Notes: generated from the letters alone by a model not told the origin. Positions 1-64,000 are shown, numbered from the stretch's first letter. The stretch is 64,000 nucleotides of DNA from Olsenella porci (GCF_009695875.1 NZ_VUNC01000003.1:1-64000); one strand, 5' to 3'. Made by a program: numbers and translations.

Positions 1-42
1 TCGTCGGTTCGGGGCTGAGCCTAGTTGGTGAAAGTGGTGAAA

Positions 43-474
43 CTACGCTGGTTTGGCTGGCGCATTCGCGCTGGTCGGATTGGGGCGCGTGTTGGTCAAT
101 CTGGTGAAACCTAAGCTAGCGCTATCACAGCGGACCGCCAGCCACGCCACCCAGTCCTCGAAGTCGCGCGTGAAGCGCGCCCCGTGCCGCGCCCAGGGGA
201 CGGCCTCGGTGCGCACGCCGTGCTCCGGGCAGCGCACCCTGCAGGGCGCGTACTCCAGGTAGCAGGCCGAGCGCGCCAGGTCCATCGCCCTCCACAGCCT
301 GGGGGCCCCGCGGTTCGCCATGTCGTAGAAGTCGCAGGCCCTGCCGCATACGGGGCAGCGGCGCTGCTCGCGCTTGTAGGGCCGGACGCTCACGACGATG
401 CGCTCGGCCTCGATGCGCGCGCCCAGGACGACCGTGCGGGCCAGACCGAGGGCGAGAAGTAGTAGACTCTTCAT
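43..474 (-). pseudogene. ISL3-family transposase, N-terminal fragment
   Basis: The 143-codon reading frame carries the N-terminal zinc-ribbon typical of ISL3 transposases: two CxxC pairs (CPVC and the following Cys near residues 40-46, then CRVRCPEH near 77-84) and the conserved YDMANRGAPRLWRAMD-like stretch that precedes the HTH. A full ISL3 transposase is about 400 residues or more with a DDE catalytic core; none of that core is present. From about residue 117 the frame runs into unrelated sequence (the last 26 residues look like random read-through), so the break lies near position 125. It is a dead fragment, useful only as a marker of past insertion beside plsY. Confidence 0.75.
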
Positions 475-632
475 GCGTCACACCTCTTCGGTTGTCTGAA
501 TTTGGCTTAGCAATCATAGGCGGATGACGCGGAAACGGCCCCTCCCGGGGCCGTTTCAGTTCCAGATCGTTGTTTTCGCCCGCTGAGCTGGGCCTATGCC
601 GGAATCTCTCCCACAGAAACCACCGAAGAGCC
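125..632 (-). mobile_element. ISL3-family insertion sequence, 5'-end remnant
   Basis: The remnant consists of the N-terminal part of an ISL3-type transposase plus the upstream end of the element. The right boundary is inferred at 632, because reading leftward from there the sequence begins GGCTCTTCGGT, which resembles the known ISL3-family terminal repeat start (GGCTCTT). The left boundary near 125 is where the transposase similarity stops. No matching left terminal repeat is visible, so the element is truncated and cannot move on its own. Possible 8-bp target sequence ATTTTTCT follows at 633-640, but its partner is missing. Confidence 0.7.
532..557. repeat. Perfect 11-bp hairpin inside the IS upstream region
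   Basis: GAAACGGCCCC (532-542) and its exact complement GGGGCCGTTTC (547-557) flank the 4-base loop TCCC. It lies between the transposase start and the inferred IS end. Such hairpins near IS ends commonly block transcription entering from outside, but there is no T-tract here, so the role is inferred. Confidence 0.5.
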
Positions 633-709
633 ATTTTTCTCAGCAGGTTGCCGCGTCAGGGTGGTCGTGGTCCAGCGCTGCCTGCGGTTCCTTCGCACAA
701 CGACGGGGC

Positions 710-1330
710 CTACCCCCTCTTGTGGAACCTCTCCGCTATGGCGGCACGGGGTGTCTGGCCCGTGGCGATGCCACGGATCGCGTCTCCGTGCGCTAGGTAC
801 ATGAGGGCGGAGAGCACCAGGCCAAAGAGGGCCTTTCTCCAGCTGCCAAAGAGGGCCTCGAGCGCGGTGTAGCAGATGGGTATGGCCATGGCCCCGCGGC
901 ACAGGTATCCGGTCACCAGCACGGTCGCGAATCCCGCGACCGATGCGACGGAGCCCAGGAGCGGGGAGGCGAGGATGATGCCCGCACAGGTCGTGGCAAC
1001 CCCCTTGCCGCCCTTGAAGTGGTGCCAGGCGGGATAGTTGTGCCCCAGGGTCGCCCCCAGCACAGCGAAGGTCCCCGCTGCGTCCGCGGTGGCGGGGAAG
1101 GCTGCCCGCGCGAGTGCGAACGAGGCGACGGTCTTGAGGATGTCGCCCGCCAGTACCTCGACGGCAGCCCCCTTGCCCAGCTCGTGCCCCACGTTTGCCA
1201 TGCCCGGGTTGCCCACCCCGATGTCGAAGGCGGACTTGCCGCACCTCCTGCGGCTCACCACGTCGGCGGTGAGGAAGCTGCCGCATGCATAGCCGATGGC
1301 GAGGCTACCCAGTGCGCAGAGCGCGTCCAT
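710..1330 (-). CDS. plsY: Glycerol-3-phosphate acyltransferase PlsY
   Basis: PlsY is an integral membrane enzyme that moves an acyl group from acyl-phosphate to sn-glycerol-3-phosphate, the first step of phospholipid synthesis. The 206-residue protein is the usual family length, with hydrophobic segments throughout. Family blocks are visible: GSFLTAD near residues 17-23, GVGNPGMANV at 38-47 (matching the GSGNxGxTNV block) and GHNYPAWHHFKGGKG at 96-110 (matching the GHxxPxxxxFKGGKG block). The GNPGMANV block differs somewhat from the common GNIGATNV. The ATG at 1330 is chosen because the AGGAAGG ribosome site is well spaced for it; a GTG three codons upstream sits too close to that site. It stands alone between the IS remnant and the GH32-like gene. 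Confidence 0.85.
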   Translation of the reverse strand: MDALCALGSLAIGYACGSFLTADVVSRRRCGKSAFDIGVGNPGMANVGHELGKGAAVEVLAGDILKTVASFALARAAFPATADAAGTFAVLGATLGHNYPAWHHFKGGKGVATTCAGIILASPLLGSVASVAGFATVLVTGYLCRGAMAIPICYTALEALFGSWRKALFGLVLSALMYLAHGDAIRGIATGQTPRAAIAERFHKRG

Positions 1331-1354
1331 CTCGACCACCCCTTCCTCGCGACC

Positions 1355-2224
1355 CTAGCCGCGGTAGGTGTCGCTCACGCCGTCCGCCATGCCCCATCCG
1401 CGCGCGAACGCCGCGTCCACGTTCATGCGCACGAGCATGGTCTTGGTGAGTGGGAACCACCGCGTGGCGAAGGCGTACCTCCCGCCGTTGGCAAACAGCT
1501 CCACGGCGGACTCGTCCACCACGATCCTGAGGTCGTCCACGTGGCCGATGGGAGCCCCCACCTCGGTCCTGCCGCCGCCCACGGTGTGCGGGTTGGGACC
1601 GCGGAAGCCCAGGTACAGCACGCCCTCGCGGTGCCTCACGTACAGCTCCTCGTCCAGCACGACCGTGAACTTCTCGCCCGTGATCCCCTGAAGCCGGATG
1701 TCGGCGCGGTGGCTGCGGAACAGGCCGCCCGCGTGCGGGTCCATGCTCGCCTCAAAGGTGTGAAGCTCTGCCAGCTCCTCCACGGGGAGCTGCGTCACGC
1801 TCCCGTCCTCCGCGCGGCCCACCTGGCGCGGGATGGTCAGGCAGTTCTCCCACTTGAGCCCGCCTCGGGTGTTGACGTAGGGGGTGTCGGGGGTCCGCAT
1901 CAGGGCGATGGCGAGGGTCCTGCCCTCGTCGTCCACAAACTCCTGGGGAGAGGAGAAGTCAAAGCCATAGTCCACGAGCTCGCCCGGCATGGCGGCAGGC
2001 ACCTGCGGGTCGTCGGCCGTGGGCTCCGGCTGCGGGTTCCTCTCGACCGACCAGTGGATGAGGTTGTGGCTCGAGAAGCGCACGGGGCGAGACGCCGAGC
2101 CCGCGAGCGTCTGGTGGGCGTCCACCATGTAGCTGCCATCCCGTTGGCAGAAGCCATCCACCCGGTCGATGGTTCCCGTGACCGGCATGAGGTGGAACGC
2201 GTTTCTCCAGCTGTCCTGCGACAT
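1355..2224 (-). CDS. GH32-like protein (sucrose-6-phosphate hydrolase/levanase relative), shortened
   Basis: Residues around 14-60 resemble the start of the GH32 five-bladed propeller (HLMP ... SHNLIHWSV), DFSSPQEFVDDEGR near 89-102 matches the DFYAPQTF block of sucrose-6-phosphate hydrolases, and the C-terminal 110 residues look like the GH32 beta-sandwich (VDESAVELFANGG). At 289 residues it is far shorter than the usual 450-500. The nucleophile motif NDPNG is not recognisable (the aligned stretch reads IDRVDGF), and the propeller part carrying the RDP and ECP motifs appears deleted between HWSV and DYGFDFSSPQ. The frame is intact with a good ribosome site (GGGAGG). It may be an inactive carbohydrate-binding protein or a gene after internal deletion. 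Confidence 0.65.
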   Translation of the reverse strand: MSQDSWRNAFHLMPVTGTIDRVDGFCQRDGSYMVDAHQTLAGSASRPVRFSSHNLIHWSVERNPQPEPTADDPQVPAAMPGELVDYGFDFSSPQEFVDDEGRTLAIALMRTPDTPYVNTRGGLKWENCLTIPRQVGRAEDGSVTQLPVEELAELHTFEASMDPHAGGLFRSHRADIRLQGITGEKFTVVLDEELYVRHREGVLYLGFRGPNPHTVGGGRTEVGAPIGHVDDLRIVVDESAVELFANGGRYAFATRWFPLTKTMLVRMNVDAAFARGWGMADGVSDTYRG

Positions 2225-2549
2225 GTGATGCCTCCCCGCACGCCCCCCGAGGGCGCCTCGATTTCACTGCCACTACGGTAGCGCAGCAGGGCGGGTTGTT
2301 GGCCCCTCGCCGAGCGACGGGTCGTGCGCGGGTGCTCCGCTTACATCAGAGAGTGAAGCATGAATATAAGCCGTTTACAATTCGCACACGCCGTTCACGG
2401 AGGAACGTGTATCGCTTGCAAAAGTTTCGAACGTGTAAACGATTTTCACTTTTATATTTCCAAAAGGTTACATGAAACTGATATGGAAGAGATGTGGCCA
2501 TCTTTTAGGTTGGTCGCTCTCTTCCATGCATCGAAGAGGGGAGAAATCC
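2225..2549. promoter_or_regulatory. AT-rich divergent control region between GH32-like gene and pepT
   Basis: This 325-base gap holds no gene. The half nearest pepT (about 2350-2520) is much more AT-rich than its surroundings and contains an inverted pair CGTTTACA (2372-2379) and TGTAAACG (2434-2441), plausible binding half-sites for a regulator. The pepT ribosome site GAGGGGAGAAA lies at 2536-2546. No clear -35/-10 pair was fixed by eye. Confidence 0.35.
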
Positions 2550-3776
2550 ATGCAGCCAATCGACCGCCTCCTGCGTTACGTCGCGGTCCGCACGCCCAGC
2601 GACGAGAACAACGACTCGTGCTGCCCAAGCTCAAAGGTTCAGTTTGACCTCGCAAACATGCTCGCGGGCGAGCTTCGCGAGATGGGGGTCTCCGACGTCC
2701 GGGTGAGCGACGATTGCTTCGTCTACGCCAAGCTGCCCGCCACGGAGGGGTGCGAGGGCCGCAAGAAGCTCGGGCTCATCGCCCACATGGACACGGTCTC
2801 GGCCTACTGCGACCACGACATCAAGCCCAGGTTGGTCCACGACTACGACGGCGGGGACCTGCCCCTTGGCGAGAGCGGTCGCACGCTGAGCTCGCGCGAG
2901 TTCCCCGAGCTGCCCTCGCTCGCGGGACGCACGCTCCTGGTGTCCGACGGTACCACCATCCTGGGCGTGGACGACAAGGCGGGCATCGCCGAGATCATGT
3001 GCGCGCTCGAGCGCATCATCCAGGACGGTACGCCGCACGGCCCCCTGCGCATCGCCTTCACGCCCGACGAGGAGATCGGAACGGGCGTCTCGCACTTTGA
3101 CGTGGAGGGCTTTGACGCCGACGTCGCCTACACCATGGACGGCGACGCGGAGGACGAAATCCAGTACCAGAACTTCAACGCGTGCGACGCGGAGTTTGAG
3201 GTCACGGGCTTTGTCGTCCATCCCGGCTCCGCCAAGGACGTGATGGTCAACGCGTCCCTGCTGGCCTGCCAGATCAACGGGATGCTCCCCCAGGCTGAGG
3301 ACCCTCGCCATAGCGAGGGGTACGAGGGCTTCTACCACCTGTACCAGATCAGCGGCGACGAGGCGAGCGCCAAGCTCTCCTACATCCTCCGCGACTTTGA
3401 TGCCGCCTCGCTCGAGGCGCGCAAGCAGACCCTCCGCCACATCGAGAAGACCATGAACGAGCAGTGGGGGAGCGGCACCGTGACCCTCACCATCAAGGAC
3501 GAGTACCGCAACATGGCGGAGGTCATCGAGTCCAACCCCTTCGCCATCGACTTCGCGCGCGAGGCGTACGAGGCTGCCTGCATCAAGCCTCGCGTGACTC
3601 CCATCCGCGGCGGCACCGACGGCTGCCAGCTCTCGTTCCGCGGGCTCCCGTGCCCCAACCTTGGGACGGGCGGCTACGGCTACCACGGCCCCTACGAGCA
3701 CGCAACGGTCGAGGGCATGGAGGCAGCCACGGGCGCGCTGGTTGAGCTCGTCGGCGTGTACGCCCACAAGGGCTAG
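2550..3776 (+). CDS. pepT: Peptidase T (tripeptide aminopeptidase, M20 family)
   Basis: PepT is a cytosolic di-zinc aminopeptidase that removes the N-terminal residue from tripeptides. The 408-residue protein is full length for the family. The M20 metal ligands are in place: HMD at 79-81, DD at 141-142 and the catalytic DEE at 173-175, followed by the lid domain and the PepT signature GGTDG...GLPCPNLGTGG near 350-375. It also has the PepT-specific IKPRLVHDYDGGDL stretch near 91-104. ATG 2550 is chosen because GAGGGGAGA precedes it and homology starts there; an in-frame ATG at 2472 would add unrelated residues. The downstream carrier gene starts 88 bases later, suggesting peptide or amino-acid use. 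Confidence 0.93.
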   Translation: MQPIDRLLRYVAVRTPSDENNDSCCPSSKVQFDLANMLAGELREMGVSDVRVSDDCFVYAKLPATEGCEGRKKLGLIAHMDTVSAYCDHDIKPRLVHDYDGGDLPLGESGRTLSSREFPELPSLAGRTLLVSDGTTILGVDDKAGIAEIMCALERIIQDGTPHGPLRIAFTPDEEIGTGVSHFDVEGFDADVAYTMDGDAEDEIQYQNFNACDAEFEVTGFVVHPGSAKDVMVNASLLACQINGMLPQAEDPRHSEGYEGFYHLYQISGDEASAKLSYILRDFDAASLEARKQTLRHIEKTMNEQWGSGTVTLTIKDEYRNMAEVIESNPFAIDFAREAYEAACIKPRVTPIRGGTDGCQLSFRGLPCPNLGTGGYGYHGPYEHATVEGMEAATGALVELVGVYAHKG

Positions 3777-3863
3777 CCCCACTCGGCACGCCCTCGCATG
3801 GGGGAGGTCGAGAGGTTCGTTCTCATTCTTACAGTCAGGCACGACCATTGGAGGTATCGAGGC

Positions 3864-5429
3864 ATGGCAGAAGCTGAAGCCATCGACGCGCAGGACGCCG
3901 AGGCGGCCACGGGCGGGGAGAGCGCCCCGAAGAAGAAGCACAAGCTCCACTTCCCAACGGCAATCACCGTGCTCTTCATCGTGATGCTCTTCGCCGCGGC
4001 GCTCACCTACATCGTCCCCGCAGGCGAGTACTCAAAGCTCCTGTACGACAGCTCGCAGGACGCGTTCGTGATCACCAAGCCGGACGGCAGCCAGGAGAAC
4101 ATGCCCCCCACCCAGGAGACGCTGGACAAGCTGGGGGTCTCGGGCAGTCTCGACAGCTTCCTGGACGGGTCCATCACCAAGCCCATCGCAATCCCGGGCA
4201 CCTACCAGAAGGTTGACCAGCAGCCCCAGGGCGCGCTGGAGTTTCTCCTCGCCCCCATCAAGGGCGTGTACGACACCATCGACATCATCCTGTTCATCTT
4301 CATCCTGGGCGGCTGCATTGGCGTGCTCAACTACATGGGCGCGCTCAACGCCGCGGTCGCAGCGCTCTCGCGCGTGACCAAGGGCAAGGAGTACATCCTC
4401 ATCATCGTGTTGGGCCTGATCATGGTCGCGGGTGGCACCACCTTTGGCCTGGCCGAGGAGACCATCGCCCTGTACCCCATCCTCATGCCCGTGTTCATCG
4501 CGGCGGGGTACGACGCAATGACCTGCATCGCCGTGATCTTTGTGGGCTCCTCCGTCGGTACCATGTACTCCACCGTTAACCCCTTTGCCACGGGCGTTGC
4601 CACCAAGGCGGCGGGCATCTCCATGGCAGACGGCATGAGCTGGCGCTTCGTCGCTCTGGCAATCGGCACCATCATCTCGTTTGCCTACGTGCTGCGCTAT
4701 GCCCGCAAGGTGCGCCTGGACCCCAGCAAGTCGGTCTGCTACGACTTCAAGGACAAGATCGAGGAGCGTTGGGGCGCCCAGGGTGAGACTCCCGAGTTCA
4801 CCGGCAGGATGAAGATCTCCCTCGCGGTGTTTGGTCTCTCATTTGTGGTGCTGGTGTGGGGCATCGTGACCGCCCAGTGGTGGTTTGACAGCATGACTGC
4901 GGTGTTTCTCGCCTGTGCCATGATCCTGGCCTTTGTGTGCGGCCTCCCCGAGGAAACCTTCATGGACCAGTTCATCAGCGGTGCCGGTGACCTCATGAGC
5001 ACCGCGCTGGTCGTGGGCGTTGCCCGTGCCGTCAACATCCTCCTGGAGGACGGCCTTATCTCCGACACCATCCTGCACTTCTTCTCGGGCGTGGTCTCTG
5101 GCATGAGCCCGATCCTGTTCATCCTCATGATGCTCGTGGTCTACATCGTGCTGGGCTTCTTCATCAACTCGTCCTCGGGCCTCGCCGTGCTGTCCATCCC
5201 CATCATGGCGCCGCTGGGCGATGCGGTCGGCGTCTCCAAGTCCGCCATCATCGCGGCGTACAACTACGGCCAGGGCCTCATCTCCTACATCACGCCCACG
5301 GGCCTCATCCTCGCGAGTCTCGCGATGGTCGACGTGCCCTTCAGCCGTTGGCTCAAGTTCATCAACCCGCTGCTGATCATCACCATCCTCCTCAATGCGC
5401 TGCTCCTCATTGGACAGGTCGTCATCTAA
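3864..5429 (+). CDS. YfcC-family membrane carrier (ion transporter superfamily)
   Basis: YfcC/ArcD-like carriers are inner-membrane proteins of the ion-transporter superfamily; substrates proposed for the family include basic amino acids and small peptides. The 521-residue protein has a charged cytosolic N-terminus (residues 1-30), a first membrane helix at about 31-50, a roughly 90-residue external loop, then about ten further hydrophobic segments arranged in two halves. The stretch GGTTFGLAEETIALYPIL and the SSVGTMYSTVNPF block are typical of YfcC. ATG 3864 is chosen for the GGAGG at 3850-3854; an earlier in-frame ATG at 3798 lacks a ribosome site. It follows pepT and likely belongs to the same transcription unit. 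The substrate is not deducible from sequence. Confidence 0.85.
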   Translation: MAEAEAIDAQDAEAATGGESAPKKKHKLHFPTAITVLFIVMLFAAALTYIVPAGEYSKLLYDSSQDAFVITKPDGSQENMPPTQETLDKLGVSGSLDSFLDGSITKPIAIPGTYQKVDQQPQGALEFLLAPIKGVYDTIDIILFIFILGGCIGVLNYMGALNAAVAALSRVTKGKEYILIIVLGLIMVAGGTTFGLAEETIALYPILMPVFIAAGYDAMTCIAVIFVGSSVGTMYSTVNPFATGVATKAAGISMADGMSWRFVALAIGTIISFAYVLRYARKVRLDPSKSVCYDFKDKIEERWGAQGETPEFTGRMKISLAVFGLSFVVLVWGIVTAQWWFDSMTAVFLACAMILAFVCGLPEETFMDQFISGAGDLMSTALVVGVARAVNILLEDGLISDTILHFFSGVVSGMSPILFILMMLVVYIVLGFFINSSSGLAVLSIPIMAPLGDAVGVSKSAIIAAYNYGQGLISYITPTGLILASLAMVDVPFSRWLKFINPLLIITILLNALLLIGQVVI

Positions 5430-5456
5430 CCCTGGTTGGCAGCGGGCTCGATCGCG

Positions 5457-5488
5457 GGCGGGCGTCGGTCATTCGGCCGGCGCCCGCC
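5457..5488 (+). terminator. GC-rich hairpin after the YfcC-family gene
   Basis: GGCGGGCGTCGG (5457-5468) pairs with CCGGCGCCCGCC (5477-5488) through 12 base pairs including one G-U, with an 8-base loop. It begins 28 bases after the stop codon. There is no T-tract, so termination efficiency is uncertain. Confidence 0.5.
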
Positions 5489-5689
5489 TCGTGCGTAGGG
5501 GGAGCTGCGAGGTCGGTGCGCGGCTCCTCCGTGCGCCGTGATGGGGCATGGGGGACGCGCTGCCACGGGGTTGCCTGGCCAGGACGGTTGCGGGCACCTC
5601 TCCCCACGTGACGCATGCCTGCGTTGGGCTACCATCGAGGTAGCTCAGGACGCGGGGGGAAGGGCGTGATGTCGGTGTTCAGCCCCTTT

Positions 5690-6388
5690 CGCGACGGCCC
5701 CGCTGTTTGGGCTGTACCTGTTCAGTCTCGGGCGCACCTGGGGCGAGGCTCCCACGCGGGTGCAGGCAAACGAGCGGGCGCAGGCGATGCAGGCGGTGTT
5801 CGGGCGTCGCGAGCGTGGCTGCCGCGTTCAGCACGCGCACGACAGCCTGGTGTTTCGCGTCCCCTCGCGCGACGAGGCCACGGTCGCCCACTCGGCCATC
5901 GAGCTCTTTGCCGACGACTCCATGAAGCTCTCTGTTCCTGCCGTGGTGCTGGGGGAGAGGAGCGTGCGCGTGCGCTCGCCACGCTCTCGCGCCAGGCGTA
6001 CTTTCCGCCCGCCCCGAACGCGCTTCTCATCGACGCCCGGGCGACGCTGCACAGGGTCACGCGCATGGCGACCATCCTGGACGACTAAGTGCGCGACCGT
6101 GGGATCAGTTGGGGTTCGTATGCCGTCGCGTACGAGCTGGAGGGCATGGCGGGGGTCACGCTGTGGTCGGACGACCAGGCCTATTTGCACTACGTTGCGC
6201 GGCATGGCGTGCTCAGCTGCGCTACCACCGACTGCCTGAGCCGCGTTCGGTACCTGGATGACGGCGCACACGACAACTTCCGCGCCCGCCAGTTTGCGGG
6301 GAGCCACTTCTTCGAGGCGTGCAGCCTGCCGCCGGGTTCCCCGTCCGTGGAGGACAACCGGCTGGTCGGTGCCCTTCTCAGGGGATAG
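5690..6388 (+). pseudogene. Broken hypothetical gene
   Basis: Codon use looks coding but no single frame spans the region. A frame from about 5700 to 5950 reads ...LGRTWGEAP...SLVFRVPSRDEATVAHSAIELFADD; the sense continuation then moves to another frame (RALATLSRQAYFPPAPNALL, about 5960-6085), which meets an in-frame TAA at 6086-6088 and resumes directly with VRDRGISWGSYAVAYELEGM up to 6388. So at least one frameshift (about 5940-5960) and one stop codon separate three pieces of what seems to be one protein of about 230 residues. I do not recognise the family. A sequencing error could explain one lesion but not easily both. Confidence 0.5.
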
Positions 6389-6457
6389 GGGAGAGGGCGA
6401 GCCGCCTTGCCCGCGACCCATCCCGCTGGCCCCGCGGGGCACGCTCCTCTCGGCTGA

Positions 6458-6476
6458 ATGTGGAGCGTCTCCACAT
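6458..6476. repeat. 8-bp palindrome upstream of tRNA-fMet
   Basis: ATGTGGAG and CTCCACAT flank the 3 bases CGT, giving a perfect inverted repeat just upstream of the tRNA promoter. It could be an operator or a chance palindrome; no T-tract follows it. Confidence 0.35.
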
Positions 6477-6490
6477 CTGGTTGCCCGAGT

Positions 6491-6519
6491 TTGACATCGT
6501 CTGCCGTAGCCCCTATATT
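6491..6519 (+). promoter_or_regulatory. Promoter of tRNA-fMet
   Basis: A consensus -35 box TTGACA at 6491-6496 is separated by exactly 17 bases from TATATT at 6514-6519. The tRNA begins 32 bases further on. This is the clearest sigma-70-type promoter in the window. Confidence 0.75.
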
Positions 6520-6550
6520 ACTTTCTTGCGCACACGGTGCGCCCAGACAT

Positions 6551-6627
6551 TGCGGGGTGGAGCAGTCTGGTAGCTCGCCGGGCTCATAACCCGGAGGTCG
6601 TTGGTTCAAATCCAGCCCCCGCGACCA
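6551..6627 (+). tRNA. tRNA-fMet (initiator, anticodon CAT)
   Basis: The 77-base cloverleaf has anticodon CAT in the loop CTCATAA and the three consecutive G-C pairs (CCGGG/CCCGG) in the anticodon stem that mark initiator tRNA. The acceptor ends do not form a Watson-Crick pair at 1-72 (T opposite G), also an initiator feature. The T-arm GTTGG-TTCAAAT-CCAGC is intact and the 3' CCA is encoded at 6625-6627. Confidence 0.95.
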
Positions 6628-6637
6628 AAACTAAGGT

Positions 6638-6669
6638 CCCAATTAGCAGAAATGCTGGTTGGGATTTTT
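6638..6669 (+). terminator. Rho-independent terminator of tRNA-fMet
   Basis: CCCAATTAGCA (6638-6648) pairs with TGCTGGTTGGG (6653-6663) through 11 pairs including two G-U, around a GAAA tetraloop, followed by ATTTTT. It begins 11 bases after the CCA end. Confidence 0.85.
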
Positions 6670-7200
6670 GTTATGTAGAGACTCTCCAAACAGCCCGTGG
6701 ACGGGGTCGCGTGAGGGGGAGGTGCTCGCACTTCTATTGGTTCGTAGCGACTGTGACTGTTGGGCGAGCTTGGACAGAACGGCCTTGATGGTTGACCGGT
6801 CCTCTATACGTGTGATGGCGAAGCTCCTCCTGCCTGCGTCCTTGAGCGACGCGACCACGAGGTGGCCCTAGGTTCCGTCCAAGATCAGGAAGCGGTCGTG
6901 GAACGAGGATGCGTGGCGCACCGTCAGCTCGGGGTACTGCGCGTTGAAGGCTTCGACGTCCCTCTCCGTTAGCTTGGCCTTTGGGTGGGTCCAGATGGTG
7001 GACGCCACGCCCTCGGCCTTCTTCGCCAAGATGTTGAGCGTGCCCGCATCCACGTAGCCGTCGATGAGGATGATGCCCTCCTTCGCGCGTTGCACGAGCG
7101 AGACCAGAAGCACGCATGCGTTGTAGACCTGGCCCTCGAAGAACACCCTCTGGCGGGGCTCCTCGTGCGCCCCCATGTAGTTGAAGACGCGCTCGAAGCG
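6643..7200 (-). pseudogene. ORF6N/PLD-like protein, interrupted and truncated
   Basis: The frame reads from about 7200 leftward as RFERVFNYMG..., FEGQVYNACVLLVSLVQRAK, EGIILIDGYVDAGTLNILAK, FHDRFLILDGT, then hits an in-frame TAG at 6868-6870 and continues in the same frame as GHLVVASLKDAGRRSFAITRIE. This is the C-terminal phospholipase-D-like part seen in ORF6N-domain (phage antirepressor-like) proteins. The N-terminal ORF6N DNA-binding domain is missing: upstream of about 7200 the frame enters sequence that reads as an antitoxin on the other strand. One stop plus one truncation indicates decay. The region downstream of about 6740 is probably not part of the original gene, since it runs into the tRNA terminator. 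Confidence 0.65.
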
Positions 7201-7296
7201 CTCGCCGCATCGGCACGTGAGTCGGCGGCAACGGGAAAGGCCGATGTTTACGACGACGTTGAGGACCTCATTGCAGACTTGCACAAGGCAGTCTAG
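7197..7296 (+). pseudogene. Antitoxin C-terminal remnant
   Basis: About 33 residues (ALAASARESAATGKADVYDD followed by VEDLIADLHKAV) end with TAG at 7294-7296, directly abutting the ATG of the toxin-like frame at 7297. Composition and position fit the C-terminal half of a RelB/DinJ-type antitoxin. The upstream part is lost where the ORF6N-type fragment joins near 7197. Identification rests mainly on the toxin next door. Confidence 0.45.
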
Positions 7297-7556
7297 ATGG
7301 CTTATCGCCTCCAACTTGAGAAGCAATTCATCAAGCGATACTCCAAGCTTGCTCCAAAGGAGCGAGATATGGTTGACGCAAAGCTACGCATCCTTGCCCG
7401 TGACCCTTGGCATCCATCGCTGCGAACAAAGCGTATTCAAGGTACGGGGGGGTTGAGATCAGCGTGAACATGGACATCCGAATGACGATTTCCTTCGAAG
7501 GAGACAGGCTCATCGTCTTGCTTGACGTTGATCACCACGACAAGCCACTGAAGTGA
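7297..7556 (+). pseudogene. RelE/YafQ-family toxin with a frameshift at a G7 run
   Basis: From ATG 7297 the frame gives about 50 residues typical of RelE/ParE mRNA interferases (MAYRLQLEKQFIKRYSKL ..., DPWHPSLRTKRIQGT), then stops early at 7465-7467. In another frame, starting at the seven-G run 7446-7452, the expected C-terminal half follows (VEISVNMDIRMTISFEGDRL, then IVLLDVDHHDKPLK) and ends with TGA at 7554-7556. Adding one G (or removing two) would restore a standard-length toxin of about 86 residues. With the antitoxin also truncated, the module is most likely inactive. Confidence 0.7.
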
Positions 7557-7635
7557 AGGTCAATCCGGTAGCCTTCTCAGGGCCCCTAATGCTTCGCGGT
7601 GATGTTGCGGCTCCCGTCGGGGTGGGGAGGCGCCG

Positions 7636-7884
7636 ATGCACGACAAAGTTGATCTGTTCCTCTCCCTCTTTCGTGGTCGTGTGGACGTGCATGCCCATGG
7701 CTACCGTCGGAAGGACGGCGGAATTGGCTATGCGCCCGCCTGCAAGAACGAGTGGCGGCGCGGCGTCTGCCCCCGCGCTGCGGACAACAAGGTGAGCTGC
7801 GCGGAGTACCTGGCGCGCTCCTTCCTCCCACTCGGCCACAAGACGCTCACCAACCACTTCAGGGGTGCGGACGAGCGCCTGATT
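7636..7884 (+). pseudogene. Fragment of a TOTE-system primase/helicase (AEP N-terminus)
   Basis: The translation KVDLFLSLFRGRVDVHAHGY..., IGYAPACKNEWRRGVC, SCAEY, FLPLGHKTLTNHFRGADERL matches the N-terminus of TOTE conflict-system proteins: a short KxxLFxSLFRGRxDV block, a Cys/NEW zinc-binding segment, then FxPLT...HxRG of the archaeo-eukaryotic primase domain. In intact members this is followed by several hundred residues of primase and superfamily II helicase. Here homology stops near 7884, before the MGMT gene, and one expected zinc Cys (CAEC) is Tyr. The frame stays open into the next gene, but those residues are shadow. It is a relic of a defence or mobile element. Confidence 0.6.
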
Positions 7885-7940
7885 GGGGAGAAGGTGAGTG
7901 ACCATACGTACGACAAACGCGCGGGTGAGGGGAGAGACGA

Positions 7941-8258
7941 ATGGCAGACGACGGGTTCTTCCAGAGGGCATACGACATCGTTAGACAGGTCCCCGAGGGG
8001 CGTGTGACCACATACGGGCAGGTGGCACGCATGATGGGTGAGCCACGCAAGGCGCGCTACGTCGGGTTCGCGATGCACTCCAGCCCGGGAATGAAGGGTG
8101 GGGTACCGTGCCATAGGGTCATCTTCGCAGACGGAAGCCTCGCGCCCGGGTTTGCCTTCGGAGGACCTGAGGAGCAAAGGCGCATGCTCGAGGCGGAGGG
8201 GGTCGGGTTTCTCCCGAGCGGCAAGGTCGACATGAGCCGCTTCTCGTGGGAGGCGTGA
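7941..8258 (+). CDS. MGMT-family methylated-DNA cysteine methyltransferase-like protein
   Basis: The 105-residue protein consists only of the MGMT DNA-binding domain. It has the winged-helix segment VPEGRVTTYGQVARMMGEP (residues about 18-36) and the active-site motif PCHRV near 56-60, so unlike alkyltransferase-like (ATL) proteins, which have Trp in place of the cysteine, it keeps the alkyl-acceptor Cys. It lacks the N-terminal Ada/Ogt ribonuclease-like domain, as do many bacterial members of this subgroup. The likely role is direct repair or sensing of O6-alkylguanine. The start at 7941 follows GAGGGGAGAGACGA. It is the only intact gene in a stretch of broken ones. Confidence 0.88.
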   Translation: MADDGFFQRAYDIVRQVPEGRVTTYGQVARMMGEPRKARYVGFAMHSSPGMKGGVPCHRVIFADGSLAPGFAFGGPEEQRRMLEAEGVGFLPSGKVDMSRFSWEA

Positions 8259-8572
8259 GGGAACAGGCCTGGGAAAGTTCCTGCTGCGCGTCACGGAAGC
8301 GCATCGGTGATGGCTGAAGGTGTCTTCGAGACGTCCCTCGTGGCGTTGCCTGCTGAGGAAATGCGACCTGTGGCAATCAGCGGGGTCTCAAGGGGTCTAC
8401 CTGCTGATGAATCATGAGTTATGGCAGCGATTCGGTTGCTTCCACAATCCGAGAGCTGACGTTTCCCAGTCGAGGCGGCTTTCAGATTGCCACAGCTCGC
8501 ATTTCCTCAGTACCTATGCCTGGGGAGCACTATCACGACGTCGCTTCCCGCATGTGAGGAGGCAGAATCTCC
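8259..8572. other. Non-coding gap holding an inverted-repeat element
   Basis: No gene is supported in these 314 bases. They are occupied by the inverted-repeat element described separately and short flanks. The MGMT gene and the esterase gene converge on it. Confidence 0.5.
8353..8510. repeat. 158-bp element with 26-bp terminal inverted repeats (MITE-like)
   Basis: The arm at 8353-8378 starts CTGAGGAAATGCGA and ends TGTGGCAATC; the arm at 8485-8510 is its reverse complement with a single mismatch (25 of 26). The 106-bp centre shows no coding frame of note. Structure and size fit a miniature inverted-repeat transposable element, or a long stem-loop RNA. No obvious flanking target duplication was found (left flank GCGTTGCCTG, right flank TACCTATGCC). 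Confidence 0.6.
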
Positions 8573-9442
8573 TTACACCAGCCCCTCCATCCACGTGAGG
8601 CACCGCTCGTATGCCTGCCGGCCGTCCGGGCTGCTGGTGTCGCGGTCAAACTCGTGGTCGTTCCCATACGACGTGAACGTCTGGGCGTGCAGCTTCCGCG
8701 CCAGCGACTTGGACGTGGCATAGGGGATTTCTCCGTCGCCGGTGGCAGCGGCGTAGAAAACCGGGGGCATGGCATCGATCTGTCGTTGCGTCAGAGCGAA
8801 CGGATCCCGTTCGCCATCACCAAGTCCGAGCAGGTCCGCCCAGCGGCCAGTCTGGCGTGCATACATGTAGAGGGCGAAGCGCCTCTCCGCCGGTCCGCTC
8901 GTGACGGGCTCTGGTTGCGTGATGCGGTCCACCACCTTGCTGCCGATGGTTGGGTATGAGAGGTACGTCTCGCATGGAGTGGTGATCGAGGGGTCGGTCG
9001 CGCTGCCGTAACCATAGAAGTCGATGACCCCTGTCGGCTTGCGTGCCCCATTCGTCTCTGTGAGCCTGCCTGCCAGTGTGAGCACCAGATATGCGCCCGA
9101 GGAGCGTCCAAACAGGAAGACGGAGTCGCATCCCAGCCTGGGGGCGACCTCATCACTCACCCACGACCACAGCGCATCGACGAAGGCGTGGATGACGCGG
9201 AGGCTTGATTCCGGCGCCAGCGGGTAGTCCGCCTCGACCAACGTGCAGCCCCTATCAAGGAACATAGCCTCGTACGTCTCGGGAAGATCCGTACGGCTTC
9301 CCAGAAGAAGGCCACCCCCATGGAGGTACAGCACGAGCGCATGCGAGAGGGGGCGTTTGCGTACCCCTACCTCGTCGTCTGGTCGCAGGATGGTCACGCC
9401 TGCCGTGATCCCGCTCCACGAGAAGCACTCTTCCGTTCGCAT
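8573..9442 (-). CDS. Alpha/beta hydrolase (HSL-like esterase)
   Basis: The 289-residue protein belongs to the alpha/beta-hydrolase fold-3 (hormone-sensitive lipase) group. The oxyanion motif HGGG is at 41-44, the nucleophile elbow GRSSG at 112-116 (Ser114), and the C-terminal SYGNDHEFD supplies the catalytic His near 265. It likely hydrolyses small acyl esters or amides in the cytosol. The start at 9442 is chosen because homology begins there and AAAGGTAGG precedes it; the open frame runs far upstream inside the PucR gene, but that is antisense-free read-through without homology. It begins 5 bases after the pucR-type stop codon, so both are one transcript. Confidence 0.85.
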   Translation of the reverse strand: MRTEECFSWSGITAGVTILRPDDEVGVRKRPLSHALVLYLHGGGLLLGSRTDLPETYEAMFLDRGCTLVEADYPLAPESSLRVIHAFVDALWSWVSDEVAPRLGCDSVFLFGRSSGAYLVLTLAGRLTETNGARKPTGVIDFYGYGSATDPSITTPCETYLSYPTIGSKVVDRITQPEPVTSGPAERRFALYMYARQTGRWADLLGLGDGERDPFALTQRQIDAMPPVFYAAATGDGEIPYATSKSLARKLHAQTFTSYGNDHEFDRDTSSPDGRQAYERCLTWMEGLV

Positions 9443-9447
9443 GGCGC

Positions 9448-11106
9448 CTACCTTTCGTTGAGCTCGGGCTCCCAGTCTGGTCCCAGGAGTGCGACGAGCT
9501 TGTCCGCGAGCAGCACCTGCATCATGTCGTCGGTGGCGTGGACGTCGATCCCGTACTCCTCGCGAATCCTTCCCACACGATACCTCACGGTCTTGGGGTG
9601 AACGTACAGTTGGTTGGCGGCCTCCTTGTAGTTGCACTCGCATTTGCAGAGGGTGATGAGGGTACGGAAGCCCTCGGGGCTTTCGCTGTGCAACCTGGAA
9701 AGGCGGGAGTCCATGTAGGAAGCCAGCTTGGAGGGGTCGCCAACGTCGACAAGGAACTTGTAGAATCCCAGGTCGTCGTACCGCACGCAACGGTTTGACA
9801 GCTGGTTTGAGTCGAACAGCCTGTAGATCGACAGCACCTGGTCGTTAGCCTTGGGAATTGAGTACCGGTCCTCGTGCCCCGAGAGGACGATGAGATGGGC
9901 GAAGTCGGGGAGGCCCGCGTCGGCATGCATCTCACCCAAGATGCGAGTCACCTCCCCCGCGTCGAACCCGACGGAGCCTGACGTGTGGTTACGCAGGAAG
10001 GACAGTCGGTTGTTGCCCTCGAAGAAGACCGAGTTGGGATAGAGCCTGCGGACCCTCCTTCGAAACGTGAGAAGCAGGTCTCCAATCCTATCGGATTCCA
10101 TCGGGTCGTCGATCGAGAGGCGAACGAGCATCACCTGGTAGAGCGCATGGGCGCCAATGCCCAGCTCCGACACCGCCTGATCAATCTCGTCGTGCGAAGT
10201 GAACCTCCCCTGGATGAGGTCGTGAACCAGCATGTTGTTGCGGTTGTACAGCCTTTGGTCAATCGCCTCCTGCTTGAGGAGCTCGATCATCAGCAGGTTA
10301 ACGAAGTTCTCGATGGTCATCCTCTGGAAGGCGGAGACGTCCTCTGGCTTTCTGTGGGCAATGAGGTAGCAGGACGTGAGCGACTGGCTGGGAATCCGCA
10401 CAGCAAGGCCAGACCCCATCGTGCCGCCCCGATAGCCAAGGGCTGCCTCGAAGTAGCGATAGCCCTGGTAGCCCTGCTCTGGGAGCTCCTCAAGATGCAA
10501 CGAGCTCCAACCGCTCGCGCCCTCGCTCGTCCCGACCCGCGCATCCTCCACCCTGTTCACAAAGGTCACGTCACACCCGATGTTCTCTCTCAGCTGTGAC
10601 ACGACCTGATAGATGCTCGGCTGCTGTATGGCAAGCCGCATCGTCTTCAGGTGCATGTCGTAAAAGCTGTCGAGGAGACGGGCGTTGGAGTCGATGACCG
10701 TACCCATAACGTCCATGAGCACGTCCTCAAACGTGACGCTGGGATCCATGCGGACAAGCGGCATCGCTATTGCCTCGCAGGTGTCGCGGCAGGATGAGAG
10801 CAGGTCGGGAGAGGTCCTGCCCGGCTTGTAGATGATTCCCGCAATCCCAAGGTTGCGGATGGTGGAGAAGAACTCGTCCCTCTGAGCGGGGGAGAGGGGG
10901 ACCAGCGCGAAGAAGCTGGTGACGAGCACGAGGCCGGGCCGACCCCACTTCTGGACGTCGGGTCCCTCCATGACCATTGCATTGGTGACCTCGCGGTCGA
11001 GTCCGGAAGAGCCGGCAAGGAGGGAGGCTCCCTCGAGGGGGCGAAGCTGAAGGACGTCCCGCATCGTCATTTGCCGTGAGTCCTGCTCTCGCGTTTTGCC
11101 GTCCAT
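9448..11106 (-). CDS. PucR-family transcriptional regulator
   Basis: The 552-residue protein has the PucR architecture: N-terminal purine-catabolism-regulator-like domain (residues about 13-125, MTMRDVLQLRPLEGASLLAG onward), a middle GGDEF-like region, and a C-terminal PucR-type helix-turn-helix (CNYKEAANQLYVHPKTVRYR, near 490-510). PucR proteins activate purine and allantoin degradation genes in Bacillus. Start 11106 is chosen for AAGGGGCGAG just upstream; an ATG 20 codons earlier has no ribosome site. It diverges from the fused FdrA-DUF1116 gene and is the obvious candidate controller of that cluster. Confidence 0.88.
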   Translation of the reverse strand: MDGKTREQDSRQMTMRDVLQLRPLEGASLLAGSSGLDREVTNAMVMEGPDVQKWGRPGLVLVTSFFALVPLSPAQRDEFFSTIRNLGIAGIIYKPGRTSPDLLSSCRDTCEAIAMPLVRMDPSVTFEDVLMDVMGTVIDSNARLLDSFYDMHLKTMRLAIQQPSIYQVVSQLRENIGCDVTFVNRVEDARVGTSEGASGWSSLHLEELPEQGYQGYRYFEAALGYRGGTMGSGLAVRIPSQSLTSCYLIAHRKPEDVSAFQRMTIENFVNLLMIELLKQEAIDQRLYNRNNMLVHDLIQGRFTSHDEIDQAVSELGIGAHALYQVMLVRLSIDDPMESDRIGDLLLTFRRRVRRLYPNSVFFEGNNRLSFLRNHTSGSVGFDAGEVTRILGEMHADAGLPDFAHLIVLSGHEDRYSIPKANDQVLSIYRLFDSNQLSNRCVRYDDLGFYKFLVDVGDPSKLASYMDSRLSRLHSESPEGFRTLITLCKCECNYKEAANQLYVHPKTVRYRVGRIREEYGIDVHATDDMMQVLLADKLVALLGPDWEPELNER

Positions 11107-11404
11107 CTCGCCCCTTAGCACCGCTCCGTTTCCGCATCGGTCCCTTTTACAGAATGAAAACGGCATGAAAACGAATATTCATAAACAAAAATGCAAGTCT
11201 ACCTCATGAACTTTACCGATAGACCCACAAAAAGACATTTCCCAATTGGGACAAGAATTGGCTCCAAGGTTATCCCCCGGTTGAAAAGACCTGGGCACAT
11301 CGATGGAAGAGACTTGGCGCGAGACAAGACGCAGGGCTTGGCCGCCCCTGCGTGCAAGGTCAGGAACATCGTTGTGCGATGCGACGCAACCGAGGAGGTT
11401 ACCC
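11107..11404. promoter_or_regulatory. Divergent promoter region, pucR-type gene / FdrA fusion
   Basis: The 298 bases between the two divergent starts contain no gene. An AT-rich block at about 11150-11255 probably holds both promoters. The strong ribosome site GAGGAGG for the FdrA fusion lies at 11391-11397. No convincing operator palindrome was picked out by eye. Confidence 0.4.
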
Positions 11405-14400
11405 ATGCTCCAGACAGTCGTGAAGAAGAACAGCTATCAGGACTCGATCAACCTCATGCTGCTCACCAACGCAATCAATGCGCTTGAGGGCGTGAACAAG
11501 TCCCAGATCATGATGGGGACGGATGCGAACAAGGACATCTTCAAGAATTCCGGGCTGCTCACCCCGGAGGCGGAGGCAGCAGACCCCAGCGACATGGTCA
11601 TCGTTGTTGACTCCGACTCAGCCGACGTCCTAGACCTGGTGCTCGACAAAACCGAGGAGTTCCTCTCCGACCTCTCCGTGAAGCACGAGGCCTCCGGCCT
11701 GAAGGAGGTCGACTGCTGGGATGACGCCCTCGAGGAGCTGCCCGACGCAAACCTGGCGCTCTTCTCGACGCCAGGCGAGTACACCGCCCCAGAGATCGAG
11801 AAGGCGCTCGACCGTGGCCTCAACGTGTTCTCGTTCTCCGACAACATCTCGCTTGAGGACGAGGTTCGCCTCAAGCAGAAGGCGCACGAGAAGGGCCTCA
11901 TGCTCATGGGCCCCGACTGTGGCACGGGCGTCATATCCTCCATTCCCATCGCGTTCACGAACGTGTCGAAGCCGGGGAACATCGGCATCGTCGGTGCGTC
12001 CGGAACCGGCATCCAGGAGGTTGCTGCAATCATCGACCGCTTGGGCGGTGGCCTGATCCATGCCATCGGAACGGGTGGTCGCGACCTCAGCAGCGAGGTG
12101 GGGGCCATCACGGTCAAGGATGCCATCGTCGGGCTCGAGAACCACGAGCCGACCGATGTGATCTGCGTCATCTCCAAGCCACCCGCGCCAGCCGTTCGCG
12201 ATGAGGTGGTCGATCTCCTGGAGAAGTGCTCCAAGCCGGTCGTTGCCATCTTCCTGGGAGAAAAGCCCACACATCACCTGGGCAAGGTCTATCTGGCTCA
12301 CACATTGGAAGAGACTGCCCACATCGCGGTGGACCTCGCCAACGGCAACCCTGTGAGGAAGAACTACCTCGAGCCGCTTGACTTCGAGTGCACCAACCCG
12401 CTTCCGGAGGAGAAGACCGTCATCGGGCTCTATTCCGGCGGAACCCTGGCAAACGAGGCGGGCATGCTCGTCTCCGAGGCGCTAGACCTCGGCGGCGTCG
12501 TGAAGGAGGACGGTTACATCCTCCATGCGAAGGGCTACGATGTCATCGACCTGGGCGACGACATCTACACCCAGGGCAAGCCGCATCCCATGATCGACCC
12601 TGAGGTCAGAATCGACTACATCCGCAAGTACGCCTCCATGCCCTCGACCGGCGTGATCCTCTTCGACTGCATGCTGGGCTATGGGTGCCATCCCGACATG
12701 GCGGGCGCACTTGCCCCGATTATCAGAGAGCAGCTGGACAAGGCGAAGGCCGAGGGTCGCGAGCTCTACTTCGTGGGTTCCGTTACCGGAACCGAGAACG
12801 ACCCGCAGGACTACCACAAGTCCTTCCAGGAGCTCCGCGATGCCGGGGCGATCATGGAGACCTCCAACGCACGCGCAATCCGCCTCGCCCTTGAGCTCAA
12901 GGGGATCCACTTCACCGAGGAGGACCGCGAGGTCGTGCCGTACGAGGTCAAGGACGATTCGCCCCTCCCCGAGCCCAGCCCGCAGCTGGTCGAGCTCCTC
13001 AACACCACGCCACGCATCATCAACGTGGGCGTCAAGAGCTTTAACGAGTCGCTGCGTGACTACGGTGCGAAGACCGTTCAGTTCAACTGGAAGCCGCTCG
13101 CCGGTGGCAACAAGCGGATGATTCACCTGCTTGACGAACTGGACAAGCGTCGCGATGAGATTGACGCAGCCAACGAGCGCATGATCGCGCGCTTCAGGGA
13201 GTCGCAGCCGTTCCTGGTGGACGTCGTCCCCGCAAAGACCGTCATCCCCGAGCTCAACCGCGCCCGCAAGACCCTGCTCCATGCCGGTCCTCCCATCACC
13301 TGGGAGAACATGATGGGCCCGATGAGGGGCTCCTGCATCGGCGCGGCTCTCTTTGAGGGTTGGGCTAACACCGAGGAGGAGGCGCTCGCGCTCCTCGAGT
13401 CCGGCGAGGTCGAGTTCATTCCTTGCCACCACTGCCACGCGGTTGGTCCCATGGGTGGCATCACCTCCGCGAACATGGCGGTGCTTGTGGTGGAGAACAA
13501 GGCTGACGACACCGTTGCCTACTGCACGATGAACGAGGGCATCGGCAAGGTCCTGCGCTTTGGCGCCTACAGCCAGGAGGTGGTCGACCGCCTTCACTGG
13601 ATGGCGGACGAGCTCGGCCCCGTGCTGGCAAAGGCACTTAAGCTCAAGGAGGGTGGAATCAACCTCTCCGTCCTCATCGCGCGCGCCATCACCCAGGGAG
13701 ACGAGTTCCACCAGCGCAACATGGCCGCCTCCCTCAACTTCCTCAAGGAGGTCGCGCCCCTCATCGTCAAGACCGACGTGGACGAGGACGCCAAGGAGCG
13801 CGTGATCCAGTTCCTGGCGGATACCGACCAGTTCTTCCTCAACGTGATGATGGCGACGGGCAAGTCCATAGTGGACTACGCACGTGAGGACGAGGAGAGC
13901 TGCATCGTCACGACGATGACCCGCAACGGCTACGAGTTTGGCGTCCGCATTGGCGCGTGCGGGGACGAGTGGTTTACCGCGCCCGTCAACACGCCGCACG
14001 GCCTGTACTTCACCGGCTTCACCGAGGATGACGCCTGTCCCGACAACGGAGACTCCGCAATCTGCGAGACCGTGGGCGTCGGTGGCATGGCCATGGTCGC
14101 CGCCCCCGGCGTGACCCGTTTCGTGGGTGCGGGCGGCTTTGAGGACGCCCTTAACATCTCGAACGAGATGGAGAGGATTTGCGTGTCGCATAACCCCAAC
14201 TGGACCATCCCGACCTGGGACTTCAAGGGCACCTGCCTTGGCATCGACATCCGAAAGGTGGTTGCCACGGGTATCACGCCGCTGATCAACACCGGCATCG
14301 CCCACAAGAAGGCGGGCCTGGGCCAGGTTGGCGCCGGAACGGTCAGGGCCCCGCTCGCCTGCTTCGAGAAGGCGCTCGAGGCGTACTGCGCGCGGCTTGG

Positions 14401-14410
14401 CATCGAGTAG
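11405..14410 (+). CDS. Fused FdrA (acyl-CoA synthetase-like) and DUF1116 (YlbE) protein, AllFG-like
   Basis: At 1001 residues this is about the sum of E. coli FdrA (AllF) and YlbE (AllG). Residues 1 to about 530 form the FdrA part: succinyl-CoA-synthetase-like Rossmann domain with GASGTG at 197-202 and GTGGRDLSSEVG at 222-233. From about residue 540 (NVGVKSFNES...) to the end it is DUF1116, with conserved CHHCHAVGPMGGITS and NTPHGLYFTGF blocks. In E. coli the separate AllF, AllG and AllH proteins are implicated in the oxamate carbamoyltransferase step of anaerobic allantoin use. The next gene encodes DUF2877 (AllH-like), so the full set is here. Start ATG 11405 follows GAGGAGG. No frameshift is seen; the fusion is real. 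Confidence 0.85.
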   Translation: MLQTVVKKNSYQDSINLMLLTNAINALEGVNKSQIMMGTDANKDIFKNSGLLTPEAEAADPSDMVIVVDSDSADVLDLVLDKTEEFLSDLSVKHEASGLKEVDCWDDALEELPDANLALFSTPGEYTAPEIEKALDRGLNVFSFSDNISLEDEVRLKQKAHEKGLMLMGPDCGTGVISSIPIAFTNVSKPGNIGIVGASGTGIQEVAAIIDRLGGGLIHAIGTGGRDLSSEVGAITVKDAIVGLENHEPTDVICVISKPPAPAVRDEVVDLLEKCSKPVVAIFLGEKPTHHLGKVYLAHTLEETAHIAVDLANGNPVRKNYLEPLDFECTNPLPEEKTVIGLYSGGTLANEAGMLVSEALDLGGVVKEDGYILHAKGYDVIDLGDDIYTQGKPHPMIDPEVRIDYIRKYASMPSTGVILFDCMLGYGCHPDMAGALAPIIREQLDKAKAEGRELYFVGSVTGTENDPQDYHKSFQELRDAGAIMETSNARAIRLALELKGIHFTEEDREVVPYEVKDDSPLPEPSPQLVELLNTTPRIINVGVKSFNESLRDYGAKTVQFNWKPLAGGNKRMIHLLDELDKRRDEIDAANERMIARFRESQPFLVDVVPAKTVIPELNRARKTLLHAGPPITWENMMGPMRGSCIGAALFEGWANTEEEALALLESGEVEFIPCHHCHAVGPMGGITSANMAVLVVENKADDTVAYCTMNEGIGKVLRFGAYSQEVVDRLHWMADELGPVLAKALKLKEGGINLSVLIARAITQGDEFHQRNMAASLNFLKEVAPLIVKTDVDEDAKERVIQFLADTDQFFLNVMMATGKSIVDYAREDEESCIVTTMTRNGYEFGVRIGACGDEWFTAPVNTPHGLYFTGFTEDDACPDNGDSAICETVGVGGMAMVAAPGVTRFVGAGGFEDALNISNEMERICVSHNPNWTIPTWDFKGTCLGIDIRKVVATGITPLINTGIAHKKAGLGQVGAGTVRAPLACFEKALEAYCARLGIE

Positions 14411-14450
14411 GCAAGTGGGAGGGGGCGAGACATATCGCCTGGCGCAGGGC

Positions 14451-15260
14451 ATGGTGAGCGACTATGCCCTCGCCAGGCTCGCCTCTCCGGCTGAGGGCGT
14501 GGTCCACAGCGTCTTCCGCTCGAGCCTCAACGTCTCGCTGCCAGGCATTCTCCTCCACGTGGGACCCATCTCCTCTGGGCTCTCGGTGCTCGGCATCGCC
14601 CTTCCGGACGAGATGGCAGAGAGGTTCGTGCGCTCGGTTCGCGTTGGTGGTCTCGTCCGGCTTGGCGACGGGGCGCTGGGCATCTGGTGCCAGGGAGGCG
14701 TGACTCGAATCAACCTTCGGGGCCTCGAGGAGCTCCCCTGCAAGGTCGATCGGCTGAGGGGGGCGGAGGCGGTGGGGCTGTGCGACCTCCTGCAGTCGAT
14801 GGGCCTGGAGGGTCGGTTGGGCATCCCCCCGACAGGGGAGTTCGACCGGGTTGCGAAGATCCTCTCGCATGGCATTTTCGCAGACGAGGAGTCGATGGGA
14901 TGTCTGCGGTGGCTTCTTGGACGGGGGAGGGGATTGACCCCCTCCGGCGACGACGTCCTGGTTGGGTATGGCATCGGCTCCCTCATGACGGGCAATGCAG
15001 AGCCCTTCCTGAGCCTGGTACGGCAGCTCGACCTCAGCCGCACCACGGCGGTGAGCGCGGCGTACCTGGGGGCGATGATGGACCGCTTTGCGAACTACGA
15101 CTATCGGTTGCTCGCCGATCGTCTCGGGCGAGATGACCTCGAGGGGGCGAGGGAGGTCCTTGATGGGCTCCTCCGCTACGGGGCGACCTCCGGTGCTGAC
15201 GGGTTGTTTGGCATGAGGCTCGCATTGGAGTCCGCCCTACGCAACCAGGTGGACGGCTAG
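14451..15260 (+). CDS. DUF2877 protein (YlbF/AllH-like)
   Basis: The DUF2877 signature GRGLTPSGDDVLVG is near residues 157-170 and the C-terminal GATSGADGLFG near 243-253 matches the conserved GHSSGxDxLxG block. In E. coli the neighbour of fdrA-ylbE is ylbF (allH), whose product works with AllF/AllG in oxamate carbamoyl transfer; the same order is kept here. The start is uncertain: ATG 14451 gives 269 residues but has only a weak ribosome site; GTG 14415, five bases after the preceding stop, is an alternative. No carbamate kinase gene, the usual energy-yielding partner, is found nearby. Confidence 0.8.
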   Translation: MVSDYALARLASPAEGVVHSVFRSSLNVSLPGILLHVGPISSGLSVLGIALPDEMAERFVRSVRVGGLVRLGDGALGIWCQGGVTRINLRGLEELPCKVDRLRGAEAVGLCDLLQSMGLEGRLGIPPTGEFDRVAKILSHGIFADEESMGCLRWLLGRGRGLTPSGDDVLVGYGIGSLMTGNAEPFLSLVRQLDLSRTTAVSAAYLGAMMDRFANYDYRLLADRLGRDDLEGAREVLDGLLRYGATSGADGLFGMRLALESALRNQVDG

Positions 15261-15290
15261 GTTTCCAACAAATCGAAAGGTAGGTTCAAA

Positions 15291-16529
15291 ATGGCAGAGA
15301 CGAAGAAGAAGGTATCGTCTACGACCTGGATCGTGCTATCCATGGTCCTGGGTGTCATTGCTGGATTCGTCATCGGCGAGCCGATGACCCAGGTCAAGTT
15401 CATCGGCGACATCTTCTTCCATCTGGTGCAGATGGGCATCATCCCGTTCGTGATGTGCACCATCATCGAGGCGGTCGGCGCGCTCGACGCGAAGGCCCTC
15501 TCGGGCTACGGCCTCAAGGGCATTGCCTGGTTCGCCGGGTCGTCCCTCCTCGCGGCTGGAATCGGCCTCGTTCTTGCGGTGATCATCCAGCCTGGTGCAG
15601 GCATCGCCGCGGCGTCCGCCGCCGTCGACTACGAGGCCTCCAACGTCACGTTCCAGGACACCATCTCCGGGTTCTTTGGGTCAAACATCGTGTCCTCCAT
15701 GAGCGAAGGCTCCATGGTCCAGTGCATCGTGTTCGCGATTGCCCTCGGTCTCGCCTGCTCCGCGTGGCGTAGGGCCCACGACAACGAGTGCCTCGTCTAC
15801 GACGTGTGCAGTCAGCTCTCTAAGCTCATCCTGAACATCATCCGTGGCGTCATGAAGATCGCCCCGATCGGCATCTTCTGCTACGTGGGAGCGATGATTG
15901 GCAGCCTCGGCCTTGCCGTCCTCATCCCCGTTGCCATGTACCTTCTCGTCATGCTCATTGCAGTTGTGATCATGTTCGCCATCTGGATCGCGCTGGTCTC
16001 CGTGCGCTGCCACTACAACCCCGTCAAGCTCATCCAGAAGATGTGGCCGATGAGCGCGCTCGCCCTTGGCACGATTTCCTCCGCCGTCACGCTGCCCACC
16101 GCCCTCGAGGACACCAAGTCCAAGCTCGGTGCCGACCCCGAGATCGCCGACCTCCTCATGGCCCTCGGCATGCCGCTCAACTCCAACGGCGCTGCGATTC
16201 ACCTTGCCGTCACGGCCCTCACGATCGCCCAGATCTACGGTGTAGCCTTCGGCCCCGGCGAGTTGGTCTACGTGTGGGTCATCTCCTTCCTCCTCTCCCT
16301 GGCAAACGCGGTCTCGCCTGGCGCCTCGCTTGTCTCGATGACCATGATCGTTCCTCAGCTCGGCCTTCCCATGGAGTCGATCGCCATCTTCGCCGGGCTG
16401 GAGTACCCCACCGGTGCACTCCGTACGATCCTCAACGTCGACGGCGACGTCTACACCTGCCTCATGGTCTCCGCCAGCGAGGGGAAGCTCCACCCCGAGG
16501 TGTTCAACGGGGAGGAGAAGGCCGCCTAG
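15291..16529 (+). CDS. Dicarboxylate/amino acid:cation symporter (DAACS family)
   Basis: This 412-residue membrane protein belongs to the GltP/DctA family: about eight helices plus two hairpins. Family marks are the early MGIIPFVMCTIIEAVGAL stretch (near 43-60), the TISSAVTLPTALE hairpin motif (near 261-273) and GMPLNSNGAAIHLAV (near 295-309), which corresponds to the substrate/sodium site (usually GATINMDG; here PLNSNG). It probably imports a dicarboxylate or acidic amino acid with Na+ or H+. A ribosome site (GAAAGGTAGG) precedes ATG 15291, and only 30 bases separate it from the DUF2877 gene, so it likely belongs to the same operon. The changed substrate motif suggests an unusual ligand such as oxamate or a carbamoylated acid (inference). 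Confidence 0.87.
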   Translation: MAETKKKVSSTTWIVLSMVLGVIAGFVIGEPMTQVKFIGDIFFHLVQMGIIPFVMCTIIEAVGALDAKALSGYGLKGIAWFAGSSLLAAGIGLVLAVIIQPGAGIAAASAAVDYEASNVTFQDTISGFFGSNIVSSMSEGSMVQCIVFAIALGLACSAWRRAHDNECLVYDVCSQLSKLILNIIRGVMKIAPIGIFCYVGAMIGSLGLAVLIPVAMYLLVMLIAVVIMFAIWIALVSVRCHYNPVKLIQKMWPMSALALGTISSAVTLPTALEDTKSKLGADPEIADLLMALGMPLNSNGAAIHLAVTALTIAQIYGVAFGPGELVYVWVISFLLSLANAVSPGASLVSMTMIVPQLGLPMESIAIFAGLEYPTGALRTILNVDGDVYTCLMVSASEGKLHPEVFNGEEKAA

Positions 16530-16545
16530 TCGTGTTTCGTTCCTT

Positions 16546-16591
16546 GGCCTGGGGGTGACGTGGGGCCGCTCCCAGGCCCATTCTCTTTTTT
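16546..16591 (+). terminator. Rho-independent terminator between the two symporter genes
   Basis: GGCCTGGG (16546-16553) and CCCAGGCC (16571-16578) form a perfect 8-bp stem with a 17-base loop, followed by a T-rich run (TTCTCTTTTTTA). It would reduce or stop read-through into the second symporter. Confidence 0.75.
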
Positions 16592-16614
16592 ATCCAACTG
16601 GGTGAGGTGGAGAC

Positions 16615-17874
16615 ATGGCCAATCACGAAGTCGCTCGCTTTGGAAAGAAGTCCCCGACGAAGCTCATTGCTCTGTCAATGGTCGTTGGCTTCATCGCTGG
16701 CATGGTGGTCGGAAAGCCGATGGCGCAGGTGAAGTTCATCGGTGACATATTCTTCTCGCTCGTCCAGATGGGCATCATCCCGTTCGTGATGTGTACCATC
16801 ATCGAGGCGGTGGGTGGGCTGACGACCCGAGACCTGTCCGATGTGGGCCTCAAGGGCATCGTCTGGTTTGCGGTCTCGTCGATACTCGCCTCCGGGTTTG
16901 GCATCGCCACCACGCTACTGTTTCAACCTGGCGCTGGACTGGATGGGAGTGCGCTGGTGCAAGGTGCTTCGGCCAACACGGTCCAGGCATCAAGTGGCAC
17001 GTGGCAGGACACGGTGTCTGGATTCTTTGGCTCAAACATCGTCGCCTCGATGGGCGGCGGCTCAATGGTTCAGTGCATTGTCTTTGCCATAGCGCTCGGT
17101 CTCGTCTGCTCTGGCTGGCGGCAGATGCACGAGGGGCACTGTGTCGTGTACGACTTCTGCGTCGAGCTGGGCACCCTGCTCCTCTCCATCATCAGGGGTG
17201 TGATGACCGTCGCTCCGATAGGCATCTTTTGCTACGTGTCGGCAATGGTGGGGTCGCTTGGGGCGGAAGTGCTAATCCCCCTGCTCAAGTATCTGCTCGT
17301 ACTGGCGGGTACGGTTCTCGTCTTCACATGCGTATGGATTGTCGTCGTTTGCGTACGCTGCGGGCTTTCCCCAGTCGTGCTCGTCCACAAAATGTGGCGC
17401 ATGAGCGTGATGGCGCTCTCCACGACCTCAAGTGCGGTGACGCTTCCCGTGGAGATGGAGGACGCCAAGCAACGGCTTGGCATTCGTTCTGACATCGCGG
17501 ACCTCGTGCTTCCGCTGGGCATGCCGCTCAACTCAAACGGAGCCTCGATTCACCTTGCCGTGACTGCGCTTACCATCTCTCAGATCTATGGGGTCACGTA
17601 TGGTGGGGCGGAGCTTGTCTCGCTTGCAGTCATCTGCACGCTTCTCTCGTTGGCCAATGCCGTCGCCCCTGGTGCAGACCTTGTGTCCCTTGCGATGATC
17701 GTTCCCCAGCTGGGTCTGCCCCTGGACAGCATTGGCATCTTCGCCGGACTGACGTACCCGGTTGGTGCTATCAGGACGATCCTCAACGTCGACTCGGACG
17801 TGTACTGCGCCCTCATGGTCGCCGCGAACTACGAGGACGGAATCGATCGGGAGGTCTTCGAGGCGAGGAACTAG
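16615..17874 (+). CDS. Second DAACS symporter, paralogue of the preceding gene
   Basis: The 419-residue protein is closely similar to the 412-residue symporter just upstream, sharing VKFIGDIFFSLVQMGIIPFV, the GSMVQCIVFAIALGL block and GMPLNSNGASIHLAVTALTI, so the pair arose by tandem duplication. The main differences are a variable extracellular loop (near residues 100-125) and several helix residues, suggesting a shifted affinity or substrate. ATG 16615 follows GGTGAGGTGGAGAC. A terminator sits between the paralogues, so this copy may be read at a lower level or from its own promoter. Codon use is slightly less biased than in the first copy. Confidence 0.87.
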   Translation: MANHEVARFGKKSPTKLIALSMVVGFIAGMVVGKPMAQVKFIGDIFFSLVQMGIIPFVMCTIIEAVGGLTTRDLSDVGLKGIVWFAVSSILASGFGIATTLLFQPGAGLDGSALVQGASANTVQASSGTWQDTVSGFFGSNIVASMGGGSMVQCIVFAIALGLVCSGWRQMHEGHCVVYDFCVELGTLLLSIIRGVMTVAPIGIFCYVSAMVGSLGAEVLIPLLKYLLVLAGTVLVFTCVWIVVVCVRCGLSPVVLVHKMWRMSVMALSTTSSAVTLPVEMEDAKQRLGIRSDIADLVLPLGMPLNSNGASIHLAVTALTISQIYGVTYGGAELVSLAVICTLLSLANAVAPGADLVSLAMIVPQLGLPLDSIGIFAGLTYPVGAIRTILNVDSDVYCALMVAANYEDGIDREVFEARN

Positions 17875-18070
17875 ATTGCCGCGTCGTGGGCATGCGACAA
17901 GTTATTTCTGATTGCACGTCGATTGAAAGACGGAGAGGTCTATAGCATCTGAGTTTTCTCCAAGCTGAAGGTTTGCAATCGTTTCGTTCATACGCCCTGC
18001 TTGTTGGTGACTGGAAGCCGCGCCGCAGGTCTCGTAAGGATTAGGGGAATAGCCAGAGGTCATTGACGAA

Positions 18071-18319
18071 ATGATTTCGCGCAAGCAGGGGAGCCTTGGC
18101 AGAGATGTTCTCGCACCTTTCGAAGCTGCACTTTCCTTCGTGGAGCCTCGGGCAAAGATTGAAATCTGTCGTGACCCAGATGATGATAAGTTCCTGGAAT
18201 GTGCAATAGATGCTCGTGCCGTTCATGTCGTGAGCGGGGATAAAGACCTTCTCGCAATAGGTAAGTACGAGGGTGTGGAAATCGTCACAGCCGCCGAGTT
18301 TTGCGAGAGGTACCTGTAG
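18071..18319 (+). pseudogene. PIN-domain toxin, C-terminal fragment
   Basis: The 82-codon frame ends like a PIN-family toxin: CRDPDDDKFLECAIDARAVH followed by VVSGDKDLLAIGKYEGVEIV and a final AEFCERYL. The two Asp clusters (DPDDDKF and SGDKDL) are the second half of the PIN nuclease site. The N-terminal 50-60 residues with the first catalytic Asp (normally xxDTNVLVSA) are missing, and no antitoxin gene is seen upstream. It is therefore a remnant of a VapC-like toxin-antitoxin pair. Confidence 0.65.
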
Positions 18320-19303
18320 GTGATTCCTTCTGCTAGATGGTAGTTCCGGCTGGAGAATCGGCGCTGATTCACGTGGTCAGATTTGGGGCTCTGAGCTCAA
18401 GATGGGGGTTAAGCCAGCTCGTTGCTAGAAGGGGTCACGCATGGCGTCTCGCGGGAGCGTCTCCATCGGGGAGATTGCGGTCTGCGAGTTTCTTGGTGCG
18501 GCTGACATCCCTTTCCAGGAGAAGTCCGTCGGCGACTTCTAGAACGAGACGGGAAGAATACCGGTGCCCGTAGTGGACCGTCTAGGCTTCTCGAGTCCGA
18601 CCTCGGGAGACCGATCTCCGAAGAGCGCTCCGAGATTATTGCAACGATATACGGAATCCGGAGTCCGACGATCGCGTGCCGTTCCGCCGGCCAATGCCAC
18701 TTGTAGGTAGTTGGTTGCGAGCTGCATGGGGCGCCGCGGCCACTGTGCGTCGCATGAAGTCCGAGCGCTCCTTTGCGTCTATTGCTCTGACCATCACGCT
18801 GGGAACTTGACGTTGACGCTGGCTAGGGATTCGTTGGAGAGCCATGGCCTGCCCTGCGGATGCACAACCCATTCACCGGGCTCCCTGGGGTAGTCTCCGC
18901 GCTTGCACGGCTTGTCGTGGCGCTCCGGCTCTTCGTCGGTGACCTACATTCTGAAGCCTTGCAGATATCGGTTTGCTTCACGCGGTAACGCGAAGGAAAA
19001 GAGATGACCCCGCTTGACCTGATGTACTCGAGCTCGCGTGCGGGTATTGTTAGCGCCGTATACGCCAGCGTTGGTGGACTCAACGTACGTTGCGCCTCTT
19101 GTTCTCAATTCGCATGCTAATCGAGCGGTGAAGGGAGAGGGGCTGCCCCCCTTGTCTGCCGTCGAACGTCCCCGCGTTACTGGCTAGGCATCTGAACAAT
19201 CTCCCTTCCCGTTTGACTGGAAGCGAACGCCGTGTGCCGCTAGGCCTGGATGGGCCGTGTTGAAATTGGTATATAAATCAGCTGTAGTTATCTTTCTCTT
19301 GAG
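18320..19303. other. Gene-poor stretch of about 1 kb
   Basis: I see no complete gene. Short open frames such as 18441-18542 (33 residues, SVSIGEIAVCEFLGAADIPF) and 19004-19120 (38 residues, after AAGGAAAAGAG) may be scraps of larger genes, but none is recognisable. Base composition is less GC-rich than around it. Together with the PIN fragment this looks like a site of past insertion and decay. Confidence 0.4.
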
Positions 19304-19375
19304 ATGAAGCGCAAGTGGGTGCGCACCTCTGTCCCTTTGGGGGAGACCCGCCCACTGCGCTTGGGGGACGTTCGG

Positions 19376-20803
19376 ATGGAATCGTATGGCGAGAAGCTGA
19401 CTGAGGTACTGGCGAGGCCGGACATCCCAAAAAGGCGAGAGGCCATCAGCCTCATTCTGCACCTGGGCCTACCCGCGGTGCTCGCGGAGGTGAGCACGAC
19501 CGTGATGCAGTACATCGATACTGCAATGGTCGGGAGCCTGGGCGCCAATGCTTCCGCCGCGATTGGTGTGGTGCAAACGACAACCTGGCTTCTGTTTGGT
19601 TGTTGCGAGTGCGCTGCCTTGGGCTTCTCCATCCAGGTCGCACAGTTCCTTGGCGCCGGAAGGGACCGTGCCGCGCGCAACGCGGCGTGTCAGGGGCTGG
19701 TGGTGTGCAGCGCGTTCTCCCTCGTAATCGCATTCGTTGGAATGGCCCTCTCCAAGTCAGTGCCAAGGTGGCTTGGAGGTCCGGCGGGCGTGCTGGACGA
19801 TGCGGCGGGGTACTTCTTCTTCATGAGCGCGTTCATGCCCGTGGTGATGTTGCAGCGGTATGGTGCCCTCATGCTTCAGTGTACCGGGGACATGGCTACC
19901 CCAAGCATCATCAACGTGGTGTCGTGCTTCCTGGACGTGGTTTTCAACTTCCTCCTCATCATGCCGGGGGCTGTCCATTCCCTTGGCGGGGTCTCGGTAT
20001 TTGTCCCTGGTGCGGGAATGGGCGTGCGCGGCGCGGCAGCCGGGACGGGCGTGGCCACCGCTGCCGCGGCCTTCCCCATGCTCTGGTTCGTGTTTGGGCG
20101 AAGTGGAAGGCTCTCTCTTCGGAGGGGAGCCAGCTGGACGCCGGGGAAGCCCTGTCTGCGAAGTGCGCTTGTCCTGAGCGCACCTCTCTTCCTGGAACGC
20201 TTCGTGATGAACGGTGCCTACATAGCTCAGACCATCGTGGTTGCTCCGTTGGGGACCATTGCCGTCGCCGCCAACTCGATTGCGACTACTGCCGAAAGCG
20301 TCTGCTACATGCCGGGGTATGGCCTCTCGCAGGCAGCCACCACGCTGGTGGGACAGGCCTTTGGCTCGGGGAGGCGTGACATGGCGAAGGCCTTCGGCAA
20401 CTATTCGGCCCTGCTGGGAGTCCTTCTCATGGGGGCAGCTGGCGGCATGATGTGGTTGCTTGCCCCCCAGGTGATGGCAATCCTCTCGTCTGATCCGGCC
20501 GTCTCCGCCCTTGGGTGCAGCGTCCTCAGGATCGAGGCATTCGCGGAGCCACTCTATGGTGCCGCGATGGTCATCCCCGGCGGGCTGAGGGGCGCGGGGG
20601 ACACCGTCGCCCCGAGCCTCATCAACCTTGGGTCAATGTGGGCGATCAGGATTCCCCTGATGGTGCTTCTCGCCCCAAGGCTGGGACTCGTGGGAATCTG
20701 GAGCGCGATGTGCATCGAGCTGAATGCGCGTGGGTGTCTCATGCTGGCTCGCCTGCTTAGGGGAAGGTGGCTGAACAGGTCCTCCGTCACCGAGACGCAC
20801 TAG
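19376..20803 (+). CDS. MATE-family multidrug efflux transporter
   Basis: The 475-residue protein has 12 hydrophobic segments in two related halves, as in MATE (MatE, NorM/DinF-like) exporters, which use Na+ or H+ gradients to expel drugs or metabolites. Typical blocks are LPAVLAEVSTTVMQYIDTAM near the first helix, QCTGDMATPSIINVVSCFLD, and in the second half GLSQAATTLVGQAFGSGRRD and GGLRGAGDTVAPSLINLGS. ATG 19376 has GGGGGAC upstream; an in-frame ATG at 19304 would add 24 residues and cannot be excluded. A possible extended -10 (TGGTATATAAAT) lies near 19267. It converges with the HAD gene, separated by 56 bases. Confidence 0.88.
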   Translation: MESYGEKLTEVLARPDIPKRREAISLILHLGLPAVLAEVSTTVMQYIDTAMVGSLGANASAAIGVVQTTTWLLFGCCECAALGFSIQVAQFLGAGRDRAARNAACQGLVVCSAFSLVIAFVGMALSKSVPRWLGGPAGVLDDAAGYFFFMSAFMPVVMLQRYGALMLQCTGDMATPSIINVVSCFLDVVFNFLLIMPGAVHSLGGVSVFVPGAGMGVRGAAAGTGVATAAAAFPMLWFVFGRSGRLSLRRGASWTPGKPCLRSALVLSAPLFLERFVMNGAYIAQTIVVAPLGTIAVAANSIATTAESVCYMPGYGLSQAATTLVGQAFGSGRRDMAKAFGNYSALLGVLLMGAAGGMMWLLAPQVMAILSSDPAVSALGCSVLRIEAFAEPLYGAAMVIPGGLRGAGDTVAPSLINLGSMWAIRIPLMVLLAPRLGLVGIWSAMCIELNARGCLMLARLLRGRWLNRSSVTETH

Positions 20804-20859
20804 GGGATGGCGCTCGGGTCTCTGCGCATCCCGGGGACGCCTCTCTGAGACTGACGGCC

Positions 20860-21720
20860 CTACAGCCCGAAGATGCTCTCGAGCGTGACGAGTACCCCCG
20901 ACTCCTGGTTTGAGGGGCATATGGAGTCAGCGGCCTCCTTGGCCCGCACGGAGGCGTTTTCCATTGCGTAGCCCCAGCCTGCCTCCCTGAGCATTTCGAC
21001 GTCGTTCTCGCTGTCCCCAAAGGCGACACATTCGGATGCCGAGAGACCCCAGCGGCTGCAGAGGAGTCGCAGTGCGCTGGCCTTGGTGCATCCGGGGACC
21101 ATGAGGTCAATCGAGCCATTTCCCGAGACAACGGGAACGAGCGCGCTCTCAAGGGCATCCGAGAGCTCCCCGGCGACCTCCCCCTCGCTTCCGTCTTCCA
21201 CCGAGAGCGAGAACTTCAAGGGGGTATCGTCGACGTCGGCGAGGTCGTCAACCCATTCTATTCTTGTGAAGTACCTGGACATGGTCCTGAAGAACCTATC
21301 GCTGGCGGTACCGCGCTGAACGTGGCAGCACCTCCGCCCGCAGAGGGCGGCTTCTGCCCTTCCGTCGTCCTGGATCACCTGCCAAGTGCGTGCGAGTACC
21401 TCCGCCTCCATCGAAACGCACGAGAGTACCTCTCCGTCCACGACGGTAAGAGCTCCGTTTTCGGCAACGTATGCGAGCTCACGGTCGTCCTCGAAGAAGC
21501 TTCTAAGCTGGTAGTACTGATTTCCGCTTGCAATGACAAAGCGACAGCCTGCCCCTTGAATCGCGCTGAGTATCCTTGCAAATCGGACCCTGTCGTAGCC
21601 GCCATGGTCGTCAAGGAAGGTTCCGTCCATGTCGGTGGCAACCAGTCGAGGAAGATTCGCGTTTGGTTCGGAGTGGGACGGGTCTGACGGGCTGTTGGCT
21701 CTCTGGCCGAGCGTTTGCAT
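20860..21720 (-). CDS. Cof-type HAD-superfamily phosphatase
   Basis: The HAD nucleophile motif DMDGTFLDD is at residues 30-38, motif II SGN near 62, and motif IV GDSENDVEML near 233, with the type IIB cap in between, as in Cof/YidA sugar-phosphate phosphatases. Such enzymes act in the cytosol on sugar phosphates, FMN or similar; the substrate cannot be told. The start at 21720 is chosen because AAGGAG lies 7 bases upstream; an in-frame ATG 12 codons earlier lacks this. The same 10 bases, ATGCAAACGC, begin both candidate starts, a small local duplication. The 286-residue length is normal. Confidence 0.87.
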   Translation of the reverse strand: MQTLGQRANSPSDPSHSEPNANLPRLVATDMDGTFLDDHGGYDRVRFARILSAIQGAGCRFVIASGNQYYQLRSFFEDDRELAYVAENGALTVVDGEVLSCVSMEAEVLARTWQVIQDDGRAEAALCGRRCCHVQRGTASDRFFRTMSRYFTRIEWVDDLADVDDTPLKFSLSVEDGSEGEVAGELSDALESALVPVVSGNGSIDLMVPGCTKASALRLLCSRWGLSASECVAFGDSENDVEMLREAGWGYAMENASVRAKEAADSICPSNQESGVLVTLESIFGL

Positions 21721-21811
21721 CCTGGGCTCCTTCGGGGCGTTCTGGCGCGTTTGCATCCCTGGGCGTTCGCGTCAGCTCTTGGCGGATTTATTCTTGAAAG
21801 CAGGGACTAAA

Positions 21812-21834
21812 TAAGTTAATACGAAATATATACC
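21812..21834. promoter_or_regulatory. Candidate operator, TAAGT-N12-TATACC
   Basis: TAAGT at 21812-21816 and TATACC at 21829-21834 are separated by exactly 12 bases. The same arrangement occurs at 36705-36727 and 42248-42270 and, in the opposite direction and less exactly, at 36896-36918 and 47137-47159. It lies about 70 bases upstream of the SDR gene. It may bind one of the two GntR-UTRA regulators encoded at 45.5-46.9 kb (inference). Confidence 0.5.
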
Positions 21835-21902
21835 ATTGCGGTAGCGTGTACGCCAGGAAAGCGAGGCACCTGCTTCGCCATGCAAGCGTGAGAGGAGTTC
21901 TC

Positions 21903-22676
21903 ATGGAAGGAATCAAGGGCAAGGTGGCCATCGTGACAGGTGCCGCGAGTGGCATCGGCAAGGCCACCGCAAAGCGATTCGCGGACGAGGGCGCCCTCGT
22001 CGCGATGCTCGACCTCCGCAAGGAGGCAATCGAGGAGGCGGCAAGGGACCTCGGTCTTGAGGAGGGCTCCTTCGTCGCCCTGCCTGTTGACGTGACGAAG
22101 GACGACCAGGTTAGCTCGGCGGTCGACGCCGTTGTGGAGAGGTTCGGTCGCATTGACGTTCTCTGCAACATTGCCGGGATTGGCGGAAAGGTCGGGCCGG
22201 TCGAGGACCAGCCGGTGTCAGACGCACGGACGGTCATCGAGGTCAACCTCCTTGGGACCTACTGCATGATCAATCATGTCCTGCCGATAATGAAGTCCCA
22301 GAACGAGGGCGTGATCCTGAACACGGCTTCCGTTGACGGGACCGCCTGCTATGCGTACGAGGCCCCCTATGCGATGAGCAAGGCGGCCGTCATCCACCTC
22401 ACCCAGTGCCTGGCAAACGAGAATGGCAACACGATTCGCGTCAACTGCGTCTCTCCTGGTTGGGTCAAGACGCCGATGATGGACGAGACGGCAGACGGCT
22501 TTGGTGACATGGACTACCAAAACGAGGGCGACCTCGTGGATTATGGACCCCTTGGCCGTGCGGAGGAGCCTTCTGAGATAGCTGGCATATTCGCCTTCCT
22601 GGCCTCCGATGACGCGAAGATCCTCAACGGCGTTGACATCCATGCCGACGGGGGGAAGTACCTCGGGAAGCAGTAG
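21903..22676 (+). CDS. Short-chain dehydrogenase/reductase (SDR)
   Basis: A classical SDR of 257 residues: cofactor motif TGAASGIG at 12-19, NIAG at 89-92, catalytic Ser143 and YAMSK (Tyr156, Lys160). Asp37 in MLDLRK after beta-2 suggests NAD(H) rather than NADP(H). It likely oxidises or reduces a hydroxyl of a sugar, sugar acid or glycated amine. ATG 21903 follows GAGAGGAG; an upstream in-frame start at 21846 would add a basic leader without homology. It is first in an operon with a FrlB-like SIS protein and a FrlC-like epimerase, and a candidate operator precedes it. Confidence 0.88.
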   Translation: MEGIKGKVAIVTGAASGIGKATAKRFADEGALVAMLDLRKEAIEEAARDLGLEEGSFVALPVDVTKDDQVSSAVDAVVERFGRIDVLCNIAGIGGKVGPVEDQPVSDARTVIEVNLLGTYCMINHVLPIMKSQNEGVILNTASVDGTACYAYEAPYAMSKAAVIHLTQCLANENGNTIRVNCVSPGWVKTPMMDETADGFGDMDYQNEGDLVDYGPLGRAEEPSEIAGIFAFLASDDAKILNGVDIHADGGKYLGKQ

Positions 22677-22776
22677 TACGTTCGCCTGAATGGGCAGGTC
22701 AGGGATTTGCCCGGACTACGTGCTCGCGTTAATGACGGACTAGTCGTGTGGGAGATAGCGAAAGGAAAGTATCGTA

Positions 22777-23772
22777 ATGATCAAGTATGACAAGCAGCAC
22801 GAGCTCGACAGCGTAAACGGGGCGCTTGCGATTCGCCCAACGGTCGAGAAGGTCGTGGACGAGATTTGCGACAGGGGCTACGACCTCATCTGCTTCATGG
22901 GGATTGGCGGTACCTGGGCGTCGTCCCTTCAAGTTGAGTCCCACATCAAGGAGTTGAGCGACCTCCCGGTCCTGGTCGAGAACGCCGGCCAGTTCAACGC
23001 CATGGGGAACAAGCGCATCACCGACAAGAGCGTGGTCGTGTTCTCGTCCGTTTCTGGCAACACCGCCGAGATGGTCGTCGCCATGGAGACGCTCAAGGCA
23101 AGGGGCGTGACGACCATCGGGTTCGTCGATGTTTCAGACGCCCCTCTCGCCAAGGACGCGACGTATTGCATCACGTACCCCGAGAACGAGCAGCTCAAGT
23201 TCTTCATGGTCGCGGACCGCTTCATGAAGAATGCCGGGCAGTTCCCGCAGTACGACGAGTACTACGCGCAGCTCGATGCCCATCTTGCCGAGGCGCTGGT
23301 GAGTGTCGCCGAGGCGTCGGACGAGTTTGCATGCCACTTTGCGCAGGAGCACCACGACGACCAGATGCACTACTTCGTCGGAGCGGGGGAGCAGTACGGC
23401 TCCACATACTCCTACGCCATGTGCTACTGGGAGGAGCAGCACTGGCTTCGCACGAAGTCCATCCATGCGGCAGAGTTCTTCCATGGCATGCTTGAGGTCG
23501 TTGACAGGGACACGAACGTAACGGTGTTCCTCGGCGAGGATGCGGAGCGTCCCCTGGCGGAGCGGGTTGCACGGTTCCTGCCCAGGGTATGCGCCCGGTA
23601 TACGCTCATCGATTCTAAGGACTATGAGTTGGAGGGGATTTCCCCGGAGTATCGTGGCTATCTCAGCCATCTTGTGACGCATCAGGTCACCAATCGCATC
23701 GACGTCCACATCGAGCGCATCAACTGCCACCCGATGGAGATCCGTCGCTACTATCGTCAGCTCAAGTATTAG
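22777..23772 (+). CDS. SIS-domain protein, FrlB-like (glycated amine-6-phosphate deglycase)
   Basis: Two SIS (sugar isomerase) domains span the 331 residues. The first holds GIGGTWASS (42-50) and the phosphosugar-binding SSVSGNTAE (90-98). The C-terminal end (MEIRRYYRQLKY) resembles the E. coli FrlB tail (DERRYYGGLVEY), and AEFFHGMLEVVD matches the conserved E-x2-HGP-x-E segment, with Met for Pro. FrlB splits fructoselysine-6-phosphate into lysine and glucose-6-phosphate in the cytosol. The match supports a deglycase of that type, but the amine is unknown. ATG 22777 follows AAAGGAAAG. Confidence 0.78.
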   Translation: MIKYDKQHELDSVNGALAIRPTVEKVVDEICDRGYDLICFMGIGGTWASSLQVESHIKELSDLPVLVENAGQFNAMGNKRITDKSVVVFSSVSGNTAEMVVAMETLKARGVTTIGFVDVSDAPLAKDATYCITYPENEQLKFFMVADRFMKNAGQFPQYDEYYAQLDAHLAEALVSVAEASDEFACHFAQEHHDDQMHYFVGAGEQYGSTYSYAMCYWEEQHWLRTKSIHAAEFFHGMLEVVDRDTNVTVFLGEDAERPLAERVARFLPRVCARYTLIDSKDYELEGISPEYRGYLSHLVTHQVTNRIDVHIERINCHPMEIRRYYRQLKY

Positions 23773-23780
23773 GGAATGTG

Positions 23781-23822
23781 GCGGGGCCATCCCACACGGG
23801 GCGGCCCCGCGTCCTTCTTTAA
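23781..23822 (+). terminator. Hairpin between SIS and epimerase genes
   Basis: GCGGGGC (23781-23787) and GCCCCGC (23804-23810) pair perfectly, followed by GTCCTTCTTTAA. The stem is short with a 16-base loop, so it may act as a partial terminator that lowers expression of the next gene. Confidence 0.5.
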
Positions 23823-23857
23823 GAACGGTTCGATTCCTTTTGTCGGAGGTTGATCGC

Positions 23858-24715
23858 ATGTCGACGATTACCATGCACGATGTCTCCGTGATGGGGACGT
23901 CCTATGTGCACTATTCCTTCGAGTACTTCCTCGACTCAATGGCTCGGCTTGGGATTCGGAACATCGACCTCTGGGGTGCCGAGCCCTTCTACTGCAGGCT
24001 GGACTATGCAGATGACTACGCAGCGACCCAGTGCCTGAGGAAGATACGCGCTGAGGTCGAGGCCCGGGGCCAGCGCATCACGATTTACACCCCAGAGACC
24101 CTTGGGTACCCGTTTAACTTCAGCGACCCAAACCCTGCCATGACCCTGCGAACCATCGAATACTTCAAGTGGGCATTCGACGATGCCCATACGTTGGGGT
24201 GCAACCGTGTCTTCATCAACTCGGGGTCTGGGTTGAGGAACGCGGACCGCGAGGAGTCGTTCAAGCGCTGCGTAGACACGTTCCGGGTCATTCTCGACCT
24301 CGCCGAGCAGGCGGACATCCTCGTTCCCCTCGAACAGCTTCAGCCGTACGAGTCAAATCTTGTGGTGAGCCTGGAAGGCGTTCGTCGCATGCTCGAAGAA
24401 GTCGGCTCCCCCAACCTCAGGGTTTGTGTCGACCTGACCGCCATGGAGGTCCAGGGAGAGCACCTGGAGCAGTACTTCGAGGCGTTTGGAGACAAGGTTG
24501 AGTGGATTCACTACTCCGACAGCCATCATGAGGTCGTTGGGAGCGGCGAATACGGCAGGGAGAAGCTTGCGGGGTATATCCGCACGCTCGAGGAGCACGA
24601 CTTCAAAAACGGCATCGACCTCGAGGTGAACGATTCCATCTACTGGGAAGACCCCCATTCTGCCCATGCCGAGACGTGCAGGTATCTACGCGAGGAGCTC
24701 GGATTGAAGGGATAG
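23858..24715 (+). CDS. Sugar phosphate isomerase/epimerase, FrlC-like TIM barrel
   Basis: The 285-residue protein is an AP-endonuclease-2-like TIM barrel (xylose isomerase-like). Visible family features: IRNIDLWGAEPFYC near 34-47, the metal ligand Glu in LVPLEQLQPYESN near 155-167, VCVDLTAM near 190, WIHYSDSHHEVVGSGEYGRE near 212-231 and a final Glu in GIDLEVND. FrlC interconverts fructoselysine and psicoselysine; this copy is more divergent than the FrlC-like gene at 43.1 kb. ATG 23858 is preceded by GGAGG. It follows the SIS gene with an intervening hairpin. Confidence 0.78.
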   Translation: MSTITMHDVSVMGTSYVHYSFEYFLDSMARLGIRNIDLWGAEPFYCRLDYADDYAATQCLRKIRAEVEARGQRITIYTPETLGYPFNFSDPNPAMTLRTIEYFKWAFDDAHTLGCNRVFINSGSGLRNADREESFKRCVDTFRVILDLAEQADILVPLEQLQPYESNLVVSLEGVRRMLEEVGSPNLRVCVDLTAMEVQGEHLEQYFEAFGDKVEWIHYSDSHHEVVGSGEYGREKLAGYIRTLEEHDFKNGIDLEVNDSIYWEDPHSAHAETCRYLREELGLKG

Positions 24716-24754
24716 CAGGTTCCTCTTCGACGGCAGAGGGCTGAGGAATGCGGG

Positions 24755-24786
24755 CGGTGCGCGGTCTGTTTCCGGGTCGCGCACCG
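24755..24786. terminator. Bidirectional hairpin between convergent genes
   Basis: CGGTGCGCG (24755-24763) and CGCGCACCG (24778-24786) form a perfect 9-bp stem with a 14-base loop. It lies between the epimerase gene (+) and the esterase gene (-). No strong T-run on either strand. Confidence 0.55.
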
Positions 24787-24795
24787 TCTCGCTTG

Positions 24796-25572
24796 CTATT
24801 CCACCTCGCAGAGCATTCGTATGGAACGCTCGATCGCCTCGTTCCAAAAGAGAAAGTCATGCCTTCCCGGCCAGCTTGAGTAGCTATTTTCAATCCCCAG
24901 GCTGGTGAGCTCCTCGGCAGTCGACCTGACATGAGGGGCAAACGGATCGTCGGCGCCAACCATCTGGATGATTCGGGGGATGGCCCCAGCTCCATTCTGC
25001 TTAACCGATTGCTCTGCCTTGGCGACGATCGAGTCTGCCTTGGAGGGTCCCTGGGATCCGAATACCGCCGCTTGTTCGGCAGCCCCAAAGAAGAGTTCGG
25101 AGAAGTCACTCGCGAGAATAGTGGGGTCAGTGACGGGGGAGAGCGCTACTATCCCCCCGTAGGCCCCTGGGTTCTCGAGGCCGATGCTCAAAGCTCCATA
25201 GCCACCCATGCTCTCTCCTGCGATGAACGTGTGCTCTCGGTCGGAGGGCAGGTTAAACCAGGCGTGAATGATCGCGGGTAGCTCCTGCGAGACCCATTCC
25301 AGATAGCGAGGGCCAGACGGGGCGTTCTCATAGAAGCTGCGGTTTCCATCTGGCATAACGACAGCCAGGTCGTAGATCTTGGCATAGGCCTCGATCATCG
25401 AGAAGCGCGTCCATTCGTCCGCGTTTGCACCGAGCCCATGGAGGAGGTACAGCACGCGGACCTCGTCATCTATCGTGGACCAGAAATCATCAGACTTATC
25501 GGGAATGATGATGTTCACGTGCTGCGTAATCCGAAGCGATTCGGAGTAGAGGTCGCCGCTCAAGGTGCTCAA
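24796..25572 (-). CDS. Esterase (esterase D / tributyrin esterase EstA-like)
   Basis: A PF00756-type alpha/beta hydrolase of 258 residues. It has LLHGLGANADEW at 43-54, the nucleophile elbow GESMGG at 119-124 (Ser121), Asp in GADDPF near 209 and His in PGRHDF near 237. Relatives hydrolyse short-chain acyl esters or S-formylglutathione. There is no signal peptide, so it acts in the cytosol. The start is TTG 25572, preceded by an ideal ATAGGAGGAT. It sits divergently from the APC permease in the glycated-amine island and may remove acyl groups from imported substrates (inference). Confidence 0.85.
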   Translation of the reverse strand: MSTLSGDLYSESLRITQHVNIIIPDKSDDFWSTIDDEVRVLYLLHGLGANADEWTRFSMIEAYAKIYDLAVVMPDGNRSFYENAPSGPRYLEWVSQELPAIIHAWFNLPSDREHTFIAGESMGGYGALSIGLENPGAYGGIVALSPVTDPTILASDFSELFFGAAEQAAVFGSQGPSKADSIVAKAEQSVKQNGAGAIPRIIQMVGADDPFAPHVRSTAEELTSLGIENSYSSWPGRHDFLFWNEAIERSIRMLCEVE

Positions 25573-27333
<1,761 letters not shown>

Positions 27334-27372
27334 GAACGGCTGCAAAAGCACATACGTGACTGAGCAATGAGC

Positions 27373-27420
27373 GCCACCCGGTCGTCTGACGAAACGTCGG
27401 GCGCCGGGTGGCCTCCTTAT
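27373..27420 (+). terminator. Strong terminator after the APC permease
   Basis: GCCACCCGG (27373-27381) pairs with CCGGGTGGC (27404-27412), with further imperfect pairing inside, followed by CTCCTTATT. It separates the permease from the NagB-like operon. Confidence 0.75.
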
Positions 27421-27435
27421 TAGAGGGGTTTCGCC

Positions 27436-28332
27436 ATGCTGATGAACAGGCTTACGAGCGAGGAGATCTTCAAATGGTGCTCCATTCCCTGGCAGAGTCT
27501 TGAGGGATGCGAGGGCAAGAAGATTAAGCTCGCAGTCCGCAAAGATCGAGCGGAGATGATGGCGGAGATCGGAAACCTCATGGCAGATGAGGTGCGCGAC
27601 CACAATGCCAAGGGGCTCCCGACGAAGTGGGTTCTCCCCGCCGGGCCGTGCGACGAGTACGACACCTTTGTGAGGAGGGTCAACGAGGAGAGGATCGACT
27701 GCAAGAACCTCTGGGTGTTTCACATGGACGAGTTCCTTGACTGGCAATGTCGTCCCTATCCCGTTGCGGACACCTACGAGAGCCTCGAGGGAACCATGCT
27801 GGCGTGCTTCTACAACAGGATTGACGAGGAGCTTCGGCCCCCTGAGGATCACAGAATCTGGCCCAGGATCAACAACCTCGACTACCCGGACGAGATGTGC
27901 GACAAACTTGGCGGGATCGACACCGTCTGGGCGGGGATCGGGGCAACTGGCCTCGTCGCCTTTGACGAGGAGCCGCGTGACTATTGGTATCGGCCGACGG
28001 TCGAGGAGTACGCAGACTCCAAGACGAGAATCGTCGACATCAACTCCGACACCATGGTCGCCATGGCGGAGCGTTCGTTTGGCACGTGCCTCGACCGCAT
28101 CCCCCCGAAGGGCCTCACTATTGGGTTCCACGTTATCTGCTCGGCAAAGCGCGCGGTCTACATGGTCGCGACGGGTGACTGGAAGAAGACCGTCTGCAGA
28201 ATCATGCTCTTTAGCGAGCCAACGACCGAGTACCCGGTGACGATTCTTCCAAAGTACGTCCCGGACGTCACCCTGTATACCGACGAGTACACGATTGACC
28301 ACCCCATGTCCCATGACACGAGGGGGTGGTAG
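27436..28332 (+). CDS. NagB-family (glucosamine-6-phosphate deaminase-like) protein
   Basis: The 298-residue protein has the NagB fold marks: LPAGPCDEYDTF near 67-78 (normally LPTGxTP), HMDEFLDW at 96-103, and GIGATGLVAFDEEP at 167-180, equivalent to GxGxDGHIAFNEP. The catalytic base Asp (Asp72 in E. coli) is kept in MDEF, and the Glu148 equivalent at E178, but the Asp141 and His143 positions are Thr and Leu. His143 of NagB assists sugar-ring opening, so this protein may act on an already open-chain or differently linked aminosugar phosphate. Next comes a PfkB kinase 3 bases after the stop, in a five-gene operon. ATG 27436 follows GAGGGG. Confidence 0.8.
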   Translation: MLMNRLTSEEIFKWCSIPWQSLEGCEGKKIKLAVRKDRAEMMAEIGNLMADEVRDHNAKGLPTKWVLPAGPCDEYDTFVRRVNEERIDCKNLWVFHMDEFLDWQCRPYPVADTYESLEGTMLACFYNRIDEELRPPEDHRIWPRINNLDYPDEMCDKLGGIDTVWAGIGATGLVAFDEEPRDYWYRPTVEEYADSKTRIVDINSDTMVAMAERSFGTCLDRIPPKGLTIGFHVICSAKRAVYMVATGDWKKTVCRIMLFSEPTTEYPVTILPKYVPDVTLYTDEYTIDHPMSHDTRGW

Positions 28333-28335
28333 TCG

Positions 28336-29283
28336 ATGACGGCAAGGGATGCCATCGTCCTCAACAGCCACGGTGTCGGCCAATACGCATATTGCGACCA
28401 CATGCCGAGCTGGGGGGAGACGCTTTCGGTGAGCAAGTGGCACATTGCCGAGGATGGGGGAAAGGGTTCAAACGTCACTGTTGCCCTGGGTCGCCTTGGA
28501 CTCGATGTGGCATATGTGGGGAAGGTTGGGGATGACGCCTGGGGTGACCTGGGCGAAAAGTGGATGAGCGAGGCGGGCGCCGACACGACCTTCCTCTATC
28601 GGGATCCCTCCGTCTCGACGGGAACGGGACTCGTGCTCCTGGGGCCGGACGGAAGCAACGCGATCATCGACGGGGACAGCTCGAGCTCGGCCCTCACGGT
28701 GGATGAGGTGACGGCTGCCATCGAGGGGATGCGTGGCTCTAAGTATTTCATCACGGGCTTCGAGGTGCCTGAGGGTATAGCCCTCGAGGGGGCGAGGAGG
28801 GCCCATCACCTTGGGATGAAGACGGTGCTCAACCCCTCTCCGCTCCCCGCCGGGAGCCTTCCGCCCCTCGGCTTCATCGACTATCTCTTTGTGAACGAGG
28901 TGGAGGCGGCCGCCCTGGCCGGGATGGCGAAAAGCAATCTGGAGAGCCTCGCAAGGGGCGTGTTGCAGGCGACCTCGGCAAGGAACGTAATCGTCACCCT
29001 TGGATCCGATGGGTCCTGCGCCCTGACAGAAGAGGGCGAGTTCCTCAAGGTCGATCCGGTGAAGGTCGAGAACGTGGTCAACACGGCAGGTGCGGGAGAC
29101 GGTTTCATGGCTGCGACGGTCGCCAACCTCGTATGGGGGAAGACCCTTCGCGAGGCGATGGAGTGGGCAAGCTACTACTCTGCGCTGGCGGTCACCATCG
29201 ATGGGACCATTCCCGCCTACCGGTCCCTCGACGAAGTCAATGCCTTCATCAATGGCTGCCAGTCCAAGACATGCGAGGAGTGA
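28336..29283 (+). CDS. PfkB-family sugar kinase
   Basis: A ribokinase-like kinase of 315 residues: GGKGSNVTVALGRLG (near 41-55) is the PfkB N-terminal signature, and NTAGAGDGFMAATVA (near 250-264) carries the GAGD anion hole and catalytic Asp. It begins with an unusual conserved stretch VLNSHGVGQ shared with the PfkB protein at 40.1 kb, to which it is closely related, so they are paralogues acting on similar substrates. It likely phosphorylates a sugar or glycated amine in the cytosol for its NagB-like or SIS neighbours. The start lies 3 bases after the preceding stop. Confidence 0.85.
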   Translation: MTARDAIVLNSHGVGQYAYCDHMPSWGETLSVSKWHIAEDGGKGSNVTVALGRLGLDVAYVGKVGDDAWGDLGEKWMSEAGADTTFLYRDPSVSTGTGLVLLGPDGSNAIIDGDSSSSALTVDEVTAAIEGMRGSKYFITGFEVPEGIALEGARRAHHLGMKTVLNPSPLPAGSLPPLGFIDYLFVNEVEAAALAGMAKSNLESLARGVLQATSARNVIVTLGSDGSCALTEEGEFLKVDPVKVENVVNTAGAGDGFMAATVANLVWGKTLREAMEWASYYSALAVTIDGTIPAYRSLDEVNAFINGCQSKTCEE

Positions 29284-29288
29284 TAACG

Positions 29289-30815
29289 GTGGCAAGGTTC
29301 CTTCTGAGGTCAAGCGCAATCTTCGACTCCAATGCGGGCGTCACGTACCCTGGGTACGTCGCGGTCGAGGGGGACAGGATCCTCTCGGTTGGCGAGGGCG
29401 ACGGGGGAGAGCTGGTTGAGGGTGATACCGAGGTCATTGACCTTGGCGACAAGCTGGTCACCCCTGGACTCGTGGACGCCCATTGCTTCTTCAACGGTTG
29501 GCTTCTCCAGCATTATGGGGCGGACCTCTCTGAGGCATCAACGATAGAGGACGCGATTGGGATTCTGCGCTCCTCGCGACACACCGACTTCCTCGTGGGC
29601 CACGGGCTGCCCGTCGATCTTGCCGGGGTGGAGGAGTCAGTGATCGACGCCGCCTTCGGCGACCTCCCCACCGTTCTCGTGTGCGTTGGGGCAGAGGAAA
29701 TGGTGATGAACACCGCCGCCGAGGATCGCTTTGGCTTCACGCCGAGCGCATGCTGGTCCGAGAAGGCGTATCGCCTGCTCAAGGCAGTGATGGAGGACTC
29801 TGAGGAGGCAACTCGCCTCTATCGGCAGTACATGCGGATGATGAACTCGTACGGAGTCACCTCGACCAAGGAGATCGGCTACGACGACACGTGGTTCTTT
29901 GATCAGGCGAGGGATCTGGAAGAGGCCGGTGAGCTCACGTTGAGGGTGAGCGTCATGAGCCAGCCGGTCGGCAGGGACGCCGACATCGAGTATGGTATCA
30001 GGGCAAGGGAGTCTCTCGAGGGCGACCCCATGCTCTCGTTCTCGGGCTACAACCAGATGACCGATGGTTCGATCAGCCAGAACGAGGGGGAGATGAAGGA
30101 GCCGTATCTCGACTTCGATGGTACGTGCTCGATGGACATCGACTGGGGCCACCACAAGGACGAGGTGCGCCGTGCCGAGGAGGCGGGGTTCAGGTTCTCG
30201 CTTCACGCGCAGGGAGACGGCGCGGTGGCGCATGCCCTTGACATATTCGAGGGGTGTGAGAGGGACGAGGAAGGGGCGCTGCGCCTCCGCCACGCGATCA
30301 CCGACCTGGAAGACGCAGACCCCGTCGATTTCGAGCGGATGGCTCGGCTCGGCGTCATTGCGGAGGTGTACCCGCTCATACAGTCCATTGCGGACCGCGA
30401 GGGCAAGCTGTCGATGATCGCGGAGAAGATCGGACAGGTGCGGGGGAGCCACTACTGGAACCGCCGCGGGCTCATCGACGCCGGTGTGACGCTTGCGTGC
30501 GCGACAGATCTGCCGATGACGGTCGACGACCTTGGAGAGGGGGTCTACTGCGCCTGCGGCGGATACTTCCCCGAGGGCGGAGAGTCCTTCAACCCGCAGA
30601 ACATGATTGCCCCCGCAGAGCTCCTTGCCGCCTGGACGAAGGGCGGGGCGTACGACCTCATGAGGGAGGACGAGTTGGGGACGCTTGAGCCTGGAAAACT
30701 TGCGGACCTGGCGGTTTTTGACACCAACGTGCTCAAGACCGAACCCCGTGAGGCGAGGACCTGCAGGTGCGTGCTGACGGTCGTTGGCGGCAAGGTCGTG
30801 TATGACGCGCGATAG
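29289..30815 (+). CDS. Amidohydrolase family 3 (YtcJ-like) protein with altered metal motif
   Basis: The 508-residue protein has a YtcJ-like amidohydrolase_3 layout: N-terminal beta-sandwich, TPGLVDAH at 58-65, Lys in TSTKEIG near 191, FSLHAQGDGAVAHALD near 302-317 (matching HxxGDxAxxxxLD), RHAITD near 334, and a metal-site Asp in ATDLP near 405, then the returning sandwich strand (LEPGKLADLAVFD). The first motif is normally HCH; here it reads HCF (65-67), so one metal-binding His is replaced by Phe. Relatives cleave N-acyl or formamide bonds. GTG 29289 is chosen because GAGGAG, overlapping the previous stop, is 8 bases upstream. Confidence 0.82.
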   Translation: MARFLLRSSAIFDSNAGVTYPGYVAVEGDRILSVGEGDGGELVEGDTEVIDLGDKLVTPGLVDAHCFFNGWLLQHYGADLSEASTIEDAIGILRSSRHTDFLVGHGLPVDLAGVEESVIDAAFGDLPTVLVCVGAEEMVMNTAAEDRFGFTPSACWSEKAYRLLKAVMEDSEEATRLYRQYMRMMNSYGVTSTKEIGYDDTWFFDQARDLEEAGELTLRVSVMSQPVGRDADIEYGIRARESLEGDPMLSFSGYNQMTDGSISQNEGEMKEPYLDFDGTCSMDIDWGHHKDEVRRAEEAGFRFSLHAQGDGAVAHALDIFEGCERDEEGALRLRHAITDLEDADPVDFERMARLGVIAEVYPLIQSIADREGKLSMIAEKIGQVRGSHYWNRRGLIDAGVTLACATDLPMTVDDLGEGVYCACGGYFPEGGESFNPQNMIAPAELLAAWTKGGAYDLMREDELGTLEPGKLADLAVFDTNVLKTEPREARTCRCVLTVVGGKVVYDAR

Positions 30816-30847
30816 GGACTCAGGTCAAAGACGTTGATGGCATGCAC

Positions 30848-30883
30848 GGCGGGGCGCGCCCAGGGTCTTGGCGCCGCCCCGCC
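30848..30883 (+). terminator. GC-rich hairpin inside the operon, before the SIS gene
   Basis: GGCGGGGCG-CGCC pairs with GGCG-C-CGCCCCGCC around a 9-base loop: about 13 pairs with one bulge. There is no T-tract, so it may stabilise the upstream mRNA or attenuate rather than fully terminate. Confidence 0.45.
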
Positions 30884-30906
30884 ATCTAGTTCATGGGAGG
30901 GACCAA

Positions 30907-32031
30907 ATGGTGGAGTCGGATTTCTCCGTCGCGTTCTCCGAGATTCTGGAGCAGCCCGATCTTCTTGCCGGGCTTAGGGACACCAGGGACACCTGGACGA
31001 GACCATTCGTGAATCTTTGCCGGGAACACGACTTCAAACGGGTGCTCCTCGTGGGAAACGGCTCGCCATACTATGCCGGACGGACCCTGCGCTATGCGAC
31101 GGAGGGGCTCTTGGGGGCAAACGTCGACCCCGTCATGGCAGGGGAGTTCGCCTTCCATGGGTCGTTCGACTGTACCGGAGAGCTGAGTCCGGAAGAGGTG
31201 CTGCTCGTCTGCCCTGCGGAGACGGGACATTCCCGAGGCCAGGTCGACGCCGCGCGACGCGCACGACATGCAGGGGTTTCCGTGGTGTGCACCACGCTCA
31301 ACCCCCACGGGGTGCTTGCGAGGGAATGCGACGTCGTACTGGTAAAGCCCGGGGCGAGCGAGCGCTCCATCGCAGCCACCAAGAATCAGACGATGGCCCT
31401 GTACATGCTGCTCTCTTGCCTTGTCGAGGCCGGACACTGTCTGGGTCGCCTTGGGGACGGGGAATACACGAGGGCGCTCCATGCCTTGGACTCCGTGCCT
31501 GATAATGTGCGAGAGACCATTTTGATCTCGCGTGACTGGTACCTGGGGAATCGGGAGAGGCTGCTCGCCGCACCAGGGTTCTTCCTCATTGGATACGGCT
31601 CAAACTACGGGACCTGCCTCGAGGGGGCCCTCAAGTTCCTGGAGTGCCACGAGAGGCCGACGCAGGCAGTTCAGCTTGAGGAAACCCTCCATGGCCCGCT
31701 ACGCTCGCTGCACAGGGGTGACGTGGTGCTGCTCCTCTCTGCGGACGCCGGCCCCGAGCGAGACCGCATGGCCCTGCTCGCAAGGCAGCTTCCCCGATAC
31801 TGCGACAATGTCATTCTCGTCAACAGCCTTATCCAGGCGATGACCCCTGGGTCTTCCGTTGACGGCTCCCTCACAATCGCCTCGTCTGACGAGAAGGACG
31901 TGTGTGCCATCGAATACCTTGTCCCGCTCCAGGTCATTGCGACGATGCTCGCGGAGGACCGTGGAATTGACCTGACGATTCCCAAGCTGCCCGAGCTTGA
32001 CCCGATCATGATTCCTGCGTACGAGGACTAG
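30907..32031 (+). CDS. SIS-domain protein (GlmS-C/FrlB-like)
   Basis: Two SIS domains in 374 residues. The first has VGNGSPYYAGRTL near 40-52, but the usual phosphosugar loop SxSGxTxET reads CPAETGHSRGQ (near 99-109), an unusual form. The second has GYGSNYGTCLEGALKFLE (near 229-246) and QLEETLHGPL, the segment that in GlmS and FrlB carries the catalytic Glu and His. It likely splits or isomerises a phosphorylated glycated amine. ATG 30907 follows GGGAGGGA. It is in the NagB-like operon and is followed 13 bases later by an atypical ROK protein. Confidence 0.78.
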   Translation: MVESDFSVAFSEILEQPDLLAGLRDTRDTWTRPFVNLCREHDFKRVLLVGNGSPYYAGRTLRYATEGLLGANVDPVMAGEFAFHGSFDCTGELSPEEVLLVCPAETGHSRGQVDAARRARHAGVSVVCTTLNPHGVLARECDVVLVKPGASERSIAATKNQTMALYMLLSCLVEAGHCLGRLGDGEYTRALHALDSVPDNVRETILISRDWYLGNRERLLAAPGFFLIGYGSNYGTCLEGALKFLECHERPTQAVQLEETLHGPLRSLHRGDVVLLLSADAGPERDRMALLARQLPRYCDNVILVNSLIQAMTPGSSVDGSLTIASSDEKDVCAIEYLVPLQVIATMLAEDRGIDLTIPKLPELDPIMIPAYED

Positions 32032-32044
32032 GGAGGTTGTGGTG

Positions 32045-33439
32045 GTGTTCGCGAGCCTTGTTCCAGACCGCCTGATTGCCTGCATTGACATTGGAGGGTC
32101 CAAGTACATGACGGGCATCTGTGACGACGAGGGCAACATTCTTTGCTCGACCCGTCACGAGTGGTCGGGAGTGAGCGAATCGCAGATCCTGAAGCAGGTT
32201 GAGGATGCAATGGGGGAAGAGCTCGCTGAGCATCCGGACCTCGCCAACCGGGTGGTTGCTGGAGGGGTGACCATTCCCGGCTTCGCCGATCCGAGGGAGG
32301 GAATCTGGATCGAATCAGACTATCTCGACGTTCACGACCTCCCGATCTGCGACCACCTTGCCATGCGGCTTGGGATCCCGTTCTTTGGCGACAACGACTG
32401 CAATGCCTGCGCACTTGCCGAGCGCTACTTTGGTTCCGCGAGGGATTCCAGTGACTTCCTGTACATTACCGTGAGCTCGGGAATAGGTGGGGGGCTGTTC
32501 TTGGGCGACAGGCTGTTCTATGGGGACAGGCTTCTGGCGGGCGAGGTTGGCCTGACCGTGGTCGAGGATCGTCCGAGACCCGACCTCTCCTGGTTTCCAC
32601 GTGGCAGGCTCGAGGACTACTGTTCCACCCTAGGAATGGGCAAGACCTATGCGTCGCTTGGCGGGACTGCCAAACCGCGCCTTGGTGGCAGGGAAATCGC
32701 TGCCAGGGCTGTGGCTGGAGAGCCGGCGGCCCTTGAGACGATGAGGCTTGAGGGGGTCTATCTTGCCCGAGCGATCGCTCGAGTGGATTCCGTCACTGCG
32801 CCCTCCAAGGTGGTTATCGGAGGCGGGATATCACTCGGCTTTTCAGGATTTGGCCCCTCGCTCATCTCCGAGCTCAGGAGGATTCGCCCCGCGAGCCGGC
32901 TGACTGTGGAGCCGTCGGCCTTGGGATATGAGGGGGCGCTGCTTGGGGCTTGTGCCTGTGCTCTTCGTGGTACGGAACGCCCCCTTGACGAGGATTTGCT
33001 CCCTGGAAGGGGGTCCGAACTTCGGGTCGTGTACACGGATGACAAGACGACCTGCCAGCTCTCTTGCGGGGGAGAGGACCTCCTCGCTCATCCTGGGGCA
33101 GGGGAGCTGGGGTCATTTCTGGTGGCATCGGGAGTCATGGAGGATGGCATAGCCCTCGATGGGGTGTTGGCAGACATGCCGCTGGGACTTCTGACGAGTC
33201 GGGCGAGGCGGGGCGATTCTGAGGCACTATTGGGGCTGGAGAGGTTCGGCTCTGCCCTTGGCGAGGCAGTGTCGTTTTGCGCAACGTTCCTCGATCCCGC
33301 ATCGATTGTGTTTGAGGGAGACCTTGCCCTTGCGAGCGACCTGTTCCGGGGCGAGGTCCTCAAGTCGATCGAGGGAGATAGCTATTGGCAGCGAGAGGGG
33401 CTGCCATATTCCATCGAATGGCGAGCCTCTCCAGAGTGA
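32045..33439 (+). CDS. ROK-like protein with an extra C-terminal half-domain
   Basis: Residues 1 to about 305 form a ROK sugar kinase/regulator fold: phosphate loop DIGGSK near 15-20, catalytic DNDCNA near 116-121, VSSGIGGG near 140 and GGGISLG near 259. The zinc motif CxCGxxGC that follows the GHxx segment in typical ROK kinases is absent. About 155 further residues (from LRVVYTDDKTTCQL) resemble a second ROK C-terminal half (GDSEALLGLERFGSALGEAV ... ASIVFEGDLALASDLF). A 464-residue one-and-a-half ROK is unusual. Three GTG codons in a row lie at 32039-32047; the third best fits GGGAGG spacing. It has no N-terminal HTH, so a kinase role is likelier than repressor. Confidence 0.75.
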   Translation: MFASLVPDRLIACIDIGGSKYMTGICDDEGNILCSTRHEWSGVSESQILKQVEDAMGEELAEHPDLANRVVAGGVTIPGFADPREGIWIESDYLDVHDLPICDHLAMRLGIPFFGDNDCNACALAERYFGSARDSSDFLYITVSSGIGGGLFLGDRLFYGDRLLAGEVGLTVVEDRPRPDLSWFPRGRLEDYCSTLGMGKTYASLGGTAKPRLGGREIAARAVAGEPAALETMRLEGVYLARAIARVDSVTAPSKVVIGGGISLGFSGFGPSLISELRRIRPASRLTVEPSALGYEGALLGACACALRGTERPLDEDLLPGRGSELRVVYTDDKTTCQLSCGGEDLLAHPGAGELGSFLVASGVMEDGIALDGVLADMPLGLLTSRARRGDSEALLGLERFGSALGEAVSFCATFLDPASIVFEGDLALASDLFRGEVLKSIEGDSYWQREGLPYSIEWRASPE

Positions 33440-33525
33440 GTGTTGCTCCCGTGGTAAATGTCAGCGGCTGTCACCACCCCTTTTTCGTTGAGGCGGTACC
33501 GGCCGCTCGTGCGTTTTGGGTGACG

Positions 33526-34617
33526 TCAGAGCACTTCCTTGTCGACGTAGTTGTCGCTTTTTCCCGAGAGCCTTCGGTCGAATCGTGCGACGAGCGGATG
33601 CTTGTGCCAAAGATGCTTGTCCTCGGTCAGCTGGTATGCCAGCACCTGATAGAACGGCAGAAGCGACAATGGTGCGAGGAGGCTGGACTCCAGCGGGTCA
33701 ACCGTAACCGTTGCTCCCTCGAAGCCTCTGTCGTCGGTGAGGACGAAGACGTGGTCGGTGACGAGTCGAGTGGCCTCCACGATTTCCCTTGCCCGGGCGC
33801 GGTCAGATGCCCCCACGGCGTTAACAAAGACCGTGTAGGTCGGGGCGAGCTGCAGGTTCGGGCCATGGAGGTACTCCTCAAGCTCAAGGGGGATTGCAGG
33901 AATCTGCAGGCACTCGCCGAACTTCAGGGCTCCCTCGCAACTGATGCCGTAGTTCGTCCCCGCCCCGATCAGAAATGTCCTCTCCATGGAGGAGAGCTCC
34001 TTGTATCGATGCTCGAGCACGAGAGGTGCCTGTTCGAGCACACTCATGTAGCGTGGGACGAGAGCCTCGATCTTGGCAATCTCGCGGCTGCGCTCCTCCG
34101 TGCTCAGGCGACCCTCGCCGAGGGCGACATCGATGCCAAAGAGCCAGAGGAAGACGACGAGCGACGTGACGCCCTTGGTGACGTATCCGACCTCCTCGTT
34201 ACCGACCCCGTAGTCAAACAGGGCGTCGGCTGCCTGCCTGAAGTCCGAGTTCGCGTCACCCGTCACCCCAAGCGCCTTCATGCCGAAAGACCGGATGAGG
34301 TCGAGGGCCGCGAGCGCGTTCGTCGAGTACCCGCTCTGGGAGACCACGAAGGTGAACTCCGAGGCGGGCAGCTCGTGCTCGTACGCGCAGAACGTGTATG
34401 GCTCGGTGACTATCACCTCGCGTCCCAGAGACCTGCGAAGATATGGCCTTGCAATCATCGCCGCGTTCTTTGATGACCCGCAGGCGACGATCCTGACCCT
34501 ATCGTAGGACGACCCAAGAAAGGCATCCGCCAGCGGTCTCGCCATGTCTTGGGCAATCTGGCCGTTCAGAACCTGTGGTGTCTCCCGAACGTAATCAAGC
34601 ATCGTTTTTCTAGGCAT
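33526..34617 (-). CDS. SIS-domain protein (GlmS isomerase-domain/FrlB-like)
   Basis: The 363-residue protein has two SIS domains. The first has VACGSSKNAAMIARPYL near 45-60 and the loop VSQSGYSTNALAALD near 92-106. The second has GAGTNYGISCEGALKFGE near 215-232 and PLELEEYLHGPNLQ near 240-253, matching the catalytic EEYIHGP of GlmS. It likely deglycates or isomerises a 6-phosphosugar amine. ATG 34617 follows GGAGGGCG and overlaps the end of the upstream ROK gene by 8 bases, so the two are translationally coupled. Its tail WHKHPLVARFDRRLSG resembles SIS deglycase ends. Confidence 0.8.
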   Translation of the reverse strand: MPRKTMLDYVRETPQVLNGQIAQDMARPLADAFLGSSYDRVRIVACGSSKNAAMIARPYLRRSLGREVIVTEPYTFCAYEHELPASEFTFVVSQSGYSTNALAALDLIRSFGMKALGVTGDANSDFRQAADALFDYGVGNEEVGYVTKGVTSLVVFLWLFGIDVALGEGRLSTEERSREIAKIEALVPRYMSVLEQAPLVLEHRYKELSSMERTFLIGAGTNYGISCEGALKFGECLQIPAIPLELEEYLHGPNLQLAPTYTVFVNAVGASDRARAREIVEATRLVTDHVFVLTDDRGFEGATVTVDPLESSLLAPLSLLPFYQVLAYQLTEDKHLWHKHPLVARFDRRLSGKSDNYVDKEVL

Positions 34618-35572
34618 TCGCCCTCCAATCGTCGGAGCAGAACAATGAGGCGGCTCCAATCACGCCCGCCTCTTCTTCTAGGGATGTCAGACGGACCTCG
34701 GTGCGCTGGCCCTCAAAGACCCATGAGGTGATTCCGGCACGTATCCTGTTGAGGTATGGCGAGAGGCCATGCGCCACCCCTCCACCCAAGACGATTACGT
34801 CTGGGCAATAGGCATAGACATACTGGTTCAGTGCCCTCAACAGGTATGTGATGTACCAGTCAACGACGGCCTTCGCCTTGAGGTCGCCCTGGCTTGCCAT
34901 CTCGAACATCCTCTTGACGTCAGTTCCCTTGCCAAGCTCGTGCCTTACGTGGAGCGCAAGGGCAGTCCCAGAGCATGTTGACTCGGCGCAACCGCTTATT
35001 CCGCAATAGCAGGGGGTTTCATCGAGCCAGGGGAATTCCGTTCCCTCACGCACCTTGAGATGTCCGGCAAGGTGAAAGAACGGCTCTGATCCCAGGGGCT
35101 TTGAATCCTGACAGATGCCGATGCCAATCCCAGTCCCAAGGGTGATGGTGAGAACGCGTGAGAACCCCCTCCCACTTCCGGCAACTGCCTCTGCAAGGCA
35201 GATGAGGCGCGCGTCGTTGTCTATTCTGACGGGTTTGCAGAGCGCATCCGATAGCTTCGTGGCGAGTGGATATCCATGCGTCATGAAGCGGATCATCGAG
35301 GAGAAGCCGTCGATGCTTCCATCGCGGAACGCATAGGAACCTATCGACACCCCCGCCGCGCTCGGGTTTCCGACCTTGTCCGTGAGCCTTTGGACGGATT
35401 TGCGGATGTTCCCCAGAAACAGCTCCTCGGAGTTGCGCTCGGTGTCAAAGACCTCCATCGCAAGCACCGCGGACGGGTCTTTTGGGTCGATGAGCCCGAC
35501 CTTGGTGCGCGTGCCGCCAACGTCGATGCCGCAGAGGAGGCGGCTGCTGCCGCAGGAGGCGGTCCCGCTCAC
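34610..35572 (-). CDS. ROK-family sugar kinase
   Basis: A standard ROK kinase of 320 residues: DVGGTRTK (17-24), RIDNDARLI (117-125) with catalytic Asp, LGTGIGIGI (145-153), a zinc knuckle CYCGISGC (188-195) and GGGVAHG near 258. Such kinases phosphorylate hexoses or aminosugars at C6. There is no HTH domain, so it is an enzyme, not a repressor. The start is GTG 35572, which overlaps the TGA of the preceding SIS gene in a GTGA junction. The open frame extends upstream, but that part lies inside the SIS gene and has no homology. It forms a tight SIS-ROK-SIS operon. Confidence 0.87.
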   Translation of the reverse strand: MSGTASCGSSRLLCGIDVGGTRTKVGLIDPKDPSAVLAMEVFDTERNSEELFLGNIRKSVQRLTDKVGNPSAAGVSIGSYAFRDGSIDGFSSMIRFMTHGYPLATKLSDALCKPVRIDNDARLICLAEAVAGSGRGFSRVLTITLGTGIGIGICQDSKPLGSEPFFHLAGHLKVREGTEFPWLDETPCYCGISGCAESTCSGTALALHVRHELGKGTDVKRMFEMASQGDLKAKAVVDWYITYLLRALNQYVYAYCPDVIVLGGGVAHGLSPYLNRIRAGITSWVFEGQRTEVRLTSLEEEAGVIGAASLFCSDDWRANA

Positions 35573-36624
35573 CTGACCACCCACCCGTCCTCGAAGAACA
35601 TCCCGGGCTCGATGCCGTTTGCGATTGCCGTCTGGTAGCTCAGGAGCTGAAAGTACATGGCTTGGACCAGCATCATCCAATGAGCTGGCAGGCCAAGGTC
35701 GGGAAAGGTGAAGCGATAGCCCGCCTTGGACGTTGGGTCGGACCCAAAGTAGAGGGTGTCTTGAGTGGCGTCGTTCACATATCCCCAAATCATCTTGGAC
35801 CGAGAGTCGGGAATGGCATCGAGGAGGACGGGGACCGTCTTCGACTTCGCGATGCCCTGGGCACGGACGAGCTCCATCGGCCCATGGTAGAAGTTGTCAA
35901 TCGACATCACGTTTGCGGGAACCTTGGCGGTCTCCTCGAGCCAGAGGGAGGCACTGCGCATCATGTTGATTCCCCATCCCCGCGAGAGGAGGTAGAAGCT
36001 GTCTGCCTGGGGGAGGCACCCGACGCCCTCCATTGCCCCAAGGAGGGATTCCTTGTTGTCTTCCATCCAGGAAAATGCGTTTTTCAGAGAAGCGACGAGG
36101 GATTTGTCCGGGGTGTCCCTGTTCATCATCGAGACGATGTACAGACCACAAAGCGCCATCGAGCTGTACGCCTTGATGCATACGATCTTGTCATAGCTCG
36201 CAATGTCGTGCAGCACGTAGGTGCAATTGGTGGCCATGGTGGAGTCCGGGGTCATCGTCACGCAGGCAGATGTAAAGCGGTGCTCCCTGAGCCAGCGAGA
36301 GAAGTCCGCCACCTCGCGGCTCTCGCCAGAGCGGCTCATCATGAAGTAGAGCGCGTTCCTAGACAGGCGCTCGGGATGATGAATGAGCTCCGCGGTCTCT
36401 ACGAGCCTCACGTTGCGCATTCCCGCATCGAGCATTGCCTCGTACATGGGCATGAGAGAGTACAGGGCGCTGCCCATCGAGGTGAGCACTATCTCGCCGG
36501 CAAGGTGCGCGACCCTGCAGATCTCGAGTACCTGGGCTAGCTTTGGGCCAGACAGGTCGTCGAGGACTCTCTCCAGCTCCTTCGGCTGCTCGTAGATGTT
36601 CTGGAGTATGGGATTGGTGTTCAT
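35569..36624 (-). CDS. SIS-domain protein, first gene of SIS-ROK-SIS operon
   Basis: The 351-residue protein has the GlmS-like first SIS domain with LTSMGSALYSLMPM near 45-58 and the classical phosphosugar loop SRSGESREV near 96-104. The second domain includes LSRGWGINMMRSASLWLEET near 213-232 and FYHGPMELVR near 242-251, where the His-Gly-Pro and Glu match the FrlB/GlmS catalytic segment. The probable job is cleavage of a phosphorylated glycated amine. ATG 36624 follows GGGAAGGG; an upstream in-frame GTG has no ribosome site. The candidate operator at 36705-36727 is about 80 bases upstream. Confidence 0.8.
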   Translation of the reverse strand: MNTNPILQNIYEQPKELERVLDDLSGPKLAQVLEICRVAHLAGEIVLTSMGSALYSLMPMYEAMLDAGMRNVRLVETAELIHHPERLSRNALYFMMSRSGESREVADFSRWLREHRFTSACVTMTPDSTMATNCTYVLHDIASYDKIVCIKAYSSMALCGLYIVSMMNRDTPDKSLVASLKNAFSWMEDNKESLLGAMEGVGCLPQADSFYLLSRGWGINMMRSASLWLEETAKVPANVMSIDNFYHGPMELVRAQGIAKSKTVPVLLDAIPDSRSKMIWGYVNDATQDTLYFGSDPTSKAGYRFTFPDLGLPAHWMMLVQAMYFQLLSYQTAIANGIEPGMFFEDGWVVR

Positions 36625-36704
36625 GGCATTCCCTTCCCCGAGCTCGTCGAGAGTTCCTGAGGCGTGGCCAAACGCTGGTGACAACGGTATGGAAAGCATA
36701 TAAC

Positions 36705-36727
36705 TAAGTGAGACCAAATACTGTACC
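36705..36727. promoter_or_regulatory. Candidate operator, TAAGT-N12-TGTACC
   Basis: TAAGT (36705-36709) and TGTACC (36722-36727) flank 12 bases. It lies about 80 bases upstream of the SIS-ROK-SIS operon (minus strand). Its spacer GAGACCAAATAC shares the AAA and final AC of the copy at 42248-42270. Confidence 0.5.
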
Positions 36728-36895
36728 AAGCAGGAGAAGAATACGTCAGAGGCCCGTTTATCGCTAAGGGGAGAGGGGGCTACTGGACAGGTTACGTGTT
36801 TCTCGGATCAGACTATGGTCATTCAACAGGTGATATGACCCTTCCGCCGATGCCCGACTGGTTGGATGCGCTTTGATGCTACATTTCGGTTAGGT

Positions 36896-36918
36896 GGTAT
36901 AGAAGTATATAGAAGTCA
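36896..36918. promoter_or_regulatory. Candidate operator, GGTATA-N12-AGTCA, with tandem TATAGAAG
   Basis: GGTATA (36896-36901), 12 bases, then AGTCA. The sequence also contains TATAGAAG twice, starting at 36898 and 36908, exactly 10 bases apart (one helical turn). The 24 bases here match those at 47137-47160 at 19 positions. It lies about 40 bases upstream of the DapA-like gene. Confidence 0.5.
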
Positions 36919-36956
36919 TCTGTATAACAAACCACATACCGGAGGGACGGACGAGA

Positions 36957-37919
36957 ATGGGACATTACATCACCGGCGTGCTTACCGAGATCTGCACTCC
37001 GTTCAAGGAGGACGGCAAAATCGACTTCGAGTACCTCCATGACATGATTTGCTGGCAGATCGACTGCGGTATCGAGAACTTCTTCGTCAATGGGTATGCG
37101 GGCGAGTCCTTCGAGCTCTCCTTCGAGGAGAAGCTTGCCGTCCTCAAGTGCGTTTACGAGGCAAACCAGGGCCGTGCAAAGATCATGGGTTGCTCCTTCG
37201 AGAACGATCTGCGAGCAAACAAGCGCCTCCTCGACGCCTACGAGGAGACGGGGATGTGCGACTGCTACTGCGTCACCGCACCTCCCTTCTACAAGTTTTC
37301 CCAGGCCGCTCTCTATGATTGGACCGCAGAGCTCATCGACTACGCAAAGCGTCCCGTCTTCATCTACAACTGTCGCGAGCAGGGGGTCATGTATGCCCCG
37401 GAGACGCTGGGAAGACTGGCCCGCGAGCACGAGAACCTTCGCGGATTCAAGGACGCCTCCACGAACATCATCAACTTCCAGAACGACCTGCTGCAGGTCG
37501 ACCCGGAGAACTTCGACCTCGTCGGTGGCTGCGACGGCTTTGACGGCGTCATGATCCTGCTTGGAGGGGTTGGGTGCGTGTCGTTCATGGCCGTCCCCTA
37601 TCCCCGGGAGATGAAGGAGATCGTCGACAAGGGCCTCGCGGGGGATTGGAAGGGCTGCATCGAGGCCCAGCAGAAGGTCCTGCGTATCCGCAACATCCTC
37701 AAGAAGACTCCGTTCAACGCCGGGTGGAACTGGGCAATGCAGTATGGCTTTGGCCGCCCGACCGTCTCTCGCATGGGGGAGAAGCAGGACTGGGTTCCCT
37801 ACGAGGTGAAGGTCGAGCTCGATCGGCTCATGGTCGAATACGGATACCAGAGCCTGGGCGACAAGATCTTCCCCACAAAGCTCGACGAGGAGATGGCGGG
37901 AAAGGCCGACTTCCGCTAG
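36957..37919 (+). CDS. DapA/NanA-family class I aldolase
   Basis: A 320-residue TIM-barrel aldolase of the dihydrodipicolinate synthase/N-acetylneuraminate lyase family. Schiff-base Lys165 is in GFKDAS, the proton-relay Tyr137 in VFIYNC, and the carboxylate-binding GxxGE motif reads GYAGE at 46-50 (normally GTTGE or GSTGE). It should cleave or form a 2-oxo acid such as a 2-keto-3-deoxy sugar acid or a Neu5Ac-like substrate; the Tyr-Ala at the motif hints at an unusual ligand. ATG 36957 follows GGAGGGACGG. First gene of an operon with a DUF4432 protein, an epimerase and a PfkB kinase. Confidence 0.85.
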   Translation: MGHYITGVLTEICTPFKEDGKIDFEYLHDMICWQIDCGIENFFVNGYAGESFELSFEEKLAVLKCVYEANQGRAKIMGCSFENDLRANKRLLDAYEETGMCDCYCVTAPPFYKFSQAALYDWTAELIDYAKRPVFIYNCREQGVMYAPETLGRLAREHENLRGFKDASTNIINFQNDLLQVDPENFDLVGGCDGFDGVMILLGGVGCVSFMAVPYPREMKEIVDKGLAGDWKGCIEAQQKVLRIRNILKKTPFNAGWNWAMQYGFGRPTVSRMGEKQDWVPYEVKVELDRLMVEYGYQSLGDKIFPTKLDEEMAGKADFR

Positions 37920-37959
37920 GGGGTCGTCGAATCGCGGGTGACTTCGAATCACCCCAGCG

Positions 37960-39153
37960 GTGTTCGAGTTTGCCGGAGCAAGGGCGAGCGTCCTGGAAGG
38001 TACGGCGCGCTCGCCTGCCTTCAAGAGGGTCCTCCTCGGGGAGAGAGGTGCGGAATTGTCTTTCACACGGGTTGGCTTCACCCAGTCATTCTTCTCAGAC
38101 CGGCCAATCGAGCTCGTGAGCGATGGCGAGCTCAAGGCGACCGCGTTTCGGTACGAGACGGGGGTCGCCGGGCTGCGCGTCCAGAACTCCCGCTCGAGCA
38201 TGGTCGTCCTTCCGTACATGGGGATGCAGGTCTGGTTCGTCACCTTCGACGGCAGGAACGTCACCCAGAAGTCCATGTTCGACATGCCGCTGGCGACGAC
38301 GAAGTTCGGCGACAACTACGGGGCGTTCCTGTACCATTGCGGTCTCAACAATGTGAACGGGCCGGAGGAGGGGGAGGATCCCTACCCCATGCACGACGTC
38401 CTGCCATTTGCCGTCTACGAGAACACCTACACGGGCGTTGGCGTGGACGAGGAGGGTAGGTACCTCGCCGTTGGTGGCACCTACGTGTTCCGCAACAGTC
38501 AGGAGTTGTATTGGGCCTACGCCCCGGAGCTCAGGCTCTATGAGGGGAAGACGATGGTGGAGATGAAGGCGACGGTGCATAATCGTCGAACCCATCCGCT
38601 TGAGTACCTCTGGCTATGTCATATGAACTGGCTGGGGGTGGAAGGGGGCCGATTCTACTACAGCGCTCCCCAGGATCCTGATCACGTCCTCGTCGCCCCC
38701 ACGGAGCTTGGGAACGACTCCCCTCGCGCCGTTGCGATTCGCGAGTGGGGGAGGAAGCTGGCCTCTGACCCAACGCTCGCAGATGTGCTTGACTCCAGCT
38801 CCCAGGTGTACGACCCGGAGATGTGCATCAACTATCGGTACGAGACCGACGAGGACGGGTGGGCCCACTCGCTCATGGAGCTTCCCGGTGGGGGCTCCTA
38901 CTACGTGGCGTGGGACGCCACGAAGGCCCCGTATGCCCTGAGGTGGCTGTGCAGGACCGGCGACGAGGACGGCGTCGGGATTGCGGTGCCCAGCACGGGG
39001 ACCAACAGGGGTTCGGCCTATCAGCGGGAGCACGGGCACTTCAACACGCTTGGGCCGGGAGAAAGCGACGTTCTCAGGTGGCGTTTTGGGCTTCTGGACG
39101 AACGCGAGACAAACGACGCCAAGGCGTGCATCGACGCGATCCTTGGCAGGTAG
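37960..39153 (+). CDS. DUF4432 protein (aldose 1-epimerase-like)
   Basis: The 397-residue protein resembles DUF4432, a branch of the galactose-mutarotase-like beta-sandwich fold. Matching blocks are SSMVVLPYMGMQVWFVTFDG near 78-97, CGLNNVNGPEEGED near 127-140, and LWLCHMNWLGVEGGRFYYS near 218-236. Proteins of this group probably interconvert anomers of sugars or glycated amines. The start is taken as GTG 37960, where homology begins, though no ribosome site is visible; a small hairpin (37937-37953) precedes it. It follows the aldolase gene by 40 bases. Confidence 0.75.
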   Translation: MFEFAGARASVLEGTARSPAFKRVLLGERGAELSFTRVGFTQSFFSDRPIELVSDGELKATAFRYETGVAGLRVQNSRSSMVVLPYMGMQVWFVTFDGRNVTQKSMFDMPLATTKFGDNYGAFLYHCGLNNVNGPEEGEDPYPMHDVLPFAVYENTYTGVGVDEEGRYLAVGGTYVFRNSQELYWAYAPELRLYEGKTMVEMKATVHNRRTHPLEYLWLCHMNWLGVEGGRFYYSAPQDPDHVLVAPTELGNDSPRAVAIREWGRKLASDPTLADVLDSSSQVYDPEMCINYRYETDEDGWAHSLMELPGGGSYYVAWDATKAPYALRWLCRTGDEDGVGIAVPSTGTNRGSAYQREHGHFNTLGPGESDVLRWRFGLLDERETNDAKACIDAILGR

Positions 39154-39203
39154 TTCCCTTGGGCTTCACTCGGCTTGATGCCGACAGATGAAAGGCGGGG
39201 CAC

Positions 39204-40040
39204 ATGGCGATGAAGGTGTCGCTCTTCTCGACGGGGTTTGCGAGCTGGCCATTGGAGAGGGCCTTCCAGGCGGCCGCGCGCTGTGGGTACGATGGGGTGG
39301 ACGTTGGGGGATTCCGTCCCCACGCATATCCACCTGACGTGCTTGGGGGAGTAAACGGAGGAGCCTCCGCGATTCTCTCCTATGTGCAAAAGTACCAGGT
39401 CCCCATCGTCAGCTATGTTCCCGAGAACACCGGATCACCCCATAGCTTCGTGTTCAGGGAGCGGGAGCTGAACGACATCTCCGTCGAGTACTTCAAGCAG
39501 TCCGTTGACGCTGCTAAGGCGATTGAGGCACCCATGGTGATGTTTGCGATTAACATGCCGGGGTTTGGGATCGACCGGGAGTACCTCAAGAGACAGGTGG
39601 TCGAAGACCTCAAGGTCATCTCCGATCATGCCGCAGATCTTGGGGTGACCGTCATCCTCGAGCCCGTGACCCCATTTGAGGGCAAGCTCTGCTGCTCGTC
39701 TGACGACGTGAAGTACTTCCTGGACGAGGTCGACAACGATGCCCTTCAGGTCGTACTTGACCTCGCCTGCCCGCTTACGTGCGGCGAGCCGATGAGCGAG
39801 TACTGGGAGAAGATGCCCGGCGCGGTGAGGGAGATTCACTTTATCGACGCGGAGCCAGATTGCGAGGACCATCTGATACCTGGCGATGGCTCTATGGATT
39901 GGTCGCGCATCGTCAACTACCTGAGGAGCGTCGACTACGACGGCTACCTTGCGCTCGAACTGTTCAGCAGGTATGGCAACGAGCCGGACTTCGCGGCGGA
40001 GAGGGGCATCGAGGTGATCAGGGGCCTGCTTGGCCAGTAG
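39204..40040 (+). CDS. Sugar phosphate isomerase/epimerase (FrlC-like)
   Basis: An AP-endonuclease-2-type TIM barrel of 278 residues. It has FSTGFASWPLERAFQAAARC near 7-26, metal-ligand Glu in VILEPVTPFEGKLCCS near 150-165, LDLACPLTCGEPM near 182-194, IHFIDAEPD near 212-220 and LALELFSRYGNEP near 250-262. Those positions match the four metal ligands (Glu, Asp, His or equivalent, Glu) of FrlC-like epimerases. Substrate unknown; a C3 epimerisation is likely. ATG 39204 follows GGCGGGGC. It lies in the aldolase-DUF4432-epimerase-PfkB operon. Confidence 0.8.
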   Translation: MAMKVSLFSTGFASWPLERAFQAAARCGYDGVDVGGFRPHAYPPDVLGGVNGGASAILSYVQKYQVPIVSYVPENTGSPHSFVFRERELNDISVEYFKQSVDAAKAIEAPMVMFAINMPGFGIDREYLKRQVVEDLKVISDHAADLGVTVILEPVTPFEGKLCCSSDDVKYFLDEVDNDALQVVLDLACPLTCGEPMSEYWEKMPGAVREIHFIDAEPDCEDHLIPGDGSMDWSRIVNYLRSVDYDGYLALELFSRYGNEPDFAAERGIEVIRGLLGQ

Positions 40041-40105
40041 CCCCTGCCTTGGAGGAACGTGCGTCTCGCCAGCGGGGAGGCGTCTGACGGAAAGAGGGTG
40101 TCTCA

Positions 40106-41068
40106 ATGGGCAAGAACGGTCCGATTGATGTAATCGTTATGAACTCCCACGGCGTTGGGCAGGTGTGCAACGTCCACAGGCTGCCGCGTCGAGGCGAGAC
40201 GATGGAGGCGTGGAACTGGCATGTCGAGGAGGATGGCGGCAAGGGGGCTACGGTCTCCGTCGCCCTCGGACGGCTCGGGGTGTCAACTGGCTACATCGGG
40301 AAGGTCGGCTATGACCCCTGGGGGGACATGGGCGACACGTGGATGAGCGAGTCTGGCGTAGACACCACCTACATGTATCGCGACCACAGCGTATCGACTG
40401 GCACGGGGCTGATCATGATCGACGATGACGGCCTTAACACCATCGTCGATGGCGACTCTGCATGCCGCGCCCTCACGGTTGACGAGATCCATGATGCGAT
40501 TGCCGCCATGAGCGAGGCAAAGGTGTTCATCACCGGCTTTGGGATGCCCTTCCAGAAGGCGCTTGCGGGGGCGAGGATCGCGAAGGAAAAGTACGGGATG
40601 ACGACCTTCTGCAACGCGTCCCCCCTTCCCTCCGAGCCACTCGGTGACCTCGGGTTTGTTGACTACCTCGTCGTGAACGACGTCGAGGGGAGGGTCCTCT
40701 GCGGTTTGCCGGAGGACTCGGAGACACCGTTCGAGGAGATCTGCCACCAGGTCGTCGCCACGTATCATTGCAACGGCGTGATCATGACCTGCGGGGCAGA
40801 GGGATCCGCGGTGCTTGATGGAGACGACTACTTCTTCGTCCGGGGCACCAAGGTCAAGGCGGTGTACACGATTGGTGCGGGCGACGGGTATCTTGCGGCG
40901 ACCGCAGCCGGTCTCGTGTGGGGCAAGACCCTCAGGGAGGCATGCGAGTGGGCGAGCAAGTACGCGGCCTATAAGGTCACCCGCGAGGGCACTATGACGA
41001 ATAGGCCGGGAGAGGGTTACCCACCGCTCTCCGATGTCGAGGAATGGATGAAGTCCCTCCAGGAGTAA
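40106..41068 (+). CDS. PfkB-family sugar kinase, paralogue of the 28.3-kb kinase
   Basis: The 320-residue kinase shares with the PfkB protein at 28336-29283 the odd N-terminus VMNSHGVGQV, the GGKGATVSVALGRLG signature (near 45-59), VSTGTGLIMI and TIGAGDGYLAATAAGLVWGK (near 255-274; GAGD catalytic). The two clearly come from one ancestor. Each copy sits in a different operon, here with a DapA-like aldolase, so the substrates probably share a core. ATG 40106 follows GAAAGAGGG. A terminator lies 33 bases after the stop. Confidence 0.85.
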   Translation: MGKNGPIDVIVMNSHGVGQVCNVHRLPRRGETMEAWNWHVEEDGGKGATVSVALGRLGVSTGYIGKVGYDPWGDMGDTWMSESGVDTTYMYRDHSVSTGTGLIMIDDDGLNTIVDGDSACRALTVDEIHDAIAAMSEAKVFITGFGMPFQKALAGARIAKEKYGMTTFCNASPLPSEPLGDLGFVDYLVVNDVEGRVLCGLPEDSETPFEEICHQVVATYHCNGVIMTCGAEGSAVLDGDDYFFVRGTKVKAVYTIGAGDGYLAATAAGLVWGKTLREACEWASKYAAYKVTREGTMTNRPGEGYPPLSDVEEWMKSLQE

Positions 41069-41100
41069 CGGATCAGATGGATCAGATGTATCGCTTCCCC

Positions 41101-41135
41101 CTCGGCGCTGTTTCCCACGGCGCCGAGTTTCTTTT
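41101..41135 (+). terminator. Rho-independent terminator of the aldolase operon
   Basis: CTCGGCGC (41101-41108) and GCGCCGAG (41120-41127) form a perfect 8-bp stem, followed by TTTCTTTT (41128-41135). Confidence 0.8.
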
Positions 41136-41162
41136 ACGGGGGTAAACCGGCGGTAAAGGAAG

Positions 41163-41197
41163 GCGGCGCGGCCCATCGCGTGGACGGGTCGCGCCGC
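41163..41197 (-). terminator. Hairpin after the frlD-like gene (minus strand)
   Basis: GCGGCGCGGCCC (41163-41174) and GGGTCGCGCCGC (41186-41197) pair across 12 positions with one wobble. On the minus strand it follows the frlD-like stop by 28 bases; the downstream run is only TTTACC, so it is a moderate terminator. Confidence 0.55.
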
Positions 41198-41224
41198 ACC
41201 TGAGCTTTGTGGGTCAGCCTGCTG

Positions 41225-42010
41225 CTACCAGGCACCAGAATACTGGAGTGTCACCGAGGAGCTCCTTGCCCCCTCGCTCATGCAGTCTGGGACGTCCTTG
41301 TTCTCGAGAACGCCCTTGATAAAGCCGGCGATGAAGGAGTCGCCCGCGCCCATCGTGTCTTCCACCTCGACCTCGATGATGCCCTGCTTGTAGAACCTCT
41401 CGCCATCAAAGGCGAGGCTGCCATGCTCTCCCAGGGTGACAATGACCACCTTGGGACCCAGGGCCTGCTTCTCCTTCATGAACGAGCGGACCTGTTCGGT
41501 GTCATCGGACTCGAGCCCGAAGAAGGCGTAGTCGACGTTGCCGATTGACTGGTCAACGACCGGATCGTTAGGCTGGTCGGAGTAGTCGAAGGCGACGAGG
41601 GTTCCCGACTCCTTTATTCGCCCGAGGTCCCCGGCCGTGTGACCCCAGATGCCACTGACGACGAGGTCGTGGGAGCAGACGAACGAGAGGTCCTCCTCGC
41701 TCATCTTGAAGTCTGCCATCACGCCCTCGACATAGTCGCCGAAGACGCGGTTTCCGTTGACAATCTGGACGTAGGTGACAGCAGTCGACCCCTCGCTCAC
41801 GTGGACGTGACTGGTGTCAACCCCCTTTGCCTTAAGCGAATCGACGAGGAACCTTCCCTGCTCGTCGGTCCCCACGACGCCCGTGTAGGAGGCGTCTATG
41901 CCCATCCGCTCAAGATAGACGGCGACGTTGACGGGGTTGCCGCCGGGATACTGCCTTCCCTCCTCCTTATAGACGTCAACGCAGTTGTCACCCACAGCCG
42001 CGACTTTCAT
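41225..42010 (-). CDS. frlD: Fructoselysine 6-kinase (FrlD)
   Basis: FrlD phosphorylates fructoselysine at C6, preparing it for FrlB. The 261-residue protein matches E. coli FrlD along its length: VAAVGDNCVDVY (3-14), GGNPVNVAVYLERMGI (23-38), the diagnostic NRVFGDYVEGVMADF (near 82-96), IWGH (near 116), DTMGAGDSFIAGF (near 218-230; GAGD catalytic) and the C-terminal TLQYSGAW (E. coli TIQYHGAW). These matches are specific to FrlD rather than to PfkB kinases in general. It diverges from a second FrlD-like gene at 42288; the region between them carries an inverted pair GCTAAGGTATA/TATACCTTAGC. Confidence 0.87.
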   Translation of the reverse strand: MKVAAVGDNCVDVYKEEGRQYPGGNPVNVAVYLERMGIDASYTGVVGTDEQGRFLVDSLKAKGVDTSHVHVSEGSTAVTYVQIVNGNRVFGDYVEGVMADFKMSEEDLSFVCSHDLVVSGIWGHTAGDLGRIKESGTLVAFDYSDQPNDPVVDQSIGNVDYAFFGLESDDTEQVRSFMKEKQALGPKVVIVTLGEHGSLAFDGERFYKQGIIEVEVEDTMGAGDSFIAGFIKGVLENKDVPDCMSEGARSSSVTLQYSGAW

Positions 42011-42090
42011 GTGTGTCCCCCTCTCTGCGCCATGAGGCGCGTCGTTTGAGCCCTCTTGTGAAACCCACCCTCCATGGTACTTGAATTCTG

Positions 42091-42275
42091 GCTAAGGTAT
42101 AAAAGAGAGGGGTAGAAGTATAGCATTCGTCGATAGGTGGTAAATTCACTTTTGAGAGGCTCAAAACCCAGGTGAACGTAATGAAAATACCCGCAGACGG
42201 CAGATGATCCGGATGCGGTTCTGTGGCAGAAAAAATGACCTACCATATAAGTAATGGGAAAAACTATACCTTAGC
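42091..42275. promoter_or_regulatory. Inverted 11-bp boxes in the frlD / frlD-like divergent region
   Basis: GCTAAGGTATA at 42091-42101 and its exact complement TATACCTTAGC at 42265-42275 lie 163 bases apart, one near each divergent gene. Each overlaps a GGTATA core like those of the island's candidate operator. A regulator bound to both could loop the DNA or control both promoters. Confidence 0.55.
42248..42270. promoter_or_regulatory. Candidate operator, TAAGT-N12-TATACC
   Basis: TAAGT (42248-42252) and TATACC (42265-42270) flank the 12 bases AATGGGAAAAAC. It ends 17 bases before ATG 42288 of the second FrlD-like gene, a position expected for a repressor site. Confidence 0.55.
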
Positions 42276-42287
42276 TTGGGAGGTCAA

Positions 42288-43088
42288 ATGAGAGCGGCAT
42301 GCATCGGTGACAACTGCATTGACTACTACCGAAACCTCGAGAGAAAGTATCCCACCGGAAATGCGGTCGACACGGCGGTAAACATGGTGAAGCTGGGGGT
42401 GCCGACCTCCATCATCTCGACAACCGGGTCTGATGAGTACGGCAAGTGGATGATTGAGACCCTCAAGCACGAGGGGCTGGACACGTCTCACCTTAAGGTC
42501 GCCGAGGGCAAGACCGCTATTACGTACATGGACCTAGAGGGCTTGGACCGCGTGCACGGCACCTACGAGGAAGGCGTCCTTGCAGACATGGTGTTTGACG
42601 ATGAGGACGTTCGCTTTGCGATTGAGCACGACATCGTCCATACGGCGCTGTGGGGCAACGCGGAGTCGACCCTGCACAGGATCCACGAGGCCGGAACAAA
42701 GGTGAGCTTTGACTACGCGGATAAGCTCGATCACCCATTGGTTGAAAGCACGCTTGGCGACGTCGACTACGCCTTCTACTCCTATCACAAGGGGAAGGAC
42801 GACTTCATCAGGTCGTTCCTGCAAGACAAGGTCAACAGGGGCGTTACCGTGGCGACGGCGACGTTTGGGGAGGAAGGCAGCCTCTCCTGGGACGGAACGA
42901 GGTTCTACGACGGACCGGTGTATCCCACCAAGCACCTCGTCAATACGGTTGGGGCGGGGGACTCGTTCATCGCCGGCTTCCTCGTCGGCGTTCTCAATGG
43001 GGATGACATCGCGGGATGCCTCGACAGGGGAGCGCGCATTGCCTCCGAGGTAGTAAGCGTTTTTGAGCCGTGGGTGGTTTCCGAGTGA
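42288..43088 (+). CDS. FrlD-like PfkB kinase
   Basis: The 266-residue protein is related to FrlD (ACIGDNCIDYYRN at 4-16; DRVHGTYEEGVLADMVF near 86-102; ALWGNAE near 119; NTVGAGDSFIAGFLVGVL near 218-235, with the GAGD motif), but the FrlD C-terminal QYxGAW is missing (ends VFEPWVVSE). It probably phosphorylates another glycated amine. ATG 42288 follows GGGAGG; an in-frame TTG at 42276 overlaps that site. It starts an operon with FrlC, an amidohydrolase and a YjbQ protein. Confidence 0.8.
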   Translation: MRAACIGDNCIDYYRNLERKYPTGNAVDTAVNMVKLGVPTSIISTTGSDEYGKWMIETLKHEGLDTSHLKVAEGKTAITYMDLEGLDRVHGTYEEGVLADMVFDDEDVRFAIEHDIVHTALWGNAESTLHRIHEAGTKVSFDYADKLDHPLVESTLGDVDYAFYSYHKGKDDFIRSFLQDKVNRGVTVATATFGEEGSLSWDGTRFYDGPVYPTKHLVNTVGAGDSFIAGFLVGVLNGDDIAGCLDRGARIASEVVSVFEPWVVSE

Positions 43089-43139
43089 GCGAGTGCCGCT
43101 CGGGGCAGTTGTTGGTCAAAGGCGAGATGGGAGAAGACA

Positions 43140-43967
43140 ATGTTCAAGATCGGAATGTTCACCTCGGGATATCAGCGCAACAACCTCGAAGACATGTTCG
43201 TTGACGCCGCACGCTTTGGCTATGACTACATCGAGCTGTGGGGCGGCCGTCCGCATGCCTACGCGCCAGACCTTGCCGCCGGCGACATCGATGAGATAAT
43301 TCGGCTTCGGGATAAGTACGGCGTCCCAATCACGGGGTACTGCCCCGAGCACAACGCCTATCCGTACAACTTCATGATTGGGTCTGAGCGCCAGCGCGAG
43401 GATGCGGTTCGCTACCTCAAGGTCTGTCTTGACCAGGCGGTAAGGTTGGGGTCAGACTTCATGCTCGTCTCGCCTGCCCACGCTGGCTACGACACGACGT
43501 ACGCCCAGATGCGCGATCGGCTGTACAGGACGATAGAGGAGCTTGCCGCGTATGCCCGAAACGTTGGGGTGAAGCTGGTGGTAGAGCCGCTCACTCCCGA
43601 GGAGTCCAATTGCTTCAACAGCGCAAACGACCTGTTGGAGCTCTTCGAGCACGTTGACAACGACTATCTGTACGGGATGATGGACATTGTTCCCCCCTAT
43701 CTTCAGCAGGAGCAGATGATGAGCTACTTCACCCTCCTGGGCGACAAGCTGTATCACCTGCACATCCCAGACTCCAATGGAGCGGATGCGACGCACCTCG
43801 TTCCCGGCGAGGGGGTCATGCCCTACAGGGAGCTCATGCAGGAGATCCGCGACCTTCCGTATGAGCGCACGGCAACCATCGAGCTCGTGACAAACTACAT
43901 CAACGAGCCGCGCCTGTATGCAAAGCGCGCCATCAATAACGTTCGCGCCATGCTTGCCGAAGAGTAG
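43140..43967 (+). CDS. frlC: Fructoselysine 3-epimerase (FrlC)
   Basis: FrlC interconverts fructoselysine and its C3 epimer psicoselysine. Of the three epimerases in the island, this 275-residue protein is closest to E. coli FrlC: GMFTSGYQRNNLEDMF (5-20), ELWGGRPHAYAPDLAAGDI (33-51; E. coli EIWGGRPHAFAPDLKAGGI), YCPEHNAYPYNFMIGSE (66-82), VVEPLTPEESNCFN (near 143-156), MMDIVPPYLQQE (near 180-191), HLHIPDSNGADATHLVPGEG and TATIELVTNYINEPRLYAKR. Metal-ligand residues (Glu, Asp, His, Glu) are all present. ATG 43140 follows GGGAGAAG. Confidence 0.88.
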   Translation: MFKIGMFTSGYQRNNLEDMFVDAARFGYDYIELWGGRPHAYAPDLAAGDIDEIIRLRDKYGVPITGYCPEHNAYPYNFMIGSERQREDAVRYLKVCLDQAVRLGSDFMLVSPAHAGYDTTYAQMRDRLYRTIEELAAYARNVGVKLVVEPLTPEESNCFNSANDLLELFEHVDNDYLYGMMDIVPPYLQQEQMMSYFTLLGDKLYHLHIPDSNGADATHLVPGEGVMPYRELMQEIRDLPYERTATIELVTNYINEPRLYAKRAINNVRAMLAEE

Positions 43968-43981
43968 GTCGGAGCCACCAC

Positions 43982-44833
43982 ATGTTTATCGACATACATG
44001 TTCACCCTGCATTCTATGAGCCAATCAACGATGATCCCATGCGCGAGGACATGCGTCATGAGGTGCTTGATATCCACTTAAATGGAGTCGCCAAGCTCGA
44101 GCACGTACGAAACCAGATGAGGCTGGCAGGGTTGGACAAGCTTTGCCTCCTCCCTCAGGACTACCTCACGGAGGAGGGGGAGGTCCCGGTAACAAACGAA
44201 GAGATAAAGAAGCTTGTTGACCTGATGCCTGATCAGTTCATCGGCTTTGCGTCTGTTGACCCGCACGATCCCGAGGCGGCCGAAAAGCTCGACCATGCCT
44301 TAGGTTTCCTTGGGCTGAGCGGGCTCAACCTCCATCCCGGTAGGCAGCGCTTCTACCCGATGGATGAGTGCGTGCAACCTCTCTATGACATATGCGAGAC
44401 CTACAACAAGCCAGTGATGTTCCATGCCGGGATGTCATGGGAGCCTCATACGCTTGCCAAGTACGGAAGGCCGATCGAGTTCGAGGAGCTGGCAGAGACG
44501 AGGCCGGGACTGCGCTTTTGCCTCGGTCACTTTGCCTGGCCGTGGCTCGAGGAGGCTGCGATGCTCATGGTGAAGCACAAGAACGTGTATGCGGACACCG
44601 CCGCCCTGTACTTTGATTGCGCGAGGGAATTCTACTCGCGTCTCTTCACTAGGGAGCTCGAGGTGACCTGGATTGACAGGAGCCTGAGGCACCAGGTCAT
44701 GTTTGGGAGCGACAACCCCCGGTTTGAGCAGATCAGAATGGCGCATGCCCTCGAAGGCCTTGGCTTGAGAGACAGTACCGTCGAGCTTATCAAGGGGAAG
44801 AACGCACTCGAATTCCTCAATGGTTTGGAGTAG
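43982..44833 (+). CDS. Amidohydrolase-2 family (TIM-barrel) hydrolase
   Basis: The 283-residue protein starts with the metal motif IDIHVHP (HxH at 6-8) and continues with GLNLHPGRQRFYP near 117-129, MFHAGMSWEPH near 145-155, CLGHFAWPWLEEA near 180-192 and the metal-site Asp in MFGSDNPRFE near 240-249. Unlike the 29.3-kb amidohydrolase, all expected metal ligands of this family are present. The group hydrolyses or decarboxylates small acids and lactones; one plausible role is hydrolysing an amide or lactone derived from a glycated substrate. It begins 14 bases after frlC and nearly touches the YjbQ-like gene. Confidence 0.83.
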   Translation: MFIDIHVHPAFYEPINDDPMREDMRHEVLDIHLNGVAKLEHVRNQMRLAGLDKLCLLPQDYLTEEGEVPVTNEEIKKLVDLMPDQFIGFASVDPHDPEAAEKLDHALGFLGLSGLNLHPGRQRFYPMDECVQPLYDICETYNKPVMFHAGMSWEPHTLAKYGRPIEFEELAETRPGLRFCLGHFAWPWLEEAAMLMVKHKNVYADTAALYFDCAREFYSRLFTRELEVTWIDRSLRHQVMFGSDNPRFEQIRMAHALEGLGLRDSTVELIKGKNALEFLNGLE

Positions 44834-44841
44834 TGGGTGAG

Positions 44842-45270
44842 ATGGTTTACGAGGAGAAGTTCACTCTCTTAACGAGAGAGTACAACCAGTACATCGTGGT
44901 GACCAAGATGGTTGAACGTGCTGTTCGCGACAGCGGCGTACAGAACGGGATGGTTACGGTCATCTCTAAGCACACGACCGCTGGCGTTACCACTAACGAG
45001 TCCCTGGAGTGCCTCGAGAGCGATATCGATGTGTTCCTCAAGCGGCTTGTTCCGGAGGATTACCCGTATTCGCATGCCAGGATGTTGGCTGACTATGGCT
45101 CCACCGCGGGAAACCCAACGGGGCATCTCAAGGCTATGCTGGTTGGGAACCATGCGCACTTTATGGTTCGTGACGGGGAGATAGAACGAGGCGGTGCCCA
45201 GGAGGTCTACTTCTGCGAGTTTGACGGACCGTCCGAGAGGACCTTCATCGTTCAGGTCATGGGAGAATGA
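44842..45270 (+). CDS. YjbQ / UPF0047 family protein
   Basis: The 142-residue protein is full length for YjbQ: VISKHTTAGVTTNESLE near 41-57 and NPTGHLKAMLVGNHAHFMV near 92-110 are the two hallmark blocks, whose His residues form a putative active site. Family members weakly replace thiamin-phosphate synthase (ThiE), but their physiological job is unsettled. Presence at the end of an FrlD-like/FrlC/amidohydrolase operon suggests a role on phosphorylated intermediates. ATG 44842 is preferred because GGAG lies 11 bases upstream, while the GTG at 44833 is only 2 bases from it. Confidence 0.85.
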   Translation: MVYEEKFTLLTREYNQYIVVTKMVERAVRDSGVQNGMVTVISKHTTAGVTTNESLECLESDIDVFLKRLVPEDYPYSHARMLADYGSTAGNPTGHLKAMLVGNHAHFMVRDGEIERGGAQEVYFCEFDGPSERTFIVQVMGE

Positions 45271-45493
45271 TGGGAGTGGCCAATTAGAAGAGAAGGATAC
45301 CCCTTGCTCGAATAGAGTCCCGCCAGACGGTGTTTTTTAATTGCACAACCTCTTGTCACCCATATCGTCAGAAATATGGTTTGAACTATACTGAGGATAT
45401 GGAACCATGATTCATGGCCCTTGAGGCGTCGTACAGCAAGGCATTGAATTTGGGAAATCTAAGGGACACGATTTCGAGCGGACAGAGTTTCAG

Positions 45494-46228
45494 ATGAGTT
45501 CAAGAGAGAAGATTGCTGAACTTATCCAATCTTTCATCATTGAGAACAAGCTCCAGCCAGGGGACAGGCTTCCATCGGAGCGTGAGCTGTGCGAAATCTG
45601 GGGCGTCAATAGGATGACGCTCCGAAACGCAATCAAACGCCTCGAGGACCTCGGCGTTCTAGAGAGCAAGGTTGGGCTTGGCACGTTCGTCGCCAAGCCC
45701 AGGATTGTCCGAAACCTACAGGATACGCTGGGGTTCTCTGATGCCGTCCATGCAGCGGGTGGGGAGCTGACGCGAGAGGTGGTCTTCTGCAAGCTCGTTG
45801 AGGCTAACAAATTTGCGGTCAAGCACCTTCACGTCATGCTCGCCTCGCCCGTTCTCGCCCTGACTCGTGTCGGTAGCGTCAACGGTGAGAAGGCGGCGAT
45901 GGAGAGCGTTTTGGTCAATGCTCGAAATTGCGAGGGGATAGAAGAGCATGACTATTCGAAGGAGTCCCTGTACGGTGTGCTCAGGGACTCCTACGGGATT
46001 ATCGCTGACCACGGGTCGGAGAAAATCGATGTTACCTCCCTCTCCGAGGATGAGGCGGACCTGCTTGGGTATCCGGTGGGTACCGCCGCGTTCTTTCAGG
46101 AGGGGCTGATGCTCAACCAGGAGGGAAACCCCCTGGAGTACTTCATGAACGTGATACTACCCAAGAGAATCATCCTCGGCTCAGAGATGAGGCCATTTGC
46201 GGGCATGGGGGAATTTGACAATGCATGA
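45494..46228 (+). CDS. GntR-family regulator with UTRA domain (HutC subfamily)
   Basis: The 244-residue regulator has an N-terminal winged helix (residues about 3-68, LPSERELCEIWGVNRMTLRN being the recognition region) and a C-terminal UTRA ligand-binding domain (about 88-235), the layout of HutC/FrlR-type repressors that sense sugars or glycated amines. It is transcribed with a second GntR-UTRA gene, whose start overlaps its stop by 8 bases. It is a candidate to bind the 23-bp motif found upstream of island operons. The ribosome site is weak. Confidence 0.88.
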   Translation: MSSREKIAELIQSFIIENKLQPGDRLPSERELCEIWGVNRMTLRNAIKRLEDLGVLESKVGLGTFVAKPRIVRNLQDTLGFSDAVHAAGGELTREVVFCKLVEANKFAVKHLHVMLASPVLALTRVGSVNGEKAAMESVLVNARNCEGIEEHDYSKESLYGVLRDSYGIIADHGSEKIDVTSLSEDEADLLGYPVGTAAFFQEGLMLNQEGNPLEYFMNVILPKRIILGSEMRPFAGMGEFDNA

Positions 46229-46946
46229 GATTGACGAGAACTCACCAATATTCATGCAGCTGCGCGAGGTGGTGCGAGAGCGCATCACGACGGGGGAGTA
46301 TGCTCCCGGAGTCGCGATTCCCTCGGAGAACGCGCTTGCCCAGACGTATGGAATCAATCGCCTCACCGTGAGGAGCGCCCTGGATGGGCTTGTGAAGGAG
46401 GGGCTTCTCAAGCGGATCCAGGGGAAGGGCGTCTTTGTCGTTGGTAAGCGCATCGAGCGAAACCTCGACTACCTAACCGGCTTCCACAAGGCCATCGAGG
46501 GGGGCATGTCAAACCCCTATGTCAAGATTCTCGAGAAGGAGAGGAGACGCGCCGGCTATCTCTATGCCCATGAACTTGGGATTTCCCCCGATGATGACGT
46601 CTTCTTCATCAAGAGGCTTTGCTATGCCGACGGGAAGCCCATTTCCCTTGAGTCCGTATATGTCCCATGCGAGCTCTTCCCAAACCTCATGGACGTCGAC
46701 CTCGAGGTGTTCTCGCTCCAAGATGTGTACGGCTTCTACGGGTCGTCTCCTGATCGTGCGTGGCAGACGCTGGATATCGTCTCTGCTGAACCGAAGATGG
46801 CACGCATGCTCGAGCTTGGGGAGAACAGGAACGTGCTCCTCTTTACCTGCTACACCTATCGGGCTGATGGCAGGACGATTGAGTACATGCAGTCCTACAA
46901 CAGGAGTGACTCCTGCTTCTTTACGGTCAAGGTGACGAACGGCTAG
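46221..46946 (+). CDS. Second GntR-family UTRA regulator
   Basis: The 241-residue protein has the GntR winged helix at about 8-72 (IPSENALAQTYGINRLTVRS) and a UTRA domain at about 90-235. It is clearly distinct from the GntR protein just upstream, and both have the full domain set, so they may respond to different ligands. ATG 46221 follows GGGGGAA and overlaps the upstream stop by 8 bases (translational coupling). A paired-regulator operon suits an island with several substrate modules. Confidence 0.88.
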   Translation: MHEIDENSPIFMQLREVVRERITTGEYAPGVAIPSENALAQTYGINRLTVRSALDGLVKEGLLKRIQGKGVFVVGKRIERNLDYLTGFHKAIEGGMSNPYVKILEKERRRAGYLYAHELGISPDDDVFFIKRLCYADGKPISLESVYVPCELFPNLMDVDLEVFSLQDVYGFYGSSPDRAWQTLDIVSAEPKMARMLELGENRNVLLFTCYTYRADGRTIEYMQSYNRSDSCFFTVKVTNG

Positions 46947-47136
46947 GGTCGGGCGGCTCTTCTTAGATTGCGAGACCGGCCACATGAATAGGTGACAAGC
47001 TCTCGCTCGTCATCCGTCGGGCAGACCATTTCTATCCAGGGTTTTGCCGCTTGCGGCTTCTTTTGATACTGCGCAGGCCGCTAGTCTGGCCTTGCCTACC
47101 GCTAACGCGCGAGGCAAGGCGCATCTCAATCTTGCT

Positions 47137-47159
47137 GGTATAAAATTAAATAGAAGTTA
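47137..47159. promoter_or_regulatory. Candidate operator, GGTATA-N12-AGTTA
   Basis: GGTATA (47137-47142), 12 AT-rich bases, then AGTTA (47155-47159). It matches 36896-36919 at 19 of 24 positions over the extended site. It lies 30 bases upstream of the FGGY kinase start, between the regulator genes and the kinase operon. Confidence 0.5.
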
Positions 47160-47189
47160 TATAATCCATCACTCATAGAGAGAGGGTGC

Positions 47190-48716
47190 ATGATGGCTGG
47201 CTGTTATTTCATGGGCATCGATACGGGGACATTCGCTAGCAAAGGCGTCATCATCGATGCTGACGCCAACGTTATTGCCGAGAGCTCGGCGGAACACGGC
47301 ATGGAGAATCCAAAGCCGGGTTATTACGAGCATGACGCCGAGGCGGTCTGGTGGCATGACTTCTGCCAGATAAGCAACGACCTCATTGCCAAGAGCGGAA
47401 TAGACCCGAAGGACATAAAGGGGGTCGCGGCAAGTGCGCTGGGCGCCGATTGCCTGCCGGTGGACGAGGAATGCAGGCCACTGCGCAAGGCAATTCTCTA
47501 CGGGATTGACGCGCGCGCGCTTGACCAGTGTCACGAGCTGACGGAGATGTATGGGGAGAGCCAAATCAAGGAATGGTTTGGCCGTCCCCTCGGCTCCTCT
47601 GACGTGATGCCGAAGATCCTTTGGATCAAGGAGAACGAACCTGAGGTATATGCCAAGACCCACAAGTTCCTCACGGGGTCCAGTTACATCACCGCAAAGC
47701 TGACGGGGGAGTATTACGTCGACAAGTTCCTCGGCCTCGCAAGCTTCAACCCCCTCTACAGGGAGGACGGTACTCCTGACCCGGACCTCTGCAAGCCGAT
47801 CTGTCGTCCCGAACAGTTGGCAAGCGTTGGGGAAACGACCGATATCGCCGGCTGCGTCACCCCCCAGGCAGCACAGGAGACCGGGCTTGCCGTTGGCACG
47901 CCAGTGACGGTTGGAACGGATGACTCCGGAGCCGAGGGCATCTCGTGCGGCATCGGCAGGCTTGGCGATCTGATGCTGCAGTTTGGTTCCTCAATCTATA
48001 TGTTCCTAGTCACCGACCACCTCGTCAACGACGACAGGATCTGGCGCGAGCGCTTCATCATCCCTGGGACGTTTGACGTCTCGGCTGGCACTAACACCGC
48101 CGGTACGCTGACCCGCTGGCTGCGTGACAACGTCTTTGCCGATCTTAAGAAGGCTGGCGAGGATGGGGGCAAGAACGCCTATGCCGCCATGGCGGAAGAG
48201 GCGAGCGACGTGCCCTTGGGTAGCGATGGCCTGATCTGCCTTCCGTACTTCGCAGGGGAACGCACGCCCATCAACGACCCATACGCGAGCGGGGTCTACT
48301 TTGGGCTCAGGACTTCACACACCCGTGCGCATCTCTATCGGGCGGGACTCGAGGGGGTTGCCTTCTCCATCAATCAGCACTTCAAGATCTTCGAGGAGGA
48401 CGGTGCTCCCATCTCTCGCGTCATGGCAGCGGGCGGTGGCACCAAGAACCCGCTATGGATGCAGATCGTAGCCGACGTCACCGGCAAGGAGATCTCGGTT
48501 CCCTCGATTGGGATTGGCGCAAGTTACGGTGACGCGATGATGGCAGCCGTTGGGACTGGCGCATGGAGCGGGTTTGGCGAGCTGGCGAGCAAGGTTCGGC
48601 CGGGAGTCACCTACAAACCGGATATGGAGAACCACGAGAGGTACGAGAGGTACCAGAGGGTCTTTGACGCGCTGTATCCCGCGACAAAGGAACTGATGCA
48701 TGAGCTCAATTGCTAG
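47190..48716 (+). CDS. FGGY-family carbohydrate kinase (xylulokinase-like)
   Basis: The 508-residue kinase has the FGGY two-domain fold: N-terminal phosphate loop FMGIDTGTFASKGVII (7-22), Asp in GIDARALDQ near 105-113 at the substrate site, VTVGTDDSGAEGI near 243-255 with the catalytic Asp, and ADP-binding AAGGGTKNPLWMQIVADVTG near 411-430. FGGY kinases phosphorylate pentuloses and polyols such as xylulose, ribulose or glycerol. The substrate is unknown. ATG 47190 follows GAGAGAGGG. It is followed after about 60 bases by a BtpA/SgcQ gene, forming its own operon under a candidate island operator. Confidence 0.87.
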   Translation: MMAGCYFMGIDTGTFASKGVIIDADANVIAESSAEHGMENPKPGYYEHDAEAVWWHDFCQISNDLIAKSGIDPKDIKGVAASALGADCLPVDEECRPLRKAILYGIDARALDQCHELTEMYGESQIKEWFGRPLGSSDVMPKILWIKENEPEVYAKTHKFLTGSSYITAKLTGEYYVDKFLGLASFNPLYREDGTPDPDLCKPICRPEQLASVGETTDIAGCVTPQAAQETGLAVGTPVTVGTDDSGAEGISCGIGRLGDLMLQFGSSIYMFLVTDHLVNDDRIWRERFIIPGTFDVSAGTNTAGTLTRWLRDNVFADLKKAGEDGGKNAYAAMAEEASDVPLGSDGLICLPYFAGERTPINDPYASGVYFGLRTSHTRAHLYRAGLEGVAFSINQHFKIFEEDGAPISRVMAAGGGTKNPLWMQIVADVTGKEISVPSIGIGASYGDAMMAAVGTGAWSGFGELASKVRPGVTYKPDMENHERYERYQRVFDALYPATKELMHELNC

Positions 48717-48775
48717 GCAGGCTCGGATGCCTTGCGAGCGAATCAGCGGCGAGATGATGATCAAGGAGGTCTGTC

Positions 48776-49606
48776 GTGTGGATTAATGAGATGTTTGGGA
48801 CCAAGAAGCCAATAATTGCCATGCTTCATCTGGATCCGCTACCAGGGGACCCTAGGTTTGGGCATGACGGGGGTGGACTTTCGGATGCCGTCGAGCATGC
48901 AAAGAGGGACCTCGACGCGCTCCAGGAGGGGGGCGTTGATGGCGTAATTGTCTCGAACGAGTTCTCTCTTCCGTATCAGCGGCACATGGACTTCGTAACG
49001 CCTGCCTCCATGGCATACATAGTCGGCCAGCTGAAGTCGCAGCTTTCTGTCCCGTTTGGCGTGGACGCAATATCAGATGGTCTTGCCTGCATCGAGCTTG
49101 CTGCCGCCTGCGAGGCAAACTTCGTTCGCGGGACGTTTTCGGGGGTCTATGTGGGCGATGGCGGACTCTACAACAACGATTTCTCCATGCTGATGAGGAG
49201 GAAGGCGGCGCTGCATCTCGATGACCTAAAGATGCTCTATTTCATCAATCCCGAGTCAGACAGGAATCTCGATACGAGGGAGCTTTCAGAGATTGCCTCG
49301 TCAACGATCTTTAAGGTTCACCCGGATGGGCTCTGCGTGTCCGCCACCGCGGCGGGATCTGACGTTAACACGGGATTGATAGCTTCGGTCAAGAAGAAGA
49401 ATCCCGAGGTAGCCGTCCTCGTGAACACGGGATGCCGCCCCGACACGATTCGCGAGAAGCTCTCCGTCTGTGACGCGGCAGTTGTTGGGACGTACTTTAA
49501 GGAGGGGGGCCTCCTTGAGGATGAGAATCTCAACAATGTTCGCGTGGACGTGAACCGAGTCAGGGAGTTCATGAAAGTGGTTCGTGACGTTCGTAGCGAA
49601 ATGTAG
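48776..49606 (+). CDS. BtpA/SgcQ-family protein
   Basis: The 276-residue protein has the BtpA signature start KPIIAMLHLDPLPGDPRF near 10-27, a TIM-barrel core with GVDGVIVSNEFSLPY near 52-66 and FVRGTFSGVYVGDGGL near 116-131, and a C-terminal VVGTYFKEGG. BtpA was first linked to photosystem I stability in cyanobacteria; in non-photosynthetic bacteria relatives such as SgcQ sit in sugar operons with unknown function, probably enzymes of sugar-phosphate metabolism. The start is GTG 48776 after AAGGAGG. Its pairing with an FGGY kinase suggests a role on the phosphorylated product. Confidence 0.83.
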   Translation: MWINEMFGTKKPIIAMLHLDPLPGDPRFGHDGGGLSDAVEHAKRDLDALQEGGVDGVIVSNEFSLPYQRHMDFVTPASMAYIVGQLKSQLSVPFGVDAISDGLACIELAAACEANFVRGTFSGVYVGDGGLYNNDFSMLMRRKAALHLDDLKMLYFINPESDRNLDTRELSEIASSTIFKVHPDGLCVSATAAGSDVNTGLIASVKKKNPEVAVLVNTGCRPDTIREKLSVCDAAVVGTYFKEGGLLEDENLNNVRVDVNRVREFMKVVRDVRSEM

Positions 49607-49624
49607 CCGTGGGCAATTATGAGC

Positions 49625-49667
49625 TGGGGGTCGCCGGACCGAAGATGGTCCAGCGGCCCCCATTTTT
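49625..49667 (+). terminator. Rho-independent terminator of the FGGY-BtpA operon
   Basis: A GC-rich hairpin from TGGGGG (49625-49630) to CCCCCA (49657-49662) with internal GGACC/GGTCC pairing, followed by TTTTT (49663-49667). It closes the glycated-amine island. Confidence 0.85.
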
Positions 49668-49726
49668 GCTAACGGCAGGCAATAACGAGGCCCGGTCTCC
49701 TTCGTGGTGTGTTCTGCCAAATATAG

Positions 49727-49840
49727 CTTGACGCGATTATGGATTCCTTAACCGCGTCAAGTTTTTCGGATCGGGTCTCGTAAGAATCGGCGCGTTTACA
49801 CGCTCCCTAACCGCGTCAAATCTTATGGAATGGGGTCCGC
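49727..49840. repeat. Tandem pair of related units after the island, with hairpin
   Basis: The unit starting CCTTAACCGCGTCAAG at 49746 recurs with differences as CCCTAACCGCGTCAAA at 49805, 59 bases later, and the similarity continues into GGATCGGGTCT versus GGAATGGGGTCC. The first unit lies in a hairpin: CTTGACGCG (49727-49735) pairs with CGCGTCAAG (49753-49761), followed by TTTTT. No gene is seen from 49668 to 49946. It may be a degraded repeat element or a second terminator. Confidence 0.5.
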
Positions 49841-49946
49841 TCGACTCTCGTGGGCGGTTCACACCTCTGTTGAAGGAGAGGGGGCTGCTGAAGGCGAGTG
49901 ATTGCCAAGCTCGTAGACTAAACGCCGAATCTGATACTTAGCATGC

Positions 49947-49979
49947 AAAAAGGTCACGGGCAAACAATGCCCGTGACCT
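49947..49979 (-). terminator. Rho-independent terminator of tRNA-Thr
   Basis: AGGTCACGGGCA (49951-49962) and TGCCCGTGACCT (49968-49979) form a perfect 12-bp stem with a 5-base loop. On the minus strand it is followed by TTTTT (complement of AAAAA at 49947-49951). Confidence 0.85.
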
Positions 49980-49990
49980 GCGAATTTCCA

Positions 49991-50066
49991 TGGAGCCAGC
50001 TATCAGACTCGAACTGATGACCCCCGCTTTACGAGAGCGGTGCTCTACCAACTGAGCTAAGCTGGC
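49991..50066 (-). tRNA. tRNA-Thr (anticodon CGT)
   Basis: The 76-base cloverleaf on the minus strand begins GCCAGCTTAGCTCAG, has the anticodon stem-loop CCGCT-CTCGTAA-AGCGG (anticodon CGT), a T-arm containing GTTCGAGTC, and an encoded CCA at 49991-49993. All stems pair well. Confidence 0.95.
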
Positions 50067-50099
50067 CTCCTATGTGGCTGCATCGCTGCAGCAGATAGT

Positions 50100-50127
50100 A
50101 CTATACGGGAACCGCCGAGGTTTTCAA
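50100..50127 (-). promoter_or_regulatory. Promoter of tRNA-Thr
   Basis: On the minus strand, TTGAAA (complement 50122-50127) is 16 bases from TATAGT (complement 50100-50105), close to sigma-70 consensus, about 34 bases upstream of the tRNA start. Confidence 0.6.
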
Positions 50128-50224
50128 GCGGCAATCTGAGCAATCACGGCATTGACGTTACGTGAGGGGCATGTTCTATGCTTCTTGTGCACAACTAGGC
50201 ACCACGGGAGGGGAGAGGCACACC

Positions 50225-50845
50225 ATGAAGGTCCTGATGCTCAACGGAAGCCCGCGTCCCAAGGGTAACACTGCGTTTGCGCTCGCCCAGATGGAGGAGG
50301 TCTTTGCACAGGAGGGGGTGCAGACCGAGACCATCCTGGTAGGCAACAAGGACATCCGTGGCTGCATCGCATGTGATCGCTGCGCCACCCTTGGCCGCTG
50401 CGTGTTTGCCGATCTCGTGAATGAGGTGGCCATCAAGCTGAAGGATGCCGATGGGCTCGTCGTCGCGTCTCCCGTCTACTACGCCAGCGCCAACGGCACC
50501 CTGATCGCGTTGCTCGACCGCCTGTTTTACAGTGCCCACTTTGACATGCGCATGAAGGTCGGTGCCAGCGTCGTGTGCGCTCGCCGCAGCGGCACCACGG
50601 CAACGTTCGACGAACTCAACAAGTACTTCACCATCAGCGGCATGCCCATCGCGTCGAGTCGGTACTGGAACAACATCCACGGCATGGATGCTGGCGAGGC
50701 GACTCAGGACGGCGAGGGCATTGCGACCATGCGCGAACTCGCTCGTAACATGACCTTCCTCATGCGCTCCATCGCTCTGGGGCGTGAGAGGTACGGCCTG
50801 CCCGAGCGTGAGTCCGCAGACACCTACACCAACTTCGTGAGGTAA
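50225..50845 (+). CDS. Flavodoxin-fold NAD(P)H-dependent oxidoreductase (FMN reductase family)
   Basis: The 206-residue protein begins MKVLMLNGSPRPKGNT, the FMN-phosphate loop of the NADPH-dependent FMN reductase/iron-sulfur flavoprotein group. CIACDRC near 48-54 is a CxxCxxC cluster that binds iron-sulfur in some relatives, and SPVYYASANGTL near 80-91 contacts FMN. Role is probably cytosolic redox or quinone reduction; the partner is unknown. ATG 50225 begins the conserved motif; the longer frame from 50162 adds an unconserved leader. A hairpin terminator follows at 50878. Confidence 0.85.
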   Translation: MKVLMLNGSPRPKGNTAFALAQMEEVFAQEGVQTETILVGNKDIRGCIACDRCATLGRCVFADLVNEVAIKLKDADGLVVASPVYYASANGTLIALLDRLFYSAHFDMRMKVGASVVCARRSGTTATFDELNKYFTISGMPIASSRYWNNIHGMDAGEATQDGEGIATMRELARNMTFLMRSIALGRERYGLPERESADTYTNFVR

Positions 50846-50877
50846 GGACGCAAGCCACGCCTGCCGCCGTCTCGTCT

Positions 50878-50909
50878 GCCGCCCCGGTTGTCTTCGCGTC
50901 CGGGGCGGC
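50878..50909 (+). terminator. Hairpin after the oxidoreductase gene
   Basis: GCCGCCCCGG (50878-50887) and CCGGGGCGGC (50900-50909) form a perfect 10-bp stem with a 12-base loop, then GGCTCGTTTGT. Only three Ts follow. Confidence 0.6.
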
Positions 50910-51067
50910 GGCTCGTTTGTGTGCCGCCGCCACCCAGGGGAGAGGCGCGTCTCCCACGGAGTCGGCCTCCGTCACACGGGGGAGTGGTCCCTCTGCAGCG
51001 GAGCCGTCAATAGTCGTGCGGGCCCGCCTCACGCGGTGTCGCCACACGTCCATGGGAGAGACGCACC

Positions 51068-51889
51068 CTACGCGCGGTCCAGGATAAGCTTGTGAAGGGC
51101 GTGCGCAACGCCGTCGTGGTCATTGTCATTGGTCACCATGCCGGCGTCCCTCCTGATGTCCTCGGGTGCGTTACCCATCACCACCGAAAAGCCCGCGGCC
51201 TCGAGCATCCTGAGGTCGTTGTAGTTGTCGCCAAAGGCGATGGTGTCCACCACGTCGATGCCGCGCGCCTCGCACAGCTCGCGTACCGCGACGCCCTTGT
51301 TCACCCCGCGTGCGTTGACCTCCACCAACACGTCCGACGACCTGGTCACCGCCAGCTGGGGAAACGCCGCCCGCAGGTCGCGCTCGATGGCGGGGGAGTC
51401 CTCCGCCTCGCTCATCAGCAGCAGCTTGCACACAACGTCGTTGGCGTCGAGGTCCTCTGGCCGACCATCGTGTGCAGTGGCTCGCACCAGGTTCTCCTCG
51501 CGCCGAACGCGCGGGTCAGTCTCGTCGCGCACGATCCACTGGTCCGCCGTGTACACGTTCCACGTGACGTCGTATCCCCCGCGCTCCAAGAAGCTGACCA
51601 CGTCGCATGCCATCCGGGGCGAGAAGCCATGATGAGCCAGGACGCGCCGTCGCTCGTCCAGCAGCAGGCCACCGCCAAACGCGCTGATGCAGCAGCGCAG
51701 GCCGTTGTCGTGCACCAGAGGCTCGATGCCCTGCGGACTCCGCGACGACGAGAGCGTCAGGAGCACACCCCGCTCCACGCACGCCCGCAGCGCCTCTGCC
51801 GTCGCGGGTGACATTCTCTTGTCCGACCCAATCAGCGTTCCGTCGATGTCGCTGAAGATCGCCCGCCACGTGTGTTTGCTATCAGCCAT
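51068..51889 (-). CDS. Cof-type HAD-superfamily phosphatase
   Basis: The 273-residue protein has HAD motif I DIDGTLIGSD at 14-23, motif II SSSRS near 47-51, a lysine in NKGVAVREL near 197-205, and motif IV GDNYNDLRML near 219-228, with the large C2B cap between, as in YidA/YbiV sugar-phosphate phosphatases. It is distinct from the 20.9-kb HAD protein. It dephosphorylates an unknown small phosphate ester in the cytosol. It converges with the oxidoreductase gene, and it diverges from the dehydrogenase gene at 52088. Confidence 0.87.
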   Translation of the reverse strand: MADSKHTWRAIFSDIDGTLIGSDKRMSPATAEALRACVERGVLLTLSSSRSPQGIEPLVHDNGLRCCISAFGGGLLLDERRRVLAHHGFSPRMACDVVSFLERGGYDVTWNVYTADQWIVRDETDPRVRREENLVRATAHDGRPEDLDANDVVCKLLLMSEAEDSPAIERDLRAAFPQLAVTRSSDVLVEVNARGVNKGVAVRELCEARGIDVVDTIAFGDNYNDLRMLEAAGFSVVMGNAPEDIRRDAGMVTNDNDHDGVAHALHKLILDRA

Positions 51890-52087
51890 CTGTCACGTTC
51901 CTCTCGTCGTCTCCTGCCACGATGATACGACCGCGCGGCGCGTGACGTACCCACCAGCGCTGGGGGTGCCGCGACAGAGGGCGCCGCCCCCCAGCGACTG
52001 CGACCGCCCACCTACCGCTCGCTTAGATTCCTCCCTTGGCTCGGGTAACGTGGGCGATGTCTGCAGGCTCACGCAAGGAGGTCGTAT

Positions 52088-53083
52088 ATGTCGGGAATTC
52101 AGAAGGTCGTGGTCGCCGGAGGCGGCGTGCTTGGCTCCCAGATTGCCTTCCAGAGCGCCTACACTGGCCACGACGTCACCATATGGCTGCGCTCGGAGGG
52201 CTCCATCGGTCGCTGCCGCCCCAAGCTGGACATGCTGAGGGGTGCCTATCACGAGGCGATTGAGGATATGCGTGGCGCCAAGGGCGAGGACGACCCCGCC
52301 TGGTGCGCGGGCATCAGCGACTTTGAGGGCTTTGACGCGGACGCGTGCGACCGCAGGGTGGACCAGGCTTACGAATCTCTGGTGCTGGAGCTCGACCTCG
52401 CCAAGGCGGTGAGAGACGCTGACCTGGTGGTGGAGTGCATGGCCGAGGTGGCAGACCAGAAGTCCGCCTTCTTCTCCAAGCTTGCGCCGCTCATGCCGCA
52501 GAAGACGATTGTGGTCACCAACTCGTCGTCGCTTCTCCCCTCGCAGTTCACCAAGGTCGTCGGCCGTCCCGACCGGTACCTGGCGCTGCACTTTGCAAAC
52601 TCCATCTGGAAGCACAACGTGGCCGAGGTCATGGTCCAGGACCAGACCAGCCAAGACTCGTTTGCGGCGGTCACCGAGTTCGCTCGCTCCATCCGCATGA
52701 TTCCGCTGCCGGTCAAGAAGGAAAAGGCTGGCTACCTGCTCAACTCGCAGCTGATCCCCTGGCTGCTGAGCGGCCTGGACCTATACGCCAACGGCATCAG
52801 CGACCCCCGCAGCATCGACATCGCCTGGACCATGGGCACGGGTGCTCCCAAGGGGCCGTTCCAGGTGTTTGACACCGTGGGACTGACCACCGCGTACAAC
52901 ATCGTGGAGCAGTACCAGCGCGTTCCCGGCATCGCCACCCCATTGCTGCGCAAGATGATGCTGCCCTACAACTTCAAGGGCATGGAGAGGGTGCTCAAGG
53001 AGTATATCGACGCCGGCAAGCTGGGGCGCAGCGCCGGCGAGGGCTTCTACAAGTACGACAAGAACGGCAACGTGGTGGAGTAG
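52088..53083 (+). CDS. 3-hydroxyacyl-CoA dehydrogenase
   Basis: The 331-residue protein has the NAD-binding GGGVLGSQIA (11-20) and the 3-hydroxyacyl-CoA dehydrogenase signature: VVECMAEVADQKSAFFSKL near 116-134, TNSSSLLPSQF near 144-154, the catalytic His in LALHFANSIWKHN near 164-176 and KEKAGYLLNSQL near 214-225. The C-terminal dehydrogenase domain includes GAPKGPFQVFDTVGL. It oxidises 3-hydroxyacyl-CoA to 3-oxoacyl-CoA, or the reverse in butyrate-type fermentation. It has no thiolase or crotonase neighbours, so the metabolic context is open. ATG 52088 follows an ideal AAGGAGG. Confidence 0.88.
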   Translation: MSGIQKVVVAGGGVLGSQIAFQSAYTGHDVTIWLRSEGSIGRCRPKLDMLRGAYHEAIEDMRGAKGEDDPAWCAGISDFEGFDADACDRRVDQAYESLVLELDLAKAVRDADLVVECMAEVADQKSAFFSKLAPLMPQKTIVVTNSSSLLPSQFTKVVGRPDRYLALHFANSIWKHNVAEVMVQDQTSQDSFAAVTEFARSIRMIPLPVKKEKAGYLLNSQLIPWLLSGLDLYANGISDPRSIDIAWTMGTGAPKGPFQVFDTVGLTTAYNIVEQYQRVPGIATPLLRKMMLPYNFKGMERVLKEYIDAGKLGRSAGEGFYKYDKNGNVVE

Positions 53084-53194
53084 CGGCGCAGGTGGGGGAG
53101 AGGTGCCGCCCACGTGGCAGGCGCCCCTCCCGCCGGCTTCCCGTCGCGCGTGCCCCGGGTGGGATGCGTCGCCCGGGCGGCTTGCCTACAAGAA

Positions 53195-53229
53195 GCGACC
53201 CCCGGCCCGTGGATTAGGTCGGGGGTCGC
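53195..53229. terminator. Bidirectional terminator hairpin
   Basis: GCGACCCCCG (53195-53204) and CGGGGGTCGC (53220-53229) form a perfect 10-bp stem with a 15-base loop between the converging dehydrogenase and DUF349 genes. No clear T-tract. Confidence 0.65.
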
Positions 53230-53248
53230 GTGCCATCGCGTCTCTCCC

Positions 53249-54475
53249 CTAGTCCTTGAGCTGTGACTCCATGTCGCGGACCTCGGCCTCCACTTGGGCG
53301 AGCGCCTCCCTGCGGTCGTCCAGGCGCTCCTGCATCTCCTCCACGTGGTCGGTGGCGTAGGCGTGGTTGAGGCGGTCCTGCAGACGGTCGATCTGCTCCT
53401 GGAGGTTGGCGATGCGCTGCTTGCGGCGATCGATGGCGTCGCGCGTGCGCTGCAACCACTCCTCGTGGCGCTGGTCGTTGTGGGCGCGCCGCTTGTCCCA
53501 GAACTCCTCCTTGGCGGTGGTGAACTCCTTCCACAGGCGGTCACCCAGCTCCTTGCCGGCAAAGCCCGTGGCCTTCCAGTCGCGGTCCAGCTGCTTGGCG
53601 CGCTCCGTGGCCTCGTGACCAAAATCGTTGCCCTGCGCGAGCTGCCTGGCCTGGTCGATCAGGCGCTGCTTTGCCTCGGCAGCAGCCTTGCGGGCGGCGT
53701 CCAGCGCCTCGTAGTGGGCGTGCTGAGCGTCGAAGAACGGCTTGCGGGCCGCCTGGAACTCCTCCCACAGGCGGTCGTTGTCCGCCTTGGGAGCGACGCC
53801 CGCGGCCTTCCACTGGTCCATGAGTTCGCGCATGCGCGCGGACGCCTTGGCCCACTGGTCGCCCGTCCAGTCGGCGGAGGTTGCGGCTGCCAGCGTCGCC
53901 TCGTGCACCAGGCGCTCCTTGGTCTCCTTTGCCTTGGCACGCTGCTCGTCGAGCTGGGTAAAGTGCTCGCTCCTGCGGTCGAAGAAGCCCCTGCGCGCTG
54001 CGTTGAAGCGCTCCCACAGGCGGTCGTCCTCCTCGCGGTCCCCCGTGCGTCCGGCCGCCTTCCAGTCGTCCATCAGCGTGCGCATGCGCTCGGCGGTCGC
54101 GTTCCACTGGTCCGACTTCGCCAGGCGCTCGGCCTCGGCTACTAGCTTCTCCTTTGCGGCCCTTGCCTGCTCGTGGGCGGCGTCGCGCGCCTGGTAGTAG
54201 GCCTCGCGGGCGGTCTTGAAGCGGCCCCACAGGGCGTCCTCGCGCGGGTCGTGCCAGCGGCGGATGTCGTTCCACTGCTCCTGCAGCCGACGGAGGTCGC
54301 CGGAGCCATGGCGCCAGTCCCTCTCCTCCGCGACCTGCTCAGCCTGGCGGCACAGCTCCTCGCGTCGGTCGAGGTCCTTCTGCAGCTCCTCTTCCGCCTG
54401 GGTGGGTGCTGCCGCCTGCTGGGGCGCGTTCTGCTCTGGGGTGTCGTTGGAATCGGTCTGCGGCTGAGTGGTCAT
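53249..54475 (-). CDS. DUF349 repeat coiled-coil protein
   Basis: The 408-residue protein has about four DUF349 repeats, each containing a pattern like RxLMDxWKAAGR-x5-DxxLWERFNAARxxFFDRR (for example near 131-165, 205-240 and 290-325), separated by Ala/Lys-rich helices, then a C-terminal coiled coil rich in Glu/Gln/Arg (about 335-405). The N-terminal 30 residues are disordered (Gln/Ala/Asn). DUF349 proteins are common in Actinobacteria, and their function is unknown; a scaffolding role is plausible. Not secreted: no signal peptide. The ribosome site is GGGAGA. Length is typical for this class. Confidence 0.85.
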   Translation of the reverse strand: MTTQPQTDSNDTPEQNAPQQAAAPTQAEEELQKDLDRREELCRQAEQVAEERDWRHGSGDLRRLQEQWNDIRRWHDPREDALWGRFKTAREAYYQARDAAHEQARAAKEKLVAEAERLAKSDQWNATAERMRTLMDDWKAAGRTGDREEDDRLWERFNAARRGFFDRRSEHFTQLDEQRAKAKETKERLVHEATLAAATSADWTGDQWAKASARMRELMDQWKAAGVAPKADNDRLWEEFQAARKPFFDAQHAHYEALDAARKAAAEAKQRLIDQARQLAQGNDFGHEATERAKQLDRDWKATGFAGKELGDRLWKEFTTAKEEFWDKRRAHNDQRHEEWLQRTRDAIDRRKQRIANLQEQIDRLQDRLNHAYATDHVEEMQERLDDRREALAQVEAEVRDMESQLKD

Positions 54476-54978
54476 GGGGTCTCCCGATGGTGGGGTGCGT
54501 GGATGCGTGCGACCCCCATTCTATTGTTAGGCGGCGGTCATGTCGCCCCGCGGCCCGGGGAATGGCACCGGTGGGGTCTGACGGTCGCGCTCGCGCTTGG
54601 TTGGGACGTGATGCAGGGGTCTCGAAGGGCTGGGGAAACGGACGGGCTCAACTCCCAAAAGTGCTCACGACGGGCTCTCCTTGCCATAGTTCGAAAACTG
54701 ATGCGAAGCCGATGCCGCTTCCAAGACCCAAGGAGGGGAGGAGCGCAGTTCAAGGGGAACGACCGCCGAGAGGCACACCCGTCCCCCTCGGGCAATCGGG
54801 AGTTCCGTCCCGCTCCGAGGCGGAGGACACGGTTCGTCCGGCTTGCGGACAGCCACAGATGAGCTCATTGAGGGGAATCGACGTCGCATAGTACCCGGGC
54901 ATCGGCTGCCATGCGACTTATTTAGGGTGAGTATGTCTGGGCCCCTTGGGCTTGCGGAAAGGGCCCGGGTACGCTCCC
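54476..54978. other. Gene-poor gap of about 500 bases
   Basis: No convincing coding region is seen. A hairpin GGGCCCCTT (54939-54947) / AAGGGCCC (54959-54966), with one bulge, may terminate the downstream radical SAM gene on the minus strand. Otherwise nothing recognisable. Confidence 0.45.
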
Positions 54979-55857
54979 CTAGACCGACTTCAGGCTCGCG
55001 CGGAAGCGCTCGAGGTCCCTCTCGTCCAGGCCGTCGATGGCCCGATCGAGGTGGGGGAGCATCTCGGCTGCCTGGTCGGGGAGCTTGCCCTGCAGGCGCA
55101 GCACGTTGGTGGAGTGCTGTCCCATCAGGAAGGTCCGTTTGGGGTAGGTCGCCACGAACTCGCGGACCTCCCGCAGGACCTCGAGCTCGGGTGCGGGCTC
55201 AAAGGCCCCGTCGCGGACGTCGTCCCACAGGGGCGTACCCTCCAGGGGCGTGAGCGTCTGGAGCATTACGATTTGCGGGTTGACCTGCGAGAAGGTCGCA
55301 ACCGTCGCCTTCGCGGCGTCCACGCAGCGTCCCCTGCCCGCCATGCCAGCGACGTAGAACAGGGCGTACGTGATGCCCGCCTGGTCCAGGCGCGAGCACT
55401 GCTCCACGACGTCCGCCGCGCTGAAGCCCTTCCCCATGAACGCCAGCGCGGGGTCGTAGCCGGTCTCCGCGCCGATGGAGACGAGCGACATCCCCAGCCG
55501 TGCCAGCTCGCCCAGCTCCTCGTCGGACTTAGCCGCGACACTTCTCACGCCGGCGAAGCATCCCATGCTCTCGACGGAGGGCAGCAGCTCCCGGATTCGG
55601 TGCAGGGTCCACTCCAGGTCGCCCTGCGGCAGCGCCATGGCGTCGGCGCCGGCGAGGAAGATGCGCGTGGGTCTCGCCCCCGAGGACGCGAGCTCCCGGA
55701 TGTCCGCCTCAACCTCCTCGCGGGGCGAGGCAAGGCATCCGTCGCCATACATGTTGCAGAAGCGGCACCGCTCGTATGGGCAGCCCACCTGCACCTGCAG
55801 CAGCTCCATGTTCGTCTCGAAAAGGGGGCGCCAGAACGCCCCGTCCGCGTAGTGCAT
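54979..55857 (-). CDS. Radical SAM protein
   Basis: The 292-residue protein has the iron-sulfur cluster motif GCPYERCRFCNMYG (C26, C31, C34; CX4CX2C, a known variant of CX3CX2C), then IFLAGADAMALP near 69-80 and SIGAETGYDPAL near 133-144. This is the radical SAM TIM-barrel part with no SPASM or B12 domain. Relatives of this GC..NRC.FC.MY group have unknown substrates. GAGGGAGAGAC precedes ATG 55857. It stands alone, with non-coding sequence on both sides, so context does not help. Confidence 0.85.
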   Translation of the reverse strand: MHYADGAFWRPLFETNMELLQVQVGCPYERCRFCNMYGDGCLASPREEVEADIRELASSGARPTRIFLAGADAMALPQGDLEWTLHRIRELLPSVESMGCFAGVRSVAAKSDEELGELARLGMSLVSIGAETGYDPALAFMGKGFSAADVVEQCSRLDQAGITYALFYVAGMAGRGRCVDAAKATVATFSQVNPQIVMLQTLTPLEGTPLWDDVRDGAFEPAPELEVLREVREFVATYPKRTFLMGQHSTNVLRLQGKLPDQAAEMLPHLDRAIDGLDERDLERFRASLKSV

Positions 55858-56179
55858 GTCTCTCCCTCGCTTTTGGGAGGGTCCACCCTCCCCGACGTCG
55901 TATGGTCAACGGCTCCTAGGGTAGGCCAGGGCAGGGGAGACGAGCGCCCGTCTCGCCCACCCAATCGGCGGGTGGGGTCTGAGGCGAGAATCTTCGTGGC
56001 GCAAAGCGTTGGGCTTGGGGGCACATTCCGGCCGCGTGTGCGTTTGGGCCCCCGCCCGGGGAGAATCGCCAACGTGACCGGGTGGCACGACGATGGCACG
56101 CGATGGTCTCCCATGTGGGGGAGAGGTGCAGGGCCCGTCGCCCCGCCCCGTTCCGCCGGCAGCCCGGTCAACGCGCCCC
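55858..56179. other. Gap between radical SAM and TetR genes
   Basis: No gene is seen. A hairpin CCCACCC (55956-55962) / GGGTGGG (55970-55976) may end the TetR transcript, though no T-tract follows. Confidence 0.4.
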
Positions 56180-56752
56180 TTACATGAAGAGTCCGCAGGC
56201 GCGGTGGACCGAGGCGGCAAAGTCCCCGATCGACGTTTTCGCCCGTCCCTCCCGCCGAAACTCGGGGAAGCCCAGCGCGAGGTAGGCCGCTGCCCATGCC
56301 TCGGACTCGATGTCGGGCAGCGGCGTTCCGGTCCTCTCCGCGTACCTGGTCAGCTGGGCGAGGACGATCTTCCTGATCTCGTCGAACACGTCCACGTCGT
56401 TGGAGGGGACCCAGCGCAGCGTCGCCAGGTCCTCAAGGCAGCTCTCGGGCGCGTCCACCATGGGGGCGATGCTGTCGCCCAGCGGTCGCAGGCCGGGGTC
56501 CTCCTGCTCAAAGACCGAGAGCGCCAGCTGATGGAAGTCCTCCAGCCGCCGACGCTTCACTTGGTCCGCGAGGTCGAACTTGTCCCTATAGTGATGGTAG
56601 AAGGTGCCCTTGTTCACCATCGCCTCGCTCGCGATCATTTGTACCGTGAGCTTGCTGAACGTGTGGGTGCGCAGCAACCTGAGAAACGCCGCCTCGATGC
56701 AGGCGCGCGTCCTGGTCACCCTGAGGTCCTCGTGCTGGTCGGTCTGCTCCAT
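56180..56752 (-). CDS. TetR/AcrR-family regulator
   Basis: The 190-residue regulator has the TetR helix-turn-helix near 30-62 (FSKLTVQMIASEAMVNKGTF then YHHYRDKFDL), followed by a helical ligand domain. It diverges from the large radical SAM gene at 56936 with only 183 bases between, so it likely controls that gene and itself. The ligand is unknown. A partial palindrome around GTATGGATAACTATAC (near 56777-56792) is a possible operator. Confidence 0.87.
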   Translation of the reverse strand: MEQTDQHEDLRVTRTRACIEAAFLRLLRTHTFSKLTVQMIASEAMVNKGTFYHHYRDKFDLADQVKRRRLEDFHQLALSVFEQEDPGLRPLGDSIAPMVDAPESCLEDLATLRWVPSNDVDVFDEIRKIVLAQLTRYAERTGTPLPDIESEAWAAAYLALGFPEFRREGRAKTSIGDFAASVHRACGLFM

Positions 56753-56935
56753 CGCGGCCTCCAGATAATAGACTCCGTGTATGGATAACTATACTCCTTG
56801 GATTAAGTTGCCCATTGTCCTACCATTCGGCAAGGGTCACAATTGACCATGCTTCAAAAAAAGTGGTTTGGAAGTGGCGCCCATTTGCCCTGTTATGAAT
56901 AGGTAAGCGGACGCAAGGGTTCGAAAGGACGAGCA

Positions 56936-58378
56936 ATGCAGTCAAAGATCGCGCACGCAGCGGAGCGCAAGGCGTTCAGCGTCGCAGTCGACAAGATCCT
57001 CAAGGCGGCTTCGGGCGAGGACCGCGAGAAGACCGTCGAGAACCTCATCTCGATGGCAAGCAAGCTGCTGAAGGACACCAACCCCGGCGCCATCGACAGC
57101 ATGCACGCCGCCCTGTATCCCGGGTCCAAGTGGGAGAAGTGGCTCTTCGACGTCATCGACAACACCGACCACAACGTCCTCAAGAGCGCCGTACTCAACG
57201 GTGGCTACGAGGGTGCCTTCCGCGGATTCCGTACCGCCATGGCCAACGCAGGCAAGCTCGACTGCAACGTGCCCTGGATCGTGCTGTTTGACCCCACGAG
57301 CGCCTGCAACAAGCACTGCGTGGGCTGCTGGGCGGCCGATTACGGCAACAGGCTCAACCTCACCTACGAGGAGATGGACAAGCTCATCACCGAGTCCAAG
57401 GCCCTCGGCACCCACCTCTTCATGCTCACCGGCGGCGAGCCGCTCGTGCGCAAGGCCGACCTGCTCAGGCTCGCCGAGAAGCACGACGACTGCCTGTTCA
57501 ACGTCTTCACCAACGCCAGCCTGGTGGACGAGAAGTTCTGCCAGGACGTCCAGCGCGTGGGCAACATCGTGTTCTCCGTCTCGCTCGAGTCCTACGAGCC
57601 CTCGGTCAACGACCAGCGCCGTGGCGACGGCTCCTTCGAGGAGGTCATGCACGCCTTCGACCTGATGCGCGAGCACGGCCTGCTCTTTGGCACCTCCACC
57701 TGCTACACGCGCCTCAACACCGAGCGCGTCACCAGTGACGAGTTCTTTGACCTCCTGGTCAAGAAGGGCTGCCGCTGGGCCTGGTACTTCCACTACATGC
57801 CCGTGGGCGAGGGCGCCAACGCCGACCTCATGCCCTCCGTTGAGCAGCGCGAGTACATGCTGCACCGCATCCGCGACGTCCGCGCGTTCGACGGCGGCTG
57901 GCCCATCTTCGCCATGGACTTCCAGAACGACGGCGAGTACGTGCGCGGCTGCATTGCCGGGGGCAGGCTCTACTGCCACGTCAACGCCCGTGGCGACGTG
58001 GAGCCCTGCGTCTTCATCCACTACTCCAACGCCAACATCAAGGAGAAGAGCTGGCTGGAGTGCCTGCAGCAGCCCATCTTCCAGGAGTACCGCAAGCGCT
58101 ATCCCTGGAACGACAACATGCTGCAGCCCTGCCCCATGCTCGAGAACCCGGGCATCCTGCCGCAGATGGTGAAGGAGGCCGACGCCAAGTGCACCCAGTA
58201 CGTGGCGGAGGAGACCCCCGAGGACATCATGAAGCGTACCCTGCCCTATGCCAAGGAGTGGGGCCCCGAGGCTCAGAAGCTCTGGCTTGAGGAGCACCCC
58301 TCGGGCAAGAAGGAGGACCGCATCGGCTCCGTCGAGCGCGAGATGAGCCTTAAGGACGAGGCCACGGTCTCCGAGTAG
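56936..58378 (+). CDS. Radical SAM protein with Cys-rich C-terminus (SPASM-like)
   Basis: The 480-residue protein has a helical N-terminal extension (residues 1 to about 110), the radical SAM motif CNKHCVGC (C124, C128, C131), MLTGGEPLVRKAD near 161-173, FTNASLV near 188-194 and SLESYEP near 213-219. The C-terminal third contains spaced cysteines (CIAGG, YCHVN, EPCVF, PCPML, KCTQ) typical of auxiliary-cluster (SPASM/Twitch) domains used in peptide maturases and anaerobic sulfatase-maturing enzymes. No precursor peptide is visible beside it. It is preceded by a divergent TetR regulator and a good ribosome site (GAAAGGACGAG). Confidence 0.85.
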   Translation: MQSKIAHAAERKAFSVAVDKILKAASGEDREKTVENLISMASKLLKDTNPGAIDSMHAALYPGSKWEKWLFDVIDNTDHNVLKSAVLNGGYEGAFRGFRTAMANAGKLDCNVPWIVLFDPTSACNKHCVGCWAADYGNRLNLTYEEMDKLITESKALGTHLFMLTGGEPLVRKADLLRLAEKHDDCLFNVFTNASLVDEKFCQDVQRVGNIVFSVSLESYEPSVNDQRRGDGSFEEVMHAFDLMREHGLLFGTSTCYTRLNTERVTSDEFFDLLVKKGCRWAWYFHYMPVGEGANADLMPSVEQREYMLHRIRDVRAFDGGWPIFAMDFQNDGEYVRGCIAGGRLYCHVNARGDVEPCVFIHYSNANIKEKSWLECLQQPIFQEYRKRYPWNDNMLQPCPMLENPGILPQMVKEADAKCTQYVAEETPEDIMKRTLPYAKEWGPEAQKLWLEEHPSGKKEDRIGSVEREMSLKDEATVSE

Positions 58379-58410
58379 CGGTTTTTCTCAACAAACGGAC
58401 GTCCATAGGC

Positions 58411-58445
58411 GAGAGGGACGGGGCCACAGGGCTCCCGTACCTCTC
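58411..58445 (+). terminator. Hairpin after the radical SAM gene
   Basis: GAGAGG-G-ACGGG (58411-58422) pairs with CCCGT-A-CCTCTC (58434-58445), 11 pairs around one mismatch, followed by ACTTTG. Probably the terminator of the preceding gene. Confidence 0.55.
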
Positions 58446-58592
58446 ACTTTGTCTGCGCACGCATCGTGGGAGAGAGACGCGATGTCCCGGCTCGCTCGAG
58501 AGGGTGTCGCGGTGGGGCGAGACTTCCGCCTCCGTTCGTGAAGGGCGGCTCGCCCCGCGCCAGCCTGTGGGTCGCGGACAGCGGGCCAGTGG

Positions 58593-59600
58593 CTATCCTT
58601 GGGCCCACAGCTTGGCGGGGCGGCTCTCCACCACGTAGATGCCCACGCTGATCAGCGCGAGCGCCACCGCGGTGTGCGGTCCCACGCTGGTGCCCTCGGG
58701 CCCGAGGATGGCCAGCGACAGCAGCACGCCGAACACGGGGATCAGGAACTCGAACACGGCGACCTGCGACACATCGTGGCTGCGCAGCAGGTGGGACCAA
58801 ACGCCGTAGGCCACGGCCGAGACCATCACCAGCCAGGCGAGGATGCCCGCGCCGCCGGCCCCGGCGGAGGCGAGCGACCCGCCCAGCCCCAGGCCCACCG
58901 CCAGGAGCGCCGCGCCGCCCATCATGAACTGCCAGCCGCAAACCAGGACGGGGTCTGCCTCGCTCGCGTGACGCCGCAGGATCGATGAGGCCACGGAGGC
59001 GGATGCCGTGGCCAGCAGGAGGAGCCCCTCGCCGTCGAGGCGGAAGCCGGTGCCACCCACGGCGCGCTCGCCCATCCCGGCGACCATGATGCCCGCGAAG
59101 CCGATGGCACAGCCCAAAAGCTTGCGTCCCGTGAGTCTCTCCAGCCTAAACACGAGCGCGGACATTATGAGCGCCGCGAACACGCCAAAGCCCTGCATCA
59201 GGGAGCCGTTGACCCCCGTGGCGCGCGAGAGCCCCATGTAATAGAGAAGGTACTGGCCAAAGGTCTGGAACAGGGCCACGCTTGCCATCACGCGCAGCTC
59301 GCCCCGGCGGGGGAGGCGCGCGGACCGGTTGATGGCGCACCACGCCACGGTGACGCAGACGCCCGCGAGCACGAAGCGTAGGCCCGCGAACAGCATCTGC
59401 GACCCCGTGTCGCCGGGGCCTATCCCAAACGCGCGGTACCCCAGCCGCACCATGGGGACGGCGCTGCCCCACAGCACGCAGGAGAGGGAAGCGAGCGCCA
59501 CCAGACTGCCCGTCCCGCCCCGGGACGAGGCCCGGGTGCCGTTGTCCCGCGATGCCGTCGGATCGTCCCCGCCGCCCGAGGAGAACGCCCCTCTCGCCAT
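58593..59600 (-). CDS. EamA-family (DMT superfamily) transporter
   Basis: A 335-residue membrane protein with ten predicted helices in two EamA repeats; the second contains the GGAALLAVGL and VYGVWSHLLRSHDVSQVAVFEF-like stretches (written in parts), typical of EamA/RhaT-like exporters. The N-terminal 30 residues are Ser/Gly/Arg-rich and cytosolic. Such proteins export amino acids or metabolites. ATG 59600 is chosen because its first base is the last base of the threonine aldolase stop (TGATG), so the two genes are translationally coupled; the longer open frame upstream is shadow. A role in threonine or glycine export is possible. Confidence 0.82.
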   Translation of the reverse strand: MARGAFSSGGGDDPTASRDNGTRASSRGGTGSLVALASLSCVLWGSAVPMVRLGYRAFGIGPGDTGSQMLFAGLRFVLAGVCVTVAWCAINRSARLPRRGELRVMASVALFQTFGQYLLYYMGLSRATGVNGSLMQGFGVFAALIMSALVFRLERLTGRKLLGCAIGFAGIMVAGMGERAVGGTGFRLDGEGLLLLATASASVASSILRRHASEADPVLVCGWQFMMGGAALLAVGLGLGGSLASAGAGGAGILAWLVMVSAVAYGVWSHLLRSHDVSQVAVFEFLIPVFGVLLSLAILGPEGTSVGPHTAVALALISVGIYVVESRPAKLWAQG

Positions 59601-60658
59601 CAGCCCTGCCTCCGCGAGGCGGCAAACTCCAACAGCTGGTCCACGTCGTCCTGCCGCGTTGCCCACGAGCACACAAAGCGGATCACGCGCTCGCCCGAGG
59701 GCAGCACGGCAAAGGTCTCGCTGCCCACCGCCTGGGCAAAGGCGGCCTCGTCCTTGGGGGAGACCACAAAGAACTGCTGGTTGGTGGACGAGGGGAGATA
59801 CGTACGGTACCCCAGGCCAAGCATGCCGTCGCGCAGGCGCAGGGCGCACTCGTTGGCATGGCGGGCCAGGCGCCAGTAGGGGGCCTCGCCGTCTGGGCCG
59901 GGAGTGAAGGCGGCCTCGAACTGCACGCCCAGGAGGCGGCCCTTGGCCATGAGGCCGCCGCGCTCCTTTACCAGGTAGGGGAACGAGTCGCGCAGCTCGG
60001 GATCTGCGATGACCATGGCCTCGCCAAACAGCAGGCCGTTCTTGGTCCCGCCCAGGTAGAACGCGCTTGCGCGCCGAGCGATGTGCTTGAGCGAGAGGTC
60101 GCTCTGGGGCGACGTGAGGGCGCTCGCCATCCTGGCGCCGTCCACGAACACCCTGAGGTCGTGTCCCTTTGCCCAGTCGCAGATGGCGTCGAACTTGGTG
60201 CGGGTCCACACGCCGCCAAACTCCGTGGCGTTGGTGATGTAGACCGCCTTGGGGCGCGTCATGTGCCGCCCCGTGGACATGTGCTCCGCGTACACGCGCT
60301 CCGCCTCGTCGGGCGAGAGGAAGCCGTCCGCGTCGCGCGTGGGCAGGATGGTGCGGCCGCAGGCGGCGATGGCGCCCGTCTCGTGGACGTTGATGTGCGC
60401 GTCTTGCGTGCATATCACGCCCTCCCAGTCGCGCAGCATGCCGGTGACGCCGATCAGGTTGGCGGACGTGCCGCCAATGCAGAACTCCACGTCCACGTCG
60501 TCGCGCCCCACGGCCTGGCGAATGAGCTCGCGCGCGTGGTCGCAGTGCTCGTCCCCCTCCTCGGTGTAGCCCGGCCACTGCTCGTCGTTGGTCTTGACCA
60601 GGGCCTGGAGCACCTCGGGGGCCGCGCCCTCGGAGTAGTCGTTTCTAAACATGCGCAT
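59600..60658 (-). CDS. Low-specificity L-threonine aldolase
   Basis: The 352-residue protein is a fold-type I PLP enzyme of the threonine aldolase/beta-eliminating lyase family. It has FRNDYSEGAAPEVLQAL near 4-20, FCIGGTSANLIG near 59-70, HINVHETGA near 87-95, VFVDGARMASAL near 170-181 and the PLP lysine in GGTKNGLLFGEA near 203-214. It cleaves threonine or allo-threonine to glycine and acetaldehyde. ATG 60658 follows GGGAGAGA. It is coupled to the EamA transporter gene and diverges from nadA. Confidence 0.87.
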   Translation of the reverse strand: MRMFRNDYSEGAAPEVLQALVKTNDEQWPGYTEEGDEHCDHARELIRQAVGRDDVDVEFCIGGTSANLIGVTGMLRDWEGVICTQDAHINVHETGAIAACGRTILPTRDADGFLSPDEAERVYAEHMSTGRHMTRPKAVYITNATEFGGVWTRTKFDAICDWAKGHDLRVFVDGARMASALTSPQSDLSLKHIARRASAFYLGGTKNGLLFGEAMVIADPELRDSFPYLVKERGGLMAKGRLLGVQFEAAFTPGPDGEAPYWRLARHANECALRLRDGMLGLGYRTYLPSSTNQQFFVVSPKDEAAFAQAVGSETFAVLPSGERVIRFVCSWATRQDDVDQLLEFAASRRQG

Positions 60659-60848
60659 GCGGGTCTCTCCCTTCCGCGCCGGCGGGACTCGCGCGACGCA
60701 TCGGTCTCACGGTGCCATTATGCGCCGCGGTGACGCGGCACGCGGCGGCGGGGGAGAGGGGCGTGCCCCCATGGCAGCGACTCGCCGCGCCGGCAGCCAG
60801 TCCCTCTCGCCCGCGACCGGGCGACCGGCCTCCGCGCCCCGTCGCTAA

Positions 60849-60872
60849 GTGACAAGACACCTGACTTGTCAC
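60849..60872. promoter_or_regulatory. Inverted repeat upstream of nadA (possible NAD-regulon operator)
   Basis: GTGACAAG (60849-60856) and CTTGTCAC (60865-60872) are perfect inverted 8-mers 8 bases apart; ACAAGACAC occurs at 60852-60860 and again at 60876-60884. The location upstream of nadABC suggests control by an NAD-responsive repressor such as NiaR (inference). Confidence 0.5.
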
Positions 60873-60934
60873 GGTACAAGACACGTGCCATACTGCCCAC
60901 CCAGTTTGCCACTCAGGCAAGGAGAGGGGACACC

Positions 60935-61954
60935 TTGAAAAGTTACGTCCGCACACCGCTGGAGGAGTCCAGCTATCGCACAGCGCTCGAGGGGTACCGC
61001 CGCGATGGGGGAGCCGTCCCCACCGACTTTGGCCCCGACTTCGGGCGCATTGCCGCGCAGGTGGAGGAGCTCAAGCGTCAGCACGACGCCGTGGTCCTGG
61101 CGCACTACTACGTGCCCGCCGCCACGCAGGCGCTCGCCGACCACGTGGGCGACTCGTTCTACCTGGCGCGCCTGGCCCGCACCCTGGACTGCAAGACGAT
61201 CGTGCTCGCGGGCGTCTCGTTCATGGCCGAGGCCGTGAAGATGCTCAACCCGTCGCGTACGGTCCTCAACCCAGAGCCCCGCGCCAACTGCCCCATGGCG
61301 CACATGGTGCGCAAGGCCGACGTGGACGCGGTGCGCGAGCGCTACGACGACCTTGCCGTGGTGTGCTACGTCAACTCCACGGCCCAGATAAAGAGCTGGT
61401 CCGACGTCTGTGTGACCTCGTCCAACGCCGTGAAGGTGGTCGGCGAGCTGCCGCAGCACAACATCCTCTTCATCCCAGACATGAACCTGGGGCGCTACGT
61501 GCGCGAGCAGCTGCCCCAAAAGAACGTGATCCTCAACCGCGGGTACTGCCCCACGCACCAGCGCATCATTCCGCAGGAGGTGGAGCAGCTTGAGCTGGAG
61601 CACCCCGAGGCGGAGGTGTGCGCCCACCCGGAGTGCAGCGAGGAGGTGCTGCGCGAGGCGGACTTCGTGGGATCGACCAAGCAGATCATCGAGCACATAG
61701 CCAACGGGGACGGGCGGGAGTACATCGTGCTGACCGTGGTTGGGGTTGCGGCGGAGATCACCCGCCTGACAGAGGGGCAGGACAAGCGCGTCTACTTCCC
61801 GGCCACCCCTCCCATCTGCCCCAACATGGCGATGGTGGGTCCCGAGAAGGTGCTGCGTGCGCTCCAGACCGGCGAGGGCGAGGTCGAGCTGCCCGACTGT
61901 GCGGACAGGGCTGCGGCCCCACTCGAGCGCATGCTCGAGCTCGCGGCACGATAG
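60935..61954 (+). CDS. nadA: Quinolinate synthase NadA
   Basis: NadA condenses iminoaspartate with dihydroxyacetone phosphate to give quinolinate, using a [4Fe-4S] cluster. The 339-residue protein has the family blocks VVLAHYYVPAATQALADHVG near 48-67, NCPMAHM near 125-131, YVNSTAQIKSWSDVCVTSSN near 150-169, NRGYCPTHQRI near 201-211, HPECSEEV near 229-236 and PPICPNMAMVG near 293-303. Three cysteine ligands lie in NCPMA, in the PEC region and in PPICP; the GYCPTH cysteine is also conserved. The start is taken as TTG 60935 because AAGGAGAGGGGA lies just upstream; the longer frame from 60866 lacks a ribosome site. Confidence 0.92.
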   Translation: MKSYVRTPLEESSYRTALEGYRRDGGAVPTDFGPDFGRIAAQVEELKRQHDAVVLAHYYVPAATQALADHVGDSFYLARLARTLDCKTIVLAGVSFMAEAVKMLNPSRTVLNPEPRANCPMAHMVRKADVDAVRERYDDLAVVCYVNSTAQIKSWSDVCVTSSNAVKVVGELPQHNILFIPDMNLGRYVREQLPQKNVILNRGYCPTHQRIIPQEVEQLELEHPEAEVCAHPECSEEVLREADFVGSTKQIIEHIANGDGREYIVLTVVGVAAEITRLTEGQDKRVYFPATPPICPNMAMVGPEKVLRALQTGEGEVELPDCADRAAAPLERMLELAAR

Positions 61955-61963
61955 GGGGAGAAG

Positions 61964-63223
61964 ATGGAAGACGAGAGGAACCGTGCCACCGGGGCTCCGC
62001 AGGCTGCCGCGCCGGCAGGCGGGGAGGCGCCGAGCCGCCTCGACTGCGACGTGGTGATCGTGGGCTGCGGCGTGAGCGGGCTCTACGCGGCGTACAACCT
62101 GCCGCGCGCGCTCAGGATCGTGATGCTCTCGAAGGAGGACGTGGCGACCTGCGACTCCATGCTGGCGCAGGGCGGCATCTGCGTGATGCGAGATCGCGAC
62201 GACTACGACTCGTGGTTCGAGGACACCATGCGGGCGGGTCACTACGAGAACCGCGCCCAGAGCGTTGACACCATGATCTGGAACTCGCGCGACGTGATCT
62301 TCGAGCTCATGCGCCTGGGCGTCCGCTTTGACCGCACCCCGCAGGGCGGGCTCGACTACACCCGCGAGGGGGCGCACTCGCGGCCGCGCATCGTGCACCA
62401 CGAGGACGTGACCGGGCGCGAGATCACCACGCACCTTCTCGCCCAGGTCCGTCAGCTGCCCAACGTCACCATACTGGAGAACACGGTGATGGACGACCTG
62501 CTGGTGGAGGGAAGCGCGTGTGCCGGGGTGCATGCGGTGCGCCCGGATGGCACGGGCCTCTCGCTTCGCGCCCGCGACACCATCCTGTGCACGGGCGGCA
62601 TCGGCGGCACGTACGAGCACAGCACCAACTACCGATGCCTCACGGGGGACGGCTGTCGCATCGCGGCAGCGCATGGGGTGGAGCTGGAGCACATGGACTA
62701 CGTGCAGATTCATCCCACCACGCTGTACACCACCAAGCCGGGGCGTTCGTTCCTCCTCAGCGAGTCGTGCCGCGGCGAGGGGGCGATCCTGCTGGACAAC
62801 TCGGGCAAGCGCTTCTGCGACGAGCTGCAGCCGCGTGACATCGTGAGCCAGAACATCCTGGCCAAGATGCGCGAGGAGGGCTCAAGGCACGTGTGGCTGA
62901 GCTTCCAGAACGTTCCGCGTGACGTCGTCACGGGTCACTTCCACCACATCTACGAGACCTGCCTGGAAGAGGGGTATGACATCCTGAGGGAGCCCGCCCC
63001 CGTGGTTCCCGCCCAACACTACCTGATGGGCGGCATCCACGTGGACCAGAACTCCAAGACCACCATGGACCACCTGTACGCGGCGGGCGAGACCAGCTGC
63101 AACGGGGTCCACGGCAAGAACCGCCTGGCGTCGAACTCGCTGCTCGAGAGCATGGTGTTCGCCCGGCTGGCGGCACGCGACATCGTACGGGGGAGGCACG
63201 CGCAATGGATCCAGTCACGCTGA
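61964..63223 (+). CDS. nadB: L-aspartate oxidase NadB (short form)
   Basis: NadB oxidises aspartate to iminoaspartate for NadA. The 419-residue flavoprotein has the FAD-binding GCGVSGLYAAYN near 30-41, SMLAQGGICVM near 65-75, HHEDVTGREITTHLL near 145-159, the catalytic-region QIHPTTLYTTKP near 246-257, and AAGETSCNGVHGKNRLASNS near 373-392. Typical NadB is about 530 residues and ends with a three-helix domain; that domain is missing here, as in other short NadB forms. A 24-residue Ala/Pro-rich leader precedes the Rossmann fold. ATG 61964 follows GGGGGAGAAG, 9 bases after nadA. Confidence 0.9.
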   Translation: MEDERNRATGAPQAAAPAGGEAPSRLDCDVVIVGCGVSGLYAAYNLPRALRIVMLSKEDVATCDSMLAQGGICVMRDRDDYDSWFEDTMRAGHYENRAQSVDTMIWNSRDVIFELMRLGVRFDRTPQGGLDYTREGAHSRPRIVHHEDVTGREITTHLLAQVRQLPNVTILENTVMDDLLVEGSACAGVHAVRPDGTGLSLRARDTILCTGGIGGTYEHSTNYRCLTGDGCRIAAAHGVELEHMDYVQIHPTTLYTTKPGRSFLLSESCRGEGAILLDNSGKRFCDELQPRDIVSQNILAKMREEGSRHVWLSFQNVPRDVVTGHFHHIYETCLEEGYDILREPAPVVPAQHYLMGGIHVDQNSKTTMDHLYAAGETSCNGVHGKNRLASNSLLESMVFARLAARDIVRGRHAQWIQSR

Positions 63224-64000
63224 GGCTCAAGGCCGAGCCACTCATCCTCATGGCGCTCAACGAGGACATCACGAGCGAGGACGTGTCCACGGCGTCGGTC
63301 GTGGACGCGGACGAGTGGGGGCAGGTGAGCCTGATCGCCAAGGAGGATGGCGTCATCTGCGGGCTCGACGTGTTCGAGCGAACGTTCCAGCTGCTGGATC
63401 CCAAGGCGCACGCGGAGCTCGGCGTGGGCGAGGGCGACGAGGTGACGTCCGGCCAGGTGCTGGGAACCGTCTACGGCCACGTGGCCGCGCTCCTCTCCGG
63501 CGAGCGCGTGGCACTCAACTACCTCCAGCGCATGAGTGGCATAGCCACGCTCACCCGCAGGATGTGCCGCGTGCTCGAGGGCACGAACACCCGGCTGGTG
63601 GACACGCGCAAGACCACGCCCAACATGCGCGTGTTCGAGAAGGAGGCCGTGCGCGTGGGCGGCGGCACCAACCACCGCTACAACCTGAGCGACGCCGTGA
63701 TGCTCAAGGACAACCACATCGACGCCGCCGGAGGCATCGGCCCCGCGGTTGCCGCCGCGCGCTCGCACGCGAGCTTCGTGACGAAGGTGGAGGTCGAGAC
63801 CGAGACGCTCGACCAGGTTGCCGAGGCGCTTGACGCGGGGGCCGACATCATCATGCTGGACAACATGGATCACCAGACCATGGGCAAGGCGGTGTCGATG
63901 ATTGGCGGCCGAGCCGTTACGGAGGCGTCCGGCAACGTGGGACCACAGAACCTCGCCGCTCTGGCCGACCTGGGTGTGGACATCGTGAGCTCCGGGGCCC
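63205..64000 (+). CDS. nadC: Nicotinate-nucleotide pyrophosphorylase NadC, cut by window end
   Basis: NadC converts quinolinate and PRPP to nicotinate mononucleotide, the third step of de novo NAD synthesis. The open frame from ATG 63205 runs to the window edge (about 265 residues seen; usual length about 280-300). Visible family blocks are NEDITSEDVST near 19-29, NYLQRMSGIATLTRRM near 108-123, DTRKTTPNMRVFEKEAV near 133-149, GGGTNHRYNLSDAVMLKDNH near 153-172 and EVETETLDQ near 196-204. It overlaps nadB by 19 bases and has GGGGGAGG upstream, so nadABC is one operon. The C-terminus is outside the window. Confidence 0.92.
   Translation, partial: MDPVTLRLKAEPLILMALNEDITSEDVSTASVVDADEWGQVSLIAKEDGVICGLDVFERTFQLLDPKAHAELGVGEGDEVTSGQVLGTVYGHVAALLSGERVALNYLQRMSGIATLTRRMCRVLEGTNTRLVDTRKTTPNMRVFEKEAVRVGGGTNHRYNLSDAVMLKDNHIDAAGGIGPAVAAARSHASFVTKVEVETETLDQVAEALDAGADIIMLDNMDHQTMGKAVSMIGGRAVTEASGNVGPQNLAALADLGVDIVSSGA

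Follow-up and report, generated by a model that had tools for sequence, protein, structure and literature searches.

Gene content of the locus

The window analysed here is a stretch of 64,000 nucleotides (G000:C9:1-64000) from a 2.36-Mb draft Olsenella genome, 98.95% complete in 15 contigs. At its centre of interest lies an open reading frame in which homologues of E. coli AllF (FdrA) and AllG are joined in a single protein, followed on the same strand by an AllH-like gene (DUF2877) and two carriers of the SDF/DAACS family, with a PucR-type regulator diverging from the fusion (Table 1). A first-pass annotation had described this arrangement, and each of these parts is upheld, the homology to AllF, AllG and AllH by family-model matches and, for AllF and AllG, also by end-to-end alignment with the E. 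coli proteins. A further member of the module, absent from that annotation, is an alpha/beta-hydrolase gene beside PucR. A scan of the window for promoters and terminators returned nothing beyond chance.

Table 1. Features of the AllF-AllG locus, in window coordinates
Feature	Position	Strand	Evidence and remarks
Alpha/beta-hydrolase, 289 aa	8573..9442	-	Abhydrolase_3, E 1e-12; begins 5 nt downstream of PucR, same strand
PucR-type transcriptional regulator	9448..11166	-	Pfam PucR, E 4e-20; HTH_30, E 4e-15; divergent from the fusion
Candidate operator, TTTCCCAATTGGGACAA	11238..11254		near-palindrome; 0.04 expected in the window
AllF-AllG fusion, 1001 aa	11405..14410	+	start ATG at 11405; open reading frame read in the sequence
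AllH	14415..15260	+	PF11392, 62.7 bits, cut-off 25, E 6e-17; start uncertain, GTG 14415 or ATG 14451
SDF/DAACS carrier 1	15291..16529	+	PF00375, 301.8 bits, cut-off 27.9, E 1e-89
SDF/DAACS carrier 2	16615..17874	+	PF00375, 287.7 bits, cut-off 27.9, E 2e-85; 63% identical to carrier 1
Position of carbamate kinase in three close relatives (L002, L003, L038)	17875..19303		kinase absent here, only a PIN-domain fragment

The AllF-AllG fusion and AllH

When the fusion is aligned with AllF and AllG of E. coli, AllF takes up approximately residues 1-579 and AllG approximately residues 584-1001, with nearly no linker between them; both parts align end to end, with 41% and 59% identity, respectively. 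The NCBIfam FdrA model (NF004760) matches residues 1-579 (659 bits against a cut-off of 433, E 5e-198) and the Pfam AllG model (PF06545) residues 669-884 (300.7 bits against a cut-off of 27, E 7e-90). In the predicted model of the fusion, the AllG half superposes on a solved single-gene homologue, 3clq, with a Z score of 50.4 and an rmsd of 2.0 over 411 residues, and the AllF half on another, 3dmy, with a Z score of 37.9 but an rmsd of 18.6 over 416 residues, for which reason the relative placement of the two halves in the model was left unused. A sequencing or frame artefact is ruled out, as open frames of 1001 residues with 66-91% identity are found in dozens of species, the homologues in Olsenella sp. 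kh2p3 and KH3B4 being those with 91%.

The AllF half also shares the fold of succinyl-CoA synthetase (2nu7, Z 19.1, rmsd 2.3 over 211 residues of the predicted model). FdrA was formerly annotated as a succinyl-CoA or acyl-CoA synthetase, but despite the shared fold the phosphohistidine loop of the alpha subunit is missing: where E. coli SucD has its GHAG stretch, the fusion and E. coli AllF are both gapped. AllF would have kept the core that forms an acyl phosphate, in this case carbamoyl phosphate, and would lack the step that depends on a nucleotide.

Sequence conservation in AllH is poor (24-47% identity among aligned homologues), with GRGxGLTPSGDD and GHTSG-type motifs that are kept across 29 homologues and have similar stretches in E. 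coli AllH. Its predicted model (pLDDT 94.4) gave no Foldseek match with E < 0.001, and the best VIA match, the L,D-transpeptidase 4jmn (Z 6.1, 77 residues, rmsd 2.8), scores within what common structural arrangements give.

Distribution and origin of the fusion

A genome scan for the fused protein returned 48 related loci in Olsenella, Collinsella, Enorma, Enterococcus, Tetragenococcus, Vagococcus, Lactobacillus, Streptococcus thoraltensis and others. Nearly all are fusions of about 1000 residues, and two, from Paenibacillus and Chromatiales, are split. AllG was found in 22 of 296 coriobacterial genomes drawn from across the class (15 fused and 7 split, as judged by open-frame length) and in 109 of 395 Lactobacillales genomes, with the fused form in roughly 50 of the genomes tabulated. 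The fusion, being widespread across Lactobacillales and Coriobacteriia, is not an oddity of this genome.

In a tree of AllG domains, the 50 fused sequences form one supported clade (100/90) that includes one split sequence, which is most simply read as the result of one fusion event. The early branches of this clade and its nearest split relatives come from Lactobacillales and Paenibacillus, with the split genes of coriobacteria lying far off; this suggests that the fusion was transferred from Bacillota into coriobacteria.

Three loci inside the fused clade (L078, L083 and L084) are complete operons with allantoinase (allB), allantoin permease (allW), AllC, AllE, AllD, the fusion, AllH and carbamate kinase. 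Purified AllFGH of E. coli is proven to be an oxamic transcarbamylase (PMC11326118). The presence of some members in complete allantoin operons is strong contextual evidence that the enzymes of the fused clade act likewise, as they almost certainly do, and the link to oxamate and carbamoyl transfer drawn in the first-pass annotation holds on the same grounds. By family membership, with the three subunits and a kinase encoded in the genome, the predicted enzyme of the window is an oxamic transcarbamylase.

Regulator and hydrolase

PucR is present at 45 of the 48 fusion-related loci, and the hydrolase adjoins it at 44. Sites related to the candidate operator of Table 1, of the type TTTYC-N-GGRNA, occur upstream of AllF at 26 of 60 loci where shuffled sequences would give 0.9, for a pattern that was chosen post hoc and loci that are related to one another.

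Across the 296 coriobacterial genomes (matches with E < 1e-15), the hydrolase was found in all 15 with the fusion, in one of the seven with split AllG (G138, where it adjoins AllG) and in one of the 274 without AllG (G094, a partial match). Fisher's test of fused against AllG-negative genomes gives p 4e-24, a value that overstates independence, the genomes being related. The catalytic residues HGGG, GRSxG (with S125), D247 and H274 are invariant in 50 aligned sequences, as are R124, R199 and Y203 (numbering of a 300-residue query whose residue 12 is the ATG of the gene). The nearest solved relatives, 3h04 and 2qru, are both listed as uncharacterised.

The carriers

Both carriers have PLNSNG where an aspartate transporter has INMDG. 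Among 58 related carriers, this change of the TM7 motif from NMDG to NSNG takes the form of N310 kept in 57, M311 replaced by serine in all and D312 replaced by asparagine in 56. In GltPh, D394 of TM8 holds the amino group of the bound aspartate, and R397 holds its side-chain carboxylate. The D394 position is occupied by glycine in both carriers of the window and in 51 of the 58 related ones (alanine in five, a gap in two), and R397 is kept in 55. The replacement of the aspartate that binds the amino group sets the carriers apart from the glutamate and aspartate transporters of the family, and the loss of D394 together with the retention of R397 fits an acid without an amino group. From these two residues and the gene context, we infer that the carriers take up oxalurate and export oxamate, or exchange one for the other.

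Carbamate kinase

The first-pass annotation had noted that no carbamate kinase lies near the fusion, and tblastn confirms that none is encoded in the window. In the three Olsenella relatives of Table 1, the kinase directly follows the second carrier as the last gene of the operon. The genome itself encodes one elsewhere, as the first-pass annotation had proposed to look for, at G000:C1:205436-206368 (TIGR00746, 360.1 bits against a cut-off of 358.25). This intact lone gene, with unrelated neighbours, encodes the only kinase in the genome above the family cut-off, which shares 84% identity with the kinase from the L002 operon. A kinase tree groups it with the kinases of the G181, G176 and G184 operons in one coriobacterial clade, without settling the branching order inside that clade. 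Carbamate kinase is present at 41 of the 48 fusion-related loci, and matches were found in all 22 AllG genomes searched (19 above the curated cut-off).

The proposal that the product might be used differently for want of a nearby kinase does not survive these results, given that the operon of the relatives ends with the kinase and that its orthologue is retained here. A change of chemistry through the missing kinase is ruled out on that retention and on the kinase matches in every AllG genome searched. The arginine deiminase cluster of the same genome (on contig C13) consists of the deiminase, ornithine transcarbamylase and two transporter-like open reading frames; as it has no kinase of its own, the lone kinase probably serves both the AllFGH and the arginine deiminase routes.

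Upstream steps and length of the pathway

Of the upstream steps of the allantoin route, AllB, AllC and AllD were searched for in the genome. There was no match to AllC, and the best match to the allantoinase (AllB) model, at 229 bits, is below the cut-off of 358. The only Ldh_2 enzyme (G000:C11:171128) shares 28% identity with E. coli AllD, whereas the AllD of the relatives that have one shares 54-56%, and the enzyme is ruled out as an AllD at the lower value. No Ldh_2 enzyme at all was found in the closest relatives, G176 and G184, or in 14 of the 30 Lactobacillales genomes with the fusion, among them the complete chromosome of E. mundtii Pe161. The first-pass annotation had taken a lack of related purine genes in the genome as refuting its reading, and for the upstream steps such genes are largely missing. 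With AllB, AllC and AllD absent, the reading moves from the use of allantoin to the use of oxalurate.

The coriobacterial loci can be arranged in four nested types, from a full allantoin operon down to AllFGH with carriers and kinase alone. Type A (G178, G171 and G273) has the full operon with permease, and no SDF carrier was found in it. Type B (G169 and G185) has AllC, AllE and AllD, without allantoinase or permease, and both SDF and MFS carriers. AllD is the sole upstream gene in type C (G181, G080, G078, G155, G165 and G173) and is missing from type D (G176, G184, G246 and the window), both types having two SDF carriers. The window is thus of the shortest type, and SDF carriers were found in types B, C and D only, whereas PucR and the alpha/beta-hydrolase accompany all four. 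Types C and D together form one clade of 14 sequences (100/100) in the AllG-domain tree. As type D lacks the upstream enzymes, a pattern also seen in Lactobacillales, AllFGH is in this type most likely fed with oxalurate from outside the cell. The retention of the hydrolase at all pathway lengths would place it at the level of oxalurate or oxamate, and it should act on one of these or on a close derivative.

A proposed module for oxalurate fermentation

The reading that we favour, and hold to be reasonably probable, is that the cluster is a stand-alone module for the fermentation of oxalurate, a product of purine breakdown, which a gut or rumen-type Olsenella would probably import and split to yield ATP and ammonia. 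One or both carriers would import oxalurate, or would swap it against oxamate, and AllFG with AllH would phosphorolyse it (oxalurate + Pi giving oxamate and carbamoyl phosphate). From carbamoyl phosphate and ADP, the one carbamate kinase, common to this and the arginine deiminase route, would then make ATP, NH3 and CO2, with PucR sensing the ureide and the hydrolase acting at the level of oxalurate or oxamate.

The cluster could instead be the last part of a pathway for allantoin or ureidoglycolate in which non-homologous enzymes, or another dehydrogenase of this genome, perform the earlier steps, the carriers importing ureidoglycolate or allantoate. An AllD-type dehydrogenase does lie within the operon of six coriobacterial relatives, and the genome has its one other Ldh_2 enzyme; the distance of that enzyme from AllD, the lack of any such enzyme in the two closest relatives and the absence of AllC and allantoinase from the genome make this improbable. 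We give slightly less credence still to the idea that some other ureido compound is the substrate of the fused transcarbamylase, oxamate and oxalurate being a relic of the family name, even though the upstream genes differ among loci and five enterococci carry an amidohydrolase and another transporter in place of the carriers, since full allantoin operons are found inside the same fused clade and the AllG half has 59% identity to the E. coli protein. It is very unlikely that the locus is a decaying remnant that has lost its kinase and upstream genes and has no metabolic role: the kinase is gone from its place, where a PIN-domain fragment is found, but all genes are intact, the fusion has many invariant residues in addition to its 91% identity to the proteins of relatives, and the kinase orthologue is intact elsewhere.

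If the cluster is indeed an oxalurate-fermentation module, candidate genes become available for an activity measured decades ago in enterococci, and oxalurate fermentation would turn out to be a portable module, independent of the allantoin pathway. The fusion is also evidence for contact between AllF and AllG at a 1:1 ratio, a point on which the E. coli study of 2024 could not decide, and the hydrolase is a concrete candidate for a new enzyme. A more tentative possibility, to which we give rather less than even weight, is that the hydrolase is an unrecognised enzyme of oxalurate metabolism and makes up, with the fusion and the SDF carriers, a self-contained route by which anaerobes of gut and rumen ferment a scavenged purine fragment, much as in arginine deiminase fermentation. 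Example reactions under this reading of the hydrolase are the conversion of oxamate to oxalate and ammonia, or the opening of parabanate to oxalurate.

Comparison with known systems

In the literature searched, mostly outside subscription journals, we found no description of the fusion, the hydrolase or the SDF carriers as belonging to this system, nor of the shortened pathway with its accompanying hydrolase, nor of the module as a whole.

The closest counterpart is AllF-AllG-AllH with AllK of E. coli (PMC11326118), which has the same three families in the same order, carbamate kinase being encoded in the genome in this case as well. Here, however, AllF and AllG are fused, AllB, AllC and AllD are absent, the kinase is unlinked, PucR and the alpha/beta-hydrolase replace the E. 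coli all regulators, and SDF carriers are present.

According to the accessible text of PMC3282769 and PMC6022934, oxalurate is a fermentable energy source in enterococci by way of oxamate transcarbamylase, the gene for which was then unknown. Both cite a 1986 paper on an 'oxalurate catabolic pathway' of S. faecalis, so that the pathway is known biochemically. As far as these sources go, this S. (Enterococcus) faecalis pathway resembles the proposed module in fermenting oxalurate via oxamate transcarbamylase and carbamate kinase. In contrast to the fusion found here, the AllG homologue from E. faecalis with a solved structure (3clq) is a separate protein of 421 residues.

Comammox bacteria and ammonia-oxidising archaea carry allFGHK without upstream purine genes, which the accessible text of PMC12625717 reads as scavenging of oxalurate from others. 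The likeness to the window lies in AllFGH and a kinase without allantoin genes, but the nitrifier genes stand beside those for biuret and triuret, and neither a fusion nor SDF carriers are mentioned in that text.

Arginine and agmatine deiminase operons likewise combine a carrier, a catabolic transcarbamylase and a carbamate kinase that yields ATP. Their transcarbamylase has the classic OTCase/ATCase fold, from which AllFG differs.

Regulatory and genomic context of the fused AllF-AllG gene

The near-palindrome lying between the divergent pucR gene and the AllF-AllG fusion is a possible PucR operator. Similar sites occur upstream of AllF in 26 of 60 loci, at a distance of about 105 nt in most of the Lactobacillales matches and of 146-185 nt in coriobacteria.

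Features in the window and elsewhere in the O. porci genome (G000)
Feature	Position	Remark
Near-palindrome TTTCCCAATTGGGACAA	window 11238-11254	between pucR and fusion
PIN-domain C-terminal fragment	window 18071-18319	PF13470, positions 77-115 only
tRNA-Met, then 152-aa ORF on opposite strand	window 6551-7326	
Two tandem GntR-like regulator ORFs	window 45494-46946	sugar-metabolism region
Arginine deiminase cluster (L169)	G000:C13:75250-77600	

The lone carbamate kinase on contig C1 is the only one in the O. porci genome to exceed the family cut-off, and the arginine deiminase cluster has no carbamate kinase of its own. The gap occupied by carbamate kinase in relatives holds the PIN-domain fragment here. 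Elsewhere in the window, the ORF following tRNA-Met had no match in a Pfam search and is possibly truncated, and the GntR-like assignment of the tandem ORFs comes from reading their start sequences by eye.

Variant loci

In an Olsenella MAG (L004), the fused AllG is followed downstream, from L004:16526 onward, by an additional, separate AllG copy (65% identical). In place of the MFS and SDF carriers, loci of the Enterococcus raffinosus/pallens group (L023, L030, L031, L032 and L048) have an amidohydrolase between carbamate kinase and AllH, together with a membrane protein of 451 aa that had no match in a Pfam search; the AllFG enzyme of this group is perhaps fed by a different cyclic ureide.
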